Part shown: in pieces, positions 1-64,000 of the stretch
How positions within the stretch are numbered: the stretch's first letter is position 1
Layout: each line of letters opens with the position of its first letter
Source of the DNA: Natrinema amylolyticum
Lineage (GTDB): Archaea; Halobacteriota; Halobacteria; Halobacteriales; Natrialbaceae
DNA: 64,000 nucleotides
Direction of reading: 5' to 3'
Assembly (NCBI RefSeq): GCF_020515625.1
Contig: NZ_JAIWPJ010000001.1
Span: forward strand, 682,001 to 746,000
The notes under the pieces: model-generated
What the model saw: the letters and a program-made list of their open reading frames with translations, nothing else
Databases searched by the model: none
What the model was told of the DNA's origin: nothing
Position numbers and translations under genes: made by a program

Positions 1-1900
1 TCGACTGGGGCGACCAACTGATGAATTCGACCTCGCATTTGACGGCCGCCGAGAGAGCGACGGGAACTGACCGATCGTCTCGAACCGAGAAGGTGAGTTC
101 GGCCACGTCGGTACCGTACCTCGTCGAGCGTCGCTGTGCCGAGTTGATCGCAGATCCGATGGTCTCCCCCAGTTCGGCGAGGATAGTCCGTTCGTCGGAA
201 CCGAACGCATCACGCGTTTCCGCGTACACGATCAGTATATCGTATAGAATATTCTGATACGTAACCGGCACGTACGCGACGGATTTGTACCCGTTTGAAC
301 GGGCATGTTCAATCCGCTTGGTAGGGAGCGAACTCCGTGCTATCTCAGGGATGATAGTGACCTCTTGGTCCGTTATCGCCTGAGCGAGTATCTCGTCGTC
401 CGGGTCTCCTCCGAGCGATATCGTCTCGGTCAGTCCGTCACCGTCTCCGATTCCGGCCCGGGCGGCCGACGTTAGCTGATTCGACTCCGCGCTGTATCGC
501 CCGATCCAGGCGTAGCGGTATCGATCGGCGGCCGCGAATCGCTCACAGACGAGCCGTTCGATATCGTCGCGTGTCGAGACGTGGACGAGCGCTTGGTTGA
601 CGTCACGTATAACTTCGTTAACGTGATTCAACGCCGCGAGTTCGTCGCGCTTGTCTGTGAGCTCCTGCTCACGTTCGCGGAGCAGACGGTCTCGGTCCGC
701 CCGGTCCAGTGCCGCGCCCACGTGGGCGGCGAAGATCCGTGCCAGATTGAGTTCGTACTGATTGAACGCGCACCTCTGGGTCGACCCGATATAGAGCAGT
801 CCGTGGTGTCCCAGTGGCAGTTCGAGTTCGACCGAAAGCGTTCCGGGTGCCTCGTCGCCGTCCCGATACCCGTACTGGCGGCTATTGGCCTCGGCATCAA
901 GGATATCATCGACGCCGAACGCTGCCTCGATCTTGTCGTCGGGCACCGCCGTTCGCGCAGCATCGGTCGCCGCCACCGGGCGTGTCGGCAACGGGTCGGT
1001 CGCTATCTCGTGGCTGATGAGGTAAGCTCTGCTCGCGTCCGCATCGAACAGTTCACTGACAGTCTCAACGGCAGTCTCGCAGACCGCTTCCCGCTCCGTC
1101 ATCGTCATCAGGTCCCGTGCAGTCGAAAGCAATGCGTCGGTGGCGCGCTCGCGGTAGCGGCGGTCCGTAATGTCGTGCGTGATGACGAGCCCCCGCTCGC
1201 GGTCGTCGATCGTAACGCAGCGGACGCGTGCCTCGACCCAGAACGGGTCCCGTCCGTCCAACTCACAGCGCCAGTCAACGACGGTGCTCTCGTCCTGGTT
1301 TCGCGTCCGTAACCATTCAGCGACACCCATTCCATCGGCCGCTGGAACGGTGGCCTGGAGGTCGTCTATCGCGAGGCCCGCTATGTCAGACTGTGCGATT
1401 CCCCAGTGTTCGCAGGCGACGGTATTGGCATCAACTACCTCGCCAGCATCGATGTCGAGGATCATCGCAGCATCGTCGACGGCGTTGAATAGTTCACGGT
1501 AAACAGCGCGGTTTCGCCTGCCGTCGACGACGGTTCTGACCCGATTCGCGAGGAGTTCGCACTGATCCGACCCAGTTACCCGCCGCATACAGTCCGCCGC
1601 CCCTGCTCGAATCGCGTCGGCGGCCACGGATTCCTCCCCCTCGCCGGTGAACAGGATACAGGGGAGGTCCGGGGTCGTTTCTCGCACTGCGTCGAAAAAC
1701 ACCGAACCGTCGCTATCAGTCACCTGACACCCGCTGACGATGCAATCGATCTCGTTCTCATCGAGTCGCTCGAAGCCCTCACGCGCCGACGACGCCTGCA
1801 GAACGTCGATATCAGGGTGGGCCCGTCCGAAATAATCGGCGACGAGCGACGTCGTCTGCGGGTCGTCGACACAGAGGAGCGTGTAGTTCGGTCGTTTCAT
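1..1900 (-). CDS. Partial multidomain sensor/regulator (receiver-PAS-GAF-GAF), C-terminus off the left edge
   Basis: The minus frame opens at ATG 1898-1900 and runs off base 1 without a stop (633 codons). Residues 1-115 resemble a response-regulator receiver (acidic pair D12-D13, ILFTGEG strand), about 125-235 a PAS domain, and about 245-390 and 420-570 two GAF domains. This order is typical of haloarchaeal bacterio-opsin-activator (Bat) regulators, which end in an HTH_10 DNA-binding domain; that end is outside the window, so this is inference. The position expected to hold the phospho-acceptor Asp is Gly57 (IVSGC) and the conserved Lys is Arg (DCMRR), so the receiver is probably not phosphorylated. 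It is divergent from the secretion operon starting at 2023 and shares its 122-bp control region. Confidence 0.85.
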   Translation of the reverse strand, partial: MKRPNYTLLCVDDPQTTSLVADYFGRAHPDIDVLQASSAREGFERLDENEIDCIVSGCQVTDSDGSVFFDAVRETTPDLPCILFTGEGEESVAADAIRAGAADCMRRVTGSDQCELLANRVRTVVDGRRNRAVYRELFNAVDDAAMILDIDAGEVVDANTVACEHWGIAQSDIAGLAIDDLQATVPAADGMGVAEWLRTRNQDESTVVDWRCELDGRDPFWVEARVRCVTIDDRERGLVITHDITDRRYRERATDALLSTARDLMTMTEREAVCETAVETVSELFDADASRAYLISHEIATDPLPTRPVAATDAARTAVPDDKIEAAFGVDDILDAEANSRQYGYRDGDEAPGTLSVELELPLGHHGLLYIGSTQRCAFNQYELNLARIFAAHVGAALDRADRDRLLREREQELTDKRDELAALNHVNEVIRDVNQALVHVSTRDDIERLVCERFAAADRYRYAWIGRYSAESNQLTSAARAGIGDGDGLTETISLGGDPDDEILAQAITDQEVTIIPEIARSSLPTKRIEHARSNGYKSVAYVPVTYQNILYDILIVYAETRDAFGSDERTILAELGETIGSAINSAQRRSTRYGTDVAELTFSVRDDRSVPVALSAAVKCEVEFISWSPQS

Positions 1901-1942
1901 TTCTCGCTGCCGATACATAACATACTTTGACAGTCGTTTCCC

Positions 1943-1952
1943 TAATATATTA
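1943..1952 (-). promoter_or_regulatory. TATA-like box for the sensor/regulator gene
   Basis: The palindromic AT run TAATATATTA lies 43-52 bases upstream of the ATG at 1900. Archaeal start sites fall about 26 bases from the TATA centre, which predicts a leader of roughly 20 nt. Being symmetrical, it could also serve as an operator. Confidence 0.45.
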
Positions 1953-1992
1953 GCACCGAAAATCGTATGGACCTCATATCATGGCGAGAAGG

Positions 1993-2000
1993 TTATTTTA
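1993..2000 (+). promoter_or_regulatory. TATA box of the four-gene secretion operon
   Basis: TTATTTTA is centred about 26 bases before the ATG at 2023, the spacing of a leaderless haloarchaeal transcript. Confidence 0.55.
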
Positions 2001-2022
2001 CTGATGATGTCTTCAGCTTACC

Positions 2023-2547
2023 ATGCAGTTTAGAACTGTAATCGTCGTAGCAGCACTCGTCGTAGCATCGGTCGCCGTCGGTAGTGCCGCGTTCACCAGT
2101 GGTACTGTCGACCGGACGGCAAACGTCAACGTCGTCGGTGACAGCGCCGCAGTGACGGGGCTCGCACCGGGTAGTGCGTCAGCCGTGTATACCGGCACCA
2201 ACGGAGAGTTACAAATTGATTTCAGTAACTACACCAACGCGGAGGGGGTAAACGGCAACGCGACTTACACTATCGGAGATAGCAACGCAGCGAACGAGAC
2301 ATATGCATTCAATGTCACCAACAACGACGATGTCTCGCACGATTACACACTCTCGTACGATTACGATAACAGTGTGCCAACTAACTCGTCCGTCTCCTTC
2401 TCGACGTACGACAATACGGGAGCCGGCCCAACTGATCCGATAACTCTATCGGCAGGCGAAACAGCGTACGTCGTGACCACGGTCAATACCACAGACGCTA
2501 CCAGTGCCAATGACCTCTCTGGGACGCTGAATATCACTGCAACGTAA
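2023..2547 (+). CDS. Secreted beta-rich surface protein (DUF1102/TasA-like candidate)
   Basis: A 174-residue protein. Residues 1-24 form a hydrophobic signal segment ending near GSAAFTSG; the rest is polar, rich in Thr, Asn, Asp and Ser with alternating beta-strand patterning, and has no Cys and no second membrane segment. At least seven N-x-S/T sequons (for example NYT, NAT, NET, NVT, NSS) suggest heavy N-glycosylation. It is the first gene of an operon whose second gene is a SipW-like signal peptidase. In bacteria SipW processes TasA/camelysin fibre subunits, and archaeal bundling pilins are TasA-like. A secreted fibre or matrix subunit is therefore inferred from context plus signal peptide; the family name is not certain. 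Confidence 0.75.
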   Translation: MQFRTVIVVAALVVASVAVGSAAFTSGTVDRTANVNVVGDSAAVTGLAPGSASAVYTGTNGELQIDFSNYTNAEGVNGNATYTIGDSNAANETYAFNVTNNDDVSHDYTLSYDYDNSVPTNSSVSFSTYDNTGAGPTDPITLSAGETAYVVTTVNTTDATSANDLSGTLNITAT

Positions 2548-2559
2548 CGAAGTACCTGA

Positions 2560-3516
2560 ATGAGATACAGGGCTGGCGTCGCGTTGCTCGCCGGTGTGAT
2601 CGCGGTGTCGGCGCTGACACCGCTCGGCGTCAGCTTCGTCTATTCCGACAGTATGGAACCGACAATCGACACCGGCGACGGATTCGTCGTCCTGCCAGCT
2701 AATGACGCCGCCGCCGGTGACGTCGTCACCTTTTATTCGGACGAACGAGACGAATACGTGACCCACCGGGTTGTCGAGGAGACGGAAGTAGGGTACGTCA
2801 CGCAGGGCGACAACAATCAGGAGACGGACCAGGCCGTCGGCTATTCACACGTGTCGCCCGATGACATTGAGGGACGTGTCCTCTCCGTCGGCGAGTCGCC
2901 GCTGACGGCGCCGGCTCTCGGGACGCTCGTCTCCGAATCGTCACAACATAGGGGTATCCTCGTGCTGATCGGCGTCGTCGCCCTGACCGTCAGCATAGGG
3001 TCGAACGGTCGGTCGCGGGACGTCATCAACACTGGCAGCCTATTTCGGCAACTGATTTTGACGAGCATCGCCATCGGCGTCGTCGCGATCGTCATCTCCG
3101 GCAGCACCGTCGGCCTCACCATCACGGAGGCAGCCAGTTCCTCGCCGGAGACGATGACGTTCGAGGACGGCGACCGAACGACGCTCGAGTTCACCAATAC
3201 GCCGACACCCTACACCCATCGTGTCACCTCCGCGTCTGGGCTTCGGATCGTCGATACCATCGTTGCAGAAGAGACGCTGTCGCTTACCGTGGAGCACGTA
3301 GGCGACAGTGAGTCAGCGGCGGTCCAGTTCTACAACTACCCGGCCGTAGTGCCGAAGGGTATCGTGGAGACGCTCCACGGGATCCATCCGCTGCTGGCTG
3401 CCGTCTTCACTGTCGGCGCTGCCCACCTGCCGATCGTCGGGGTGTACTGGCTATTGGTCGACAGTTCCGAACCGGTTCGAACCGCTCGAATACAATTGCC
3501 ACGGAGGTTGCGGTAG
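2560..3516 (+). CDS. Signal peptidase I, SipW/archaeal type (S26B)
   Basis: A 318-residue membrane-anchored serine protease. After an N-terminal membrane segment (residues 5-28) the catalytic serine lies in SDSMEPT (Ser31), the archaeal/ER-type His replacing Lys is in VTHRV (His69), and an Asp follows in TQGDNN (Asp84). The family's core is about 150-190 residues; here a C-terminal extension adds membrane segments near 130-150, 170-190 and 275-300 and an exported beta-rich region between them. It starts 12 bp after the secreted protein gene and abuts the next gene directly (TAG then ATG). It probably cleaves the two secreted neighbours specifically and is not the general Sec peptidase; the substrate assignment is inference. 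Confidence 0.9.
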   Translation: MRYRAGVALLAGVIAVSALTPLGVSFVYSDSMEPTIDTGDGFVVLPANDAAAGDVVTFYSDERDEYVTHRVVEETEVGYVTQGDNNQETDQAVGYSHVSPDDIEGRVLSVGESPLTAPALGTLVSESSQHRGILVLIGVVALTVSIGSNGRSRDVINTGSLFRQLILTSIAIGVVAIVISGSTVGLTITEAASSSPETMTFEDGDRTTLEFTNTPTPYTHRVTSASGLRIVDTIVAEETLSLTVEHVGDSESAAVQFYNYPAVVPKGIVETLHGIHPLLAAVFTVGAAHLPIVGVYWLLVDSSEPVRTARIQLPRRLR

Positions 3517-4035
3517 ATGACCCGTCGCCGTTCCCGCGGACGATCCAGGCGACACTGGCTGCTAGTGGTCGGCATCGTGATTGGTCTGCTGGCCCTGAGC
3601 GGCGTCCCGCCCTCAACGTCGTTCTCGACGGGAGATACCGCCAGGGAGTCGGGGATTACCGTGGTGGACGATCCGTCAGCAGTGCTCGGCATAGATAACC
3701 ACTTGACAATGCAAACCGGCGAGACCTGCAAGCTTGTCGATGTCACGAACAGGTTCGACACAACAGTAACGGTGACGGTGACGTTGCGAACGGACTCAGA
3801 AAAGTATGGGAACCTGACGCTGGGGAATGGACGAGAGGGGAACGAGACGTCGTTCTCGCTCAGAGCTGATTCGACACAGCGAGTCGGTCTTGAGACCAAG
3901 AACGAAAGTACGTACGACGGAGATAATGTGTACTACCACGTGGACGCGACCGCGACGGATCTTGATATTGTCGCGACAGATCGGTATTCGACTATCGACG
4001 ATGACACGACCGGTAGCTGTGATATGACGGTATGA
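3517..4035 (+). CDS. Second secreted beta-rich protein of the SipW operon
   Basis: A 172-residue protein with a very basic N-terminus (RRRSRGRSRR) followed by one hydrophobic segment (about residues 14-30), which fits a Sec signal or anchor. The mature part is Thr/Asp rich, predicted all-beta, with sequons NLT, NET and NES and two cysteines (TCKL and SCDM) that could pair. ATG 3517 follows the peptidase stop without a gap, and its stop overlaps the next start (ATGA at 4032-4035). It resembles the first operon gene in style but not in obvious sequence; likely a minor subunit, chaperone or anchor. No function is assignable from sequence alone. Confidence 0.7.
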   Translation: MTRRRSRGRSRRHWLLVVGIVIGLLALSGVPPSTSFSTGDTARESGITVVDDPSAVLGIDNHLTMQTGETCKLVDVTNRFDTTVTVTVTLRTDSEKYGNLTLGNGREGNETSFSLRADSTQRVGLETKNESTYDGDNVYYHVDATATDLDIVATDRYSTIDDDTTGSCDMTV

Positions 4036-5273
4036 CTCTGGAATGGCTCACGGTCGCTCAACTCCGATATCGTAAATTCGTCGGGGAACGAGACCGTCAG
4101 GTCGTCGCCGTGTCGCTCGTACTCGGTATACTGTTGGCTGGCGGCGGCCTCGCAACGGCTGCGTCGCCACCGACAGAGACCGTCCAACAGCCGACGGACA
4201 CCGTCGTCGTCACAACGACCCAAACGACGGCAGCGACCGTCACCGGGGAGTCGGACATGTACGATCATGGATACGTTGTCCAGAATAGTTCACTCTATCT
4301 AACTGATGCAGCGCCGAACTTCTCCGTCACGGCTCAAGTCAGCACGGCCGACGACCGGCATCTCGCTGTCGACCAGCGGCTCACGCTCGTCTATGAGGCA
4401 CGAGACGGTGACGAGACGTTCTGGCAACGCCAGGAGGTAGTGGCGCAGTCGTCAGATACAGTCAATGAGGGTGGAGCGACGGTTACGGCGACGCTTAACG
4501 CATCCGAGATATTGGTCGAGCAGCAGACGCTCGATGCTGAGACGGGGAGCGGAGCGACGGTACGTGCGATACTCGTCCATTCGGCGTCGTATAGTACAGG
4601 AGAGTACGAAGGAGAATTCACAAACGATGCCGCAATCGGCGTCTCGGATCAAACGTACTCGGTCGGCGACGGAATCGCTAACAGAGCCTCCCATCTCGAG
4701 CAGCAGCGTGTTACGCGGTCAATAGAGTCAGAAATGTACGGTGTTCCACTAATATGGGCGACGTATTCGGTCCCGAAACAGACAGTCTGGTTCGTGCTGG
4801 CAGCCCTCGTCTGCTGGCTTGTCGGTGGCCATGCGATACTCCTGCGGTCCCAGCGGGCCAGTGTCAGCGATATCGAGCGGGAACTCACACATCGTCGGTT
4901 CGATAATTGGATGTCGCAGGCACGGGTTCCGGATGAGATGGTAAGTCGCTGTGTTTCGGTATCTACACTCGCCGACCTCGTCGACCTCGCAATCGATATC
5001 GATAATCGAGTGGTGTACGACCCGAACCGGGAACAGTATATCGTTCTCGCGGACCACATGACGTACATCTATACCCCAGAACCGACGATAGGCGACGTTC
5101 GGGACGACGTTGAGGGGAAAAGCAGCGGCGAAATTAACGGACCTACCGAGGAAAGCGAATTTGAGTGGGCCGAGAAAGAAGCGGAGTTGGATAAAGGGGA
5201 GGAATTCGAATGGACTGACGACGTAGATACGGTCGATAACGAAGACGAGTTCAACTGGAACGATACTGGCTAA
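4032..5273 (+). CDS. Membrane protein, DUF5305-like, with acidic EFEW-repeat tail
   Basis: A 413-residue protein. One membrane segment near residues 27-47, a long extracellular all-beta region (about 60-240), a second membrane segment near 250-272 (VWFVLAALVCWLVGGHAILL), then a cytoplasmic region. The last 50 residues are strongly acidic and repeat a short motif (SEFEW, EEFEW, DEFNW). DUF5305-type proteins are commonly encoded beside SipW-like peptidases in haloarchaea, which supports a role as assembly or anchoring partner; the mechanism is not known. It overlaps the previous gene by 4 bp, so translation is probably coupled. Confidence 0.75.
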   Translation: MTLEWLTVAQLRYRKFVGERDRQVVAVSLVLGILLAGGGLATAASPPTETVQQPTDTVVVTTTQTTAATVTGESDMYDHGYVVQNSSLYLTDAAPNFSVTAQVSTADDRHLAVDQRLTLVYEARDGDETFWQRQEVVAQSSDTVNEGGATVTATLNASEILVEQQTLDAETGSGATVRAILVHSASYSTGEYEGEFTNDAAIGVSDQTYSVGDGIANRASHLEQQRVTRSIESEMYGVPLIWATYSVPKQTVWFVLAALVCWLVGGHAILLRSQRASVSDIERELTHRRFDNWMSQARVPDEMVSRCVSVSTLADLVDLAIDIDNRVVYDPNREQYIVLADHMTYIYTPEPTIGDVRDDVEGKSSGEINGPTEESEFEWAEKEAELDKGEEFEWTDDVDTVDNEDEFNWNDTG

Positions 5274-5434
5274 ACTGGGGTGTCTCTGGGACCAATATAT
5301 AGGAAAATGAGCAACACACACGCGCTGTCAGTGTCGCCGATCAAAGGTGGAGGCACAGTCGTGCCATCGCAATCGGTCCGACTTCGCGGACGGATGACAC
5401 AGTGTTCAAGACAGTCGCCCCGAGTCCACCACGT

Positions 5435-7210
5435 ATGCGACTCGAGGAGTACTGGGGGGTCGGCCCGAAGACGCGGGAAACGCTGACCGAGGAATTGGGC
5501 CGGGAACGAGCAGTTCGGGCGATCGAGAGCGGAGACGTTCGGACGCTCGCGGACGCCGGGCTCGCCCGCGGGCGAGCGACGCGGATCCTCCGGCGAGCGA
5601 CCGGCGGCGCTGGCATGGATCTTCTCGCGACCAGCGACGCCCGATCGGCGTACAAGGAGCTGCTGGATCTGGCGGTCGAGCACGCCGTCACCCAGCGCGC
5701 GGCCGACCGGATTCGGGTGCTCACGCCGTTGGATAACCGCGAGGCGATGGACGAGCGCCTCGACGACGTGCTCGCGGCTCGAGACGCCTGGACCGAACTC
5801 GCGGACGATGACCGCACTGCTGTGCTCGAGGCCTACGGGCGCTACGACGAGCGCAACGGGAGCGAGCGCGCCGCTGTGGAGGCCGCGCTCGCGCTGCTCG
5901 CGGCCGGCGTCGATTCCGGCCCGTTCGCCGCGATCGCGGACCTCGAGCGCGACCGGCTCGACGCGGCCGCCGAGGCGCTTTCGGCGCTGGACGGCGGCCG
6001 CGTCCGGGAGGGTGCCGACGAGGAACTCGACCGGCTCCGGGACGCGCTGGGTGCCGTCGAGGACATGGACGCGAACGCGCTCGCGCTGATCGAGGACCTG
6101 CGCGACGAGGGGGTCCACGACGCCCAAGGGTTCCGCCAGTCGTTCGAGGATCACCTGTTGACCGAGACGGACGTGACGATCGATCGGGTACGGGACGCGA
6201 TGCCTACCGACGCGACGGACGCGACCGACTTCGTCGGCGACACGCTTCGGACGCTCCGGAGCGACCTCACGGGCGCGGTCGACGAGCACGAGCGGGCCGT
6301 CGCGAGCGACCTCGAGGAAACGCTGTCGGACGCGCGCGAGGCGATCGATCGGGCCGTCGAGGCGGTCGACGACATCGCCTTCCACCTCTCGCTGGCGCGC
6401 TTCGCACTCGAGTACGGCTGCACGCGCCCCGTGTTCGTCGAGGGGGACGAAGCGGCCGTCTCCGTCGTCAACGCGCGCAATATCGCGCTCGCTTCGCGCG
6501 ACGGCGAGTCGGTCCAGCCGATTACCTACGCGCTCGGCGACCACGGCGTGACGAGCGTCCCGGCCGGCGTCAACGCGGTTCCCGGCGAGGAGCGCGTGGC
6601 CGTCCTGACGGGGGCCAACAGCGGCGGGAAGACGACCCTGCTCGAGACGCTGTGTCAGGTCGTCCTGCTGGCGACCATGGGGCTGCCGGTCCCCGCCGAC
6701 CGGGCGGAGGTGACGCCGGTCGACTCGCTGGTCTTCCACCGCCGGCACGCGAGTTTCAACGCCGGCGTCCTCGAGTCGACCCTGCGCTCGATCGTGCCGC
6801 CGCTCTCGACGGGCGGGCGCACCCTGATGCTGGTCGACGAGTTCGAGGCCATCACGGAACCCGGCAGCGCGGCGGACCTGCTCCACGGCCTCGTCAGGCT
6901 CTCGGTCGACCGCGAGGCGCTGGGCGTGTTCGTCACGCACCTCGCGGACGACTTGGAACCCCTGCCGCCCGAAGCGCGGGTCGACGGCATCTTCGCGGAG
7001 GGGTTAAACCCCGACCTCGAGTTACTCGTCGACTATCAGCCCCGGTTCGACACCGTGGGCCGGTCGACGCCGGAGTTCATCGTCTCCCGACTCGTCGCCA
7101 ACGCCGGCGACCGGAGCGAGCGAGACGGGTTCGAGACGCTGGCGGAAGCGGTCGGCAACGAGGTCGTCCAGCGGACGCTCGCGGACGCTCGCTGGACGAC
7201 CGGCGAGTGA
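5435..7210 (+). CDS. MutS-family ATPase with N-terminal helix-hairpin-helix region
   Basis: A 591-residue protein. Residues 1-60 look like a helix-hairpin-helix DNA-binding segment (EEYWGVGPKTRETL, then GLARGRATRIL). The middle is a long helical, coiled-coil-rich region like the MutS core and clamp. The ATPase lies at about 385-530: Walker A GANSGGKTTL near residue 393 and Walker B LMLVDEFEA near 465, followed by FVTHL with the conserved His. It is shorter than MutS1 or bacterial MutS2 and lacks the mismatch-recognition domain and the Smr nuclease domain, so it may act on recombination intermediates or branched DNA. The upstream in-frame ATG at 5402 is less likely; 5435 begins directly at the conserved region. 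Confidence 0.88.
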   Translation: MRLEEYWGVGPKTRETLTEELGRERAVRAIESGDVRTLADAGLARGRATRILRRATGGAGMDLLATSDARSAYKELLDLAVEHAVTQRAADRIRVLTPLDNREAMDERLDDVLAARDAWTELADDDRTAVLEAYGRYDERNGSERAAVEAALALLAAGVDSGPFAAIADLERDRLDAAAEALSALDGGRVREGADEELDRLRDALGAVEDMDANALALIEDLRDEGVHDAQGFRQSFEDHLLTETDVTIDRVRDAMPTDATDATDFVGDTLRTLRSDLTGAVDEHERAVASDLEETLSDAREAIDRAVEAVDDIAFHLSLARFALEYGCTRPVFVEGDEAAVSVVNARNIALASRDGESVQPITYALGDHGVTSVPAGVNAVPGEERVAVLTGANSGGKTTLLETLCQVVLLATMGLPVPADRAEVTPVDSLVFHRRHASFNAGVLESTLRSIVPPLSTGGRTLMLVDEFEAITEPGSAADLLHGLVRLSVDREALGVFVTHLADDLEPLPPEARVDGIFAEGLNPDLELLVDYQPRFDTVGRSTPEFIVSRLVANAGDRSERDGFETLAEAVGNEVVQRTLADARWTTGE

Positions 7211-7253
7211 GTCGGGCACCGAGTCCGTTCTTCCGCCGGCCGATCCCGGACGG

Positions 7254-7865
7254 TCACTCCTCGAATTCGTTTCCCTCATCCGTCGGTTCGTCGCTCTCTC
7301 GACGTTCGTCCTCGAGCCAGCGGTCCGGCGTGGGCGTATACGTCGAGTCGCCGTCGCTGGGCGACTCGTCACCGCCGGCCGACTCGCCGTACGTGTAGGG
7401 GATACCGTCTCGCTCCTCGCAGACGCGGGCCTCGAGATACGCCTGTGCGGCCCGTCGCGAGAGCGCCCCCATCTCGATGACGTCGGCCAGGGCGGTCTTG
7501 GTCGCGCGAAACCAGACGCTGACCGCGCCGCCGTCGTCGGGGCGGGCCGCGACGATCGCTCCCCGGCCGCCGTCGCGGCCGTCGCCCCACTCGAGCCAGC
7601 AGACCCGGTAGGCCTCGACGCCGTAGTCGTCCGCCGGGACGACGAGATAGAGCGCCTCGTGAACGCAGGGGTCGAGATGGTCTCGCAGGATTCGATCGCG
7701 AGAGATCGAGTCCGCCAGCAGGGGCCCCTCGACCGCGCCGTCGGCGAGGGGGGTCGCCGCCGTGATCTCGTCGGCGAACGACAGCGACTCGCCGCCCCAG
7801 TGACTGTATCGCAGGTCGTAGAGGCGATCCGGCCGCCGGTAGGCGACGAGGGCTCTATGGCCCAT
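7254..7865 (-). CDS. DUF6735-type haloarchaeal protein
   Basis: A 203-residue soluble acidic protein beginning MGHRALVAYRRPDRLYDL, with a YSHWGG motif near residue 22. The N-terminus and length match a haloarchaea-specific family of unknown function that I recall as DUF6735. The last 50 residues are low-complexity and acidic (DGDSTYTPTP, DEERRESDEP). It has no signal peptide, membrane segment or obvious catalytic motif. It is transcribed convergently with the MutS-like gene, 43 bp apart. Confidence 0.7.
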   Translation of the reverse strand: MGHRALVAYRRPDRLYDLRYSHWGGESLSFADEITAATPLADGAVEGPLLADSISRDRILRDHLDPCVHEALYLVVPADDYGVEAYRVCWLEWGDGRDGGRGAIVAARPDDGGAVSVWFRATKTALADVIEMGALSRRAAQAYLEARVCEERDGIPYTYGESAGGDESPSDGDSTYTPTPDRWLEDERRESDEPTDEGNEFEE

Positions 7866-8040
7866 CGTCCACCCGATCGGAACGACGCGGATCGATCTGT
7901 TCGACGCGCGAATGGGAAATCCGCTCGTGGCTCACGACGGGTCTGGCCGCCCGTCCGTACTTGAACCTACGGACGGGTTCGGCGATCGGCAGCGATCGCA
8001 CTGCTCGGTGCGTCGATCGAGAAGCGAGATGCGGAGATTC

Positions 8041-8066
8041 GCCTCTCTCGGCCCATCGAGAGAGGC
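8041..8066 (-). terminator. Hairpin directly behind the HTTM gene
   Basis: A perfect 10-bp inverted repeat (GCCTCTCTCG / CGAGAGAGGC) with a 6-nt loop ends one base before the HTTM stop codon at 8067. No T-run follows on the minus strand, so it may be a processing or stability hairpin and not a true terminator. Confidence 0.5.
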
Positions 8067-9644
8067 TCAACACTGACTGACGATTAACTCGTGGGGAGTG
8101 GGTTCACCGACCGATCCGTCGGCGTCGACCGACTGGTCGACGCGATAGATGGTCACCGACTCGACGTCGTCGGGGGCCCGCTCACAGAAGTACGTCCCCG
8201 CCGACTCGAGCGCGGGATCGCCCGCTCCCTGTCCCTTCCGTCCGTATCGGTCCCAGAGCGTCGACGAGTACCGATCCGCGTCGTCGGGCCGTCCGTCGAA
8301 CGTCACCGGACCCCCGCGGAGGAGATCGGTCGACGACCCGGAGCCGTCGGTAGCCTCGACGACGTACCAGCTGTCGGTATTGGGCGGATTCGGCGCGAAA
8401 AAGGCCCAACTCGCGCTCTCCAGGGCGCTGTCGTCTCCCGCGTCCGGAGTGTCGACGAGCCCCGCGGCCGCGACCTGCCAGCCCGCTGCGGCGAGGAACA
8501 GACAGACGAGGAGCACCGACGCGGCGAGTCGCGTGCCCCGGCGAACGCGGGGTGAAATCACGGACTCGGACGACGCCGATCCCGCCTCGACTCGCTCGCC
8601 GCGCGACGGTGCCGACGGTCGTTCGATCTCGCCCGTTCCACCCGTCCCGCCGCTCGTCGCGAGAGCGCCGAGTCGGTGTGCCATTCCGGTCGTCGAGACG
8701 AAGTGCTCGAGACGGTCCCAGACCGGCGGTGGGAGAAAGACCAGCACGGCGGTGACCATGACGAACGGAAAGATCCCCAGACGCATCGTCGCCGCCATGC
8801 CGAGATGGGCACCGACGTAGGCGGCGACGGTCGCGGCTCGGAGCCGGCCGGTCGTGAGCACGAGCAGTACCGATGCCGAGAGGACGGCGATCCAGAGCCA
8901 GTTGATCGCGGTCAAGAGGGCGGGATACTCTGCGACTGTCGGCCCCAAGTAGGCGGTAAAGCTCTCGAGTCGGAAGATCCGCTGGACTGCGATCCCGGAC
9001 AGCCACTCGTCGCTCCGGAACTTGAGGACCGCGTTGATCGCGTAAATGACGACGACATGCAGGAGGAGCACTGCGGTCGCCGTCGAAATCACGCGCCGAT
9101 CCGTCCGGGACTCGCGGGCGGAAGAGTGCTCGCGGCGACGAGGGCGAACTGCCCACCGAGCGTCGAGCGGGAGCAGCGCCGCGAAAACGAGCAGCGAGAT
9201 GAGGATCGTATCGCCGCCGTTGACCAGATACGGGTTGCGAGCGTGTAGCGACGTGAGGAGGAGCGCCGAGCCGACCGCCGCGAGTCGGTGTCCGTAGCCC
9301 ACCAGCAAGCACGCCGCGAGAACGACGGTGACCGTGAGCAAGAGGGCTTGCACCCACACCGAGCCCGACAGCGCGTGCAGCGACCAGCGTGCGAGCGTCG
9401 GTGAGAGCTCCTCCAAGGCGGACCGCGGGAGGATACCCGCGTCCGTATAGAACGTCCCCAGCCCCGGAGCGCGGAGGACGAGCAGATCGAGCAAGATGAC
9501 GAGCCCCAGTCCGATCCGGAACGCGCCCAGCGCCCGGGGATCGATCCCGAGACGCGATCGGACGAGCGCTCGAACCGCGCCGAGCGTTGCCACCTCGTCG
9601 CCGGTCGCAGTCGCGGTCGCGGATTCGGACGAGGAACCTGTCAT
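8067..9644 (-). CDS. HTTM-domain membrane protein (vitamin-K carboxylase-like)
   Basis: A 525-residue protein with about nine membrane segments between residues 40 and 420, including RIGLGLVILLDLLVL and VVVIYAINAVLKF, and a soluble C-terminal region of about 100 residues. The pattern (a short helix with YTDAGILPR after the first segment, then W-rich loops) fits the HTTM family related to gamma-glutamyl carboxylase; catalytic activity is not demonstrated for haloarchaeal members. The frame extends upstream to 9776, but ATG 9644 precedes the conserved region and the added residues look non-coding. A charged Ser/Gly/Arg-rich loop lies near 345-385. Confidence 0.8.
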   Translation of the reverse strand: MTGSSSESATATATGDEVATLGAVRALVRSRLGIDPRALGAFRIGLGLVILLDLLVLRAPGLGTFYTDAGILPRSALEELSPTLARWSLHALSGSVWVQALLLTVTVVLAACLLVGYGHRLAAVGSALLLTSLHARNPYLVNGGDTILISLLVFAALLPLDARWAVRPRRREHSSARESRTDRRVISTATAVLLLHVVVIYAINAVLKFRSDEWLSGIAVQRIFRLESFTAYLGPTVAEYPALLTAINWLWIAVLSASVLLVLTTGRLRAATVAAYVGAHLGMAATMRLGIFPFVMVTAVLVFLPPPVWDRLEHFVSTTGMAHRLGALATSGGTGGTGEIERPSAPSRGERVEAGSASSESVISPRVRRGTRLAASVLLVCLFLAAAGWQVAAAGLVDTPDAGDDSALESASWAFFAPNPPNTDSWYVVEATDGSGSSTDLLRGGPVTFDGRPDDADRYSSTLWDRYGRKGQGAGDPALESAGTYFCERAPDDVESVTIYRVDQSVDADGSVGEPTPHELIVSQC

Positions 9645-9813
9645 GGCGAGGCCGACGAGTCGATGCCGAGTTATGAGCCGATAAATAAGTACTTTCTCTT
9701 GAGAGTCGTCAGAGACGCACAGTGGATGATCTCGAGAAATAAGGCTCTCGCTCCCGAGTACGAGGGTGGCGGGCACAACGCCGAAATCCCTGCACGTTCT
9801 TACGCAGACCTAC

Positions 9814-10473
9814 ATGGCAACCCGCACGGCGTACGACGCGGTCATCTTCGACAACGACGGCGTCCTGACGACGCCGACGGATCGAGACGTGCTGATCGAG
9901 GCGATGGGCGACGCCTTCGAGACCGTCGGCGTCACCGATCCGTCCGCCGAGCACATCGAGACGCTACTCAGCCCGGACGTGCCCTCGCTGCGTCGCGTCG
10001 CGGCCGATCACGGCGTCGATCCCGACGCCCTCTGGAGCGCCCGCGAAGAGGCCGCGATCGCGGCCCAACTCGCCGAGCTTCGAACCGGCCGGAAACGACA
10101 CTACGACGACGTCACTGCCCTCGAGTCGCTGTCGGTTCCGACCGCGATCGTCAGCAACAACCAACACGAGACGATCGGCAACGTCCTCGAGCACTGCGAG
10201 CTCGACGGATTCGACGTCTGGTACGGCCGCGAACCGACGCTCGAGGGGATCGAACGGAAGAAGCCGACGCCGTACTACCTCGAGCGGGCCCTCGCGGACC
10301 TCACGGTCGAGAACCCGCTGTTCGTCGGCGACAGCCGCGTCGATATCGCCGCGGCCGACGCGGCCGGGGTCGACGCCGCGTTCATCCGACGCGACCACCG
10401 CACGGGCTACGAGCTCTCGAGCGAACCGACACACGAAATCGAGTCGCTCGCGGCCCTGACCGAGTTGGTCTGA
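9814..10473 (+). CDS. HAD-superfamily phosphatase
   Basis: A 219-residue cytosolic hydrolase. Motif I is FDNDGVL (nucleophile and acid/base Asp near residues 11 and 13), motif II is IVSNNQ, motif III Lys is in ERKKPTP, and motif IV is FVGDSRVD. A helical cap lies between motifs I and II (about 25-95), as in subfamily IA phosphoglycolate-phosphatase-like enzymes. The substrate cannot be told from sequence. The frame opens 48 bases upstream, but ATG 9814 is directly before the conserved core. It is divergent from the HTTM gene. Confidence 0.88.
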   Translation: MATRTAYDAVIFDNDGVLTTPTDRDVLIEAMGDAFETVGVTDPSAEHIETLLSPDVPSLRRVAADHGVDPDALWSAREEAAIAAQLAELRTGRKRHYDDVTALESLSVPTAIVSNNQHETIGNVLEHCELDGFDVWYGREPTLEGIERKKPTPYYLERALADLTVENPLFVGDSRVDIAAADAAGVDAAFIRRDHRTGYELSSEPTHEIESLAALTELV

Positions 10474-10610
10474 CGGAGTTGGACATTCGAGATCCGTCCC
10501 AGTCATTCACTCTCGAGAGCGGCCCTGCTCGAGGAGCACAGCTGCGGACCCACGTTTCGTGGTATTTCGTCCCGTTTCGGAAGCAGTTTGAGAAAGGCAC
10601 ACAATAGCGT

Positions 10611-10620
10611 ATATTAAAAT
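10611..10620 (+). promoter_or_regulatory. AT-rich promoter element before the pilin-like gene
   Basis: ATATTAAAAT lies 51-60 bases upstream of ATG 10671; a second AT-rich run (10650-10661) lies closer. Either could be the TATA box. Confidence 0.35.
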
Positions 10621-10670
10621 TTCCGCCGGTCCGATACTATCTTGTTGGTATAGGATAAAAAGAGAGATCA

Positions 10671-12626
10671 ATGGGGAATACTATCGGTCGCTCTCTGGAG
10701 CCCGGGGGGAAATCCAGAGCGGAAGCGGAGCTACTCGGCGTCGTCTTACTCATCGCGTTGGTCATCGTCGGCGCAGCGAGCGTCTTCATCGTCGGCGGTA
10801 CTGCGTTGGGTCAACTAGAGGGGTCCAGTCAGGACGAGGCCGCATCGCAATCGCTCGTGAACGCGAAAGCCGAAATGAGTGCGCTGCAGACCGGTGACGT
10901 CAGCGAAATCTCGCTGAGCGAATCGGTGAGAGCGAACACTCGAGTCGAGTCTCAGTCGGGTAATTTCACGATACGAACGGCGGACGGCGAGGAATACAAT
11001 ACGACCTTCGGCTCGATCGTCTACGAACGCGACGGGAATCACATCGCCTATCAGGGCGGTGGCGTCTGGGAGTTACACGACAATACCTCGACGGTGGTGA
11101 GTAACCCTCAGTTCGACAACCGAGGCGGCGGCAACGAGACGGTCTCGTTGCACTTCGCTGCAACCAGTCTGCAGGGAGCGGAGCGGTCCGGATCCGACCT
11201 GACGATCCGCTCGAAGGGAACGAACGAGTCACTGCAAGACCTCCCACAGACGTTACCCGAAGGCCCCACGACGATCGAGATCGAATCCGAGTACTACGAG
11301 GCGTGGGGGAAACTGCTCGAGGAGCGGACAGAGATGGACGTCGAGTACGATCACGGCGCGGAGACGGTCACCGGCACGCTCACCGTTTCCGACGAGGTAA
11401 CGATCGAAAACGCGTTGACGGTCGACGGCGAGTTGGACGCGAGCGGTGGCATCTCCGTCTCGAGTTACGACTCAAACGGTGCGACGGTGCCGGCATGGGA
11501 GGGGGTCGGTGACGGGAGTTACCAGGAAACGGGTAACGGCGACCTCGTCGTGACCGACAGAATACGGCAAGGCGGAAGTGCTGATATTAGCGGCGATATA
11601 TACGTCGCCGACGATTTCTCGATCAGTGGGGGTGCAAACGTTGACGGGAACATTACCGCGACGGGAGACGTTGATATCGGAAGTGCTACCGTTACTGAGC
11701 GGATCGTTTCCGACGGCGATGTCTCCGTTACGAGCGGCGGTGCGTCGTTCGAAGACGGAAGTGAGGTGAACGTCGCGAACGGCTTCACGAATACGGGAGG
11801 GGGCAACAGCTTCGACGGAGTTATTCGCGCCGGTAATCGGCTCGAGATTGGCGGGGGCGGAGCGGGAGTCGGCGAAACCGGTGTCGTTCATGCACAGGAT
11901 ATCGTCGACATATCTAATGAACATCCTGCGGCCGAAACGTACGAAGGAGACGACGCGGACGCGCCGTCGCTGGACGAACTGGACGTGATTACGGAGCGAA
12001 CCGACTCGATGCCCGATCCGAGAGACGAGGTAGCGACCGCCGTCACGCAGTACGAAGACACTAACGATAACGACGATCTCGGAGCTATCGGTGGAGGGAA
12101 TGCCGATGATACGATTCGGGCTGGAAACTACTATATCGATGGCAATTTAGAATACAGTGGAAACTCCGAACTGACGTTCGATACGAACGACGGGGACATC
12201 GACCTCGTCGTCGATGGCGACATCGATGCACAGAACGTGGATTCGAATATCGAAGGAGACGGAATAGTCAATATCTACGTCAACGGAACGTTCGAGACAG
12301 GGGGCAGCGCATCGTGGACGAACGACGACGGTGCCGGCGATCGCCTCTGGATATACACCGCCGATTCCGGCGGGGAAACGTACATTCAAGCGTCTGGAGG
12401 GGACTTCTACGGCGTGATTTTCTCCGCGTCGGAAGTCAGACTGGGCGGTGGAACGAACGTCTACGGGGCAATCATCACCGAGGGCAGCGATATTTCCGGT
12501 GGGCAGAGTATCTACTACGACGAGGCAATTCAAGACACCGATCTCGGAGGTATCGAGAACGAGGGCGTGTTCGATACCGCCTATATCGACATCTCGGCTA
12601 CCGAATTGACCGTCGACGATCAATAA
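10671..12626 (+). CDS. Pilin-like surface protein with repetitive beta region (DUF7289/DUF7305-like)
   Basis: A 651-residue protein. The N-terminus has a short basic leader (PGGKSRAEAELLG) followed by one hydrophobic helix (about residues 24-45), the arrangement of archaeal type IV pilin-like and DUF7289 proteins. Residues 50-230 form a globular exported part. Residues 235-600 contain many short Gly/Ser/Val/Asp repeats (VDGELDASGG, GSADISGDIYVADD, GNGDLVVTDRI) that look like a right-handed beta-solenoid or bactofilin-like fold, as in polymer-forming adhesins. It stands alone, with no pilus motor genes nearby. A cell-surface structural or adhesion role is inference. Confidence 0.72.
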   Translation: MGNTIGRSLEPGGKSRAEAELLGVVLLIALVIVGAASVFIVGGTALGQLEGSSQDEAASQSLVNAKAEMSALQTGDVSEISLSESVRANTRVESQSGNFTIRTADGEEYNTTFGSIVYERDGNHIAYQGGGVWELHDNTSTVVSNPQFDNRGGGNETVSLHFAATSLQGAERSGSDLTIRSKGTNESLQDLPQTLPEGPTTIEIESEYYEAWGKLLEERTEMDVEYDHGAETVTGTLTVSDEVTIENALTVDGELDASGGISVSSYDSNGATVPAWEGVGDGSYQETGNGDLVVTDRIRQGGSADISGDIYVADDFSISGGANVDGNITATGDVDIGSATVTERIVSDGDVSVTSGGASFEDGSEVNVANGFTNTGGGNSFDGVIRAGNRLEIGGGGAGVGETGVVHAQDIVDISNEHPAAETYEGDDADAPSLDELDVITERTDSMPDPRDEVATAVTQYEDTNDNDDLGAIGGGNADDTIRAGNYYIDGNLEYSGNSELTFDTNDGDIDLVVDGDIDAQNVDSNIEGDGIVNIYVNGTFETGGSASWTNDDGAGDRLWIYTADSGGETYIQASGGDFYGVIFSASEVRLGGGTNVYGAIITEGSDISGGQSIYYDEAIQDTDLGGIENEGVFDTAYIDISATELTVDDQ

Positions 12627-12653
12627 GTGAGTGCGAAGCGAGGTGGGAATTAA

Positions 12654-13136
12654 TCAGGCAGTCGCACTCGCCCGTCGCTCGGCGCGGGCCGCGATCGCCT
12701 CGTTCATCTCGACGAACGCCCGCTCGACACGAGCCGCGTCGAAGACGAGCGAGACGAACGCGCCGCGGACAGTCTCGCGCTGGAGCAGTCGCGTCCCTCG
12801 ACCGTCGTCGGAGAGCGCGTCCGACGTGGATCGCTCACCCTCGTCGATCGGCTCGAGGTGGAACTCGTGGTAGCGATCGAACGCGAAGGGGATTACGAGG
12901 CGGTCTCGCCATGCGAGTCGCCGCTCGGGTTCGACGGTGACGGCCATCGGCCCGTCGAGGAAGCGGCCGAGATCGGACGACGCGCTCCCGCTCCGAGGCG
13001 TCGCGGTATCGATCGCGACTCCCTTGATCGTCCGACTGATCGGGTCCCACTCGGGATACGTGTCGAAGGCGAGAAGCGCCTCCCAGACGACCGCGGGCGG
13101 CGCGTCGATTTCGACGAAGACCTCGACCTGATTCAT
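12654..13136 (-). CDS. SRPBCC/START-fold protein (polyketide cyclase/dehydrase-like)
   Basis: A 160-residue protein. The opening QVEVFVEIDAPPAVVWEAL, followed by YPEWDPIS, is the signature of the SRPBCC superfamily, whose helix-grip fold binds hydrophobic ligands; FDRYHEFHLEPI and the C-terminal amphipathic helix fit as well. The ligand is unknown. A GTG 12 bases upstream is an alternative start. It is convergent with the pilin-like gene (27 bp between stops). Confidence 0.82.
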   Translation of the reverse strand: MNQVEVFVEIDAPPAVVWEALLAFDTYPEWDPISRTIKGVAIDTATPRSGSASSDLGRFLDGPMAVTVEPERRLAWRDRLVIPFAFDRYHEFHLEPIDEGERSTSDALSDDGRGTRLLQRETVRGAFVSLVFDAARVERAFVEMNEAIAARAERRASATA

Positions 13137-13328
13137 GCTAGCTCCCACCAGCCTCAGACGGATGGCTGTACCGGTCGATACGCCAACGGCGACGACAGTG
13201 TGGGCGAACGAGGACTCACTGACAGAAAAATCAATACCGGCCCGTCGGCCGGCTCTGGACTGCAGGCAGCGTGCGAGCCGTGACCGTGCTCCGCGTCGGG
13301 ATCCGCCAGTCGCAGTCGCTATCGGCGG

Positions 13329-13991
13329 TTACGCGCTGTCGTTGAACCGTCGGTTCGTCGAGAGCGGTGCGTCGCCGGGCTCACCCCGGACGAAGTGACC
13401 GGCCGGGTTGATCTCGCCGTCGCGTTCCATCGAGAGGAGTTCGACGAACCACGCCTCGTGTTCGATCTCCTCTTGCAGGATGCGCTGGGCCATGTCGTAG
13501 GTCCGCGGATCGACGCCGTGGGTCATGTCACAGATCTCGGACCACGTCCGAATCGCACAGCGTTCGGCCTCGAGTAGCACCTCGAGGACGTCCTCGGCGG
13601 TGAGTCCGGTGACGTCGAACTGGCCGCCCTCGTCGTCGTACGGCACCGGCAGTTCCGCGTCTGGACAGGACGCTCGGTCGGCGAAGTCGCGGATGTCGTT
13701 GGGCAGGTGGCCGCCCAGTTCGTACACCCGCGGCGCGACCAACTCGAAGTGCGCCCGGTCCTCGAGGCGGGCGTCCTCGGTGATCTCCTTGTAATCCTCG
13801 TGGCCGGCGAGGTGCATTCGCAGGTTCGTGTAGTAGTAGTAGGTCGTGAATTCGGCACCGATCGCGTCGAGCAGTTTCTCGCGCAGTTCCTCGGGTTCGA
13901 GCCCGCGTTCGCGAAGCACGGCCATGCCGACGCGTTCGCTCGTGTCTCCTGCGTCAATGTTGCCTGCCGCGTGTGGTTTTTCGTCGGACAT
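13329..13991 (-). CDS. Ferritin-like/Dps-like diiron protein
   Basis: A 220-residue protein with four long helices. Candidate metal ligands sit in the ferritin pattern: Glu in [27 protein letters not shown] and [10 protein letters not shown]. Cysteines in ASCPDAE, ERCAIR and EICDMT recall the thioferritin (Dps-like) group in which a cysteine pair lies by the diiron site; that subgroup is inference. Members detoxify peroxide and store iron. It is divergent from the Dyp-type peroxidase homologue (136 bp between starts), suggesting a shared oxidative-stress promoter. The frame extends to 14186, but the extra segment overlaps the Dyp gene and looks non-coding. Confidence 0.8.
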
Positions 13992-14127
13992 CCACCGGTC
14001 CACTCCCAGCACTCGCCGCATCAATCTTTGCTTGCAACTGCAGCCCGCGAGCGCCGGAATTTCGCCGGTCGCGCCCCCGATCGAGGTGACCGCAATATCC
14101 TTACTCGTCAACCCCCGAAGGTCGTGT

Positions 14128-15408
14128 ATGAACGGTTCGGATCGCGGCCTGTCGCGTCGCGCGTTCGTCCGCAGCGCGGTCGCCATCGGCGGTGCGAGCG
14201 CGCTCGCCGCCTGCCTCCAGCGCGAAGAAACCGCGGACGTCCCGCAGGCCGAACTCGCTCCGGACGAGCTTCCCGACCGCCAGCACGCCTGGAACGAGTT
14301 CCTCGCCGAAGACGACCACGGGAACGTCGAGCCGCCCGAACACCACCTCCTACTGGCCCTCGAGTACGTCGGTGACGGCCCGGCCGACGCCGAGGACGAA
14401 CGCGAACGGCTCGAGGCCGCGTTTCGGACCCTCGAAAAGGCCTACAAGCGAGGGGACGAGGGGCTGGCGTTTACGGTCGGCTACGGTCCGAACTACTTCG
14501 ACCGGTTCGATGCCGACCTCCCGGAGGGAGTCGACCTGCCCGATCCCGAAGCGCTCGCACCGATCGAGGACCCGCACCTCGACGAGTACGACGCGCTCGT
14601 CCATCTGGCGAGCGACTACGGTCACGTCACGCTCAGCGCCGAGGAGGCCCTGAAGGGCGAACTCGACGAACTGAACGGCCTCGCGGTCGAGGACACCTTC
14701 GAGGGGATATTCGACGTGGCCGAGCGCCGAACGGGATTCATCGGTCGCGGTCTCCCGGCGGAGCGCCAGTCCGGCGTCGGCGGCATCCCCGACAGCGAGC
14801 CCGTCCCGGAGGACGCGCCGCTGTTCATGGGATTCAAATCGGGATTCAGGAAGACGCAGGCGAGCGAGGACCGCGTGACGATCGACTCGGGCCCGTTCGC
14901 CGGCGGGACGACGATTCATCTCTCGAAGATCCAGTTGCACCTCCACCAGTGGTACGAACAGGACAGCCGCGACCAGCGCGTCGCCAAGATGTTCTCGCCG
15001 ACCCACGCCGACGACGACCTCGTTGAGGGAGCCGGCCACAATCTCGGCGACTCGAGCGGGGTCGCCGAGGTCGGCGGCGACGCGGCCGCGGACGCCCGCA
15101 ACCGCGGGACGGTCGGCCACGCTCAGAAGGCCGCTCGCGCCCGCGAGGACGGCGAGCCGATCATCCTCCGACGGGACTTCGATTCGACCGACGACGATCG
15201 GGCGGCCGTCCACTTCCTCTCCCTGCAGCGCTCGATCGCCGACTTCGTGAAGACGCGGCGGGCGATGACCGGCAGCGATCTCACCGAGGGCTCGGTCAAC
15301 TCGCGGACGAACAACGGCATCCTCCAGTACATCAGCGTCCGCAACCGGGCGAACTACCTCGTGCCGCCGAGACGGCATCGCTCTCTGCCCGAACCGAACC
15401 CCGAGTAG
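14128..15408 (+). CDS. Tat-exported Dyp-type peroxidase homologue (DUF7405-like)
   Basis: A 426-residue protein. The twin-arginine signal is [10 protein letters not shown] (residues 9-18), followed by a hydrophobic stretch and a Cys (LAACLQ, about residue 31) that could be a lipobox. The proximal heme His in the Dyp pattern is in [10 protein letters not shown] (about His331), followed by IILRRDF and the [11 protein letters not shown] helix. The distal GxxDG motif is present as GFKSG (residues 235-239), so the Asp that assists peroxide cleavage is Ser. Either activity differs or the protein only binds heme. It lies in a redox neighbourhood with a ferritin and a cupredoxin. Confidence 0.78.
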
Positions 15409-15566
15409 CGTCCCCGCTTTCGATCCGTCGAGCCGGCGTCACCGACGGCGAGAACGTATCGCTCGAGCCGTATTTCCGCTGAGTTTCGCGTTCATCGCCG
15501 ATGGCTATTCGAGCGGTACACACCACCGGGTCGGCCTTTATCGGCATCCTCGATGATCGATCGTGT

Positions 15567-16997
15567 ATGACGTCATCCCGACGGCGGTTCCTCGAACTGG
15601 GGGCGGTGGCATCGATCGGCGGTATCGCGAGCACGTACGGCGTCGGAGCGACGCAGTCCGACGGCGGAGACGGTGACCGGACCGGCAACGGTGACGAGAC
15701 CGACAGCGGTGGCGATCCCGAGGTGACGGTCACCGCCAGACAAGAGCCGGGCAACGCCGTCTACTGGGTGCTACCCGGCCCGCGACCGCTGAGTCCGATG
15801 GTGTTCGGAACCGAGGAGAATCCGCGAAACGGGACGGATCTCCTCGAGGCACGGATCGAACAGGCGAACCAGTTGCCGTCGCCGCTCGGCGAGGCGGTTC
15901 CGCAGCTCCTCGAGGACCTGCCGTTCCTCGTCGCCGCGCCGGACGAGGCCCGCGAGCCGATCGAGGAGTCGGGCGAAGAGTCGATCGCACAACAGCGGCT
16001 GGCCGAACCGACGCTGTACAGCGACGAGGCCGAAGTGACCGGCGGCTCGTTTGAGATCAGCTATCTGGACCATCGTCCGTACGATCTCCCCGGAGCGCCC
16101 GGAGAGACGCCGGATACGATCGATCTCGACGCCCAATTCACCGATCCGGCCGGCAACGAGTACGAAATCGAGCACGACCACGTCATTCAACCGCCGATCC
16201 CCGGCTACGAGACCGGCGGTGGCGTGTTGACTGACGGGAGACTCCACGGGATCTCGGGGACCGGCTCGCCGCTGTTTCCGCAGGCGTACACCTACGGCGC
16301 GTCGTGGGGCGTCGGTAACGTCCACGTCAACGGCGAGTTGGCGACCGAAGAGGGGTTCCGCGTTATCCACTTCATGACGACTCAGACGGTGCGCGACGAG
16401 CGATATCGGATGGCTCTCGACGAGGAAATGCCGCTCGCGCCGGAGAACACGATCGCGGGACAGGTCCATCATACCCACGGCGTGGTCCTGCCGATCAGGC
16501 CGACAGACGACGGCCCGGTGTACGATCCGGTCCCGACCGCGTTCGAGCTTCCGAACGGTGAGACGCAGCCGTTCATCCACGCGATGTGGGAGCAAGACGA
16601 GATCGTCGAGGGGCCGTTCGCGGACTGGGAGTTCCCTGGCGCTGGAGACGACCAGGAGACTGACGGGAACGGCGACGCCGATGCACAGGCCGATATCCGA
16701 CTCGTCGGCACCGCGTCGGCGTGGGAAGGCGATGCGCCCGACGACATCGCGGGGACGGAAAACCCGACGCTGTCCCTCGAGGAGGGGACGGAGTACGTCC
16801 TCGTCTGGGAGAACGGCGACGGCCTGCAGCACAACTTCGCGATCGAAGACGAGAGCGGCGAGGACCTGCTCGCCACGGATCTGATGGGAGAACAGGGGGC
16901 GACCCAGTCGGTCACCTTCACGGCGTCGGCCGAGATGGCCGAGTACTACTGCCAGGTCCACCCCAGTTCCATGCGGGGATCGATCGACGTGCAGTGA
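15567..16997 (+). CDS. Tat-exported protein with C-terminal cupredoxin domain
   Basis: A 476-residue protein. The Tat signal is SSRRRFLELGAVASIGG (residues 3-19) followed by an acidic, Gly-rich linker. Residues about 50-370 form a large domain I do not recognise, with several His (VHHTHGV). Residues about 385-476 are a plastocyanin-like domain: His in LQHNF, then Cys, His and Met in YYCQVHPSSM, the four ligands of a type 1 copper site with a short C-x2-H-x3-M loop. It probably shuttles electrons at the outer face of the membrane, perhaps with the adjacent Dyp homologue; the partnership is inference. Confidence 0.82.
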   Translation: MTSSRRRFLELGAVASIGGIASTYGVGATQSDGGDGDRTGNGDETDSGGDPEVTVTARQEPGNAVYWVLPGPRPLSPMVFGTEENPRNGTDLLEARIEQANQLPSPLGEAVPQLLEDLPFLVAAPDEAREPIEESGEESIAQQRLAEPTLYSDEAEVTGGSFEISYLDHRPYDLPGAPGETPDTIDLDAQFTDPAGNEYEIEHDHVIQPPIPGYETGGGVLTDGRLHGISGTGSPLFPQAYTYGASWGVGNVHVNGELATEEGFRVIHFMTTQTVRDERYRMALDEEMPLAPENTIAGQVHHTHGVVLPIRPTDDGPVYDPVPTAFELPNGETQPFIHAMWEQDEIVEGPFADWEFPGAGDDQETDGNGDADAQADIRLVGTASAWEGDAPDDIAGTENPTLSLEEGTEYVLVWENGDGLQHNFAIEDESGEDLLATDLMGEQGATQSVTFTASAEMAEYYCQVHPSSMRGSIDVQ

Positions 16998-17063
16998 CCG
17001 AGGGGCCCGAGCGGACCGAGCGGACCGGTCGAGGCCCAAGAACCCGGGATGTCGCTACTGAAC

Positions 17064-17498
17064 TCAGGTACTCGGCACGTGTGTCCGACTCCCGGCGGCC
17101 GCTAGCTCGTCGAACAGCGCCGCGGCCTCGTCGGCCAGCGGATAGGCGTCGTGGTAGGGGTCGATCTCGCGATCGGTTCCCGAGACGAACTGAACGGCGT
17201 CCGCGAACCGCTCGTAGTTCTCGTCGACGATATCCCGGACGAGAACGGGCATTCCGGCCCGCTCGCACAGTTCGGTCGCGGCGGCGCGGCCCGCCCAGAC
17301 GGTCTCGGCCTCGATATCGACGAAGAAGAGCGCGAAGGGGACCTCGCCGAACTGGGCCTCGAGGAATTCCCGTGCGGCCGGCTCGTCCCACGGAACGACG
17401 CCGACGGTCTCGAGTTGTCGCATCGCGGTCGAGGCCGCCGAGCAGAAGGGGCAGTCGCCGTCGTAGAGCAGGATGCCGGTGAACTGCGGCTCGGACAT
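17064..17498 (-). CDS. DCC-family thiol-disulfide oxidoreductase (DUF393)
   Basis: A 144-residue thioredoxin-like protein. The family-defining motif YDGDCPFCS is at residues 12-20, with redox cysteines Cys16 and Cys19. The remainder (PWDEPAAREFL, FFVDIEAETVWAGRAAA) follows the DCC pattern. The partner is unknown. It is 73 bp from the ferredoxin gene on the same strand, so the two could be co-transcribed. Confidence 0.9.
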   Translation of the reverse strand: MSEPQFTGILLYDGDCPFCSAASTAMRQLETVGVVPWDEPAAREFLEAQFGEVPFALFFVDIEAETVWAGRAAATELCERAGMPVLVRDIVDENYERFADAVQFVSGTDREIDPYHDAYPLADEAAALFDELAAAGSRTHVPST

Positions 17499-17571
17499 AT
17501 CGCCTCGTACGCCGTGGTGGCGGAAAACGTTCGGTGGGGCAGTTGCCGGGACGCGCGGTCGACCCCTCCCG

Positions 17572-17946
17572 TTACCCGAGCTTCGATCGGCCCGGCGGCT
17601 TGTCGTGGTCGGCGCGGTGCCGGAGCAGCTTATCGTACTGCTCGACCTCGATGACGCAGTCCGAGCGGGGGCGAGCGACGCAGGTGAGGACGAAGTTCGC
17701 CGCCTCGTCCGACGGGTAGTATCGCTTGGCCTGACTGTGGTCGACCTCGCCCTCGAGGAGCTTCGCGCCGCAGGTGATACACCACCCCTGCTGGCAGTCG
17801 GCCGACAGCCAGATGTCCGCGGCGCGGGCCGCCGCGAGGATCGACTGGTCCTCGCGGACCTCGATAGTTCGGGACTCGCCGGCGGCGTCCAGATCGGCGT
17901 CCGCCGGCACGCGAAGTTCGACGTCCCACGTAGTGGGGGCTGTCAC
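17572..17946 (-). CDS. 2Fe-2S ferredoxin (plant/halobacterial type)
   Basis: A 124-residue protein from GTG 17946. The cluster ligands are Cys51, Cys56, Cys59 and Cys89, in C-x4-C-x2-C and a distant LTC motif, as in [2Fe-2S] ferredoxins. It is acidic and cytosolic and probably an electron carrier for oxidoreductases. A TTG at 17997 would give a longer N-terminus, but the added residues are basic and unlike the family, so GTG is preferred. Confidence 0.88.
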   Translation of the reverse strand: MTAPTTWDVELRVPADADLDAAGESRTIEVREDQSILAAARAADIWLSADCQQGWCITCGAKLLEGEVDHSQAKRYYPSDEAANFVLTCVARPRSDCVIEVEQYDKLLRHRADHDKPPGRSKLG

Positions 17947-18114
17947 GGGTACATGTACGGCCAGGCGGGAAAAAGGTCTGCGGCCGGATATCCGCAAGCC
18001 GCGGGGGCGACCGGTACCGACCCACGGGAACCGAGCGGCGAACTCGACCCGTCACCGTCGCGTTCCGTGCCGCCTTCCCTAGCGTCTTTGCCCTCGAGAC
18101 TGACTCGCAAACCG

Positions 18115-19128
18115 ATGCGAGCCGCAGCTTTCACCGACTTGATCGGCCCCGACGGAGTGAGCGTGATCGAGCGGGACGACCCCGAACCCGGCCCCGGCGA
18201 GGCCCTGGTCGACGTCGAAGCGTGTGCGATCAACCGCCACGACCTCTGGATACTCGAGGGGGACTCGGCGATGGTCGACGCCGACGACCTGCCGTTCATC
18301 ACGGGCCTCGACGTCGCCGGCGTGGTGAGCGCGGTCAGTACGGACGTTCGAGGCCTCGAGCCCGGCGACGAGGTCGTCCTCTGTCCGAACGAGACCTGTG
18401 GCTCCTGTCAGTTCTGTCGCGAGGGGCCGGAAAACATGTGCGAGCGGTTCTCGCTGTTCCACGGCGGGTTGGCAGAGAGCGCCCGCGTGCGGGCTGATCG
18501 GCTGATTCCGTTGCCCGACGGCCTCGACGCGACGACCGCCGCCGCGATCCCGACGGCGTACATGACGGCGTTCCACATGCTCCGGCGGGCGGAAGTGGGG
18601 CCCGGCGACCTCGTCTTCGTCCCCGGTGCGACCGGCGGCGTCGGCGTCGCCACCGTCCAGCTCGCCGACATCTTCGGTGCCGAGACCATCGGAACGTCGT
18701 CCTCGGAAGCGAAGCTCGAGCGCGTCAGCGACCTCGGCCTCGACCACGGGATTCGGTCGACGGACATTGACGAACTCCGCGAGGAAGTCGAGGCTATCGG
18801 GACGCCGGACGCGGTGATCAACCACCTCGGCGGGGAGTTCACCGAACTCGGCCAGTCCGTCATGCGTCGCGGCGGGACGATGGCGATCTGCGGCCGGACG
18901 GCCGGCAACGAGTCGACGATCGATATCGCGAACCTCTTCCTCGGCCACAAGCGCGTCGTCGGCTCCACGATGGGCACCCAGGACGACCTCCGGCGGCTCG
19001 TCGACCTCGCGGCTGACGGCGAACTCGAGCCCGAAATCGACGAGACGTACGCGCTCGCGGACACCGACGAAGCCTTTACGGCGATGCGAGAGCGCGAGAG
19101 CGTCGGCAAGATCGTCGTCGAACCGTAG
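18115..19128 (+). CDS. Zinc-binding medium-chain alcohol dehydrogenase/quinone oxidoreductase-like
   Basis: A 337-residue MDR enzyme. An N-terminal GroES-like domain carries a structural-zinc cluster (CGSCQFCREGPENMC, about residues 90-104), and the Rossmann fold motif is GATGGVGVATVQL near residue 165. The catalytic zinc ligands of classical ADH are not intact: the usual Cys and Gly-His-Glu positions read ACAINRHDL and TGLDVAG. It may act like a zinc-independent quinone or enone reductase. The frame runs far upstream over the ferredoxin gene; ATG 18115 is where the conserved N-terminus begins. Confidence 0.85.
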   Translation: MRAAAFTDLIGPDGVSVIERDDPEPGPGEALVDVEACAINRHDLWILEGDSAMVDADDLPFITGLDVAGVVSAVSTDVRGLEPGDEVVLCPNETCGSCQFCREGPENMCERFSLFHGGLAESARVRADRLIPLPDGLDATTAAAIPTAYMTAFHMLRRAEVGPGDLVFVPGATGGVGVATVQLADIFGAETIGTSSSEAKLERVSDLGLDHGIRSTDIDELREEVEAIGTPDAVINHLGGEFTELGQSVMRRGGTMAICGRTAGNESTIDIANLFLGHKRVVGSTMGTQDDLRRLVDLAADGELEPEIDETYALADTDEAFTAMRERESVGKIVVEP

Positions 19129-19659
19129 CAGCGTAGCACTATCCTTGGGCGCGTTTCAGCTACCCGCGCTATCCACCGATCGGGCGGGACTTTCAAGGTA
19201 CTGCTGACTGATTTCGCGTAACAATCGATAGTAGCACAATTTTCATGTATGGGAATTAGGGTTTTCGATCACCCACTCAGAAAGAACCCTCTTTGTCCAC
19301 GGTTAGTTCCGTTCGAGTAGTCCGGGAAATTACGGGGATCCCACTGTAGTGCCAGCCCAGCACGATTCCAACTGACTCGGAATCGGCCAGAAGTTGATAA
19401 TGGTCCCGCTGAACGTGTGTACTGTCGCGTGACCCACCATACGCGACACATCGAATCTCAGATCCGATCAGCACCCACTGGCATCATCCCCTGGCTCGAC
19501 GGGACTATCCCACCCGTCGCTAGCCTTACCGAGTCCGGCATGGTCGTTGCCACGCCCACCGGACTCGACGCGTTTCGTTTCTCGAGGGAACCCCGTGTAC
19601 CGAGTGAAAACTGCGTTCGTTGCTACTCTGAAAGTCCTATTTAGCCACTGTACCAGCCA
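19129..19659. other. Gene-free stretch before the integrase remnant
   Basis: No frame with convincing coding character. The AT-richer patch around 19210-19260 may hold a promoter. A short minus-strand peptide frame near 19165-19240 (YYRLLREISQQYLESP then stop) has an amphipathic helical look and may be a gene remnant, but I cannot name it. Confidence 0.4.
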
Positions 19660-19977
19660 TAACAGACTCACCCTTCCACGTTCTCGTTGCTGCGCTTCCG
19701 GACTGAACGCCCCTCGGTAGTGCTCGAGGACCGTCTCGAGGTCGTTCCATCTGTCCAGTCACATGAGGAACGGATCGACACCTGCGGAAGCGAACGCAGT
19801 CGCCCAAGCCCAACGGAGATCGTGGCACCCGCGGTGCTCCCAGCCGGCGTCGCGGTCGACCTCGGTCCGACTGAGCCAGACCGTCATATCGTCTCGCTGC
19901 TCGTGCTGTTGTCGGTTCATGTCCGGGATGCGCGCTATCCGGTCAGCTTTGAGGAATATGGGAGTTGTTTCGGTGGT
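19660..19977 (-). pseudogene. Tyrosine recombinase (integrase) C-terminal remnant with nonsense codon
   Basis: Reading the minus strand in one frame gives, in order, CHDLRWAWATAFASAGVDP, an in-frame TGA (19759-19761), then DRWNDLETVLEHYRG and SPEAQQRERG. These match the H-x-x-R box, the W-N-D-L-E-T segment and the catalytic Tyr (codon 19717-19719) of haloarchaeal phage-type integrases. Another stop at 19978-19980 ends the upstream side, and no N-terminal domain can be found. It is a decayed trace of an integrated virus or plasmid. The frame stays open beyond the usual integrase end down to 19468. Confidence 0.7.
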
Positions 19978-20112
19978 TCAGACGGGAGGACCGGGCTGCT
20001 TTCGTCCGACTTTGGACGGGGTCCCGGGCGTTGATTTCACCAATCTTCCTTCGAAGATAGCAACAACTGCACATTCGAACTGAACGCGCTCGATACGTCG
20101 TTTCGCTTAAAA

Positions 20113-20436
20113 TCAATCATCTGAATCGGGAGCTGACTGGTGGTCGTCCGTCGGGGCAGGCTGGAGCTGGCGGACGAGATTCAAATGCATCAAATGAAGA
20201 TGCATTCCGATCCCGTACAGGATAGTACCAAGTCCCACGAACGTGAGCGGCATAAGTATCGACTCGATCGCCTGTGATGGGCTATCGAGATTTGCGGGAA
20301 GGACGACACCGACGGCTAACAGAAACGCAGCTAGTATGAGTATCAATCCGATACGGACCGCGTTGGAGTATCTTCCGACCTGTTGAATGCGTTCTTCAAT
20401 CTCCTCTCCGGAGGGTGGCGCTGTCTCGCGAGCCAT
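20113..20436 (-). CDS. Small two-helix membrane protein, unknown
   Basis: A 107-residue protein with two hydrophobic helices (about 28-48, GLILILAAFLLAVGVVLP; 62-84, LMPLTFVGLGTILYGIGM), short charged ends and a His-rich patch (GMHLHLMHLNL). No family is recognised. It sits next to the integrase remnant, so it may be strain-specific cargo, but its codon use is normal for the host. Confidence 0.6.
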   Translation of the reverse strand: MARETAPPSGEEIEERIQQVGRYSNAVRIGLILILAAFLLAVGVVLPANLDSPSQAIESILMPLTFVGLGTILYGIGMHLHLMHLNLVRQLQPAPTDDHQSAPDSDD

Positions 20437-20665
20437 AGCGTCTGATTTCTAGCATCCCACGGGGGTATCTAAAAATGATGCCGACAATACGCTGGTAGCG
20501 AAAACAGACGGGTTTGTCGACGGGCGGGATCAGTTGCGGGTTCTACGCCGACGCTATATCCCAGCAGAGCTCGGTACACTCGCACTGGTAACTCACTCGA
20601 GTCTACGGTACGAGGCCGGAAGGCGCTGGCCCGACCTATTTCGGCGCAGTTGCCGTTCGTCCCGT

Positions 20666-21472
20666 ATGACGAACATCGCCATCACCGGCGCATCGGGAAA
20701 CGTCGGTCAGGAGGCCGTCGACGCCTTTCCGGACGACGACCACGATCTCACGCTCTTCTCCCACAGCGAGACCGAAGATCTGGACGCGACGCCGCTCGAG
20801 ATAACGGATCGCGAGGCGTTCGTCGAGGCCCTCGAAGACCAAGACGTCCTGATCCATCTCGCGGCCAACCCGTCGCCGCGGGCCGAGTGGGACGAGGTGC
20901 AGGGACCGAACGTCGACGGCGTTTACAACGCCTTCGAAGCGGCGGCCGAGAACGACCTCGAGCGGGTGGTCTTCGCGAGTTCGAACCACGCGGTCAACAT
21001 GAGAAACACCGTCTCGGGGATCCGGCCGGAGTCGACGATCGGTAGTCCGACCATCGTCCGACCCGACGATCCGGCGGATCCGGACACCTACTACGGCGTT
21101 ACGAAGGTCTTCGGCGAGGCCATGGGGTCGTACTACGCGAAGCGCCACGGGTTCGAGGTGGTGAACCTGCGGATCGGCTGGCTGCTCACCCGCGACGAAC
21201 TCCGTCAGGAGTGCCAAGAGCGCGACGCGTCCGGCGAGCGCTACGCCCGCGCGATGTGGCTCAGCCCCGGCGACTGCCGACGGGTGCTCAACGCGGCCGC
21301 GACGGCGACCCTCGACCGCTCGCCGCTGATCGCTCACGGTATCTCTGACAACTCCGAACGGTTCCTCTCGCTGTCCGAGACGATGCTCGATCTCGGATAT
21401 CGGCCCCAGGACGACGCCGAAGAAGCACTGAGCGACGATTCGAACGAGCGCGACGGCCTCGAATCGACTTGA
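20666..21472 (+). CDS. NAD(P)-dependent extended-SDR dehydrogenase/epimerase
   Basis: A 268-residue enzyme. The nucleotide-binding motif GASGNVGQ is at residues 8-15, and the catalytic YYGVTK (Tyr-x3-Lys) is near residue 155, with an upstream Ser in FASSNHAV. It resembles uronate dehydrogenases and the haloarchaeal NAD-dependent glucose-6-phosphate dehydrogenase group, which share this short extended-SDR form; the substrate is not decided. The frame opens at 20534 but the conserved fold begins at ATG 20666. Confidence 0.83.
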   Translation: MTNIAITGASGNVGQEAVDAFPDDDHDLTLFSHSETEDLDATPLEITDREAFVEALEDQDVLIHLAANPSPRAEWDEVQGPNVDGVYNAFEAAAENDLERVVFASSNHAVNMRNTVSGIRPESTIGSPTIVRPDDPADPDTYYGVTKVFGEAMGSYYAKRHGFEVVNLRIGWLLTRDELRQECQERDASGERYARAMWLSPGDCRRVLNAAATATLDRSPLIAHGISDNSERFLSLSETMLDLGYRPQDDAEEALSDDSNERDGLEST

Positions 21473-21538
21473 ATTCGGTCGGGCGTCCGTTCCCTCGAGA
21501 CCGAAAGCCCGAATACCGACACGTTCGTACGACCGCAC

Positions 21539-21862
21539 ATGTCAGTCAAGGTGTCAGAGTCGTCGGGCTACGGGCCGAACACCCAGATGTCCCTGTTCGG
21601 CTATATCATGGCCGCAGTACTCCTGGTCGTTCTCCTCCCGCTGATCCCCGTTCTCGTTCCCGTCTGGATTCTCTGGAAAGTGTTCGTCGCGGACGAAGAG
21701 TTCGAACACAGTTTCGAGACCTGGCGTCGCGAATCCGGTCGTACCGGCTCCGATCGGCACGAATCCGCCGAATCAGAACCCGCGGACGCCGAATCGGAAC
21801 CCGAAGACGCCGACGCGACAGCCGACGACGCCGAGGCCGACCAGACAGCCGCCGAGTCCTAA
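21539..21862 (+). CDS. Small membrane protein, DUF7535-like
   Basis: A 107-residue protein with one long hydrophobic segment (about residues 19-48, MSLFGYIMAAVLLVV onward, with repeated Pro) and an acidic Glu/Asp/Ala tail. N-terminus and layout match a haloarchaeal family I recall as DUF7535; the function is unknown. Confidence 0.65.
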   Translation: MSVKVSESSGYGPNTQMSLFGYIMAAVLLVVLLPLIPVLVPVWILWKVFVADEEFEHSFETWRRESGRTGSDRHESAESEPADAESEPEDADATADDAEADQTAAES

Positions 21863-21904
21863 CCCCGCTATTCCGTCAGTCTCTCTCTCGAGTGCAACGC
21901 TCCG

Positions 21905-22915
21905 TTAGTCGTCGGCACTCGCCGCTGCGACGAGGTCGGACGGCGGACCGCCGGGAAGTTCGTCGCGGTCGTGGGGGGCCTCGAACTCCAGGTCGGGCCC
22001 GCGGGCGACGATCCGGTGTGGATTCACGTCGGGATGGGTCGTGTAGTAGTGTTCCTTGATGTGGTCCATATTCACAGTCTGGGCCACGCCGGGCGTCTGA
22101 TACAGGTCGCGCAGGTAGGGCCAGAGGTTGTCGTACTCGCGGATGTACTGGACGTTACACATGAAGTGCGTGTGGTAGACGGTGTCGAACCGGACGAGCG
22201 TCGTGAACATCGCGATATCCGCCTCGGTCAACCGATCGCCGGCGAGGTAGCGCTGGTCCGTGAGCACCTCGTCCCAGTGGTCGAGCGCCGAGAAGAGGTC
22301 GTCGACCGCCTCGTCGTAGGGCCCCTGTTTCGTCGCGAATCCGGCGCGATAGACGCCGTTATTGATCGGCTCGTAGATCTCGTCGATGATCCGGTCGACC
22401 TCGTCTCGATACCCCTCGGGGTAGAGATCCACGTCCCGCGAGACGATCCTACCGAACTCGGTGTCGAGCATCCGCATGATCTCCGCGGACTCGTTGTTGA
22501 CGATGGTCTCCTCTTGCGTGTCCCAGAGCACCGGCACCGTCACGCGACAGGTCGCGTCCGGGTCCGCGCGCACGTACAACTCCCGCAAGAAATCCGCGCC
22601 GTGGACGTGATCGGGCGTACAGCCCTCCTTCTCGGGCGTGAACTGCCAGCCGTCCTCGTCGCGATAGGGATCGACGACGGAGACGGAGATCGCGTCCTCG
22701 AGCCCTTTCAGCGCCCGCGTCACGAGCGTTCGGTGGGCCCACGGGCAGGCGAGGGAGACGTACAGGTGGTACCGGCCGGCCTCGGGCTGAAATCGAGCGT
22801 CCGGTTCGTCGCGAATCTCGCTGTGAAACGTCGTCTCCTGGCGTTCGAAGGAGCCGTCGTCGTCGGTCGACTCGTACGCGTCGGTCCGCCACTCGCCGTC
22901 GACGAGCATGTTCAT
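21905..22915 (-). CDS. Glutathionyl-hydroquinone-reductase-like protein (Xi-class GST)
   Basis: A 336-residue protein from ATG 22915 (a start at 22942 is also possible). The catalytic Cys is in SLACPWAHRTL near residue 55, with FTPEKEGCTPDHVHGADFL and the VTVPVLWDTQEETIVNNES segment, all typical of glutathionyl-hydroquinone reductases; the C-terminal half is the all-helical GST domain. Haloarchaea use gamma-glutamylcysteine as their main thiol, so the physiological thiol is probably that; this is inference. Confidence 0.9.
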   Translation of the reverse strand: MNMLVDGEWRTDAYESTDDDGSFERQETTFHSEIRDEPDARFQPEAGRYHLYVSLACPWAHRTLVTRALKGLEDAISVSVVDPYRDEDGWQFTPEKEGCTPDHVHGADFLRELYVRADPDATCRVTVPVLWDTQEETIVNNESAEIMRMLDTEFGRIVSRDVDLYPEGYRDEVDRIIDEIYEPINNGVYRAGFATKQGPYDEAVDDLFSALDHWDEVLTDQRYLAGDRLTEADIAMFTTLVRFDTVYHTHFMCNVQYIREYDNLWPYLRDLYQTPGVAQTVNMDHIKEHYYTTHPDVNPHRIVARGPDLEFEAPHDRDELPGGPPSDLVAAASADD

Positions 22916-23005
22916 GATCGAATATAGGGCGTCGGACCACATATGCTCCCGCTAACACTCGCGTCACCCGACTCGCGGGACCGCACTGATCGCGAATTGA
23001 CGGAT

Positions 23006-23992
23006 TCAGCCACCCATACTGACGATCCAGTAGCCCGCGCCGAGGACGACGAGGGCGACCCCCTCGAGACGGGTCAACTGCCGCCCCGTCGCGAGCACGG
23101 CCGTCGCGAACGCGGTCAGGACGGCGAGCCACCCGAGCGCGAAGAAGACGGCGGGATCGACGGCCAACGGACGGACCACCGCGGCGATCCCCAACACGCC
23201 GAGGACGTTGAAGACGTTCGATCCGACGACGTTCCCCGCAGCGATACCCGTGTCGCCCCTGCGAGCGGCCACGACGGAGGTCACCAGCTCCGGGACCGAC
23301 GTACCGGCGGCGACCACCGTCGCACCGACGACCCACTCCGAGACGCCGACGGACAGTGCCAGCCCGACCGCCGCGTCGACCAGAACGCGCCCGCCGACGA
23401 TCACGAGCGCGAGGCCGGCGACGACGCGAAGCGCCTCGAGTCCGAGACGGACGCTCCGCCCGTCCTCGGAGGCGCGGGGAGACGTGGCATCGTCGCTCGC
23501 CTCGAGCGAGTCGGCCGCCGTTCCGGCCGCGTCACTCGCGTTCCGGATCGCAAGCCAGAGCGCGCCGAGATAACAGGCCAGCAACGCGAGCAGGACCCCA
23601 CCCTCGAGACGCGAGATGCCGACGTCGGCGAGGACGACGGCCGCGACGACCGTCGAGGCGGCCATCGCGAGCACGTCCCGGCGCAACAGCGGTTCGGCGA
23701 CGCGAAACGGCGCGATGACGGCGACGAGGCCGAGGATCACGCCGAGATTGAACACGTTCGATCCGACCACGTTCCCGACCGCGACGTCGCCCCGGCCGGC
23801 GAGCGCGGCTTCCGTCGAGACGACGACCTCCGGCGCGGAGGTTCCGAAAGCGACGACCGTGAGCCCGACGACGAGGGCTGAGACACCGGCCGCGCTGGCG
23901 AGTCTCGAGGCGCCGGTCACGAGCAGACGGGCACCGATCCAGAGGGCGAGCACGCCGACGGCCAGCGAGATGACGGCTCCGACGGATAGCAT
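23006..23992 (-). CDS. Calcium/sodium antiporter, CaCA family (YrbG-like)
   Basis: A 328-residue protein with about ten membrane helices in two inverted halves. Each half carries the ion-binding signature: GTSAPEVVVS and GNVVGSNVFNLG in the first, GTSVPELVTS and GNVVGSNVFNVLG in the second. A charged loop of about 40 residues (ASDDATSPRASEDGRSV) separates the halves. It exchanges Ca2+ against Na+ or H+ across the membrane. Confidence 0.93.
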   Translation of the reverse strand: MLSVGAVISLAVGVLALWIGARLLVTGASRLASAAGVSALVVGLTVVAFGTSAPEVVVSTEAALAGRGDVAVGNVVGSNVFNLGVILGLVAVIAPFRVAEPLLRRDVLAMAASTVVAAVVLADVGISRLEGGVLLALLACYLGALWLAIRNASDAAGTAADSLEASDDATSPRASEDGRSVRLGLEALRVVAGLALVIVGGRVLVDAAVGLALSVGVSEWVVGATVVAAGTSVPELVTSVVAARRGDTGIAAGNVVGSNVFNVLGVLGIAAVVRPLAVDPAVFFALGWLAVLTAFATAVLATGRQLTRLEGVALVVLGAGYWIVSMGG

Positions 23993-24111
23993 CGTCGCCG
24001 AGGCCTTCGAACGGGACCGTGAAAAGCGCCGGGCATCGACGTCGTCGATCGACGCGCCCCGTTCGCGAGGAGGCGCAAGCTTAAGCGGCTCGCGTGAGCA
24101 CTCCGGTTCAT

Positions 24112-25176
24112 ATGGCAGACGACGGGGATCGACACCGCCAGAGCCGCCTGTTCACGGACGACGACGGCGAGTTCGATGCGGATCGCGCTCGAGAGGAATC
24201 CCTACCGGTCGAGGACGGCGAGGTGATCGACACGGACGACCTCGCGGACCATCAGCGCTATATCGAGGGCCGAGGGATCTACGACGAGCGCAATCGAGTG
24301 AACGACCTCACGGGCAAGGAGTGGAAGTACGCCACGAAGTCCGTGATCGCCGAGGGGTATCCGCCCGCGGTCCAGCACGACCTGCGCAGCGAACACGGCG
24401 GGCAGAAACCCCCGCGGCTCTGTGCGGACCTGATCGGTCGGTTCAGCAAGGCTGGCGACACCATCCTCGACCCCTTCGCCGGCGTCGGGGGCACCCTGCT
24501 CGGCGCGAGTTTCTGCGAACACGAGGGGACCGGCCTGCGGGAGGCCATCGGCTTCGAGCGAACCGAGCGATGGATCGACGTCTATCGGAAGGTCCTCGAA
24601 GCGGAAAACGAGGAGCGCCGCTCCCAGGGTGAACCGCCCCTCGCCGAGCAAGCGATGCGCCACGGGGACTGCGCCGAGCTGATCGACGACGTGCCCGACG
24701 ACTCGGTGGACCTCCTGTTGACCGACGTCCCGTACTGGCACATGGACGAACTCGAGCAGACGCGCAACGAGCGGGAAACGCGCGAGAGCAAGTTGGGGTC
24801 GTTCGACGGTGACGAGACCGGCGCTGGCGACGCGAACGCCGATGCGGGCGAGGAGGCCGACGGCGGGCGAACGAAAGCCGAGTGGCTCGCCGACATGGGG
24901 GACAAGTTCGACCGCTTCACCGACGCCGTCGCGCCGGACGGCCACGTCGTCGTCTTCATCGGCGACATGTACCGCGAGCAGTCCTACGAGTTCCTCTCGG
25001 CCGACCTCGCGCGGGCGATCGAGTCGACCGCACCGCTTTCGCTCGCGGCGACCCTGATCTGGTACGATCCGACGAAGGACCTCCACGTCTACGGCTACCC
25101 CTTCTCGTTCGTTCCCTCGATGGTCCACCAGAACGTCCTCGTCTTCCGCCTCGAAACCGAGCGCGACGAGAACTGA
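24112..25176 (+). CDS. Amino DNA methyltransferase (N4-cytosine or N6-adenine), orphan
   Basis: A 354-residue protein from ATG 24112. The AdoMet motif is DPFAGVGGTLLGA near residue 122 and the catalytic motif is LLTDVPYW near 205, a DPPY-type variant; FVPSMVHQNVLVF closes the fold. An acidic insertion (DGDETGAGDANADAGEEADG) lies between them. No restriction endonuclease or specificity gene is adjacent, so it is probably an orphan modification enzyme. Haloarchaea have a conserved CTAG methylase (Zim); this could be it, but the target is not readable from sequence. TTAAG at 24081-24085 fits a leaderless promoter. Confidence 0.82.
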   Translation: MADDGDRHRQSRLFTDDDGEFDADRAREESLPVEDGEVIDTDDLADHQRYIEGRGIYDERNRVNDLTGKEWKYATKSVIAEGYPPAVQHDLRSEHGGQKPPRLCADLIGRFSKAGDTILDPFAGVGGTLLGASFCEHEGTGLREAIGFERTERWIDVYRKVLEAENEERRSQGEPPLAEQAMRHGDCAELIDDVPDDSVDLLLTDVPYWHMDELEQTRNERETRESKLGSFDGDETGAGDANADAGEEADGGRTKAEWLADMGDKFDRFTDAVAPDGHVVVFIGDMYREQSYEFLSADLARAIESTAPLSLAATLIWYDPTKDLHVYGYPFSFVPSMVHQNVLVFRLETERDEN

Positions 25177-25355
25177 GACTCGAGGCGGTCTCTCCCGTCG
25201 GTCGGCAGTCAGGAGTCGCGTTCGGCGTGCGGGGTGCGATGATTCTACTGAACAGTGACAGCGACGGCAGCAGACGGTGGGGGCGACGGCGGCGTCTGAC
25301 TCCCGTCGGTCGATCGTCTGACGCGGTTTTATTTGCCCCCGGCGTGACGAAAGGA
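25177..25355. other. Non-coding part of the methylase-TrkA convergent gap
   Basis: No gene seen. Both neighbours converge on this 324-bp gap, and its centre holds the small RNA candidate and its promoter. Confidence 0.4.
25327..25335 (+). promoter_or_regulatory. TATA box for the small RNA candidate
   Basis: TTTTATTTG is centred about 26 bases before the start of the hairpin at 25358, exactly where an archaeal start site would put the RNA 5' end. Confidence 0.5.
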
Positions 25356-25432
25356 ATAGGCGCGCAGCGGTCTCCCCACCCCTCCCCCATCCAGCCGTCT
25401 GCGCGCCTGCTCCCGTACCTCTCCCCCCTTTT
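25356..25432 (+). ncRNA. Candidate small RNA: one long hairpin with a C-rich loop
   Basis: A perfect 10-bp inverted repeat, AGGCGCGCAG (25358-25367) and CTGCGCGCCT (25399-25408), encloses a 31-nt loop made almost wholly of C with a few T and A (TCTCCCCACCCCTCCCCCAT). A 3-bp inner extension (CGG/CCG) adds to the stem. The 3' side is again C-rich and ends CCCCCCTTTT, a plausible archaeal termination signal. A TATA box lies at the right distance upstream, and there is no reading frame. C-rich single-stranded loops in small RNAs pair with purine-rich ribosome-binding sites; that function is inference. Confidence 0.5.
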
Positions 25433-25500
25433 GACGCGGTCGCAACTGAGCGATCGATCACGACAACTGAGTACTACATCCAGCGCAGTCGCTCGGCCGA

Positions 25501-26163
25501 TCAGGCGTTCGCGGGCAACAGCGTCGACCGCACGTCGTCCACGCGATCGGTCTCGGTGATGACCGCGACCTCGTCGCCGACCTCGAGTCGAGTGCCCGGA
25601 AGCGGGATCGTCAGCGGCTCGCGGGCGCGACCGTGGGCGTAGATCCGCGCGGACTCGGGCAAGTCGAGTTCGCTCATCCGCTTGCCGACCGCCGGCGACC
25701 CGTCGTGAATCTCGAGGACAGTCAACTGGAGGTTCGCGGCGAGGTCGGCGACGACGTTGAAGTCGCCGCCGAGCAGGGCCGTCTTCGCGCCTGCGGCCCC
25801 GAGCCGTTCTGGGTAGATGATCTCGTCGACCTCCTCGGCGTACTTCTCGTAGATGTCCTCGCGGTAGTCCTCGTCGATCCGCAGGACGGTCCGACAGCCG
25901 TGGTGGGTGCCGACCATACAGGCCGCGAAGTTGGCGTTGAGATCCGGCGTGAACGCGCCGATCGCGTCCGCGGTCCCGATATCGGCGTCGACGAGGACGT
26001 CCTCGTCGGCACCGTCGCCCTGGACCGTCTCGAGCCCGTCACCGCTGGCGCGCTCGATGCGGTCCATGTCGTTGTCGACGATGACGACCTCGTGGCCCTC
26101 CTCGGCGAGGATCGTTGCCGTCCGCGAGCCGACTCGGCCGTATCCCACGATGACAAACCTCAT
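25501..26163 (-). CDS. TrkA-type NAD-binding K+ transport regulator
   Basis: A 220-residue protein. The TrkA-N (RCK) domain starts VIVGYGRVGSRTA (GxGxxG at residues 5-10) with VDND ending strand 2, and runs to about 125. Residues about 135-215 are a TrkA-C domain (LEVGDEVAVITET). It gates a K+ channel or Trk transporter by binding NAD(H) or nucleotides, though no channel gene is adjacent. ATG 26163 is chosen because upstream residues are unlike the family. Confidence 0.92.
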   Translation of the reverse strand: MRFVIVGYGRVGSRTATILAEEGHEVVIVDNDMDRIERASGDGLETVQGDGADEDVLVDADIGTADAIGAFTPDLNANFAACMVGTHHGCRTVLRIDEDYREDIYEKYAEEVDEIIYPERLGAAGAKTALLGGDFNVVADLAANLQLTVLEIHDGSPAVGKRMSELDLPESARIYAHGRAREPLTIPLPGTRLEVGDEVAVITETDRVDDVRSTLLPANA

Positions 26164-26368
26164 GGTACCGTGGTACGCGCTCCGAGGTGAAATACGTTGG
26201 TCCGGCCGCCACTCGTCATCCCCAGTGAGCCGGACAGATTGGAGCGAGCGCTCGAGCGGGCGGAGTCCGATTCCTCGCCCGCGACCTAGGCACGAGCGTG
26301 TATACATTTCCCGTCGATCCGGACAAGAACGCTTAACTAATCGGTGTGGTTATGCTCGGACATCCAAT

Positions 26369-27805
26369 ATGGGGGCATTCGAGTCACTCGCGGCGTTCTT
26401 CGGCTTCGACGAACACGATACCGACCTCGAGACGGAATCGATCGCGGGGCTGACGACGTTCCTGGCGATGTCGTACATCATCGTCGTCAATCCGGCAATT
26501 CTCGGCGAGGCGATCACGCTCGAGGGCTATGGCCCCGGCGAGGTCACGCAGATGATCACCGTCGCGACGATCCTCGCGTCGGCGGTCGCTATCTTCGTGA
26601 TGGCGTTCTGGGCGAACAGGCCGTTCGGCCTCGCGCCCGGGATGGGGCTGAACGCCTTTTTCGCGTACACGGTCGTTCTCGGTCTCGGCGTCCCGTGGCA
26701 GGTCGCGCTCGCCGCCGTCTTCGTCGAGGGAGTCGTCTTCATTCTCCTGACTGCGGTCGGCGCGCGACGATATATTATCGAACTGTTTCCCGAACCGGTC
26801 AAGTTCGCAGTGGGGGCCGGGATCGGCGTCTACCTGCTCTTCTTGGGCCTCCAAGAGATGCAGATCGTCGTCGACGATCCGGAGACGCTGGTCAGTCTGG
26901 GTAACGTCGCGACGAGCGCCGTCGCCGCGCTCTCGGTCGCCGGGCTCGCGTTGATGCTCGTCTTGCACGCCCGCGGGATTCGCGGCTCGATCGTCATCGG
27001 GATCGTCGCGACCGCCGTCGCCGGTTGGGCGTTGACGGCCGTCGGCGTCGTCTCCCCGGGCACGCTCACTCCGCCCGGAAGCTACCAGCAGGTCACCGAG
27101 GAGGGCGTCCTGAGTCTGATCGCGAGCGTTCAGTACGACTTCACACCGCTGATCGCCGGCTTCATCGACGGCCTCGGGATGATCACGGAGGATCCGCTCG
27201 TCTTCGTCCTGGTCGTCTTCACGTTCTTCTTCGTCGACTTCTTCGACACGGCCGGAACCCTCATCGGCGTCTCGCAGATCGGCGGCTTCCTCGACGAAGA
27301 CGGCGACCTCCCCGAGATCGAAAAGCCGCTGATGGCCGACGCGATCGGCACCACGGTCGGCGCGATGATCGGGACGTCGACGGTGACGACGTTCATCGAA
27401 TCCTCGACCGGCGTCGAGGAGGGCGGGCGAACCGGTTTCACCGCCCTCGTCGTCGGCCTCCTCTTCTTGCTCTCCCTGCTCGTCGTGCCGCTGATCAGCG
27501 CCATTCCGCAGTATGCGTCCTACCTCGCGCTGGTCGTCGTCGGCATCATCATGCTCCAGGGCGTCACCGACATCGACTGGCAGCATCCGGCCTGGGCGAT
27601 CTCCGGCGGACTGACGATCACGGTCATGCCGATGACCGCGTCGATCTCGAACGGGCTCGCGGCGGGCATCATGAGCTACCCCCTCGTCAAAGGCGCCATG
27701 GGCGAAGCCGACGACGTGTCAGCCGGTCAGTGGGCGCTCGCGGTCGCGTTCATCCTCTACTTCGTCGTCTACTTCGCCGTCGACGCCGGAATGGTCGTGT
27801 TCTGA
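26369..27805 (+). CDS. NCS2-family purine permease (AzgA/GhxP-like)
   Basis: A 478-residue membrane protein with 12-14 helices. It begins with the amphipathic FFGFDEHDTDLETE and then TTFLAMSYIIVVNP, the hallmark of the AzgA branch that carries adenine, guanine and hypoxanthine with H+. Further signatures are FGLAPGMGLNAFFAY, FVDFFDTAGTL and STVTTFIESSTGVEEGGRTG. Substrate is by family only. ATG 26369 fits the conserved N-terminus. Confidence 0.93.
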   Translation: MGAFESLAAFFGFDEHDTDLETESIAGLTTFLAMSYIIVVNPAILGEAITLEGYGPGEVTQMITVATILASAVAIFVMAFWANRPFGLAPGMGLNAFFAYTVVLGLGVPWQVALAAVFVEGVVFILLTAVGARRYIIELFPEPVKFAVGAGIGVYLLFLGLQEMQIVVDDPETLVSLGNVATSAVAALSVAGLALMLVLHARGIRGSIVIGIVATAVAGWALTAVGVVSPGTLTPPGSYQQVTEEGVLSLIASVQYDFTPLIAGFIDGLGMITEDPLVFVLVVFTFFFVDFFDTAGTLIGVSQIGGFLDEDGDLPEIEKPLMADAIGTTVGAMIGTSTVTTFIESSTGVEEGGRTGFTALVVGLLFLLSLLVVPLISAIPQYASYLALVVVGIIMLQGVTDIDWQHPAWAISGGLTITVMPMTASISNGLAAGIMSYPLVKGAMGEADDVSAGQWALAVAFILYFVVYFAVDAGMVVF

Positions 27806-27943
27806 CGACGATCGTCGAGCTCCGTTTCACGCGCGACACCGCTATTCTGACCGTCTGCACCGTCCGCTCCGCCGACGACTTCGATCCCGGCAACCGCTCG
27901 GTCGACCGGTGACCTGATACGTCTTCCGCGGCACTAGTCTCGT

Positions 27944-28201
27944 ATGGCAGACATCACGATGTACGAACTCCCCGGCTGTCCGTACTGTGCGAAGGTCCGC
28001 TCGAAACTCGACGAACTCGAGCTCGAGTACGATATCATCGAGGTTCCCCGCTCGCACGACGAGCGGACGGAAGTCGAGAAGGTCAGCGGCCAGACCGGCG
28101 TCCCGGTCATCGTCGACGAGGCGAACGGTATCGACGGGATGCCGGAGAGCGACGATATCGTCGAGTATCTCGAGGAGACGTACGGCAGCGGCGCGGCCTG
28201 A
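27944..28201 (+). CDS. Glutaredoxin-like protein
   Basis: An 85-residue protein. The redox motif CPYC is at residues 12-15, and the cis-Pro is in TGVPVIVD. Its size matches classical glutaredoxins. It reduces disulfides or mixed disulfides, probably with gamma-glutamylcysteine in this lineage. Confidence 0.93.
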   Translation: MADITMYELPGCPYCAKVRSKLDELELEYDIIEVPRSHDERTEVEKVSGQTGVPVIVDEANGIDGMPESDDIVEYLEETYGSGAA

Positions 28202-28263
28202 GCCCTGCGAATCGATCGCAGTTCGTTCTCCGAGCGGTAGTTCTCGAGCGAAAAAGATTATTC

Positions 28264-28285
28264 TTCTCACCAGAACCGGTGAGAA
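28264..28285 (-). terminator. Hairpin between glutaredoxin gene and small broken membrane gene
   Basis: A perfect 8-bp inverted repeat (TTCTCACC / GGTGAGAA) with a 6-nt loop overlaps the stop of the minus-strand small gene. On the minus strand it is followed within a few bases by TTTTT, so it could terminate that transcript. Confidence 0.5.
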
Positions 28286-28460
28286 AGCAGGCTGAATAGC
28301 GTGAACACGAGGTAGTCGATCACGATGGAGACGACGGAGAAGAGCACCGCATCGGTCGCGGTCGTGACGTCGTTCAGTAGGTAAACGTGATACCGATCAC
28401 TGCCACGAACCCGACGAGGAGTGCGCGGTGTTTACTGACACTCTCGACGGCGGAGTGCAT
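28267..28460 (-). pseudogene. Small two-helix membrane protein gene with a frameshift
   Basis: From ATG 28460 the frame reads 28 codons (MHSAVESVSKHRALLVGF, then VAVIGITFTY) to a TGA. A one-base shift at that point restores an open frame (YLLNDVTTATDAVLF, then IVIDYLVFTLFSLL) to a stop at 28267. Joined, it would be about 65 residues with two hydrophobic helices, a normal small membrane protein. Either it is a recent pseudogene or the window has a one-base error. It is too short and broken to appear as one frame. Confidence 0.5.
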
Positions 28461-28524
28461 CCCCACTGGGGACTACTCTTTCTCTCTCGTTTCCGAGACC
28501 GCGAAGCCGGCCGAATCGACGCTC

Positions 28525-29490
28525 TCAGGCCGCCTCTTCGTACTCGGAGCGCTCTCGGATGACATCCCGGAGATCGTCGGCGTTCCGAAATTTCGCCAAC
28601 TCGTCGCGCTCGACCAGTGCAGTGCCGTCGACGGACTCCTGTTTCGCCCGGTCGACGACGTAGACGGATTGCGTGCGCGTGACCTGCCCGATCGAACTCA
28701 TGATCCGGGCGCGTTTCTCCGCGGCCTTCGTGAACTCCGAGTGGCCGGTCAGGACGATGTCGCTGTCGTTTTCGTCCTCGCTGACCGCCGTAAACGGCGA
28801 TCGAGCCGTCGGGTGGACGCTGTAGCCGGCCCGCGTGAGCACGGCGACGACCTGTTCGTCGTCCGGATCCGCCTCGGGGTCGTCCGGCGTCGCCTCGCTC
28901 TCGTGGACGTCGTCGGCCCCCTCGAGCACGTCGACGGGGCTCGTCAGAGGTGCCTCGAACATCTCCTCTAAGGCCATCGCGATTTCGACGGACGCGTTCA
29001 TGCCGTCTTCGTACTTCGAGACGGTCCGGCGAGAGACGCCGAGTTCGTTGGCGAGTTGGCCGAGGCTCCAGTCGCGATCCTCGCGCTCGTCGGCCAGCAG
29101 ATCGCCGTCGATGTTGACGTAGAGGCCGCCGGGAGCGGCGTAAATCAGCGGCGGGACCTCCTCGATGAACAGGTTGTACGCCGTGTCTGGACTGAAAACC
29201 GGGACGCCGTGTCGGAAGTAGACGACGTCAGGTTTCAGGTCCTCGTCGCGACTGCGCAGGCCGATGACCAGCGGCGTCGCGTTGAGGTAGGTCCCCAGGC
29301 GTCGCATCTCGTGGCCGGTCGCCTCGTTGAACGCGTCGATGTTCGCGAGGATCTTGACGAGAATCAGATCCTCGCCGCGCCGCGCGGCGATATCGAAGCT
29401 CTTCGGCCGGATCGCACACCGATCGCTCACCATGAATCCCGCGTCCTCTAACATCGCGGTCACGTTACCGACTAGTGCGGAGCGGGACAT
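28525..29490 (-). CDS. HTH transcriptional regulator, COG1395 family
   Basis: A 321-residue protein. Residues about 1-115 form a nuclease-like fold ([19 protein letters not shown]). A Cro/C1-type helix-turn-helix lies near 130-180 ([19 protein letters not shown]). The C-terminal third (about 225-300) resembles a second copy of the first fold ([15 protein letters not shown]). COG1395 regulators are universal in euryarchaea; targets are unknown. ATG 29490 is supported by a TATA box 23-28 bases upstream; an ATG at 29514 would lie inside that box. Confidence 0.9.
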
Positions 29491-29512
29491 ACGGGGTTGT
29501 AAGCGATTCCTC

Positions 29513-29518
29513 ATATAA
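29513..29518 (-). promoter_or_regulatory. TATA box of the COG1395 regulator
   Basis: TTATAT on the minus strand, centred about 25 bases before ATG 29490. It implies a leaderless transcript and decides the start codon. Confidence 0.6.
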
Positions 29519-29578
29519 GACGTTTTCCCCGGGATGTCCGCGTGCCGTGTCGCGATTCGGACCCGTATCGGGAGTATA

Positions 29579-29588
29579 CTTATATACT
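29579..29588 (+). promoter_or_regulatory. TATA box of tiaS
   Basis: CTTATATACT lies 70-79 bases before ATG 29658, giving a leader of about 45-50 nt. It is divergent from the regulator promoter 60 bases away. Confidence 0.5.
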
Positions 29589-29657
29589 GGTTTCCACGGC
29601 GAGGCGGCGAGACCGAATCCCGAAAGGGATTCCCCGATCCCCCGCCAAGAGCCGCCG

Positions 29658-30983
29658 ATGACCATCGTCGGGATCGACGATACCGACTCGCGCGAGCGGG
29701 GGATGTGTACGACCTACGTCGCCGCGACGATCGCCGACCGGCTGCGCCAGGAGAGCGACGCATCCGTCGCTCGCGTGCTCCTCGTTCGGCTCAATCCCGC
29801 CGTCGAGTACAAGACGCGGGGCAACGCCTCGCTGGCGATCCACACCGACTGCGATCCCGACCGCGCGTTCGCGACCGCCTGCGACCGACTCGAGTCACTC
29901 GCCGAGACCGACGACGAGCGGACGAATCCGGGTCTGGTCGTGGCGGACCACGTCCCCGAGGCGGACGCGATCCCCGCCGACGTGAGCCGATTCGCGCACA
30001 CAGCGATCCGCGACCACCTCGAGCCGGCCGACGCCGCGACCCTGATCGAGCGCCGCGGCTATCGGTCGTGGCACGCCGGCGACGGCCGCGGCCGCATCGG
30101 TGCGCTGGCCGCCATCGGGGCTTGGGCGGCGCTCGAGGAGTGGACCCACGAGCACATCTCGTACCGCGAGTCCGACCGCTGGGGAACGCCCCGCGAGGTG
30201 GACCACGAGAGCGTCTTCGCCGCGGCCGAGTGGGGCTACCCCGCGGTGTGGGACACGGTCGACCGCGGCGAGGACGAGACCGTCTGCGTGCCCCACACGC
30301 CCGGGCCCATCCTGTACGGCATCCGCGGCGACGATCCCGACGCGGTTCGATCGGTCGCCGACCGAATCGAGAGCGAGCCCGTCGCCGCGAGCCGGCTGTT
30401 CGTGACCAATCAGGGAACGGACGTCCACCTCCGGGACGGTTCGATCGGGACCGTCGAGAACGGCCGGGCCTATCGAGTCGAGGGACGGGTGGCGAGCGAG
30501 CCCGAAACGCGCCGCGGCGGGCACGTCTTCGTCGATATCGAACCGCTGGCCGCCGCCGACGAGGAAGACGGCGATGCGGAGGGCGACGACCGGTCGGCCG
30601 AGCGACTCACCTGTGCGGCGTTCGAACCGACGAAGCGGTTCCGCGATCGCGTGCGAGCGCTCCGCGTCGGCGATCGGATCACCGCCTGCGGCGAGGTCGC
30701 GAGCGGCACGCTCAAACTCGAGAAGGTCGCCGTCCGCGACCTCGTCCGAACCGAGCGCGTCACGCCGACCTGTCCCGACTGCGAGCGGACGATGGAGAGC
30801 GCCGGCCGGATGCAGGGCTATCGCTGTCGGGACTGCGGAACCAGCGCGGCGGAGCGAGCCCAGCGGCCGCTCGAGCGCGACCTCGAGACGGGCTGGTACG
30901 AGGTGCCCCCGTGTGCGCGCCGTCACATCGCGAAACCGCTCGTCCGGGGCGGGTTCGACGCGCCGACGCATCCGGAGCGATAA
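29658..30983 (+). CDS. tiaS: tRNA(Ile2) 2-agmatinylcytidine synthetase TiaS
   Basis: A 441-residue enzyme that attaches agmatine to the wobble C34 of tRNA-Ile(CAU), using ATP, so that it reads AUA. The N-terminus [20 protein letters not shown] carries the acidic kinase-like motif of the family; [17 protein letters not shown] and the central segment [19 protein letters not shown] are also conserved. An OB-fold RNA-binding region lies near 270-370, and a zinc ribbon (CPDCERTM, then YRCRDCG) near 370-395. The start at 29658 gives the conserved N-terminus. Confidence 0.95.
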
Positions 30984-31019
30984 CGCTGCCCGGCCGGCGG
31001 GCCGTCGCGATGGCTCGTC

Positions 31020-31310
31020 TCAGAAGATGCCGCGTCGACCGGGTGCTACGCTCGAGGTCGTCCGCTGGACGGTCCCCGGGAGTTCCTCGATACAGCCGGC
31101 GCAGTACTCGTAGCCGAGGTCGTTCTCGGTCCCGCAGGTCGGACAGGTGACCGTTTCCGATTCCCGATCGATGGCCGCCTCGGGCTCCGGACCGGGCGTC
31201 GCGGTCGTCGTCCCGGCGGAGTCGGAGACGTATCGCGAGAGGACGGCGACGAGGAGCGCGTGGACGGCGATCAGGGCGATGGACCCATAGAGGGCGATTA
31301 CTGGATCCAT
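31020..31310 (-). CDS. Membrane-anchored zinc-ribbon protein (DUF7577-like)
   Basis: A 96-residue protein. One N-terminal membrane helix (residues 3-25, VIALYGSIALIAVHALLVAV), an Ala/Pro/Thr-rich linker and a zinc ribbon, CPTCGTENDLGYEYCAGC. The layout fits a haloarchaeal family I recall as DUF7577. Role unknown; it is convergent with tiaS. Confidence 0.75.
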   Translation of the reverse strand: MDPVIALYGSIALIAVHALLVAVLSRYVSDSAGTTTATPGPEPEAAIDRESETVTCPTCGTENDLGYEYCAGCIEELPGTVQRTTSSVAPGRRGIF

Positions 31311-31465
31311 ATCTACTCGCTCGTTCCGTCGATCACGACTTGAATGTGTCGCCGATATCGCGTCTTTCGTCCGAAACAATCACTGATTCTCGGGACGGTT
31401 CGCATTCGGTCAGGTTTCATCGAACGGACGCCGAAAAATCGATCGGGCGTCGTGGACGGCCTCGA

Positions 31466-31669
31466 TCAGCGGACGCTGACGCCGTGGCGAGCGAGGAACT
31501 CGCTCGCTTCCTTGATCTCCACGGGGCTGCCGATGATTCGGCAGTCATCGTCTCCCTCCGGGAAGACGGTGACCGTGAACTCGTCGTCGAGCTGCGACTC
31601 GAGCCCCTCGAGCGTCTCCCGCGACAGAACGATCTGGGTGCTGTCACGCAGCTGCGACGCGTTTGACAT
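31466..31669 (-). CDS. Small conserved haloarchaeal protein (VNG_1110C-like)
   Basis: A 67-residue soluble acidic protein (IVLSRETLEGLESQLDDEF, then EIKEASEFLARHGVSV). Length and sequence resemble a small haloarchaeal family named after VNG_1110C; that match is from memory. The alternating beta-alpha pattern suggests a compact KH- or ACT-like fold. Function unknown. Confidence 0.65.
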   Translation of the reverse strand: MSNASQLRDSTQIVLSRETLEGLESQLDDEFTVTVFPEGDDDCRIIGSPVEIKEASEFLARHGVSVR

Positions 31670-32146
31670 AGTTGCATATTCTCCGCCGGTCGTTTATGTG
31701 TATCGAAGTCCCGTTGGTATCGGTAATTCAATTGAGCGGTAGTAGCCGGAATAGCTCGCTACGGCCGGAGCGATCGCAGTACGGTTCAGCGAGGAACGCT
31801 GTCCGGACGAGGAATTATCGATTCCCGTGAATATCGCTGCTGGTCCGACTGATGCTGGCGCTGGCATGCAGTCCAACTATGGTTCCCGGTAACATACACC
31901 AATATGGTCTGTCCCCGAACTCTCAGACGACTGGCGTCAAGACACGATCCCAGTTCGATCGGGGACAGGCCCGGCGTCGGATCGTGCCACGGCGAGCGAT
32001 CACCGAACCGAATCCGTCGACGAACCGGCAGCGTTACCGGGTACGTTCGGCGAACGCTACCCGTACCGAGGGGACCGCTGACCGACAATACCTTTTCCGT
32101 TGTGCGAACGGCCGACAACTGGGAAGCGAGCGGACCGCAACGAGAC
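31670..32146. other. Gene-free stretch with two strong inverted repeats
   Basis: No convincing coding frame on either strand in 477 bp. It holds a perfect 10-bp inverted repeat, CTGTCCCCGA (31909-31918) with TCGGGGACAG (31959-31968), and a tight hairpin at 32039-32062 (GGGTA-CGTTC ... GAACG-C-TACCC). It lies downstream of both flanking minus-strand reading directions, so it may be a structured RNA or a 3' region. Confidence 0.4.
31909..31968. repeat. Inverted repeat, possible structured RNA
   Basis: A perfect 10-bp stem with a 40-nt interior that itself contains a small stem (GACG/CGTC). The strand of any transcript is not clear; no good TATA box is evident. Confidence 0.4.
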
Positions 32147-32380
32147 TCAGCGACGGACCACGGCGAGGTCGCTCTCCGTCTCGATCGAGCGGACGATTCC
32201 CCAGAGGAGGAGGCGAGTCGCTCGTTTGTGCTCGGTCTTCTGCCGGTGGAGATGCATCGGTCGAGCGTGCTGATAGTCATATGCGGCGAACGCGTCCGGG
32301 GAGGCGTCCCCTCGGTGCTCCATATCCGTCCGGATCTCCCGCAGTAACGCGTGGAGATTCATCCATTCGTCGTGGCGCAT
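32147..32380 (-). CDS. UPF0058-family protein
   Basis: A 77-residue protein beginning MRHDEWMNLHALLREIRTDM, with the later HKRATRLLLWGI helix; this matches the helical UPF0058 family found across euryarchaea. Function unknown. ATG 32380 is preferred over a GTG six bases upstream. Confidence 0.8.
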   Translation of the reverse strand: MRHDEWMNLHALLREIRTDMEHRGDASPDAFAAYDYQHARPMHLHRQKTEHKRATRLLLWGIVRSIETESDLAVVRR

Positions 32381-32471
32381 CGACACGGTCCGCGAGTGGA
32401 CTCCCGTCTATGAGTCTTGGGCCTGAAAACGTAACACTGAGAGTCGATACCGAACGGGCCCGGAAACGGGA

Positions 32472-34100
32472 TCAGTCCGTTCCGTAGACCGTCACTGTCC
32501 GCGTGTCGCTCGCGTGTGGTGACCGCACGACCACCGGGAACACGTCGTCGTTGTTCACGGGATAGGTCTCGTAACCGAGCGACACCGTTCGCGTCTCGCC
32601 GGGAGAGAGACTCGCGCTCGTTCCGTCGACGACCTCGGGCGTCCGGCCGACCACGAGTTCGACGTCGTGGGTCCCAGCACCCTCACCCACGTTCTCGACG
32701 GCAGCGGTGACCGAGAGCCACTCACCGCCCGTCACGGGCGCGTTCGTCCCGGTAATCGAGACCGCGAACGTCGCCTGGCCGTTCCCGTCGTCGCTCCGTC
32801 CGTAGACGAGCACCGTCTGCGAAGCGGTATCGTCGCCCGTCCGTACGTAGACGGGGAACTCGTCGTCGTTCTCGACCGGGTAGGTCTCGTATCCCAGCGA
32901 CACGGTCGTCGTCTCGCCCGCGCCGACGGTCACCGTCTGCGTGTCGACGGTCGTCGGATCGCGACCCACGACGAGTTCGACCTCGCGACTGGCCGGTCCG
33001 TCACCCGTGTTCGACAGTGACACCGTCACCTCGAGCCACTCGCCACCCGTCACGGGCGCGTTCGTCTCGAGACCGGTCACCTCGAAGTGGCCCTGTGACC
33101 CGTCGTCCTCGGTCCCGATGACGGTGACGTCGGTCACCGACGCGTCGTCTCGCGTTTCGACGCGGACGGGGAATGTCTGCGTGTTGCGGACGGTCGCCGT
33201 CGTGAACTCGAGTCGCACGGTCTCGGTCTGTCCCGTGAACACCTCGACCGTCTCGCTGTCGACGTGCGTAGGGTCGTGGCCGACGATCAGGTCGGTCTCC
33301 ACGTCGACGAACGCGTGATACGTGGAACTCCCTTCGGGACCGACTTCGGCCTCGACGGCGAGGTCCTCGCCCGCCCGAACTGGCGCGTTCGTTCCGGTGA
33401 TCGAGACGGTATGGAACGCGGCGACCGACGGTCCATCGGTCCGTGCGGCCGTCAGTCGGCCGTCGCGGCAGGCGACCCACGCGATCATCGGGTAGCCGCC
33501 GATGAACCAGATGGCGTTACCGCCGGTCGTCGTGTACGTCACCGTCGCTGTCGTCCCCGACAGATCGGTCCGATCGACGTACGTGGCGTTGCGTCCCTCC
33601 TGCCAGAAGAGTCGACGGAGCCGCCCGGAACCGTCGGCCGCCGACGCGGTCACGTCGACCTCGTCGCGGACCGTGATCGCGGCGTCCGGTCCGGGGTCGC
33701 ACGCCACGTCGACGTCCGGGGCCGCCGGTGCGTACTGCGTGACCTCGACCGTCCAGGAGACGGTCGTCCCGTCGACGGTGACGCTCACTTCATGAGTTCC
33801 CGACTCGTCGAACTGCCCGTACGCGACCGGGTTCCCCGTAATATAGGTGTAACTCCAGAACGGGGCGTTCGGTGCGATCGCACCCCTCTCGGACCCGTCG
33901 ACCCGCCAGTCGGCCGCCGGAGCATCGACGCCAGGCGACGCCGCCACTTCGAAGCCGATCCGATCGCCGGGTCGAACGGCCGTCGCACTCTCCCGCGGGA
34001 AGACGCGCTCGAGAGAGACCGTCCCTGCGCTTCCGACTCCCGTCGTCGCGAGGGCACCCACGCCACTCCCCACCGCCGTAACGTACTCGCGCCGTCGCAT
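32472..34100 (-). CDS. Exported surface protein with three CARDB-like repeats
   Basis: A 542-residue protein. The Tat-like signal is MRRREYVTAVGSGVGALATT. Residues 25-225 comprise two beta-rich domains (a PKD-like segment near 105-125). Three tandem repeats of about 100 residues follow (about 230-335, 340-445, 450-542). The first and third open with SITGTNAPV, the second with GLETNAPV, and all contain a VVGRxP- or VGHDP-like turn; repeats two and three also share SLGYETYPV. CARDB domains are adhesion or scaffold modules at cell surfaces. The protein probably coats or binds the envelope; the ligand is unknown. Confidence 0.8.
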   Translation of the reverse strand: MRRREYVTAVGSGVGALATTGVGSAGTVSLERVFPRESATAVRPGDRIGFEVAASPGVDAPAADWRVDGSERGAIAPNAPFWSYTYITGNPVAYGQFDESGTHEVSVTVDGTTVSWTVEVTQYAPAAPDVDVACDPGPDAAITVRDEVDVTASAADGSGRLRRLFWQEGRNATYVDRTDLSGTTATVTYTTTGGNAIWFIGGYPMIAWVACRDGRLTAARTDGPSVAAFHTVSITGTNAPVRAGEDLAVEAEVGPEGSSTYHAFVDVETDLIVGHDPTHVDSETVEVFTGQTETVRLEFTTATVRNTQTFPVRVETRDDASVTDVTVIGTEDDGSQGHFEVTGLETNAPVTGGEWLEVTVSLSNTGDGPASREVELVVGRDPTTVDTQTVTVGAGETTTVSLGYETYPVENDDEFPVYVRTGDDTASQTVLVYGRSDDGNGQATFAVSITGTNAPVTGGEWLSVTAAVENVGEGAGTHDVELVVGRTPEVVDGTSASLSPGETRTVSLGYETYPVNNDDVFPVVVRSPHASDTRTVTVYGTD

Positions 34101-34329
34101 ACCATGTCATACGTACTACAGGACGGTATAACTAACACAACGTTGGCGATACGAACACAGTCGAGGAAACGAGTGTCCGGTTCGGCGGGAGGACGGGAGC
34201 GAATTCGACACCGCGACCCGTGGCCGCTCGAGTCGGCGGCGAGGGAAGCGCGGTCGTTCGGGCCGGTCGCGGTGTCACCAACGTGTGTCTCGAAAGGGTT
34301 TTTCCGCCCGAACGGTTGCATACTGACAA

Positions 34330-35442
34330 ATGGGGCTCGAGGATGAAATCGAGGAAATCGAAGACGAAATAGCCAATACGCCCTACAACAAGTCGACCGA
34401 GGCCCACATCGGCCGGCTGAAGTCCAAGCTCGCGGAGAAAAAAGAGAAGCTCGAGACCCAGCAGTCCGGGTCGGGCGGCGGTGGCGGCTATTCCGTCGAG
34501 AAACACGGCGACGCGACCGTCGCCTTAGTCGGGTTCCCGAGCGTCGGCAAATCGTCGCTGCTGAACTCGCTGACCAACGCGGAGAGCGAGACGGGCTCCT
34601 ACGAGTTCACGACGCTGGACGTCAATCCGGGGATGTTGAACCACCGCGGGGCGAACATCCAGCTGCTGGACGTCCCCGGCCTCATCGAGGGCGCGGCGGC
34701 AGGGAAGGGCGGTGGCCAGCAGGTGCTGGCGGTCGTCCGCAACGCCGACCTCATCATCTACATGCTCTCGGTGTTCGAACTCGAGCAGTACGATCGGCTC
34801 CAAGAAGAGCTGTACGACATCAACATCCGCGTCGATCAGGAGCCCCCGAAGGTCACGGTCCGTCCGAAGATCAAAGACGGCATCAAGATCACCTCGAGTA
34901 CCGACCAAGACCTAGACGAGGAGACGATCAAGCAGGTCATCCGCGAGCACGGCTACGTCAACGCCGTCGTCAACCTCCAGGAGAACGTCACGATCGATCG
35001 GCTGGTCGACGGTCTGATGGACAACCGGGAGTACATCCCCTCGATCACCTGCGTCAACAAGGTCGACCTGATCGATCCCGACTACAAGGAGACGGTCGAC
35101 GAGCAGTTGCGCCAGCGCGACCTCGATCCCGAGGAGGTCACCTTCATCAGCGCCGAGGAGGAGAAGGGCCTCGACGTGCTCAAAGACCGCATCTGGGAGC
35201 GACTCGGGCTGATCCGAGTTTACATGGAGAAGCCCGGCCGCGGCATCGACTGGGAGGAACCCCTCGTCGTCCCGAAGGGGACCACCGTCGGCGAGGCCGT
35301 CGAGAAACTCGGCGGCGAGATGGAAGAGCGGTTCCGCTTCGCCCGCGTGACCGGTCCCAGCGCGGCCCACGACAAACAACAGGTCGGAAAGGACCACGTC
35401 CTCGAGGACGAGGACGTGCTGAAGCTGATTCTGCGGCGGTAG
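34330..35442 (+). CDS. drg: DRG-family GTPase with TGS domain
   Basis: A 370-residue ribosome-associated GTPase of the Obg/DRG group. An N-terminal helical region (1-55) is followed by G1 GFPSVGKSS near residue 68, G3 DVPG near 114 and G4 NKVD near 243; the insertion and C-terminal TGS domain (about 290-370, with LVVPKGTTVGEAVEKL) are as in eukaryotic DRG1/2. It is conserved in all archaea and linked to translation. Confidence 0.95.
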   Translation: MGLEDEIEEIEDEIANTPYNKSTEAHIGRLKSKLAEKKEKLETQQSGSGGGGGYSVEKHGDATVALVGFPSVGKSSLLNSLTNAESETGSYEFTTLDVNPGMLNHRGANIQLLDVPGLIEGAAAGKGGGQQVLAVVRNADLIIYMLSVFELEQYDRLQEELYDINIRVDQEPPKVTVRPKIKDGIKITSSTDQDLDEETIKQVIREHGYVNAVVNLQENVTIDRLVDGLMDNREYIPSITCVNKVDLIDPDYKETVDEQLRQRDLDPEEVTFISAEEEKGLDVLKDRIWERLGLIRVYMEKPGRGIDWEEPLVVPKGTTVGEAVEKLGGEMEERFRFARVTGPSAAHDKQQVGKDHVLEDEDVLKLILRR

Positions 35443-35600
35443 TAAGGTCGAGTTCGTCGCTCCGCTCCCGTTTCTCGAGACCTCCCAGCCGGCGGCTCGA
35501 TCACCCGTATCGTCAGTATTCGAGGCGGTACGGTCGTCGAATCGACACTATTCGGATCGGAACGATCAAGAATATCCGGCGGCCCGAAGACTAGATAGTT

Positions 35601-37298
35601 ATGGCTACGTACGGGGCGCTCTCGGTGTTACCGCCGCTGCTCGCGATCGTCCTCGCGATCGTGACCCGCCGGCCGATGCTGGCACTGTTTCTCGGTATCT
35701 GGTCGGGCGCGGTCGTCTACACCGAGAGTCTCGGCATCGCACAGACGTTCGACTGGATCGTCAGCGCGATCATCGTCGACGAGGGGTTTCACGTCCAGAT
35801 CCTCGTCTTCACGCTGCTGTTAGGGTCGGGCGTCGCACTCATCTGGCGGCTCGGCGGCGCGATCGCCGTCCGGCGCTGGGCGACGACTCACCTCGAGAGC
35901 CAGCGGACCGTCGGGCTGACCACGTGGGGACTGGGACTCGTGATGTTCTTCGACGACTACGCCAACACGGCCATCGTCGGGAGCACGATGCGCGAGATCT
36001 CCGACGAGCTGCGCATCTCCCGCGAGAAACTCGCCTACATCGTCGACTCGACGGCGGCACCCGTCGCGACGCTCGGCATCTCGAGCTGGGTCGCGTTTCA
36101 GCTGTCGCTGATCAGTCGCGCCTACGACGACATGGGCGTCGCGGACGAGGCACCGACGGCGTTCGCGACGTTCGTCGGCTCGATTCCCTACAACACCTAC
36201 GCGCTGCTGGCGATCGTCATGGTCGGCGTCGTCGTCTACACCGGCCGGGACTACGGTGAGATGCTCGACGCCGAACACCGCTCGCGGACGACGGGGGCGG
36301 TCAACCGCGAGGGCGCACAGCCGCTCCAAAAGGTCGAGGAGGACCTGGGCGAACCGATCGACGAGCGGCCGATGCTGCGAACCTTCTTCGCGCCCGTCGT
36401 CGTCCTGATCGGGGTGACGCTCGCGGGCGCGTTCTGGACGGGCTATCAGTCCTGGCTCTCGACTCAGGCCGAGGCGGGAGCGCCGACGGCGTTCGGTGCC
36501 GCCGTGGACGAGGCGGGGCTCACGCAGGTACTGATCGACATCGTGGGCGCGGGCGACTTCGCGACGGCGCTGATCTGGGGCTCGTTCGCCATGGTGGTCT
36601 CGGCGATCGCGATCGGACTGGCCTACGGCCTGTTCGATATCGGCGACGGCGTCGATACCGTCATCGACGGCTTCGGCATCATGCTGACGGCGGTGACGAT
36701 CCTCGTGCTCGCGTGGACGATCAGCAGCGTCGCGGAGACGCTCGGCACCGGTGAATTCGTCGCGAGCGTCGCCGAACCGTACATCACGGCGGAGTTGCTC
36801 CCCGTTCTCGTCCTGCTCGTCGCCGCGTTCGTCGCGTTCACCATGGGATCGTCGTGGGCGACGATGGGGCTCGTGACGCCCATCGCCATCCAGGTCGCCT
36901 ACGAGTTCGGGACCGGGTTCGAACTCGTCCCGGTCGCCGTCGGTGCCGTCTTCTCCGGGGCGATCTTCGGCGATCACGCCTCGCCGATCTCCGATACGAC
37001 GGTGCTCTCGGCGACGTTTTCGGGCGCGGACCTGATCGATCACGTGCGGACGCAACTGCCCTACGCGCTGACCGTCTTCCTCGTTGTCGTCGGCTGTTAC
37101 CTGCTCAACGGCTACCTCGGCGTCCCGCCGATCGTCTTCCTGCCGCTGGGCGTCGTCGCCCTCATCGGACTCGTCGTCGGCCTCTCGAGACTCGACGCCG
37201 ACCGAAAGGGCCTCGAGCCGGTCGCCACGAGCCCGGCCGCCGAGACTCCCGGCCCCGAGGCCGGACTCGACGCGGATTCGCCGGACAGGTCCGAGTAG
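35601..37298 (+). CDS. Na+/H+ antiporter, NhaC family
   Basis: A 565-residue protein with about 12 membrane helices. Signatures include ALFLGIWSGAVVY, GLVMFFDDYANTAIVG, FTMGSSWATMGLV and FGDHASPISDTTVLSA, all typical of NhaC-type carriers. A cytoplasmic charged loop lies at about 225-265. It probably expels Na+ in exchange for H+, complementing the Mrp system further along. The C-terminal 30 residues are a polar tail. Confidence 0.92.
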   Translation: MATYGALSVLPPLLAIVLAIVTRRPMLALFLGIWSGAVVYTESLGIAQTFDWIVSAIIVDEGFHVQILVFTLLLGSGVALIWRLGGAIAVRRWATTHLESQRTVGLTTWGLGLVMFFDDYANTAIVGSTMREISDELRISREKLAYIVDSTAAPVATLGISSWVAFQLSLISRAYDDMGVADEAPTAFATFVGSIPYNTYALLAIVMVGVVVYTGRDYGEMLDAEHRSRTTGAVNREGAQPLQKVEEDLGEPIDERPMLRTFFAPVVVLIGVTLAGAFWTGYQSWLSTQAEAGAPTAFGAAVDEAGLTQVLIDIVGAGDFATALIWGSFAMVVSAIAIGLAYGLFDIGDGVDTVIDGFGIMLTAVTILVLAWTISSVAETLGTGEFVASVAEPYITAELLPVLVLLVAAFVAFTMGSSWATMGLVTPIAIQVAYEFGTGFELVPVAVGAVFSGAIFGDHASPISDTTVLSATFSGADLIDHVRTQLPYALTVFLVVVGCYLLNGYLGVPPIVFLPLGVVALIGLVVGLSRLDADRKGLEPVATSPAAETPGPEAGLDADSPDRSE

Positions 37299-37346
37299 AC
37301 CGCCGCCTTCGCCAATTTTTTGGAGCGCGCAGGCCTCCGTTCGCGT

Positions 37347-38135
37347 ATGGACGGAACGCTCGATCACACGATGATCCGCGTCGCTGACCTCGAGGAATCG
37401 CTCGACTGGTATCAGACCCACCTCGAGTACGAGGAGAAGGATCGCTACGAGGGCGACGGCTTCACCATCGTCTATCTCGGACCCGAGGAGATGCACGAGG
37501 ACGGGGCGATGCTCGAGATCACCCACAACGAGGGCGAGGAGCCCGAGGTGGGCGACGCGTGGGGGCACATCGCGGTCCGCGTCCCCGAGGGCGAACTCGA
37601 GGACTACTACCAGCAGTTGATGGACGAAGGCGTCGAGGACTACCGCGACCCCGAGTCCTGCGGCGGGAGTTACGCCTTCGTCAAAGACCCCGACGGCCAC
37701 GAGATCGAGATCGTCCAGCGCGAGACCGGCGCGCTCTGGTCGCTCGATCACACCATGATCCGCGTCGAGGACGCCGACGAGGCGCTCGGATTCTGGACCC
37801 GCAAGTTCGAGTACGACGAGGTCGGCCGCTGGGAGGCCGACAGCTTCGCGAACTACTTCGTCGAACCCGAAGACGCCGCCGACGAGGCGATGTCCGTCGA
37901 ACTCACCTACAACTACGACGGCCGGAGCTACGACATGGGCGACGCCTGGGGGCACCTCTGTATCCGCATCGACGACCTCGAGGACGACTGGGACCGGCTC
38001 ATGGAGCGAGAGGCCGCCGACTATCGCGACCCGGAGAGCTGCGACAATATGTACGCGTTCACCACAGACCAGGACGGCCACGAGATCGAACTCATCGAGC
38101 GCGATCTCGAGGCCGACACGCTGTTCCCGTTCTAA
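37347..38135 (+). CDS. VOC-family protein with two glyoxalase-type domains
   Basis: A 262-residue protein of two homologous halves: LDHTMIRVADLEESLDWYQ at residue 5 and LDHTMIRVEDADEALGFWT near 134. Metal-ligand candidates (His in DHTMI, Glu in HEIEIV and HEIELI) are kept in both halves, so each may bind a metal. It resembles glyoxalase I, but no glutathione-type substrate can be assumed. Confidence 0.88.
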   Translation: MDGTLDHTMIRVADLEESLDWYQTHLEYEEKDRYEGDGFTIVYLGPEEMHEDGAMLEITHNEGEEPEVGDAWGHIAVRVPEGELEDYYQQLMDEGVEDYRDPESCGGSYAFVKDPDGHEIEIVQRETGALWSLDHTMIRVEDADEALGFWTRKFEYDEVGRWEADSFANYFVEPEDAADEAMSVELTYNYDGRSYDMGDAWGHLCIRIDDLEDDWDRLMEREAADYRDPESCDNMYAFTTDQDGHEIELIERDLEADTLFPF

Positions 38136-38171
38136 GGCCGTCACAGCGTCGGTTCGATACCGGCCACCCGA

Positions 38172-39626
38172 TCACGTGCGCTTCGAGGGAGGTGTCTCGC
38201 GCGGCGGCTCGCGACGGTCGGGCACCGCCGCCGCGTCCCCGAACTCGTCGAGCCCCTCGAGGGTCGCGCAGTTGTCGTACCGGTCGGCAGTGTAGTCGTC
38301 GAACTCGCCGGCCTCGAACGCGGCCGTGAGCTCGCGACAATGGTCGCGGACGGTCAGTTCGGGCTCGAACCCGAGTACGTCGCTGATCCTGTCGAAGGCC
38401 ACTCGGTAGCTTCTGTCGTCCGTCCGGTCGTCGTGGTACTCGACGTTGGCCTCGGGGACACAGTCGGAAACGATCGTCGCGAGTTCGTCGATCCGGTAGT
38501 TCTGCCGGTTCGAACCGACATTGAAGACGGTGTCACCGACGTCCTCAATGGGGGCAGTCAGACACTCGACGTACGCGCGTGCGGCATCGGCGACGTGGAC
38601 GTTCGGCCGGTACTGGTCGCCCCCGAACACCGGCACGACGCCCTCGTGGTACGCCTTCGCGGGCAGAATATTCCCGACGAGATCGAACCGCATACGCGGT
38701 GACCGCCCGTAGATCGTCGCCATTCGGAGGATCGTCGGCGAGAAGTTCCCGTCCGCGAGATCGCGGAGCGCCCGCTCGGACTGGATTTTCATTCGCGCGT
38801 ACAGCGAGACGGGATTGAGTTCCGATTCCTCGGTACAGCGCCCGCTCTCGGTCGTCGCCCGTCCGTAGACGCTACAGGTCGACGCGAACACGAATCGATT
38901 GAGCTGGTAGTACTTGCAGATCGACGCCAGCAACTGCGTCGAGTGATAGTTGTACTCGAGGGTCTTCCGCGGGTCGAGTTCGGAGGCCGGATCGCCGACG
39001 ATGCCGCCGAGGTGAACGACGGCGTCGACGCCCGCGACCGCGTCGATGACGGTCTCCACGGACCGGGCGTCACCGCGGACGAGCGAGAACCGATCGCGGT
39101 CGAGCAGGGCCGCGATCCCGCCCTCGCCGTACAACATCGGATCGAGGGCGCGGACGGTAAACCCGTCCGCGAGGAGTTCTCGACAGAGGACGGAGCCCAG
39201 ATAGCCCGCACCGCCGACGACGAGGACCGTCTCGACGGCGGTCGACTCACGGTCCGTCTCGCGGGACAGTTCGGTCCCATCGACCACCGTCGAGCCGTCG
39301 ATTTCGATCCCGTCCGCATCGGCGGCCGGCGTGACCGCGGGATCGGTTCGATCCGCCTCGGACTCGAGAGCGTCGCGACGGCCGTCTCTCGGCCGGGCCC
39401 GATCGTCCGCCTCGTGGGCGACCGAATCTTCGTGGACGACGGCCGACAGCGGCGCGTCCGCTGCGACGCCCGCTCGCAGGTGTCGCCGCAGCCGTTCGGC
39501 CGCCACGGCTCCGACGAGCCGATTCTCGTCGTCGATGCGGACGATCCCGCCGGAGCCGGCGCGATCGATCCGGGCCATTGCCTCGCGAATCGACGTCCCG
39601 TCGTCTGCTGTGACTGGCCATCTCAT
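38172..39626 (-). CDS. NAD-dependent sugar epimerase with N-terminal CBS-like half domain
   Basis: A 484-residue protein from ATG 39626. Residues about 10-67 read as a CBS half-motif (SIREAMARIDRAGSGGIVRI, then LVGAVAAERLRR). A charged linker runs to about 130. Residues 132-484 form an extended SDR epimerase: GGAGYLGS, SVYGRAT and the catalytic Tyr-x3-Lys (YARMKIQSE). CBS modules are common on sugar nucleotidyltransferases but unusual on epimerases. It is followed downstream in genomic order by a DegT-type aminotransferase on the same strand, suggesting a nucleotide-sugar pathway for surface glycans. Confidence 0.83.
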   Translation of the reverse strand: MRWPVTADDGTSIREAMARIDRAGSGGIVRIDDENRLVGAVAAERLRRHLRAGVAADAPLSAVVHEDSVAHEADDRARPRDGRRDALESEADRTDPAVTPAADADGIEIDGSTVVDGTELSRETDRESTAVETVLVVGGAGYLGSVLCRELLADGFTVRALDPMLYGEGGIAALLDRDRFSLVRGDARSVETVIDAVAGVDAVVHLGGIVGDPASELDPRKTLEYNYHSTQLLASICKYYQLNRFVFASTCSVYGRATTESGRCTEESELNPVSLYARMKIQSERALRDLADGNFSPTILRMATIYGRSPRMRFDLVGNILPAKAYHEGVVPVFGGDQYRPNVHVADAARAYVECLTAPIEDVGDTVFNVGSNRQNYRIDELATIVSDCVPEANVEYHDDRTDDRSYRVAFDRISDVLGFEPELTVRDHCRELTAAFEAGEFDDYTADRYDNCATLEGLDEFGDAAAVPDRREPPRETPPSKRT

Positions 39627-39830
39627 GGGTACGTATCGATTTCGACTGCCGCAGGGGTCGGCCCCGCACCGACGCCGACGCGGCGTGGTCACTGCATCCG
39701 GACGGGTCCCCTTTGTTATGGGTTCATTTGAACGACAGAAGAGCGCCCGAAGCGGCTGATTCGGTCAATTCGGCGAGACGCAACGATCGAGACGGAAGAC
39801 GGCCCGGCGGCGCGGACTCCCAGTTGCAGC

Positions 39831-41009
39831 TCAGTTGGACGGCGTTCCGCGGGGCCCGATCCGCGAGACGGTCGCTCGGCCGCGTTCGACCCCGGCCCTG
39901 ACGCCGGCCGCGATGCGGTCGATCTCATGGGACCGTAGTTCGGGATGCATCGGCAGCGAGAGCACGCGACCGGTCACGTCCTCGGTGACGGGAAGCGGGT
40001 CCGACCCGTCGTCCCGTTCGCGGTATGCCCGCGTGCGATGAACGCCGGGTTCCCAGTAGACCTTCGACGCGATGTCTCGCTCGGCCAGCGCGTCGATAAC
40101 GGCCGCTCGGTCGACGTTCGGCTCGAGGGTGACGGTGTAGAGTTGATACACGTGGCGGCCGCGACCGGCGGCCGTGTGTGGTTCGACGCCGCGAACGTCG
40201 GCCAGCGCCGTCGACAACTGCTCGGCCGCGCGTCGCCGGCCCGCGATGAGGTCGTCGACCTTCTCGAGTTGGGAGCAGCCGATACTGGCGACGAGATCGG
40301 ACATTCGGACGTTCGTCCCGAGACCGACGTACTCGCCGCTGTCGGCCGAATCGAAGTACTCGTCTGACGCGCGCCCGTGCGATCGGTACCGTTCGACCCG
40401 CCGGGCGATGTCGTCGTCGTCGGTTACGACGGCACCGCCCTCGCCCGTCGGGAGGACCTTGTTCTGACAGAAGCTCAACGCCGCGGCGTCGCCGATCGTT
40501 CCCAGCGTCTGGCCCCGATAGTCGGCTCCGAACGCCTCGGCCGCGTCCTCGATCAGCGGAACGCCGGTGTCAGCGGCGAGATCGGCGAGCGCGTCGATCT
40601 CGCAGGGCGCACCGTAGGGGTGGACCGGGACGATCGCCGCCGTCTCCGGAGAGATAGCATCGGCGACGGCATCCGGATCGAGCCCGTACGCCTCGCGCTG
40701 AATGTCGGCGAACACCGGCGTCGCGCCGACGAACCGGACGGCGTTGGCCGTCGCGATGAATGTAAAGGACGGCACGATTACCTCGTCCCCATCGCCGACG
40801 CCGTGAGCTGTCAGCGCGGCCACCAGTGCTGTCGTTCCCGAGTTGACCGTCACCGCGTAGTCGACGCCCAGATACTCCTCGAGGCCGTCTTCGAACGCCT
40901 CAACGTAGGGCCCGTTGGCCCAGTAGCCGCCTCGCGTGATCGAGTCGACGGCGTTGGCCACGTCCCGCTGATCCCACGGGATTTCGAACAACGGTATCGA
41001 GTCACTCAT
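39831..41009 (-). CDS. DegT/DnrJ/EryC1-family sugar aminotransferase
   Basis: A 392-residue PLP enzyme. The Schiff-base Lys is K184 in FCQNKVLPTGEGG, with the PLP-contact Asp at D155 in IEDAAEAFG. The N-terminus IPLFEIPWDQRDVANAV is standard for the family. These enzymes aminate keto-sugars bound to a nucleotide for glycan or antibiotic-like sugars. It is upstream of, and on the same strand as, the CBS-epimerase, with about 200 bp between them. Confidence 0.93.
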   Translation of the reverse strand: MSDSIPLFEIPWDQRDVANAVDSITRGGYWANGPYVEAFEDGLEEYLGVDYAVTVNSGTTALVAALTAHGVGDGDEVIVPSFTFIATANAVRFVGATPVFADIQREAYGLDPDAVADAISPETAAIVPVHPYGAPCEIDALADLAADTGVPLIEDAAEAFGADYRGQTLGTIGDAAALSFCQNKVLPTGEGGAVVTDDDDIARRVERYRSHGRASDEYFDSADSGEYVGLGTNVRMSDLVASIGCSQLEKVDDLIAGRRRAAEQLSTALADVRGVEPHTAAGRGRHVYQLYTVTLEPNVDRAAVIDALAERDIASKVYWEPGVHRTRAYRERDDGSDPLPVTEDVTGRVLSLPMHPELRSHEIDRIAAGVRAGVERGRATVSRIGPRGTPSN

Positions 41010-41232
41010 TGCCCTGCCGTTCACGCACGCGTGAATTAAGTAGCCGCTCGTTACCCCTGAAAGGGATAGGGGTAGCCGACGCCCGGTCGGCGTCCGCGAG
41101 CGACTGGACTGCTCGCGAAGCGAGACCGAAAGGACACTGGGCCCCGCGACCGCGAGTACTGCCCGGAATCGCGCGGAAAGCGACCGACAGCGAACGGGGC
41201 GAAGGAGCCAATTAACATTAGTAAGACGAGTA

Positions 41233-41240
41233 TTTATAAT
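41233..41240 (+). promoter_or_regulatory. TATA box of the Tat lipoprotein gene
   Basis: TTTATAAT lies 36-43 bases before ATG 41276, giving a leader of about 14 nt. Confidence 0.5.
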
Positions 41241-41275
41241 AACATACTTGTGTTGGTCTGGTAAAACCGGCTCAC

Positions 41276-43300
41276 ATGCGAGACCGTCCCCGCCGAGCCC
41301 TCCTCAGCGGCGTCAGTTCGGCGTTTGTCGTCACAACCGCCGGCTGTCTCTCGTTCGGAGACGATACCGACGAACCGTCCACCGATGAGAGCAGGTCCGA
41401 CTCCGATGACCCGTTTGCCGACCTGCTTGCCGCCGTGCCCGGCGACGCCGTCGACGAGCGCCCGTCGCTCGCGGCGGTAAACGAGTCGCGTCTCCGGGAG
41501 GCCGGGGTCCGGGACCTCGCGGGCGGATTCGATATCACCCGCAAGACGAGGATCGCGGATCTGTTCGCCGACGATAACGCGGCTATTTCGAGACACGTCA
41601 CCGCCTTCGGCTTCGATCTCGACTCACCGTTTCTCACTGTTTTCGAACCCGAAGGCGGTGACTTCGATCCGGAACGAGACCTCGACGTCGCCCTCGAGAG
41701 CGCACTCGCCACGCGCGAACACGACGCCGGAACCGACTACGAGTTCGCGCCGCTCGCGGCCGAGGCCGCGGTCGCGATCACCGACGACGTCGTCTTCCTC
41801 GCCGACTCGGAATCGACGATCGATGCCGCGCTCAAGGCCCGCGACGGCGACGGAGACGCGATTCGCGAAGCGAGTCCCCGCCTCGACGACGCGCTCGCGG
41901 TCTTTCCGGACGCCGACGTGCGGTCCGTGATAACGGCCGACGAGTGGTCTCAGACCTACGACGAGCTCGAGCCCGAGGACGGCGAGTACATGATCTTGGC
42001 GGCGACGGTGGCCGGGCCGGACACGCTCGAGGTCCATCACGGCCTCTCGCTCGCCGACGAGTCGCTCGTCACGGACGCGCTGGTCGAGCAGTTCGAGGAG
42101 ACCGTCACGGGCGGTCGGGACGCCGACGGCTCCACCGCAGTCGACGGCTCCCTCCTGACGGCGACGGTTTCCCGCGATCTCGAGGCCGAGCGAGGCGACG
42201 GGGCACACGAGAGTCCGGGCGGACTCAGCCCCGGCGAGTTGGACAGCGACGCGGCGTACGTCGAGATCGACGTTCTGGAGGGCGATCCGACGCCCGTCGA
42301 CGAACTCACGCTCGAACTCGACGGCGAGCCCTACGACGAGGCGATCTGGGCCGACGGACAGGCGGAGATCGAAGCCGGCGATACGATACTGATAGCGACC
42401 GAGGACGCCGAACCGAACATGCCGATCGCTCTGCGTCACGAGACCGAACACGGCGACACTGCCGAGACGAAACTGTACAGCCGCTTCGAGTTCACGTTCG
42501 ACTACGATCCGGACGCTGGGGCAGTGTCGGTCCGCTACGAGGACGAGTATCCGCTCGACGGTGATCGCGTCACGATCGCGCTTCGCGACGGCGACCGCGT
42601 GACCGAGCCGGACGCAGAGCCGCTCCGAACGACCAGGCCGTGGACCGGCACCGAGCTCTCGGCCGGGGACGAGGCGACCATAGAGAACGTCGGCCCCGGG
42701 ACGTTCGTTATCGTGGGCTGGGACAGCGACACGCTTCAGGGATCGCTCGCCAACGAACGGATTCGGCCGCCGGGAGACGTCGCGGTCGACTACGAGTACG
42801 AAACGAAGACGGCGACCGTCGAACTCACCGTCGCGGACGGCCGGACCAGACCGGCCGCGGAGTATACGATCCTGCGCGACGGCGACCCGGCGGCCGCGCA
42901 GTGGCGCGACGCAGGCGAGACCGTCTCCGACGGCGACACGGTCGAACTCGAGGGAGTGGCCGTCGGAACGACCGTCGAAGTCGTCTGGGGCGAGGACGGC
43001 CACCGCGTCGGCAGCGCCGTCACGCGACCGTCGGTCACGTTCGATCTCGCGGTCGAGGACCGGACGGTGACGCTCGTCCACGACGGCGGCCCGTCGCTCC
43101 CCGCGTCCGAACTCGTCGCGGAAGTCCACGTCGACGACGAGGAGACCGACGTCCCGCTCGACGAACGGCTGGACGGAACGTTCGCCGCGGGCGATACCGT
43201 GACGGTCGTCGACGAACTCGAACGGTCCGACCCGCCGCTGAAGGTTCGGGTCATGTACGACGGGGTGTACATCGAAGACGCGTACGACGGAGAGCTGTGA
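41276..43300 (+). CDS. Tat-exported lipoprotein with repeated beta domains, unknown
   Basis: A 674-residue protein. The signal RPRRALLSGVSSAFVVTTAGC has twin Arg and a lipobox Cys at about residue 24, followed by an acidic Ser/Asp/Thr linker. Residues 50-340 form an alpha/beta domain. From about 400 to the end there are three related beta units of 75-95 residues, each with a YEDEYPLDGD-, YEYETKTATV- or EDRTVTLVHD-type strand and a variant of DGDTVE. The architecture suggests a large envelope-bound binding protein. It stands alone after a 266-bp intergenic region with a TATA box. Function unknown. Confidence 0.75.
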   Translation: MRDRPRRALLSGVSSAFVVTTAGCLSFGDDTDEPSTDESRSDSDDPFADLLAAVPGDAVDERPSLAAVNESRLREAGVRDLAGGFDITRKTRIADLFADDNAAISRHVTAFGFDLDSPFLTVFEPEGGDFDPERDLDVALESALATREHDAGTDYEFAPLAAEAAVAITDDVVFLADSESTIDAALKARDGDGDAIREASPRLDDALAVFPDADVRSVITADEWSQTYDELEPEDGEYMILAATVAGPDTLEVHHGLSLADESLVTDALVEQFEETVTGGRDADGSTAVDGSLLTATVSRDLEAERGDGAHESPGGLSPGELDSDAAYVEIDVLEGDPTPVDELTLELDGEPYDEAIWADGQAEIEAGDTILIATEDAEPNMPIALRHETEHGDTAETKLYSRFEFTFDYDPDAGAVSVRYEDEYPLDGDRVTIALRDGDRVTEPDAEPLRTTRPWTGTELSAGDEATIENVGPGTFVIVGWDSDTLQGSLANERIRPPGDVAVDYEYETKTATVELTVADGRTRPAAEYTILRDGDPAAAQWRDAGETVSDGDTVELEGVAVGTTVEVVWGEDGHRVGSAVTRPSVTFDLAVEDRTVTLVHDGGPSLPASELVAEVHVDDEETDVPLDERLDGTFAAGDTVTVVDELERSDPPLKVRVMYDGVYIEDAYDGEL

Positions 43301-43327
43301 GTCGCCCCCGGAGCCGACGTTCGGCCC

Positions 43328-43711
43328 CTACAAGTCCGGGATCGGAACAACGACGACCGGCCGGCTCGCGTCCGTGAGAACCCGCCGTGCGGTCGACCCG
43401 AGTTCTCCCGTCGCGTCGGGATCGCCGCCATGTGTGCCGACGACGATCTCGTCGACGTCGAACTCCGCTGCCGCCTCGAGGAGCACCGTCGCGGGGGAGC
43501 CCGATCGGCGCTCCGTCTCGACGTCGCCCGCGGTCGCGAGTCGGACTGGAGCGACGTTCAGCGCCTCGTCGGCGTCTCGACGCGCCGTCGGATCGTCGGG
43601 CGGCGCGACTGCGACGGCGGTCACGGTGTCATCGGTGGTCACCCGATCGCCGAGATAGTCACAGATCGCCGCTGTCGTGTGGACGGAGTCGGTTCCGACA
43701 AGGTACTGCAT
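43328..43711 (-). CDS. Universal stress protein (UspA family)
   Basis: A 127-residue single-domain protein. It begins MQYLVGTDSVHTT and ends VGTHGGDPDATGELGSTARRVL with a VVVVPIP strand. The ATP-binding signature G-x2-G-x9-G-(S/T) is partly kept. Convergent with the lipoprotein gene (27 bp). Confidence 0.9.
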   Translation of the reverse strand: MQYLVGTDSVHTTAAICDYLGDRVTTDDTVTAVAVAPPDDPTARRDADEALNVAPVRLATAGDVETERRSGSPATVLLEAAAEFDVDEIVVGTHGGDPDATGELGSTARRVLTDASRPVVVVPIPDL

Positions 43712-44058
43712 AGCGGCGCTACGGCGTCGCTATCGAAGAATCCTGTGGAAGACAGCGATCATAAGCAAGCGAGACTGTCGGATTTTCTGACCCAGAAAAC
43801 GCGGTCGTGTCATTAATACGATAGCGCGGGACGGAACGCACGGGGGACGAGAGAGGCCATCCCCGCACGCCTTGGTGATCCCCCGACCCTCCCCGCATCC
43901 GATCATCCCGCGGGTCGCGACGCCTGCTCCCTCCGCCCCCGCGATTCCCCCTCGCGCGGGGGCATAGTGCGTCGTTCGACCCCCTCCTCACTGCCAGCGG
44001 AACCGGTGATATCGGGATGGCTTCGGCCCTACACGTTTGTCGACCGACGATGCGCCAC
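43712..44058. other. Gene-free stretch with C-rich hairpins
   Basis: 347 bp with no convincing gene. The plus strand is very C-rich. At 43935-43963 a perfect 9-bp stem (GCCCCCGCG / CGCGGGGGC) carries an 11-nt loop, ATTCCCCCTCG. Upstream, TTAATAC (43813-43819) could be a TATA box for a plus-strand RNA starting near 43842. Confidence 0.4.
43935..43963 (+). repeat. GC hairpin with C-rich loop
   Basis: A 9-bp perfect inverted repeat with the loop ATTCCCCCTCG. It resembles the loop chemistry of the candidate RNA at 25356-25432 and may be part of a second small RNA. Confidence 0.4.
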
Positions 44059-44370
44059 TCAGTGGTGGCCGTACAGCGAGTAGGTGATCGCGACCAGTCC
44101 GAACAGTCGACTCACGTTCTCAAGCAGTGCGATCACGATCCGATCCGAACTGACGAACGTCGTGATCGCGACGTTGACCAGGAAGGGACACAGCGTCAGC
44201 AAGAGGAGCCCGACGGCGAGATAGAACATCGACGACGCGTCGTTGCGTCGGTAGCCCCGGTAAGCCTGGTACGCGATAATCGTCCCGAAGAGGGCGACGA
44301 GAAAGAGACTGGCGACGGTCAACAGCTCGAACAGCGTCGCCTCGTCGACTCGGACGACCTGGCGACTCAT
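44059..44370 (-). CDS. Membrane protein, DUF7521-like
   Basis: A 103-residue protein with three hydrophobic helices (about 12-35, 45-67, 78-97). Its start overlaps the stop of the HTH gene by 4 bp. Proteins of this kind commonly sit beside a winged-helix regulator in haloarchaea, which suggests a coupled membrane signal/regulator pair. Function unknown. Confidence 0.75.
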   Translation of the reverse strand: MSRQVVRVDEATLFELLTVASLFLVALFGTIIAYQAYRGYRRNDASSMFYLAVGLLLLTLCPFLVNVAITTFVSSDRIVIALLENVSRLFGLVAITYSLYGHH

Positions 44371-44738
44371 CGCATTCCCTCCCACATGCGAGTGAACTTG
44401 TCGGCGACGTCTTCCTCGCGATACGTCAACTCGAGAGCGAACGAGCCGTCCTCCAGCGACAGCTCCAGCCGGTCGAGGTTCGCGCTGTAGACGCTGTAGT
44501 GGTTGCCGTCGGATGCGAGTTCCGTCTCCTCGGTGACGAGATCGCACTCCTCGAGCCGGTCGAGCCGCCGATAGATCGTCGGGAGGGACGCGTCACACCG
44601 TTCGCTCAATGTACTGGCAGACATGGGTTCGACGCTCGTGTGGGTGAGGATATCCCGTGCGTACTCGTCGTCGAGAACCGAGAGCAATGTCGACAGGTCA
44701 GTTTCCTCACTCACTGGTATAGCTGTTCGTTCCGGCAT
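44367..44738 (-). CDS. Winged-helix HTH transcriptional regulator (ArsR-like)
   Basis: A 123-residue protein. The helix-turn-helix is at about 35-65 (SASTLSERCDASLPTIYRRL), followed by the wing. It forms a two-gene unit with the DUF7521-like gene. ATG 44738 is the natural start; the frame continues upstream into the 45-bp repeat, but that part looks non-coding. Confidence 0.85.
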   Translation of the reverse strand: MPERTAIPVSEETDLSTLLSVLDDEYARDILTHTSVEPMSASTLSERCDASLPTIYRRLDRLEECDLVTEETELASDGNHYSVYSANLDRLELSLEDGSFALELTYREEDVADKFTRMWEGMR

Positions 44739-44891
44739 AGGTATCAAAAGCGGTCCGGTTTTTCTGGATGAGAAAATACGACCGCGATTGTGGGAGAGAG
44801 GTGAACGTGTTTGGGCGAACGGCCGAACCCCGTCAGCACGCGAACAGTAGAGTCTCTTCGTCGGAGCCACCAGTTTTTCCGGACGGATAGC

Positions 44892-44936
44892 ACCGATCAT
44901 CCCGACGAGTTCACTAGCTCCCGCTCATTTCATTAG
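44892..44936. repeat. 45-bp imperfect direct repeat, copy 1
   Basis: It matches 46952-46996 at 40 of 45 positions in the same orientation. Read on the minus strand both copies could encode the start of a similar peptide, MK.A...ELVGMIG; in this copy the third codon is TGA. Confidence 0.7.
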
Positions 44937-45042
44937 AGCCCCTAGTTCTTCAGAGGAGTTATGAATACCAAAAGCTGCGCATATCCTAATTTTACAAAAC
45001 CACATGTTGAATTGCCACTCAGTATAGAGTAAGAATATCGTA

Positions 45043-45174
45043 CTATACAGGCGAATGTCCCAGATATAATACAGGGAGGTTGAGTGGGTTTTCATGTTCC
45101 TCCAAGAGCTTCTCTACTGCTTCAAGTAGAGAGAATGCTTCCAATTTCCCGGGAGGAAAGAAGATAGTGGAATT
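45043..45174 (-). pseudogene. Possible remnant coding frame after the DUF1330-type gene
   Basis: A stretch of about 44 codons with strong helix character (KLEAFSLLEAVEKLLEEH) and a stop at 45043-45045, but no ATG or GTG start. It lies in the +1 frame directly behind the previous stop. Probably a decayed gene end; no family is recognised. Confidence 0.3.
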
Positions 45175-45176
45175 CC

Positions 45177-45650
45177 TTACGCCTGATCTTCAGGCGAGTA
45201 TTGAGAGGTGATGATCTTATTGGAGTAGGCAGTGGTCTCGTGGCGAATCTGCCGGACTTCTCGTAAGGCGTCATCGGCATACCACTCCTCCGCTGCTTGA
45301 ACGGATGGGAATTCTAAGACGATCGTCAGGTCATGACACCATTCACCGTCAAGCACGGTCGGATCAAACGAAATAACGAGCGCCTCTCCGTTATGCACGG
45401 CAGTTGTCTCCGCAGCAACAGGGAAATATTCGTTCATATATCGGTCCCTGTCAGTTATCCCGTCAATAGCAATCACATATCCCTTCTGGGATTGGACAGG
45501 TTCGCTTGGAGTCGTTTTGTCAGCCTGCGTCTCATTTTCACGGCCACTCGCTGTTGCAGACGGTAGCATCCCAAGTGCGCCCGCTATAATCGCCCCCGAT
45601 TTCAACACCGTTCGGCGCAAGACGCTGTCTGGATTTGGTTCGTTGGTCAT
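45177..45650 (-). CDS. Tat-exported DUF1330-like protein
   Basis: A 157-residue protein. The Tat-type signal is LRRTVLKSGAIIAGALGM (about residues 12-29). The mature domain (GYVIAIDGITDRDRYMNEYF, then VLEFPSVQAAEEWYADDALR) follows the DUF1330/dimeric alpha-beta barrel pattern, a fold used in small stress or degradation enzymes. Exported members are unusual. Codon use is less GC-rich than the rest of the window, consistent with acquired DNA. A GTG six bases upstream is an alternative start. Confidence 0.75.
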   Translation of the reverse strand: MTNEPNPDSVLRRTVLKSGAIIAGALGMLPSATASGRENETQADKTTPSEPVQSQKGYVIAIDGITDRDRYMNEYFPVAAETTAVHNGEALVISFDPTVLDGEWCHDLTIVLEFPSVQAAEEWYADDALREVRQIRHETTAYSNKIITSQYSPEDQA

Positions 45651-45671
45651 GGTCACAGCCTCACTCGGCTA

Positions 45672-45686
45672 CCACTGGTTCTTAAC
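45672..45686 (-). promoter_or_regulatory. Shared upstream motif GTTAAGAACCAGTGG
   Basis: It lies 22-36 bases before ATG 45650 on the minus strand. Nearly the same string occurs at 47001-47014 before the second repeat copy. The TTAA core could act as a TATA box, so this may be a duplicated promoter. Confidence 0.4.
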
Positions 45687-45941
45687 ATCTTACATCGGTT
45701 CATGCCCGTCATTCTTGCAATTTATTTGTCTAACGATCTCGTTGGCGTATTCCTGGTGAATTGTCTCTCGTATCCTTCGATTCGGTATTCCCTGATTCAA
45801 TTGCTCATTCTCACCCCCTGTCCCTTGATATCATATATTATTGTACAGTTCATAATCTTACTCGATAGGAAGTTTCCGAGGCCCTGCCAATCTTTGCACC
45901 CCCGCAAAGGTATTTGCGACTGCTCGGATGTAGCGTACGAC

Positions 45942-46775
45942 ATGGCCCGTCATCGTCACGCGCTATCCACAAACATGGGATCGGCACTGGATGCGATCCG
46001 GTTCTTCGCGGATTCAGCGAACAGCGTGCGCGTGTTCGAGGCACTCACCGCTGGACCGACGACAAGCCGCGACCTCGCAGAGCAAACCGACGCTTCACGG
46101 TCAACCGTCGCACGAATCCTCAACAAAGGTGAATCACGAGGGTGGATTACCTCCGAGGGGAGTCAGTATGAACTCACAGAGGTAGGGGAGATCATGATCG
46201 CTGAGTTTCGTGCCTACCTGCAGACTCTCGAGGGAGTCCAGCATCTCGGTGACGCTATCGAGTGGCTCCCACCACCCGTTCACTCGCTTAATTTCCGTCA
46301 CTTCCGCACCGCTGAGATCATAACGCCGAAGACGCCAACCCCGTCCGGGCCATACGATCACGTGGCAGAGAAGATTCGCACTACGGACAGGGTCCGATCA
46401 CTTGTTGAGGTTACGCTGCCTCGTTTTGTGACGCTTATTCACAAACAGGTCAACGAGCGACAGTTGGATGCCGAACTCGTAATCGAAGCGAACTGGATCG
46501 AGACCCTCCCTGCGGAGTCAGAGCAACTGCCGCTGTTGCGGGCCCGTGCAGAGCGGGACAGCATCTGGACCTACGATGGAGAGATCCCGCTTAACATGCA
46601 TCTCTTCGATGACTCTGTGACGATTTGGTTAGGTGAAGAACGAGACGAAGAACGGGTCGTTCGGGGATTATTAGTCGCTGAGGCTCCCGCCGTTATGTCG
46701 TGGGCCGAGGGGCTATACGAAGACTATCAGGACGAGGGGGAATTACTTGATCCAATGAGGTTACAGACGAAGTAA
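45942..46775 (+). CDS. HTH regulator with FilR1-type C-terminal domain
   Basis: A 277-residue protein. The winged helix-turn-helix is at about 25-80 (TTSRDLAEQTDASRSTVARI). The C-terminal region (about 115-270, containing EKIRTTDRVRSLVEVTLPRF, and EGLYEDY near the end) fits the FilR1/TrmB-like sensor domain common in haloarchaeal regulators. Targets unknown; the neighbouring DUF1330-type or metallohydrolase genes are plausible. An internal ATG at 45975 is an alternative start. Lower GC than its surroundings. Confidence 0.82.
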   Translation: MARHRHALSTNMGSALDAIRFFADSANSVRVFEALTAGPTTSRDLAEQTDASRSTVARILNKGESRGWITSEGSQYELTEVGEIMIAEFRAYLQTLEGVQHLGDAIEWLPPPVHSLNFRHFRTAEIITPKTPTPSGPYDHVAEKIRTTDRVRSLVEVTLPRFVTLIHKQVNERQLDAELVIEANWIETLPAESEQLPLLRARAERDSIWTYDGEIPLNMHLFDDSVTIWLGEERDEERVVRGLLVAEAPAVMSWAEGLYEDYQDEGELLDPMRLQTK

Positions 46776-47164
46776 GTAGTCCACTAGTGTAGAATGAGAG
46801 GTGATATTCTTTCAGGGTTCTCTTGCTCTGCCCATATTGTTGAGAATTCTATCATTATTAGCACCTACTTGATCCCTGATCCGCTTAGCACAATCGGAAA
46901 GTATTGGATTTTTAGTGGTTTGTGGCTCAGAGCATGCCGAATCTCTGGAGTACCGATCATTCCGACGAGTTCACCAACTACCGCTCGTTTCATTAGTTCC
47001 CAATGGTTCTTAACGTGATCGGGGGTTCATCTAAGCTCCTAACCGGTCAGTACAGGGGATCTAACGAACGTGCCAGACTCCTATCGAAAACAGTGAGTTG
47101 ATTACAGAAATTATTTTATTATGTTATAAGGAGTGTTAAGGCAATTGCGTCGAACAGGTTCGTA
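46776..47164. other. Low-GC intergenic stretch with repeat copy 2
   Basis: 389 bp with no convincing full gene. A 42-codon minus frame starts at ATG 46993 (MKRAVVGELVGMIGTPEIRH) and stops at about 46865; its first 15 codons lie in the direct repeat. An AT-rich run at 47109-47131 is a likely promoter for the metallohydrolase gene. Confidence 0.4.
46952..46996. repeat. 45-bp imperfect direct repeat, copy 2
   Basis: See copy 1 at 44892-44936; five mismatches in 45. In this copy the minus-strand frame is open (MKRAVVGELVGMIG). Confidence 0.7.
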
Positions 47165-47854
47165 ATGGTGACTCAGCTCATGGATGGTCTCTGGCATATC
47201 GATTGTCGAACGTTCGATAAGCCGAATGTCTACGTAATCGATGACGGTGACCGTACCCTCGTGGATGCTGGTTGGCCTAGAGATGAAAAAACGGTCCGTG
47301 AAGAACTCGATGCGGCCGGAATCGATCTCACTGATATCGATCGCGTGCTGCTGACTCATTACGATGCCGACCATATTGGGACACTGGCGAGGCTTACCCC
47401 GGATCTGGACGCGCCGCTCTACATTCATAAAGAAGACGCCCCATACGTTGCTGGCAAACGTCTACCGTCGTGGACCGCACGAAACGGTGTCGAAGCGCTT
47501 CACCGGCTTTATTATCGACACTTGGATCTTCCGAATCTCTCTATTCGACACGTAGAGGATGGCGACACCATCGGCAAATTTCGAGCCTGTCATACCCCTG
47601 GTCACACACCCGGACATACGGTATATCTGCACGAAGACCTCGAGGTCGCATTTCTCGGGGACCTTGCCTATTGGATCGGCAACCGACTGCATCTTTCAGG
47701 TCGGGTAACCAGTCACGACCACGATCAAGTCGAGGCGAGCGTTCGAACCGTGCTCGACCGGATGCCTGAGTTCGAATACACCTGTCCTGGTCACGGCCCA
47801 CCTGTTGCTGACGGACATACGCAGCTGGCAGACGCTATCGAGAAAACGAACTGA
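47165..47854 (+). CDS. Metallo-beta-lactamase-fold hydrolase
   Basis: A 229-residue protein. The zinc motif is THYDADHIG (the first His of H-x-H-x-D-H kept, the second replaced by Asp), followed by HTPGHTPGHTVY, GDLAYW and CPGHGP, which supply the remaining ligands. This HYDADH variant is common in archaeal members. The substrate is unknown; a thioesterase or lactonase role is possible. GC is lower than average, and it stands at the right edge of the accessory stretch. Confidence 0.88.
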   Translation: MVTQLMDGLWHIDCRTFDKPNVYVIDDGDRTLVDAGWPRDEKTVREELDAAGIDLTDIDRVLLTHYDADHIGTLARLTPDLDAPLYIHKEDAPYVAGKRLPSWTARNGVEALHRLYYRHLDLPNLSIRHVEDGDTIGKFRACHTPGHTPGHTVYLHEDLEVAFLGDLAYWIGNRLHLSGRVTSHDHDQVEASVRTVLDRMPEFEYTCPGHGPPVADGHTQLADAIEKTN

Positions 47855-47890
47855 AAAGCGAAACTAGTGATCACCAGTCACTTCGCTTTT
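47854..47890. terminator. Bidirectional terminator between convergent genes
   Basis: A perfect 9-bp inverted repeat, AAAAGCGAA (47854-47862) and TTCGCTTTT (47882-47890), directly behind the metallohydrolase stop. The T-run ends the plus-strand arm and, by symmetry, also serves the minus strand. Confidence 0.7.
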
Positions 47891-48040
47891 GTATATCGAA
47901 ATGTGGTTTATTCACGCCAGATCGGCGAGGAGAACCGACACCGGCGATCGATCGATTTCGACCGAGACAGCTATCGTAGCCACTGAAAGTCAATGCACAC
48001 CCGGTCGCACGACGGCTGTGCGATCGGCGTGTAAATCGTT

Positions 48041-48787
48041 TCAGTAGCTACTATATCCGCGAGCGGACGCCCACTCGAGCCAGTCGAACAGTCGCTCGAG
48101 CAACCGCTCTTCGCCGGCCGTCGAAAACCGGTGGCCTTCACCCGCGAATCGCTCTACCAGCACGTCGGTCTCGAGTTGCCGGGCGGCGGCGAAGCTATCG
48201 CCCGGCTCGACGACGTCGTCGTCGCCGCCGTGGAACATCGCGACCGGACTCTCGAGCGACCCGACGACGTCGTCGAACGGATACCGATCGAGAGCGTCGA
48301 AAAACCGCCGATCGATTCGCTCGCCGGTATCGAACGTCCACTCTCCCTCGCGTTCGACAGCGCTCCGGTACTCGTCGAACGTCCCGTTGGTCGTCACGGG
48401 TGCGCGCGTGGCGACCGCCTCGACCCGCTCGTCCTCGGCAGCGGCGTGGAACGCGACTTTCCCGCCGAAACTCGAGCCGAACAGCGCGTAGGACTCGGGA
48501 TCGAAGTAGTCGACGACATGGCGGAGGTCGGTGAGTCGCGTCGCGAGCGTCGAGTCGACGAACGCGCCGTCGGACTCGCCACAGCCCCTAGCGTCGAATC
48601 GGACGGCGTTGTAGCCCGCCTCGCGGGCCCGTCGACACCGATACTCGTAGCTACCGGATTTGTCGCTGCGCAGGCCGTGACAGAAGACGAGCCAGTCGTC
48701 GGAGTCGGCCTCGTGACGGACGGCGGCGACGTCGGGAGCGGCGTCCGCCGCCGCGTCTCCGACCGGAATGCGATGTGTCTCGGGCAT
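48041..48787 (-). CDS. Alpha/beta hydrolase
   Basis: A 248-residue enzyme. The nucleophile elbow is GSSFGG (Ser106), the acid is in FHGGDDDVVEP, and the His is in AGEGHRFS. The oxyanion segment FCHGLRSDKSGS and DARGCGES fit the dienelactone hydrolase/BAAT-like group. Substrate unknown. Confidence 0.9.
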   Translation of the reverse strand: MPETHRIPVGDAAADAAPDVAAVRHEADSDDWLVFCHGLRSDKSGSYEYRCRRAREAGYNAVRFDARGCGESDGAFVDSTLATRLTDLRHVVDYFDPESYALFGSSFGGKVAFHAAAEDERVEAVATRAPVTTNGTFDEYRSAVEREGEWTFDTGERIDRRFFDALDRYPFDDVVGSLESPVAMFHGGDDDVVEPGDSFAAARQLETDVLVERFAGEGHRFSTAGEERLLERLFDWLEWASARGYSSY

Positions 48788-48945
48788 TTCGTCTCCCGCT
48801 AGTGACCGCTGGGACCTTGATATCGGCGTTTCCGCGGACGTCGGACGTCTCCCGTCGTGTCGATTCCGCCTCGAGCGACGACTCCGATCCGCGGCCGGTG
48901 AGCTCGGGCGAACCGTTTATCGCTCCCTGGCGGGTTGGTTCGTTC

Positions 48946-49110
48946 ATGACCCGCACGACCTACCAGTGTCCGTGTGGCGCACACATCGAGTTCAAACAGG
49001 ACCTCGAGAAGGAATCCGGCGTCCCGACGCCGGACTGGAAGTGCAAGGACTGCGGAACGCCGGTCCCAGGGATGACGGCCGAGAAGATCAGACATCAGCA
49101 TCCCTCCTGA
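48946..49110 (+). CDS. Small zinc-ribbon protein
   Basis: A 54-residue protein. A CPCG pair near residue 8 and CKDCGTPVPG near residue 33 form a plausible zinc ribbon. It resembles the small haloarchaeal zinc-finger proteins that are often essential for stress or motility regulation, but no exact family can be named. ATG 48946 is chosen because the frame upstream is not zinc-ribbon-like. Confidence 0.65.
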   Translation: MTRTTYQCPCGAHIEFKQDLEKESGVPTPDWKCKDCGTPVPGMTAEKIRHQHPS

Positions 49111-49300
49111 ACCGCGGAGTTACGATCACGAGCGACGCCGAATCGGCCCTTCATAAACCAAATTATGGTATACTAAAACGCCCTTCGCACAGAACGATAA
49201 GTCTCGAAGGTCCACCGTCGACGGGCTACTCGGTTACCCCGTGCAGAGACGTATACTGAAAGTTATTCGCACGGACACTCGAGGATATTACTATACGATA

Positions 49301-49314
49301 GAATTATAATTTGA
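49301..49314 (+). promoter_or_regulatory. TATA box of the glycerophosphodiesterase gene
   Basis: GAATTATAATTTGA is centred about 40 bases before ATG 49347, predicting a leader of about 14 nt. Confidence 0.45.
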
Positions 49315-49346
49315 TTTATCAGTGGCCTCGGTCTGCCGACCTGCAG

Positions 49347-50411
49347 ATGTCCGAGACACACGACGAGCGACGAACCGAGCACCCTGACACGTCCAGTTCC
49401 GCGCTTCGCCGCCGATCGTTTATCATCGCGACCGGCGCATCGGCGACCGGAATGGTCGGCGCTGCGGGGGCGACGCCCGGTCGCGGGAAGGGAGACGATG
49501 CGCCCAGCAAACGCCGACGCGACGAATCGAAGCCGACCCGTTCCGGCGGTCACGGCGGCGATCCGGACCTGATCGCTCACCGCGGCTTCGCCGGCCTCTA
49601 TCCCGAAAACACCGTCGGGGCGGTCGAAGCCGCAGCCCGCGGCGGACAGTCCTCGCACGCGCCGTCACGGGGTGCCGACATGATCGAGATCGACGTCGTG
49701 CCGACCGCCGAGAACGACGTCGTCGTCTTCCACGACGACCGACTCGCCGAACGCGACGGTGGCGAGCGCGGGCTCACAGACACCGAAGGCGTCGTCTGGG
49801 AGACTGACACGGCGACCGTTACGAACGCCGAGGTCCTCGCGAGCGGCGAGACCGTCCCCCGACTGCGGCCGGCCCTCGAGGCGATCCCACCCCACGTCGG
49901 CGTCAACGTCGAACTGAAGAACCCGGGCTCGTTCGACGTGGCCTTCGCGGAATCGATGCCACGAGCGGAACTCGAGGAACAGAAGGACCTCTGGCAGCCC
50001 TTCGTCGCGCGAGTGCTCGACGTCGTCGACGACTTCCACCACGAGTTCCTCTTCTCGTCGTTCTACGAGGCGGCGCTGGCGACGACCCGCGACGCGTCCG
50101 ACTACGCCGTCGCACCGTTGCTCTGGAACTCCGTTCGGGACGGCGTCGAAATCGCGCGACGATACGAGGCCGAAGCGATTCACCCGCCCTACCACATGAT
50201 TCGGGACACGCCGTTCTACGGCGACCAGCGATACGAGGAGGATGCCGGCTGGTCGGACATCGATCTCCTCGCCGTCGCACACGAGGAGGGCCGCGACGTG
50301 AACGTCTTCACCCTCGAGACCTGGTACCAGGCGGAACGGCTCGCAGCGGCCGGCGTCGACGGACTCATCAGCGACCACGCGGACGTGCTCCGGTTCGGCG
50401 CGACGAACTGA
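49347..50411 (+). CDS. Tat-exported glycerophosphodiester phosphodiesterase
   Basis: A 354-residue protein. The Tat signal is LRRRSFIIATGASATGM (about residues 20-36). Catalytic motifs: IAHRGFAGLYPENT (His-Arg), IEIDVVPT (Glu/Asp) and VFHDDRLAE (His). It cleaves glycerophosphodiesters outside the cell, releasing glycerol-3-phosphate or glycerol-1-phosphate for uptake. An alternative in-frame start at 49311 lies within the predicted promoter. Confidence 0.9.
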   Translation: MSETHDERRTEHPDTSSSALRRRSFIIATGASATGMVGAAGATPGRGKGDDAPSKRRRDESKPTRSGGHGGDPDLIAHRGFAGLYPENTVGAVEAAARGGQSSHAPSRGADMIEIDVVPTAENDVVVFHDDRLAERDGGERGLTDTEGVVWETDTATVTNAEVLASGETVPRLRPALEAIPPHVGVNVELKNPGSFDVAFAESMPRAELEEQKDLWQPFVARVLDVVDDFHHEFLFSSFYEAALATTRDASDYAVAPLLWNSVRDGVEIARRYEAEAIHPPYHMIRDTPFYGDQRYEEDAGWSDIDLLAVAHEEGRDVNVFTLETWYQAERLAAAGVDGLISDHADVLRFGATN

Positions 50412-50439
50412 ATCCGCGGCGTCCGGAGACGCCTCGCGT

Positions 50440-50465
50440 CCGGTCGCGACCGGGCCGCGTTTTTC
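50440..50465 (+). terminator. Terminator of the glycerophosphodiesterase gene
   Basis: The palindrome CCGGTCGCGACCGG followed by GCCGCGTTTTTCC, a GC-rich element before a T-run, 28 bases after the stop. Confidence 0.55.
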
Positions 50466-50654
50466 CGATCCGTGAGACCGAAACACGGATTTAGGATCGT
50501 GGAACAGTATCCAACGAATAATGTCCCGTGGCGTCACCCGTACGATCCGTTCTTGCCGCGGTGATACCCCCCTCGAGAGGCGACGCAGCGACCGAAGCGG
50601 GGACTCGCGACCGCTGGCACGCCTCCGTTCGATAGCCGGGCGGGTGATCGCGTC

Positions 50655-51773
50655 GTGACCGAGGTAGCGATCACCGACGCGGTCGACGCCTATCTCCAGC
50701 GAAAGGCCGTCGGCGACCCCGACGGCTCGGGCGCGGGAGCCTACGCGTCCAACGCGGAATCGATTCTCCGGCGGTGGGCCGCCTGGCTCGAGGGAGAACA
50801 CGATCTCACGTCGCTGTTCGCGCTCGAGGTCGACCACATGCGTGCGTACGCAGAGGAACTCCACCGACGGACGGAGCGCGGGGAGTACACCGCCTCGACC
50901 GCCGGCACCTACTACGCAGTGGTCCGCGCGTTCCTCTCGTGGTGCGTTCGCGGCGGCGTCCTGGACACCAATCCCGCGGCGACCGACCGTGCCGAGGCCG
51001 CGCTGCCGACCGCCGACACGCGGCCGTCCGACGACTCTTGGACGGTCGATCAGCGCCGCGAACTCGAGCGCTACGTCCGCGAGCGGGTGCTCGAGGCCGA
51101 CTCCCAGTCGACGAGCGAGCGACGCACTCGACTGCGCGAGTACGCGATGGTGGCCGTCCTCGCTCACTCGACGGTCCGCGGGGCGGAGTTGTTCCGGGTA
51201 CCGGAAGACGACCGGCGCACGGGCGCGACCTGGGACGACGTCGACTTCTATACGGGGACGATCCGCGTGCTGGGGAAGTCCCAACGCCTCGAGGACGTGC
51301 CGCTTCCCGCCCGTGCGCGGACGCCGTTGCGGCGCTATCGGGTCGTGCTCGATCCGCCGTCGAACGACTGGCCGCTGTTTCCGACGGGCCACGCGCCCTC
51401 GATCGCCGCGCGGGTCCGGTCGGTTCTGGGCGACCGCGGCCACGACGAGAGCGAGATCGAGGCGCTGCTCGCGGACGCGACGGCGATAGAACTCGCACGC
51501 GAGCGGTCGATCGCCCCGCCGGCGATCACCACTGAGGGGGCGCGGTCGATCCTGAAGCGACTCTGCGAGGCGGCCGTCGTCGACGTCGACGGGAACTATC
51601 TGACGCCCCGAGGCGTCCGCCGAGAACAGGACGAGGTGTACCGCCGCGAGGCGACGGCGTCGAAACCGAGCCTGCGCGCGTCGGTCCTCGAGCAGTCGAT
51701 CGTCGTCCAGGAGACGCAGCCGTCGATCGATACGGACGGGAGTCGGCGCGACGAGCAGTCGGACACGGACTGA
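50655..51773 (+). CDS. Tyrosine-recombinase-fold protein lacking catalytic His and Tyr
   Basis: A 372-residue protein from GTG 50655. Residues 5-115 resemble the N-terminal SAM-like core-binding domain (AYASNAESILRRWAAWLE, and TYYAVVRAFLSWCVRGG). The catalytic domain keeps the first Arg (STVRGAELFRV, R175) and the beta-turn Lys (VLGKSQRLEDV, K208). The H-x-x-R box is RGVRRE (residues 319-324), and no Tyr is in the expected place near 345-360. It may bind and bridge DNA without cutting. It is alone, with no attachment site seen, so it is probably a resident gene. Confidence 0.75.
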   Translation: MTEVAITDAVDAYLQRKAVGDPDGSGAGAYASNAESILRRWAAWLEGEHDLTSLFALEVDHMRAYAEELHRRTERGEYTASTAGTYYAVVRAFLSWCVRGGVLDTNPAATDRAEAALPTADTRPSDDSWTVDQRRELERYVRERVLEADSQSTSERRTRLREYAMVAVLAHSTVRGAELFRVPEDDRRTGATWDDVDFYTGTIRVLGKSQRLEDVPLPARARTPLRRYRVVLDPPSNDWPLFPTGHAPSIAARVRSVLGDRGHDESEIEALLADATAIELARERSIAPPAITTEGARSILKRLCEAAVVDVDGNYLTPRGVRREQDEVYRREATASKPSLRASVLEQSIVVQETQPSIDTDGSRRDEQSDTD

Positions 51774-51828
51774 CGGAGCGGCAGAACGGACGGCGGTGAT
51801 GGGCGATGGACTGATCTCCGAAGCGTTC

Positions 51829-53685
51829 TCAGACGACGAGAAGCCACAGGACTACCGTCAGGACGAGCGTCAGCAGCAGGACGGTCGTCCCGATGCCGGT
51901 CCGGAGGTGGATCGTCGACGGACGACCGCCGTCGGTCGGCTGGCGTTCGTCGACGTCGACCAGCCAATCGGGCAACTGCCCCGCCGCCGCGTCGACGGCG
52001 AGGACGGGGTTGTTCCCGACCCAGTAACAGCGTTTGACCGCGCCGACGACGGCCCGGTCGACGGCGGCGTAGGTCTCGGTGACGCCCAGCATCGTCCAGC
52101 GACTGACGGCGTAGGTCGCGGGATAGACGACCATCGTCGGATCGCCGAGATCGAGCTTCGAGAGCGGCTTCCGGACGAGGACGAAGGTGACGGCCGCGAC
52201 GCCCGTCAGGATCCCCGCCGTCTGGAGGTGGCTCGAACTGTAGGGGTGGAGTTCGCTCTCACCGCTGGGGTACGCGAACTCGAAATGGCCCCCGTGACCG
52301 TGGAGCGTCGGCGCGAGATCGGCCAACCCCTGCCACCAGACGCCGAAGAGGAGACAGGCGCCGCCGAGTCCGAGCATCGCGACGGTCTGGCCGGGCTTCG
52401 CGTCCGCGACCTCGAACTCGCTCTCGCCGTGGAAGAAGACGTAGTAACCGAGCTTGATGAACGACAGGAGGGTCCCGATCGCACCGAGCCAGAGCAGCCA
52501 GTACAGCGCCTGGAACTCCGGATCGCCGTAATAGTGGGGGTCGGCCGCGTCGAAGAGCATCCCCTTGCTCACGTAGCCGTTGAATCCCGGAATCGCGGTG
52601 ATCGAGAGGGCCCCGAGCCCGAACGCGATCGCGGTCAGTGGCATCTCTCGCCAGAGCCCGCCGAGCTCGTACAGGTCCTCCTCGCCGGTGCGGTAGATGA
52701 CGACGCCGACGGCCATGAACAGCAGGCTCTTGAACAGGATGTTGTTGAACAGGTGGCTCAGCGCGCCTGCAACGGCGATTTCGCTCGTTACCGTCCAGGC
52801 TCCCATCCCGATCCCGGCAACGATGTACCCGAGCTGGGCCTGGATGTGGTAGGACAGCAGCGCCCGCATGTCGTGTTGCAACAGGGCGAAGGTCGCGCCG
52901 TAGACGGCCATCAGGCCGCCCATGTACGCGATGTAGATTCCCAGGTCGCTCTGGGCGTCGACGGGGAACGCCCGGTAGAGGACGAACGCGCTCGTCTTGG
53001 TCGTATAGACCGAGAGGAACACCGAGGCGGCGATGTGGGGCCGCGGGTAGGTGTCGGGCAGCCACGTGTGGAACCCGATGAAGGCGACGTTGACGCCCAT
53101 CCCGAGCACCGCGAGCAGCGCCGGGATCCCGTTGGCGATGCCCGTGTCACTGTAGACGAACGTCCCGACCTCGACGTAGTGGGCGGCGACCGCCATCATC
53201 ACGAGCACGCCGCCGGTGCCGTGGAACAGCGCGTACCGGAAGCCCGCCCGGACCGCCTCGCCGCCGTAGTGCCAGACTACCAGCGTGCTCGTTACCGCCA
53301 TCAGCTCCCACATGAACAGGAGGACGAGCCAGTCGCCGGCGAAGGCCGCACCGATCGACGAGGAGACGTAGACCAGCGCAAATGCGACCAGCGTCTCGCT
53401 CGCCTCGCTCGAGTAGGCATAGATGACGCTACAGATGCCTAAAAACCCGAGTCCGAGCCCGACCATTCGGGAGAAGTCGTCGACGTAGAACGGGACGACC
53501 TCGAAGCCGAGGAAGGTCCCGCCCAGATGCTCACCGCCGGGCGCGACCAGCGAAATCGCCAGCACTGCCGCGAGGCTGAGCGCACCGACGGCGAAGCCGG
53601 CGATTCGGGGCAGGACGAGCACGAGCAGTGCCGCCGCGAAGACGATGAGCGGCGGGTAGGCCATCGACAGGAGTTCGACTGCCAT
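51829..53685 (-). CDS. mnhD: Mrp/Mnh antiporter subunit D-like (NuoL/MrpD-type), last gene of operon
   Basis: A 618-residue membrane protein with about 14-16 helices. It belongs to the proton-conducting quinone-oxidoreductase-like family (FALLQHDMRALLSYHIQAQL, and LFNNILFKSLLFMAVG). Key Lys and Glu are kept (LLFMWELMAV). A His-rich loop (LHGHGGHFEFAYP) lies near 470. It is one of three D-type subunits here. Its ATG overlaps the previous stop (TGATG). Confidence 0.9.
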   Translation of the reverse strand: MAVELLSMAYPPLIVFAAALLVLVLPRIAGFAVGALSLAAVLAISLVAPGGEHLGGTFLGFEVVPFYVDDFSRMVGLGLGFLGICSVIYAYSSEASETLVAFALVYVSSSIGAAFAGDWLVLLFMWELMAVTSTLVVWHYGGEAVRAGFRYALFHGTGGVLVMMAVAAHYVEVGTFVYSDTGIANGIPALLAVLGMGVNVAFIGFHTWLPDTYPRPHIAASVFLSVYTTKTSAFVLYRAFPVDAQSDLGIYIAYMGGLMAVYGATFALLQHDMRALLSYHIQAQLGYIVAGIGMGAWTVTSEIAVAGALSHLFNNILFKSLLFMAVGVVIYRTGEEDLYELGGLWREMPLTAIAFGLGALSITAIPGFNGYVSKGMLFDAADPHYYGDPEFQALYWLLWLGAIGTLLSFIKLGYYVFFHGESEFEVADAKPGQTVAMLGLGGACLLFGVWWQGLADLAPTLHGHGGHFEFAYPSGESELHPYSSSHLQTAGILTGVAAVTFVLVRKPLSKLDLGDPTMVVYPATYAVSRWTMLGVTETYAAVDRAVVGAVKRCYWVGNNPVLAVDAAAGQLPDWLVDVDERQPTDGGRPSTIHLRTGIGTTVLLLTLVLTVVLWLLVV

Positions 53686-55613
53686 CAGTTATTCACCTCC
53701 GAGATGAGCTGTTCGAACGGAACGTCGGTCAGATCTTCGAAGGGCATCCCGAAGACGCCCTCGACGATCCGCATGGCTAACTCGAGGAAGACCGCGTAGT
53801 CGGGGCCGACCCCGAGGACGACCGCGCCGGTCGCGATCACGGCGATCGGCGCGAGCATGAGCCATGTGCTCTCGGCGAACGGCGAGCGGCGTTGCCAGCC
53901 GCTGGCCGGCGGCCCGCCGGTCAGGTGGTCGTCGTGGTCGCCGTGGTGGTCGACGCTGCTGACGTGATCCTCGGACGCCGCAGTGTCGACGGAGTCGGGA
54001 ATCGTGTGATCGCTGGGGTTCTGGTCGACGGCGTACTCGAACGATTCGTCGGACGCGGGCTCCGCGTCCGAAGCGTCTGCCCTTTCGGTGGGGTCGGTCG
54101 GTTCCCCGCCGTCCGCGGCCACGTGCTCGTCGTCGGACTCGTCGGAGGCGTAAGACCGGATAACGCCGCCCCGCGGGAACTCGAGGACGGGTTTGGCGTC
54201 GTGGCGGTCCTCGCTCTCGAAGAAGGCGGTGTAGACGACCGGCCAGAGGTAGCCGATGTTGAGCACGGCCGAGAGCAACAGCGCGGCGGCGAACAGCCAG
54301 TAGCCGCCGCCGACGTCACCGGCACCGATCAGCATGTAGAACTTGCTGACGAAGCCGGCGATCGGCGGGAGGCCGGCCATGCCGGCCGCGCCGACGGTGA
54401 AGGCGGTCATCGTCAGCGGCATCCGCTTGCCGATACCGGCCATCTCGCTGATGTAGTCGGTGTGGGTCTCGACGTGGATCGCACCCGCACAGAAGAACAG
54501 CGTGAGCTTCGCGAACGCGTGGGCGGGGATGTGGAACAGCGCTCCGACCATCGCGTAGGGGTGCAACATCGATAGTCCCAGCACGATGTAAGAAAGCTGG
54601 GCCGTCGTCGAGTACGCGAGCCGTCGCTTGAGGTGGTCTTTCCGCATCGCGATGATGCTCGCCGCGATCAGCGTGAACGCGGCGACGATGGCGACGGGGA
54701 TGTTCAATCCGACGTCACCGATGCCGGGTACGGAAAGCGGTAGGTCGTGGATCAGTCCGGGGCCGTAGACCTCGAGAATGACGCGAGCGATGCCGAACGC
54801 GCCGGACTTGACGACGGCCACGGCGTGAAGCAGGCCGGAGACGGGCGTCGGCGCGACCATCGCGTCGGCGAGCCAGGAGTGAAGCGGCATCAGCGCGGCC
54901 TTGACGCCGAAACCGGCGATGAGCAGGAAGAAGGCGGCCTGTGCGTAGACCGGCTCGACCTGTGCGGCCGCGGCCAGCGCTTCCATGCCGCCCGCCTCGA
55001 AGGCGAGCGTCGGTCCGCCCTCGACCAGTCCCGTTAGCCAGTAGACGATGGCCGTCCCGGCGAGCAGGAAGACACCGCCGCCGAAGAACGTGTAGGTGAG
55101 ATACTTCCGACCGGCGATCCGCGCCTCGGTGTCCTCGTTGTGGGCGACCAACGGATACGTCACCAGCGAGAGGAGTTCGTAGAAGACGAAGATCGTCACC
55201 AGGTTCGCCGCGAACGCGATCCCGACGGCAGTCGAGAGGCTGGCCGCGAAGGAGGCGAAAAAGCGGGTCTGGGCGTGCTCGTCGAGCCCGCGCATGTAGC
55301 CGGTGGCGTAAAAGGACGTGAAGATCCAGAGGAAACTCGCCAGCAAGGCGAAGAAGATCCCCAGCGGATCCGCTCGCAGCGCGAAGTCGACGCCCTCGAG
55401 GAACCGGATGCCCGTGCTCTCGTAGAGGCTCCACCGGAAGACGGTGCCGTTCATGACCGCGGGGAGCATGCTGACGACGATGCCGAACTTCGCGAGGGCG
55501 GCCAGCACGGACCAGCCCTCGCGGAGGTTCGGTCGGCGATGCGACGCGACGATCAGGACGATGGCGACCGCCGACACCAACACGGCGGCGAGCGGGCGGA
55601 GATCTGCGACCAT
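53685..55613 (-). CDS. mnhD: Mrp/Mnh antiporter subunit D with acidic cytoplasmic insert
   Basis: A 642-residue protein. The core (VFYELLSLVTYPLVAHN, MPLHSWLADAMVAPTPVSGL, KRRLAYSTTAQLSYIVLG) is a standard MnhD. Between the last core helix (about 480) and the final one (about 595) lies an insert of about 100 residues rich in Asp, Glu and Ser and ending in a His cluster (VDHHGDHDDH). This insert could bind cations or act as a sensor; that is inference. ATG 55613 overlaps the upstream TAA. Confidence 0.9.
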   Translation of the reverse strand: MVADLRPLAAVLVSAVAIVLIVASHRRPNLREGWSVLAALAKFGIVVSMLPAVMNGTVFRWSLYESTGIRFLEGVDFALRADPLGIFFALLASFLWIFTSFYATGYMRGLDEHAQTRFFASFAASLSTAVGIAFAANLVTIFVFYELLSLVTYPLVAHNEDTEARIAGRKYLTYTFFGGGVFLLAGTAIVYWLTGLVEGGPTLAFEAGGMEALAAAAQVEPVYAQAAFFLLIAGFGVKAALMPLHSWLADAMVAPTPVSGLLHAVAVVKSGAFGIARVILEVYGPGLIHDLPLSVPGIGDVGLNIPVAIVAAFTLIAASIIAMRKDHLKRRLAYSTTAQLSYIVLGLSMLHPYAMVGALFHIPAHAFAKLTLFFCAGAIHVETHTDYISEMAGIGKRMPLTMTAFTVGAAGMAGLPPIAGFVSKFYMLIGAGDVGGGYWLFAAALLLSAVLNIGYLWPVVYTAFFESEDRHDAKPVLEFPRGGVIRSYASDESDDEHVAADGGEPTDPTERADASDAEPASDESFEYAVDQNPSDHTIPDSVDTAASEDHVSSVDHHGDHDDHLTGGPPASGWQRRSPFAESTWLMLAPIAVIATGAVVLGVGPDYAVFLELAMRIVEGVFGMPFEDLTDVPFEQLISEVNN

Positions 55614-57211
55614 TAGTTAATCACCTCAGTGAGGAACGGATCGAGCAGTTCGGCGATCGTTCCCCCCGCGAAGCCGAGGGCAACGGCGCCGAGCGCGGCG
55701 ACGACGACGATCGCGACCATGCCGGTCGAGACGGGGTCCCGGGAACTCTCGCCGCGGATGGCGGCGATAGCGGCTCCGGGCTCGCGGGACGCGGAGTCGG
55801 CGTCTCCGGACCCGTCGCGTCCGTCGTCACCGCCGTCCGTCGCGACCGGATCCGGCGCGTGTGGCCGGTCGGCCGCCGCGGACGGCGTGAAGTACATCTT
55901 CTCGAGCAGGCGGGCGGCGTAGGCGAGGGTGAGCATGGTACTGAGGAAGATCACGGCCGCGACGGGCCAGAGTTGGGCCTGGACGGCTCCGAGTCCGATG
56001 TACCACTTGCCGACGAAGCCGACCCCGGGCGGGACGCCGACCAGCGAGAACAGGAGGACGGCCATGGAGCCGGCGACGACCGGCCGCTCCGTGGCGAGTC
56101 CGGCGTACTCGTCGACGGTGCGAGCGCCGTAGCTCGCCGCGACGAGCGCGACGCCGAGGAAGAGGCCGGCCTTCAGGAGGCCGTGGCCGACGAGGTGGAT
56201 CGCGGCCCCGATCAGCGCCGTCCGCGAGCCGTCGGCGATGACGACCCCGTAGGCGGCGATGACCAGCCCGAACTGCGAGACTGACGAGTACGCGAGCATG
56301 CGCTTGACCTCGGTCTGGATCACGGCGAGGACCGTGCCGGCGAGGACGCTCACGCAGCCGACGGTGAGGACGATGGCGGCCGCGTTCGGCATCGCGGCGA
56401 GATACTCGACCTCGAAGACGGTGACGATCAGCCGGCCAAAGGCGTACGCGGAGGCGGTCGAAACCAGCGCCGCGATCAGCGGCGTCACCCCGTCGGGGGC
56501 CTGCTGGTAGGCGCTCGGCTGCCAGGTGTGCAGGGGCCACTGGGCGACCTTGACGGCGAAGCCGACGACGATGAACGCGAAGCCGGCGCGGATCAGCGTC
56601 TGGGCCTCCGCCGCCGGAATCGCCGTCGAAAGCTCGACCATGTTGAGCGTCCCGGTCGCCATGAAGACGAACGCGACGCCGATCAGATACATCGACGCGG
56701 CGACGGTCCCCAGGATCAGGTACTTCAGGGAGGCGACCGCTGCCTCCGGGCCGTCGCCACTGGCGACCAGTGCGTATGTCGCGAGGCTCGTGATCTCGAG
56801 GAAGACGAACAGGTTGAAGACGTCGCCGGTCAGCGAGATGCCGAGCAGGCCGCCGACCAGCAGGAGGTAGGCGGTGTAGAACGTGTTCCCGCGCGGACCG
56901 CCCTGTCGCGTGTACGCGAGGACACCGAGGGCGACGGCAGTCACGAGCAGGACGATCAGCATCGAGAACTGATCGGAAACGAGCTGGATGCCGTACGTGC
57001 GGGGGTAGCCGCCGAGTTCGTGGGTTACGGCCTCGCCGCCGGCGTAGACCTCGGCGGCGAGATAGCTGGCCGCACCGAACAGGCCGAGCGTCGTGAGCGC
57101 GGTGACGGACCAGCCCGTTCGGTCGAACCAGAGACCCAGCGCGATCGGGAGCGTCGCGGCGAGGATCGGGGTGACGATCAGCAACGGCAGGATCAGATCG
57201 ACGTTACTCAT
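55613..57211 (-). CDS. mnhD: Mrp/Mnh antiporter subunit D (first copy)
   Basis: A 532-residue protein. It contains FVFLEITSLATYALVAS, VAQWPLHTWQPSAYQQAPDG and KRMLAYSSVSQFGLVIAAYG, diagnostic of MnhD. A short charged loop near 450-480 precedes the last helix. ATG 57211 overlaps the mnhC stop by 8 bp; a GTG at 57217 is possible. Confidence 0.92.
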   Translation of the reverse strand: MSNVDLILPLLIVTPILAATLPIALGLWFDRTGWSVTALTTLGLFGAASYLAAEVYAGGEAVTHELGGYPRTYGIQLVSDQFSMLIVLLVTAVALGVLAYTRQGGPRGNTFYTAYLLLVGGLLGISLTGDVFNLFVFLEITSLATYALVASGDGPEAAVASLKYLILGTVAASMYLIGVAFVFMATGTLNMVELSTAIPAAEAQTLIRAGFAFIVVGFAVKVAQWPLHTWQPSAYQQAPDGVTPLIAALVSTASAYAFGRLIVTVFEVEYLAAMPNAAAIVLTVGCVSVLAGTVLAVIQTEVKRMLAYSSVSQFGLVIAAYGVVIADGSRTALIGAAIHLVGHGLLKAGLFLGVALVAASYGARTVDEYAGLATERPVVAGSMAVLLFSLVGVPPGVGFVGKWYIGLGAVQAQLWPVAAVIFLSTMLTLAYAARLLEKMYFTPSAAADRPHAPDPVATDGGDDGRDGSGDADSASREPGAAIAAIRGESSRDPVSTGMVAIVVVAALGAVALGFAGGTIAELLDPFLTEVIN

Positions 57212-57581
57212 CGGCACGCACCTCCCTAAGGGTGTCCTCGCGGAGCGTCCCGTACTCCGCGTAGATGCGGATGATCAGCGCCAGTCCGACGGCCGTCAGT
57301 GCGATGCCGACGACGATGGCGGTCAGCACGATGACCTGAGGCAGCGGGCTCGCGACCATGACCTCCCCAGGCTCGCCGTGGTGGGGGACGATCGGCGCCG
57401 ACGCGCCGTCGGCGTCGATGTAGGCCATCGAGACGAAGAACAGGAAGATGGCCGTCTGGAAGAGGTTCACCCCGATCAGCTTCTTCACGAGGTTCTCGCT
57501 GGCGATCACCATGTAGATCCCGAGTCCCAGCAGGACGAAGGTGAGCACGTACGTGTAGTGGCTCGTCAGGAGATCAATCAT
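57204..57581 (-). CDS. mnhC: Mrp/Mnh antiporter subunit C (NuoK-like)
   Basis: A 125-residue protein with three membrane helices. Signatures: LGLGIYMVIASENLVKKLIG, LPQVIVLTAIVVGIALTAVG. It overlaps mnhB by 8 bp. Confidence 0.95.
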   Translation of the reverse strand: MIDLLTSHYTYVLTFVLLGLGIYMVIASENLVKKLIGVNLFQTAIFLFFVSMAYIDADGASAPIVPHHGEPGEVMVASPLPQVIVLTAIVVGIALTAVGLALIIRIYAEYGTLREDTLREVRADE

Positions 57582-58110
57582 CGTCGCTCACCTCCGCATC
57601 GGGCGAGCCGGGAGCCTCGGCGGCGCTGTCGGTTCCGCTGACACCGCCGGTCCCGCTCGGCCGCTCGGGCGTAAAGCCCGCGGCCATCGTGAAGAAGAGG
57701 CTGATGATGACTCCCGAGACGATCAGCGAGATACCGCCGATCTCGACGGCCTCGAGCCCCCACTTCTGTTTGACGTGGAGGACCTCGTAGAGCTGATCGA
57801 ACTCGAGGAATTTTCCCCCCAGCGCGATCATCCCGAGGCCGATGGCCCCGAAGATGACGACGCCGCCGGTGACGATGCCGACGAGGAAGGAGTTCCTGAG
57901 CCATCGCCGGGTCGGTTCGATGCCGAACGCGAAGGCGAGCATGAGGACGGTGACGCCGACGATGGTCCCCCCCTGGAAGCCGCCACCGGGGGCGTCGCCC
58001 CCGTGGAAGGTCATGAACAGCCCGTACGTGAGCGTAAACGGTGCGATGATCTTGACGGCGGTCATGATCACCTGACTCTCGGTGTAGGTATCGTCGACAG
58101 ATCCGGACAT
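57574..58110 (-). CDS. mnhB: Mrp/Mnh antiporter subunit B
   Basis: A 178-residue protein with four helices and the family motif FHGGDAPGGGFQGGTIVG near residue 37. The final 35 residues are a polar acidic tail. Its start overlaps the DUF4040 stop by one base (TAATG). Confidence 0.95.
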   Translation of the reverse strand: MSGSVDDTYTESQVIMTAVKIIAPFTLTYGLFMTFHGGDAPGGGFQGGTIVGVTVLMLAFAFGIEPTRRWLRNSFLVGIVTGGVVIFGAIGLGMIALGGKFLEFDQLYEVLHVKQKWGLEAVEIGGISLIVSGVIISLFFTMAAGFTPERPSGTGGVSGTDSAAEAPGSPDAEVSDDD

Positions 58111-58649
58111 TAGGCGAACACCTCGCGTTTCAGGACGAGCAGGGTCGAGACGCCGGCGGCGAAGACGACGACCGCCTCGCCGAAGGTGTCGAACCCACGG
58201 TATGCGGCGAGTACGGACGTAACAGCGTTCTCGACCTTTGTTTGCTCGTACGTCTGCGTGATGTAGTGCTGGGTCACGTCAGGGTTCGACCAGACCGGCG
58301 TCTCCGTGCCGCCGACTGCGTACATCTCGGGCAGGACGGCGGTACAGAGCAGGAGCACGAACGCACCGACGACGACGACCGCCGGGAGGTGGATTCGCTC
58401 CCTGAGCCGGTCGGTCGAGGGCCGCGTCGTGCGCGCGATCGTCAGCAACAGTAGGAGCGTCGTGACGCCGGCACCGATCGCGGCCTCGGTCATCGCCACG
58501 TCGGGAGCCAGCAGGAACGTGTAGAGGATCGCCATCCCGAGGCTGTAGGCTCCGAAGACGATGATCACCGACAGGATGTCCCGGAACAGCGTCGTCGCGA
58601 CGGCCGTCGCGAGGACGAACGCCACGAGGGTATAGGCGAACAGACTCAT
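58110..58649 (-). CDS. Mrp antiporter subunit, DUF4040 (MrpA C-terminal/MbhD-like)
   Basis: A 179-residue protein equal to the C-terminal part of bacterial MrpA: LFRDILSVIIVFGAYSLGMA, then FLLAPDVAMTEAAIGAGVTT, then a second part (AAYRGFDTFGEAVVVFAAG) corresponding to MbhE. Archaeal Mrp systems encode this separately. It overlaps mnhG by 4 bp. Confidence 0.92.
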   Translation of the reverse strand: MSLFAYTLVAFVLATAVATTLFRDILSVIIVFGAYSLGMAILYTFLLAPDVAMTEAAIGAGVTTLLLLLTIARTTRPSTDRLRERIHLPAVVVVGAFVLLLCTAVLPEMYAVGGTETPVWSNPDVTQHYITQTYEQTKVENAVTSVLAAYRGFDTFGEAVVVFAAGVSTLLVLKREVFA

Positions 58650-59038
58650 CGCGTCTCACCGTCCGTTTCGGCGGGGATGTCGGTTTCGTCCGTCTCCGGC
58701 CCCTCCTCGGCGAGCACGGGTTCGACGCCCGTCTCCGCGGCGGAGCGCGCGATCGCGTGGGCGGCCGTCGGATTCGTGATGAACACGAAGAACAGCAGTA
58801 AGACGGTGTAGACCGCCGCGTGCTGCCAGCCGAAGGCCAGGGCGACGCCGGCGAGTGCGAAGCCCGCCCCGAGCGTGTCCGTCTGGGACGCGGTGTGTGC
58901 TCGCGCGTAGATGTCCGGGAGGCGGATAACGCCGACCGTCGAGACGAGCGTGAAGAACACGCCGAGTCCCAGCATGACGACGATCGCCCAGAACCGGACC
59001 GTCTCGAGCGTCGTCTGCAGCGGGATCGGTTCGATCAC
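58646..59038 (-). CDS. mnhG: Mrp/Mnh antiporter subunit G
   Basis: A 130-residue protein from GTG 59038. Three helices with STVGVIRLPDIYARAHTASQ and TDTLGAGFALAG, diagnostic of MnhG; the tail is acidic. The GTG overlaps the mnhF stop (GTGA), which decides the start. Confidence 0.93.
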   Translation of the reverse strand: MIEPIPLQTTLETVRFWAIVVMLGLGVFFTLVSTVGVIRLPDIYARAHTASQTDTLGAGFALAGVALAFGWQHAAVYTVLLLFFVFITNPTAAHAIARSAAETGVEPVLAEEGPETDETDIPAETDGETR

Positions 59039-59316
59039 AGCACACCACCCCGTTCGACGGTGAACTTCGAGATGGCGATCGACATCAGGAAGTTCAGCAG
59101 GGCGTAGATGAGCGCCACGTCGAGGAACCACGCCTGATCGAGCCCCGCAGCTAACAGGGCGAGGATGACGACCGTGTTGGTCCCCAGTACGTTGACCGCC
59201 AGCAGCCGGTCCTGCGTCGTCGGCCCGACAACGGCGCGATAGAACATCGCGATCGCGAGGACGACGAACAGCGCCGCCGCGACGAGAAAGACGTCCTCGA
59301 GCGAGGACGGCGTCAC
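59035..59316 (-). CDS. mnhF: Mrp/Mnh antiporter subunit F
   Basis: A 93-residue protein with three helices (VVGPTTQDRLLAVNVLGTN is diagnostic). Starts with GTG overlapping the mnhE stop. Confidence 0.93.
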   Translation of the reverse strand: MTPSSLEDVFLVAAALFVVLAIAMFYRAVVGPTTQDRLLAVNVLGTNTVVILALLAAGLDQAWFLDVALIYALLNFLMSIAISKFTVERGGVL

Positions 59317-60380
59317 AGTTCGTCACCTCCGACGATTTCGGCGTCGTCGCGTTCGCGCGGCGAGGCGATCGCTGCCGAGTCGCGGCCGTAGAAGACGAAG
59401 CGGATCGCCCGCTCTAAGCCGCCGTCGAAGAGGTCGTCGCGGGCCCCCGGGATCAACGTGTGAACGAGCAGCTGCTGGTTGTTGGCTCGAACCGTTAGCG
59501 TTCCCGGCGTGAGCGTGATGCTGTTGGCCAGCGCGGTCAGCGGTAGGCCGCTCCGGACGCGGGAGTTGACTCGCGTCAGCGTGGGCTCGATCGGCATCGA
59601 CGGCCGCAGGATCACGGCCGAAACCGCGATGTTGGCCTTGACGATCTCCCAGAGCAGATACGGGATGTAGATGACGAATCGGACGACTCGGATCGGCGAC
59701 TGAACGCGATCGAGCGGCACGGTAAACGTCACCCGTGCGAGCGAGACGGCGACGATGCCGGCGACCGCCGCGCCGGTGAGGAGATCGAACCAGTAGGTCG
59801 GATCCCCGAGGACGAGATAGAAGCCATAGGAGAGCAGGAAGGTCGCGAACAGGCGATCGAAGTCCTCCGACCCGCCGGCCAGACGGCCGCGTCGGGCCGG
59901 TCGCTCGACGGGCGCCTCGTCGTAGGCCAGCCCGATGCGGGCGAGTTCGCGCTCGAGCGGCTGGAGCATCTGTGCGGTGACGCCGGGTTGGTACTCCGGA
60001 TCGAGGACGACCCGGTCGATCCCGTGCTCGTCGGCGTAGGCGTCGAAGATTTCGGCGTAGTCGCGGGGACCGAAAAGGTACTCGTCGACACCGAGCGTCG
60101 CCGTCTCGATCGTCACGTCGGCACCGCCGGCGTCCTCCTCGACCCAGTTTCGCGCCCGCGAGAGCAGCCCCTCGGCGTCCTCGCTGTACTGCTCGCTCTC
60201 GGGCACGTCGGCGTCGTAGGGCATCGCGACGACGAGGTGTAGTTCGAGGGTATCGGTCGCCTCGAGTCCGGACTGGACGGCGTAGCCGACCGTCTGCCGG
60301 ACGGTCACCGTGTCCGACAGCGGGACGAGCAGGCGTTCAACCGCCACGGCGTCTCCCTCCTGACGACCGTCGTTGGACAC
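59313..60380 (-). CDS. mnhE: Mrp/Mnh antiporter subunit E fused to a universal-stress-protein-like domain
   Basis: A 355-residue protein from GTG 60380. Residues about 12-160 form an alpha/beta domain like UspA (ERLLVPLSDTVTVRQTV, and YADEHGIDRVVLDPEYQ). Residues 185-345 are MnhE proper (YIPYLLWEIVKANIAVSAVI, and LTALANSITLTPGTLTV). Bacterial MnhE is about 160 residues, so this is a fusion of two modules; the extra domain could sense nucleotide or stress and control the antiporter (inference). First gene of the nine-gene operon. Confidence 0.9.
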   Translation of the reverse strand: MSNDGRQEGDAVAVERLLVPLSDTVTVRQTVGYAVQSGLEATDTLELHLVVAMPYDADVPESEQYSEDAEGLLSRARNWVEEDAGGADVTIETATLGVDEYLFGPRDYAEIFDAYADEHGIDRVVLDPEYQPGVTAQMLQPLERELARIGLAYDEAPVERPARRGRLAGGSEDFDRLFATFLLSYGFYLVLGDPTYWFDLLTGAAVAGIVAVSLARVTFTVPLDRVQSPIRVVRFVIYIPYLLWEIVKANIAVSAVILRPSMPIEPTLTRVNSRVRSGLPLTALANSITLTPGTLTVRANNQQLLVHTLIPGARDDLFDGGLERAIRFVFYGRDSAAIASPRERDDAEIVGGDEL

Positions 60381-60555
60381 TCATGACTCTGGTTGTTAGT
60401 CGAACCAAGCGGTAGCCGTAGGAAAACGATTTCGTTATGCGCCAGCAGTCATCCGATCCGACGGATTCGGTCCGATCATTCGTCGTTTTCAGGTCCCGTC
60501 CCGACCGAACGGTCAGCGCGAACGAGACCTGCGACTGCCGCTTGACGATCGGTAG

Positions 60556-60561
60556 TTTTAC
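60556..60561 (+). promoter_or_regulatory. TATA-like element before cbtB
   Basis: TTTTAC lies 33-38 bases before ATG 60594 in the 213-bp divergent region between the Mrp operon and the cobalt unit. Confidence 0.35.
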
Positions 60562-60593
60562 AATCGGACTTTCAGTAGAGAAAACTGACTTGC

Positions 60594-60779
60594 ATGACGA
60601 CGACTGAAACCGTTCACGATCGAATCGGGACCGCGCGCGACGACCTCACAACCGGCCAGTTGCTGGCCGTCTTCGCGTTCGTCGCGGCGCTGACGTTCGC
60701 GCTGCTGTTCCTCCAGGAGCCGCTGGCGCACGACTCGATGCACAACTTCCGGCACGCGGCCGGCGTCATCTGTCACTGA
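60594..60779 (+). CDS. cbtB: Cobalt transporter subunit CbtB
   Basis: A 61-residue protein with one membrane helix (about 21-41) and the His-rich C-terminus HDSMHNFRHAAGVICH characteristic of CbtB. It acts with CbtA in cobalt uptake for cobalamin. Its stop overlaps the CbtA start (TGATG). Confidence 0.93.
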   Translation: MTTTETVHDRIGTARDDLTTGQLLAVFAFVAALTFALLFLQEPLAHDSMHNFRHAAGVICH

Positions 60780-61561
60780 TGCTCGTCGACTACCTCGAGC
60801 GGGGCGTGCTCGCCGGGGCGGTCGCGGGAATCGCATACGGCGCCTATATGGCGCTCGTCGCGAACCCGCTGATCGGCTACATGGAGACGCTCGCCGAGGG
60901 TGGCGAGCACGGCGGCCACTCTCACGCCGGCGAACACGCCCACGAGGCCGGTGAGCACGCACACGCCGCCGGCGAACACGCTCACGCGGTCAGCGAGGCG
61001 ACGACCGCCGCCGTGAGCGTCGGTAGCGGCGTCCTCTGGGGGATTCTACTCGGCGGAGCCTTCGCGCTCGCGTTCTACTTCCTCGAGCCGGCGCTGCCCG
61101 GTCGCGGGCGGGTCAAGCCCTACGTGCTGGCCGGGGCCGGCTTCCTCACCGTCTCGGTCGCGCCGTGGCTAGTGTTGCCGCCGGCGACGCCGGGCGCCGA
61201 ACAGGCGTTCGATCCCACGCTCCGGAGCGCGATCTACGCGGGCATGATGGCCGTCGGCGCGATCACCGCCGGCGCGTCGATCTACGGCTACGGGCGCGTC
61301 TCGGCTCGAAGCCGTCCGCTCGGAGTAGTCACAGCGGCAGTCCCGATCGCCGTCCTCGTCGCGATCACCGCGGTCGCGGCACCGATGATCGTCGAGGTCG
61401 GCGCGATGCCGGCCGATCTCGTGACCGCGTTCCGCGGACTGACCGTGCTGAGTCAGGCCGCGCTCTGGACGCTCGTCGCCGGCTGTTTCGGCTGGCTCCA
61501 GACGCGAGCCGGCGTCCGATCGGCCGCCGAGCGCCGCGACGACCTCCTCACTAGCCCATGA
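60779..61561 (+). CDS. cbtA: Cobalt transporter subunit CbtA with His-rich loop
   Basis: A 260-residue protein with about five to six helices. After the first helix, residues about 40-75 form a loop rich in His (GGEHGGHSHAGEHAHEAGE), with three repeats of the type GEHAHxA, a likely cobalt-binding site. Family CbtA; the transport mechanism is not known. It overlaps the ferredoxin gene by 4 bp. Confidence 0.92.
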   Translation: MLVDYLERGVLAGAVAGIAYGAYMALVANPLIGYMETLAEGGEHGGHSHAGEHAHEAGEHAHAAGEHAHAVSEATTAAVSVGSGVLWGILLGGAFALAFYFLEPALPGRGRVKPYVLAGAGFLTVSVAPWLVLPPATPGAEQAFDPTLRSAIYAGMMAVGAITAGASIYGYGRVSARSRPLGVVTAAVPIAVLVAITAVAAPMIVEVGAMPADLVTAFRGLTVLSQAALWTLVAGCFGWLQTRAGVRSAAERRDDLLTSP

Positions 61562-61890
61562 AGGATCGGACCGAAGAGCACCGCGAGCGCCTCGACGCGC
61601 ACGTCTTCGTCTGTACCAACGACCGCGACGGCGAGTACGCGAGCTGTGGCGCGGTCGGTGCCGAGGAGACAGTCGCGGCGGTCAAAGACTGGTTACGGGA
61701 GCGCGACGCTTTCTGGACGGCCGTTTCGGTCAGCGAGACCTCGTGTCTCGGGCTGTGCAGCGAGGGCGGCACCGCGATTTCGATCCAGCCGCGAAACACC
61801 TGGTACTCGGACGTGACACCCGAGACCGTCCCCGAGTTGCTCGAGTCGGCGTTCGGTCCGGATGCAGAGCGGATCCGCGACGAAAGCTGA
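61558..61890 (+). CDS. Thioredoxin-like [2Fe-2S] ferredoxin of the cobalt unit
   Basis: A 110-residue protein. Cys19, Cys30, Cys63 and Cys67 lie in the Shethna-type thioredoxin-fold pattern (FVCTND, SCGAVG, SCLGLC). Being the third gene of the cbtBA unit, it may supply electrons for corrin or cobalt reduction; that role is inference. Confidence 0.85.
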   Translation: MKDRTEEHRERLDAHVFVCTNDRDGEYASCGAVGAEETVAAVKDWLRERDAFWTAVSVSETSCLGLCSEGGTAISIQPRNTWYSDVTPETVPELLESAFGPDAERIRDES

Positions 61891-61943
61891 GCGAGCACGA
61901 CGGCCGACGGGCACCGGATCGACGGTCCGTGGGCGCACAACCG

Positions 61944-61949
61944 TTTTAT
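61944..61949 (+). promoter_or_regulatory. TATA-like element before the acyl-CoA ligase gene
   Basis: TTTTAT lies 31-36 bases before ATG 61980. Confidence 0.35.
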
Positions 61950-61979
61950 CCGTGGTCTTCGATACCACACCTGTTACGA

Positions 61980-63671
61980 ATGCTCGCGTGGCCAGACGAG
62001 ACCATCTACGAGGGGATCACAGCGGTCGCGGCGGCCCGCTCCGACCGTCGAGCCGTCGTCTTCGACGGAGCGACGTGGACGTACGGAGACCTGCTCGCGG
62101 AGAGTCGTGCGCTCGCCCGCGGCCTCGCCGACCTCGGCGTCTCGGACGGCGACGTCGTCGCGGTCTGGCTCGGTAACCGCCCCGAGTGGATTGCCTGCCA
62201 GCTCGCGACCTCGTACCTCGGCGCGTCGATGGTCGCCGTCAACACCCGCTATCGGACGCACGAACTCGAGTATATGCTCGCGGACTCGGGCGCGAGCGTC
62301 CTCGTCACGGAAGACGAACTGCTCGGGCGGGACTACCACGAAATGCTGTCGACGGCCGTTCCCGAACTCGAGGCGCAGTCGCCCGACGAGTTCGATCCCG
62401 ACTCGGTTCCGGACCTCGAGGCGGTCGTGAGCCTCGAGCCGTCGACGGACCTGCCGGCGCTTCGGGGCTACGACGACGTTCTGGAAACGGGGCGGTCACG
62501 GGTAGGGGACGGCTTCGAGCCGGCGACCGACCCCGAGGCACCGGCGGCGATCTTCTACACGAGCGGGACGACGAGCGATCCGAAGGGGTGTCTCCAGTCG
62601 AGTCGGTCGCTGTTGAACCATTCCGCCCACGTGGCGGATCACCTCGGCGTGACCGAGGACGACGTCGGCGTCGCGACGCTGCCGTTTTGTGGTATCTGGG
62701 GGTACAATACGCTCTTCAGCGTCCTCGCGACGGGCGGAACGCTCGTCGCGCAGACCCACTTCGATCCCGGCGAGACGATCCGGCTGGTCGACGAGTACGA
62801 CGCGACCTATCTCACCGGCCTCGGCGTGATGTTCGAACGGATGCTCGAGCACGACGCGTTCGACGCGTCGCGCGTCGAGACGGTCGACAAGGGGGTCGTC
62901 GGCTTCATCAGCAAGGGGTTCGACGAGGCCCTGTTCGAGCGCATCGAGTCGACGTTCGGGTTTCCTGTGGTCCAGCCCTACGGTCTCTCGGAGGCCAATA
63001 GTCAGATCTTCGTCGGCGATCCGGCCGATCCCGCCGAGCGACGAAAACGGGTCGGCGGGCCGCCGATCCATCCGGATATCGAGGCGAAAATCGTCGATCC
63101 CGAGACGCGCGAGGAACTGCCGACCGGCGAGGAGGGGGAACTCGCTATTCGGGGCTATCTCCTCGCGGACGGCTACCTCGGGAAGCCCGAGGCGACCGCC
63201 GAGGCCTTCGACGATGAGGTCCCCGGGAGCGAAGCGACCGGGGAGTCGGAAGACTCGTCTTCCGGAAGATGGTTCTACACCGGCGATCTCGCCGAAATCG
63301 ATGCGGACGGCTACGTCTCCTATCGCTCGCGGCTCGACGACGCGCTCCGAGTACGCGGCTTTCTCGTCGCGCCGCCCGAGATCCAGACCGCGATCGAGGA
63401 CCATCCCGACGTGCGATCGTGCGAGGTCGTCGGCGCGCCGCATCCGCGCCACGGCGAGGTGCCGGTCGCATTCGTCGTTCCCGCCGCGTCCGACGGCGAC
63501 GAGCCGACCGCTGCCGCCCTCGAGACGTTCCTCGAATCCCGCGTGGCCGACTACAAGGTCCCCGAGGCGTTCGAGTTCGTCGAGGCGTTCCCGACGACGG
63601 CGGGACCGAACGGAGAGAAGGTCCGAAAGACGGCGCTCCGAGAGCGGGTGCGAGATCGATTTGAAGCGTAG
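61980..63671 (+). CDS. Acyl-CoA synthetase (AMP-binding enzyme)
   Basis: A 563-residue adenylating enzyme. The P-loop is YTSGTTSDPKGC near residue 197, with QPYGLSEAN near 335, the YTGD hinge motif near 435, and the catalytic Lys in AGPNGEKVRKT near the C-terminus. A polar insertion (SEATGESEDSSSGRW) lies near 420. It activates fatty or aryl acids to CoA thioesters. The frame extends upstream to 61743, over the ferredoxin gene; ATG 61980 is chosen. Confidence 0.92.
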   Translation: MLAWPDETIYEGITAVAAARSDRRAVVFDGATWTYGDLLAESRALARGLADLGVSDGDVVAVWLGNRPEWIACQLATSYLGASMVAVNTRYRTHELEYMLADSGASVLVTEDELLGRDYHEMLSTAVPELEAQSPDEFDPDSVPDLEAVVSLEPSTDLPALRGYDDVLETGRSRVGDGFEPATDPEAPAAIFYTSGTTSDPKGCLQSSRSLLNHSAHVADHLGVTEDDVGVATLPFCGIWGYNTLFSVLATGGTLVAQTHFDPGETIRLVDEYDATYLTGLGVMFERMLEHDAFDASRVETVDKGVVGFISKGFDEALFERIESTFGFPVVQPYGLSEANSQIFVGDPADPAERRKRVGGPPIHPDIEAKIVDPETREELPTGEEGELAIRGYLLADGYLGKPEATAEAFDDEVPGSEATGESEDSSSGRWFYTGDLAEIDADGYVSYRSRLDDALRVRGFLVAPPEIQTAIEDHPDVRSCEVVGAPHPRHGEVPVAFVVPAASDGDEPTAAALETFLESRVADYKVPEAFEFVEAFPTTAGPNGEKVRKTALRERVRDRFEA

Positions 63672-63746
63672 ATAACAGGTCTGAAGTGCCGGAAATCGAG
63701 GGGTGGCGGCGCAACGTTTTTCTCCCGACTAAATGAGGATAACCCG

Positions 63747-64000
63747 ATGGCCCGACTCCTGCGCGACGCGGTCGAGCTGACCGAGAGCCAGCAGCTCGTC
63801 CGTTCGAGCATCCACGACATCTGTTCGGACTTCGACCGCGAGTACTGGCGCGAGCGAGCCGACGCCGGGGAGTACCCCCGCGAGTTCGTCGACGCGCTGG
63901 CCGACCACGGCTGGATGGGGATCCTCCTCCCCGAAGAGTACGGCGGCGCGGGAATGGGAACTCGGGAAACGGTCGTTATGATGGAGGAGATCGCGGCGAA
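63747..64000 (+). CDS. Acyl-CoA dehydrogenase, 5' part only
   Basis: The first 84 codons of an acyl-CoA dehydrogenase (ADHGWMGILLPEEYGGAGMG, the standard N-terminal signature), cut by the window end. It lies directly after the ligase gene on the same strand, forming an activation and oxidation pair. Confidence 0.88.
   Translation, partial: MARLLRDAVELTESQQLVRSSIHDICSDFDREYWRERADAGEYPREFVDALADHGWMGILLPEEYGGAGMGTRETVVMMEEIAA

Follow-up and report, generated by a model that had tools for sequence, protein, structure and literature searches.

A compact Taf-type operon of Natrinema amylolyticum that probably encodes a donor-strand pilus

RESULTS

A four-gene operon conserved among haloarchaea

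What do four tightly packed genes that include a SipW-like signal peptidase make in Natrinema amylolyticum? An earlier note, made from the sequence, had proposed a fibre or matrix related to TasA and camelysin. We analysed these genes within a 64,000-nucleotide stretch of contig NZ_JAIWPJ010000001.1 (positions 682,001 to 746,000; here called the window). Four co-oriented open reading frames (ORFs) occupy 2023-2547, 2560-3516, 3517-4035 and 4032-5273 of the plus strand. Their spacings, read from the ends, are +12, 0 and -4 bp, which bears out the tight packing described in the note. The proposed composition also holds: a secreted beta protein, a signal peptidase, a second secreted protein and a membrane protein with two helices. 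We regard all four ORFs as real genes because the same order occurs in 12 other distinct loci (13 in total, duplicate contigs removed), with 25-64% protein identity where the proteins could be aligned. The hosts of this order include Haloferax mucosum, Halomarina rubra, Halomarina oriensis and a Halorientalis metagenome-assembled genome. In a tree of the DUF5305 protein encoded by gene 4, the 13 four-gene rows required two label changes, compared to a mean of 7.2 after shuffling, and the window grouped with loci L055, L075 and L076 (98/94).

Gene 1 resembles the pilin of a Natrinema pilus

Gene 1 (2023..2547, plus strand) encodes a secreted, pilin-like subunit of 174 aa. The protein had no significant family match in Pfam or NCBIfam, its sequence alone matched no PDB chain in a phmmer search, and a Foldseek search with its model returned no match with an E value below 0.001. 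A profile of the gene 1 family was more informative. Among PDB chains, it clearly matched one, 9p0a_C (E = 1.6e-13), when all rows were used; two of these rows were paralogues close to 9p0a. When the profile was limited to compact-type rows, 9p0a still ranked first (E = 2e-4). This entry is entitled "Structure of Natrinema sp. J7-2 Tafi pilus," and the fibre type was solved in Natrinema in 2025. VIA-align of the predicted gene 1 structure also placed 9p0a first (Z 8.6, 3.1 Å, 120 residues aligned), although 7ptb, an unrelated Ig-like domain, reached Z 8.5, so that rank by structure cannot decide the matter by itself. The next pili were 7ueg (Z 8.0) and then the thread 7pnb (Z 6.8). In the comparison of predicted structures that the earlier note had called for, the Tafi pilin thus led and the bundling pilin 7ueg came next among pili, at Z scores close to those of unrelated Ig-like domains; TasA was missing among the matches listed, which excludes nothing.

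The mature form of gene 1 probably begins at A23 (AFTSG...), with a predicted cut between GSA and AFTSG. Mature residues 1-20 (AFTSGTVDRTANVNVVGDSA; 2089..2148, plus strand) are more conserved than any other 20-residue segment of the protein (0.573 versus 0.367; rank 1 of 133), and A1, R9 and D18 are invariant across 31 aligned sequences. The same residues are poorly ordered in the monomer model, with pLDDT values of 46-59 (blocks of 46 and 59); pLDDT for the mature model is 86.8. On the basis of conservation, low pLDDT and invariant residues, we predict that this segment is a donor strand. The remainder was modelled as an Ig sandwich without its last strand. On the MSP domain 1z9l, gene 1 spans residues 4-93 and gene 3 spans residues 0-125; hence, gene 1 appears to lack the last strand and gene 3 to possess it. 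In the model, a missing last strand together with an N-terminus that is disordered yet strongly conserved is the signature of donor-strand polymerisation. In TasA and in the archaeal thread, each subunit has its fold completed by the N-terminal strand of a neighbour (PMC9674648, PMC9715654). Gene 1 is thus predicted to be the main fibre subunit, carrying an N-terminal donor strand.

Glycosylation provided no further clue. The earlier note had correctly counted seven N-X-S/T sequons in gene 1, but shuffled mature sequences averaged 4.8 (p = 0.18), and we dropped sequon enrichment as a signal.

Gene 2 encodes a SipW-like signal peptidase

Gene 2 (2560..3516, plus strand) encodes a SipW-like Ser-His signal peptidase I of 318 aa. 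It passes the archaeal signal peptidase I model TIGR02228 (70.5 bits; cut-off, 51.85), and its PDB profile matches are SEC11A/SEC11C. S31 and H69 are invariant in 12 aligned sequences. Its conserved membrane/extracytoplasmic extension at the C-terminus, which had been singled out as unusual, is instead a family trait, present in all 12 aligned sequences from four-gene loci.

Is gene 1 a plausible substrate? Every one of the 31 aligned gene 1 sequences has Ala at P1' and Phe, Tyr or Leu at P2', a pattern consistent with SipW-type cleavage sites. Bacterial LepB cleaves poorly at sites with an aromatic P2' residue; in TasA, SipW processes such a site.

Gene 3 may cap the fibre

Gene 3 (3517..4035, plus strand) encodes a second secreted subunit of 172 aa that resembles the N-terminal part of TafC. 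The match to the NCBIfam TafC model is weak (29.1 bits, E = 5.2e-7; cut-off, 410). Comparison with hhalign shows homology between the families of gene 1 and gene 3 (97.5%, E = 6e-12). The gene 3 model (pLDDT 86.2) shows a complete Ig/PapD-like fold with a pilin-like N-terminus and matches PapD/MSP-type Ig domains with VIA Z scores of 9-10. Because gene 3 shares its N-terminus with gene 1 while its modelled fold is complete, we tentatively assign it as a cap or terminator; topology is the sole basis of this assignment, and PapD/MSP-like folds are common.

Two cysteines, one in TCKLV/TCRLV and one near the C-terminus, occur in gene 3 and in its L055, L075 and L076 homologues and are kept in the clade of the window. 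The pair possibly forms a disulfide that holds the C-terminal end in place.

Gene 4 is a DUF5305 protein that travels with SipW-like peptidases

Gene 4 (4032..5273, plus strand) encodes a DUF5305 membrane protein of 413 aa, matching PF17231 over its full length (E = 3.3e-30; 105.6 bits versus a gathering threshold of 29). Two hydrophobic helices, near residues 24-42 and 252-270, enclose an ectodomain and are followed by a cytoplasmic tail. DUF5305 matched no solved structure in our search and is unnamed in the literature searched. Profile comparison revealed no similarity of the gene 2 extension or the DUF5305 ectodomain to gene 3, or of the two to each other.

We asked how often DUF5305 keeps company with a SipW-like peptidase. 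Such a peptidase lay on the same fetched stretch in 39 of the 41 named loci that had a DUF5305 alignment. With six signal-peptidase-like matches across the 4.7 Mb of the host, we estimate that a 13-kb stretch would contain one by chance in about 2% of cases. Gene 4 is probably a membrane anchor or an assembly partner or platform.

The operon is probably a compact relative of Taf loci

NCBIfam defines four Taf fimbrial families, TafA, TafC, TafE and TafF. The scores of the operon proteins against them are all below the cut-offs; for gene 1 they are 13.9 against 155 for TafE and 12.6 against 190 for TafA. We found no account of the Taf system in the literature searched, so our evidence for the Taf link is the PDB title and the NCBIfam models. 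In locus L132, TafA, TafC, TafE and TafF all pass their cut-offs. DUF5305, SipW-like and small HTH genes lie among or beside the Taf genes in L126-L128, L131 and L132, and the SipW-like and DUF5305 pair of our operon is found in Taf loci L126-L132.

The operon thus shares with the Taf pilus a pilin family with the same N-terminal motif, a SipW-like peptidase, a DUF5305 neighbour and a TafC-like second secreted protein. It differs in having only four genes, with one pilin; TafF and the HTH gene are absent between 1918 and 5402. Its TafC-like protein is also shorter, at 172 aa compared to about 370-430 aa, and it has its own receiver/BAT regulator.

Two further DUF5305-SipW loci were seen in the host. 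L010 (with L019), at about 1832900-1842800 of C1, encodes TafE/TafA-like and TafF-like proteins, and L011, at about 142500-147300 of C2, encodes TafE-like and TafC-like proteins; all of these score below the cut-offs. The host may therefore make several fibres of Taf-like type. Elsewhere in the window, a 651-aa ORF at 10671-12626 (plus strand) begins with a type IV pilin-like signal (KSRAEAELLGVVLLIALVIVGAA). Tightly packed membrane-protein genes at 51829-59316 (minus strand) look, from their ORFs, like an Mrp-type sodium/proton antiporter operon.

A divergent regulator and a variable chromosomal site

The interval 2023-5273 proposed in the earlier note captured the operon but left out a divergent regulator, which accompanies the operon in 6 of the 13 four-gene loci (L014, L055, L075, L076, L060 and L061), including four of four in the clade of the window. 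Only one match, a partial one, was found in 44 other loci. The regulator (1..1918, minus strand; 824 aa, cut by the window start) has the Pfam domain order receiver-PAS-GAF-GAF-BAT-HTH_10 and probably controls expression of the operon. By inspection, we found a candidate archaeal TATA box, TTATTTTA (1993..2000, plus strand), about 26 bp upstream of the ATG of gene 1, which suggests a leaderless gene 1 transcript. A bacterial promoter scan, a method unsuited to archaea, found nothing.

Between purF and a mutS-like gene (C1 681088-687435; to 5402 in the window), the regulator and operon stand out as an insert of low GC content, at 0.60 and 0.58 compared to 0.67 and 0.71 in the flanks. From purF to the mutS-like gene is 6.3 kb here versus about 0.3 kb in genomes G007 and G335. 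G399 (L133), the closest congener by the mutS-like gene, has a different, decayed Taf-type module at this site, with DUF5305 split over two frames. These observations suggest that pilus modules have been gained and lost at the purF/mutS-like site, which is possibly an exchange site for them, and the operon was probably acquired horizontally. The site is near empty in several congeners (L136 is that of G007) and is occupied in G184 and G249 by an ORF of about 1,030 aa.

DISCUSSION

We conclude, with a probability of roughly 0.8, that this operon is a compact donor-strand pilus operon of the Taf type. The earlier note had suggested a new surface system; most likely, the fibre type is one already known in Natrinema, with the solved Tafi pilus 9p0a as its closest structure, and the operon is a slimmed-down version with its own control gene.

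How might such a pilus be assembled? Gene 1 would be exported by Sec and then cut by gene 2 at the GSA-AFTSG junction, freeing the N-terminal strand. The freed strand would occupy the groove of the following gene 1 subunit, open where the last strand is missing, and repeated donor-strand complementation of this kind would polymerise the subunits into a thin fibre. Gene 3 could donate a strand but, with its closed fold, could not accept one, which would place it at one end as a cap, terminator or base. Gene 4 would probably anchor or organise the assembly at the membrane, and the divergent receiver/BAT regulator would probably control expression. We also considered a stronger claim, that pilin, groove-less terminator, dedicated signal peptidase and DUF5305 suffice for a minimal donor-strand pilus. 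Cleavage of the signal peptide would by itself free the donor strand, and the peptidase and DUF5305 would form, with their extracytoplasmic domains, an assembly platform that replaces chaperone and usher. We hold this to be conceivable but doubtful.

Perhaps the pilus serves recognition? In this variant, the filament encoded at an exchange site for Taf modules would mediate cell-cell recognition, gene 1 conferring specificity and not bulk adhesion. The decayed, different module in G399, the nearly empty site in several congeners and the three SipW-DUF5305 loci kept by the host speak for it. However, no partner or receptor gene was found, and simple gain and loss explain the island equally well. 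We consider this variant unlikely.

Less probable still is a non-filamentous surface layer or shed matrix, in which gene 4 would tether gene 1, a secreted Ig-like protein, to the membrane and the likeness to Taf would be confined to the signal and anchor region. Conservation among gene 1, gene 3 and Taf proteins is indeed strongest in the signal peptide and the first 40 residues, and Ig folds are common. However, the gene 1 profile matches 9p0a across positions 1-154, well beyond the N-terminus, and the conserved segment is the strand-exchange segment of related fibres (PMC9674648, PMC9715654). 

Two archaeal donor-strand fibres are more distant comparators. The AbpA bundling pili of Pyrobaculum calidifontis (7ueg) align with the predicted fold of gene 1 over 118 residues, at a Z score similar to those of unrelated Ig-like rows, and use the donor-strand principle predicted here; they differ in their distant archaeal lineage and in having only 9% identity to gene 1. 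The Sulfolobus thread (Saci_0406; 7pnb) is likewise a donor-strand fibre and, as predicted for gene 3, has a companion subunit without an acceptor site (cap candidate, Saci_0405), but it is 7% identical to gene 1, and its cap is not predicted to be Sec secreted (PMC9715654).

A biofilm matrix fibre belonging to the true bacterial TasA family is very improbable: a dedicated peptidase of the ER type, an aromatic P2' cleavage site and a donor-strand architecture, here only predicted, speak for kinship with the Bacillus system (PMC9674648, PMC10269814), but the TasA/camelysin profile PF12389, which matched in the B. subtilis control, found nothing in the whole genome, gene 2 falls far under the equivalog cut-off of the Bacillus SipW model NF046067 (50.6 versus 190 bits), the Bacillus TapA-SipW-TasA operon of three genes has no DUF5305 counterpart, and the pilus matches found were 9p0a and 7ueg. 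The best reading is thus still a SipW-like peptidase that serves a fibre-forming substrate of its own, as the earlier note had it, with the Taf pilus in place of TasA/camelysin as the nearest relative.

As a probable compact Taf-type pilus operon, this locus narrows archaeal donor-strand pilus assembly without chaperone or usher to four genes conserved across haloarchaeal families, and it gives each of them a clear prediction, including that of a terminator subunit. It suggests a role for DUF5305, a family with relatives of gene 4 in 164 of the 243 sampled genomes of the order, and it marks a chromosomal site at which pilus modules seem to have been gained and lost.
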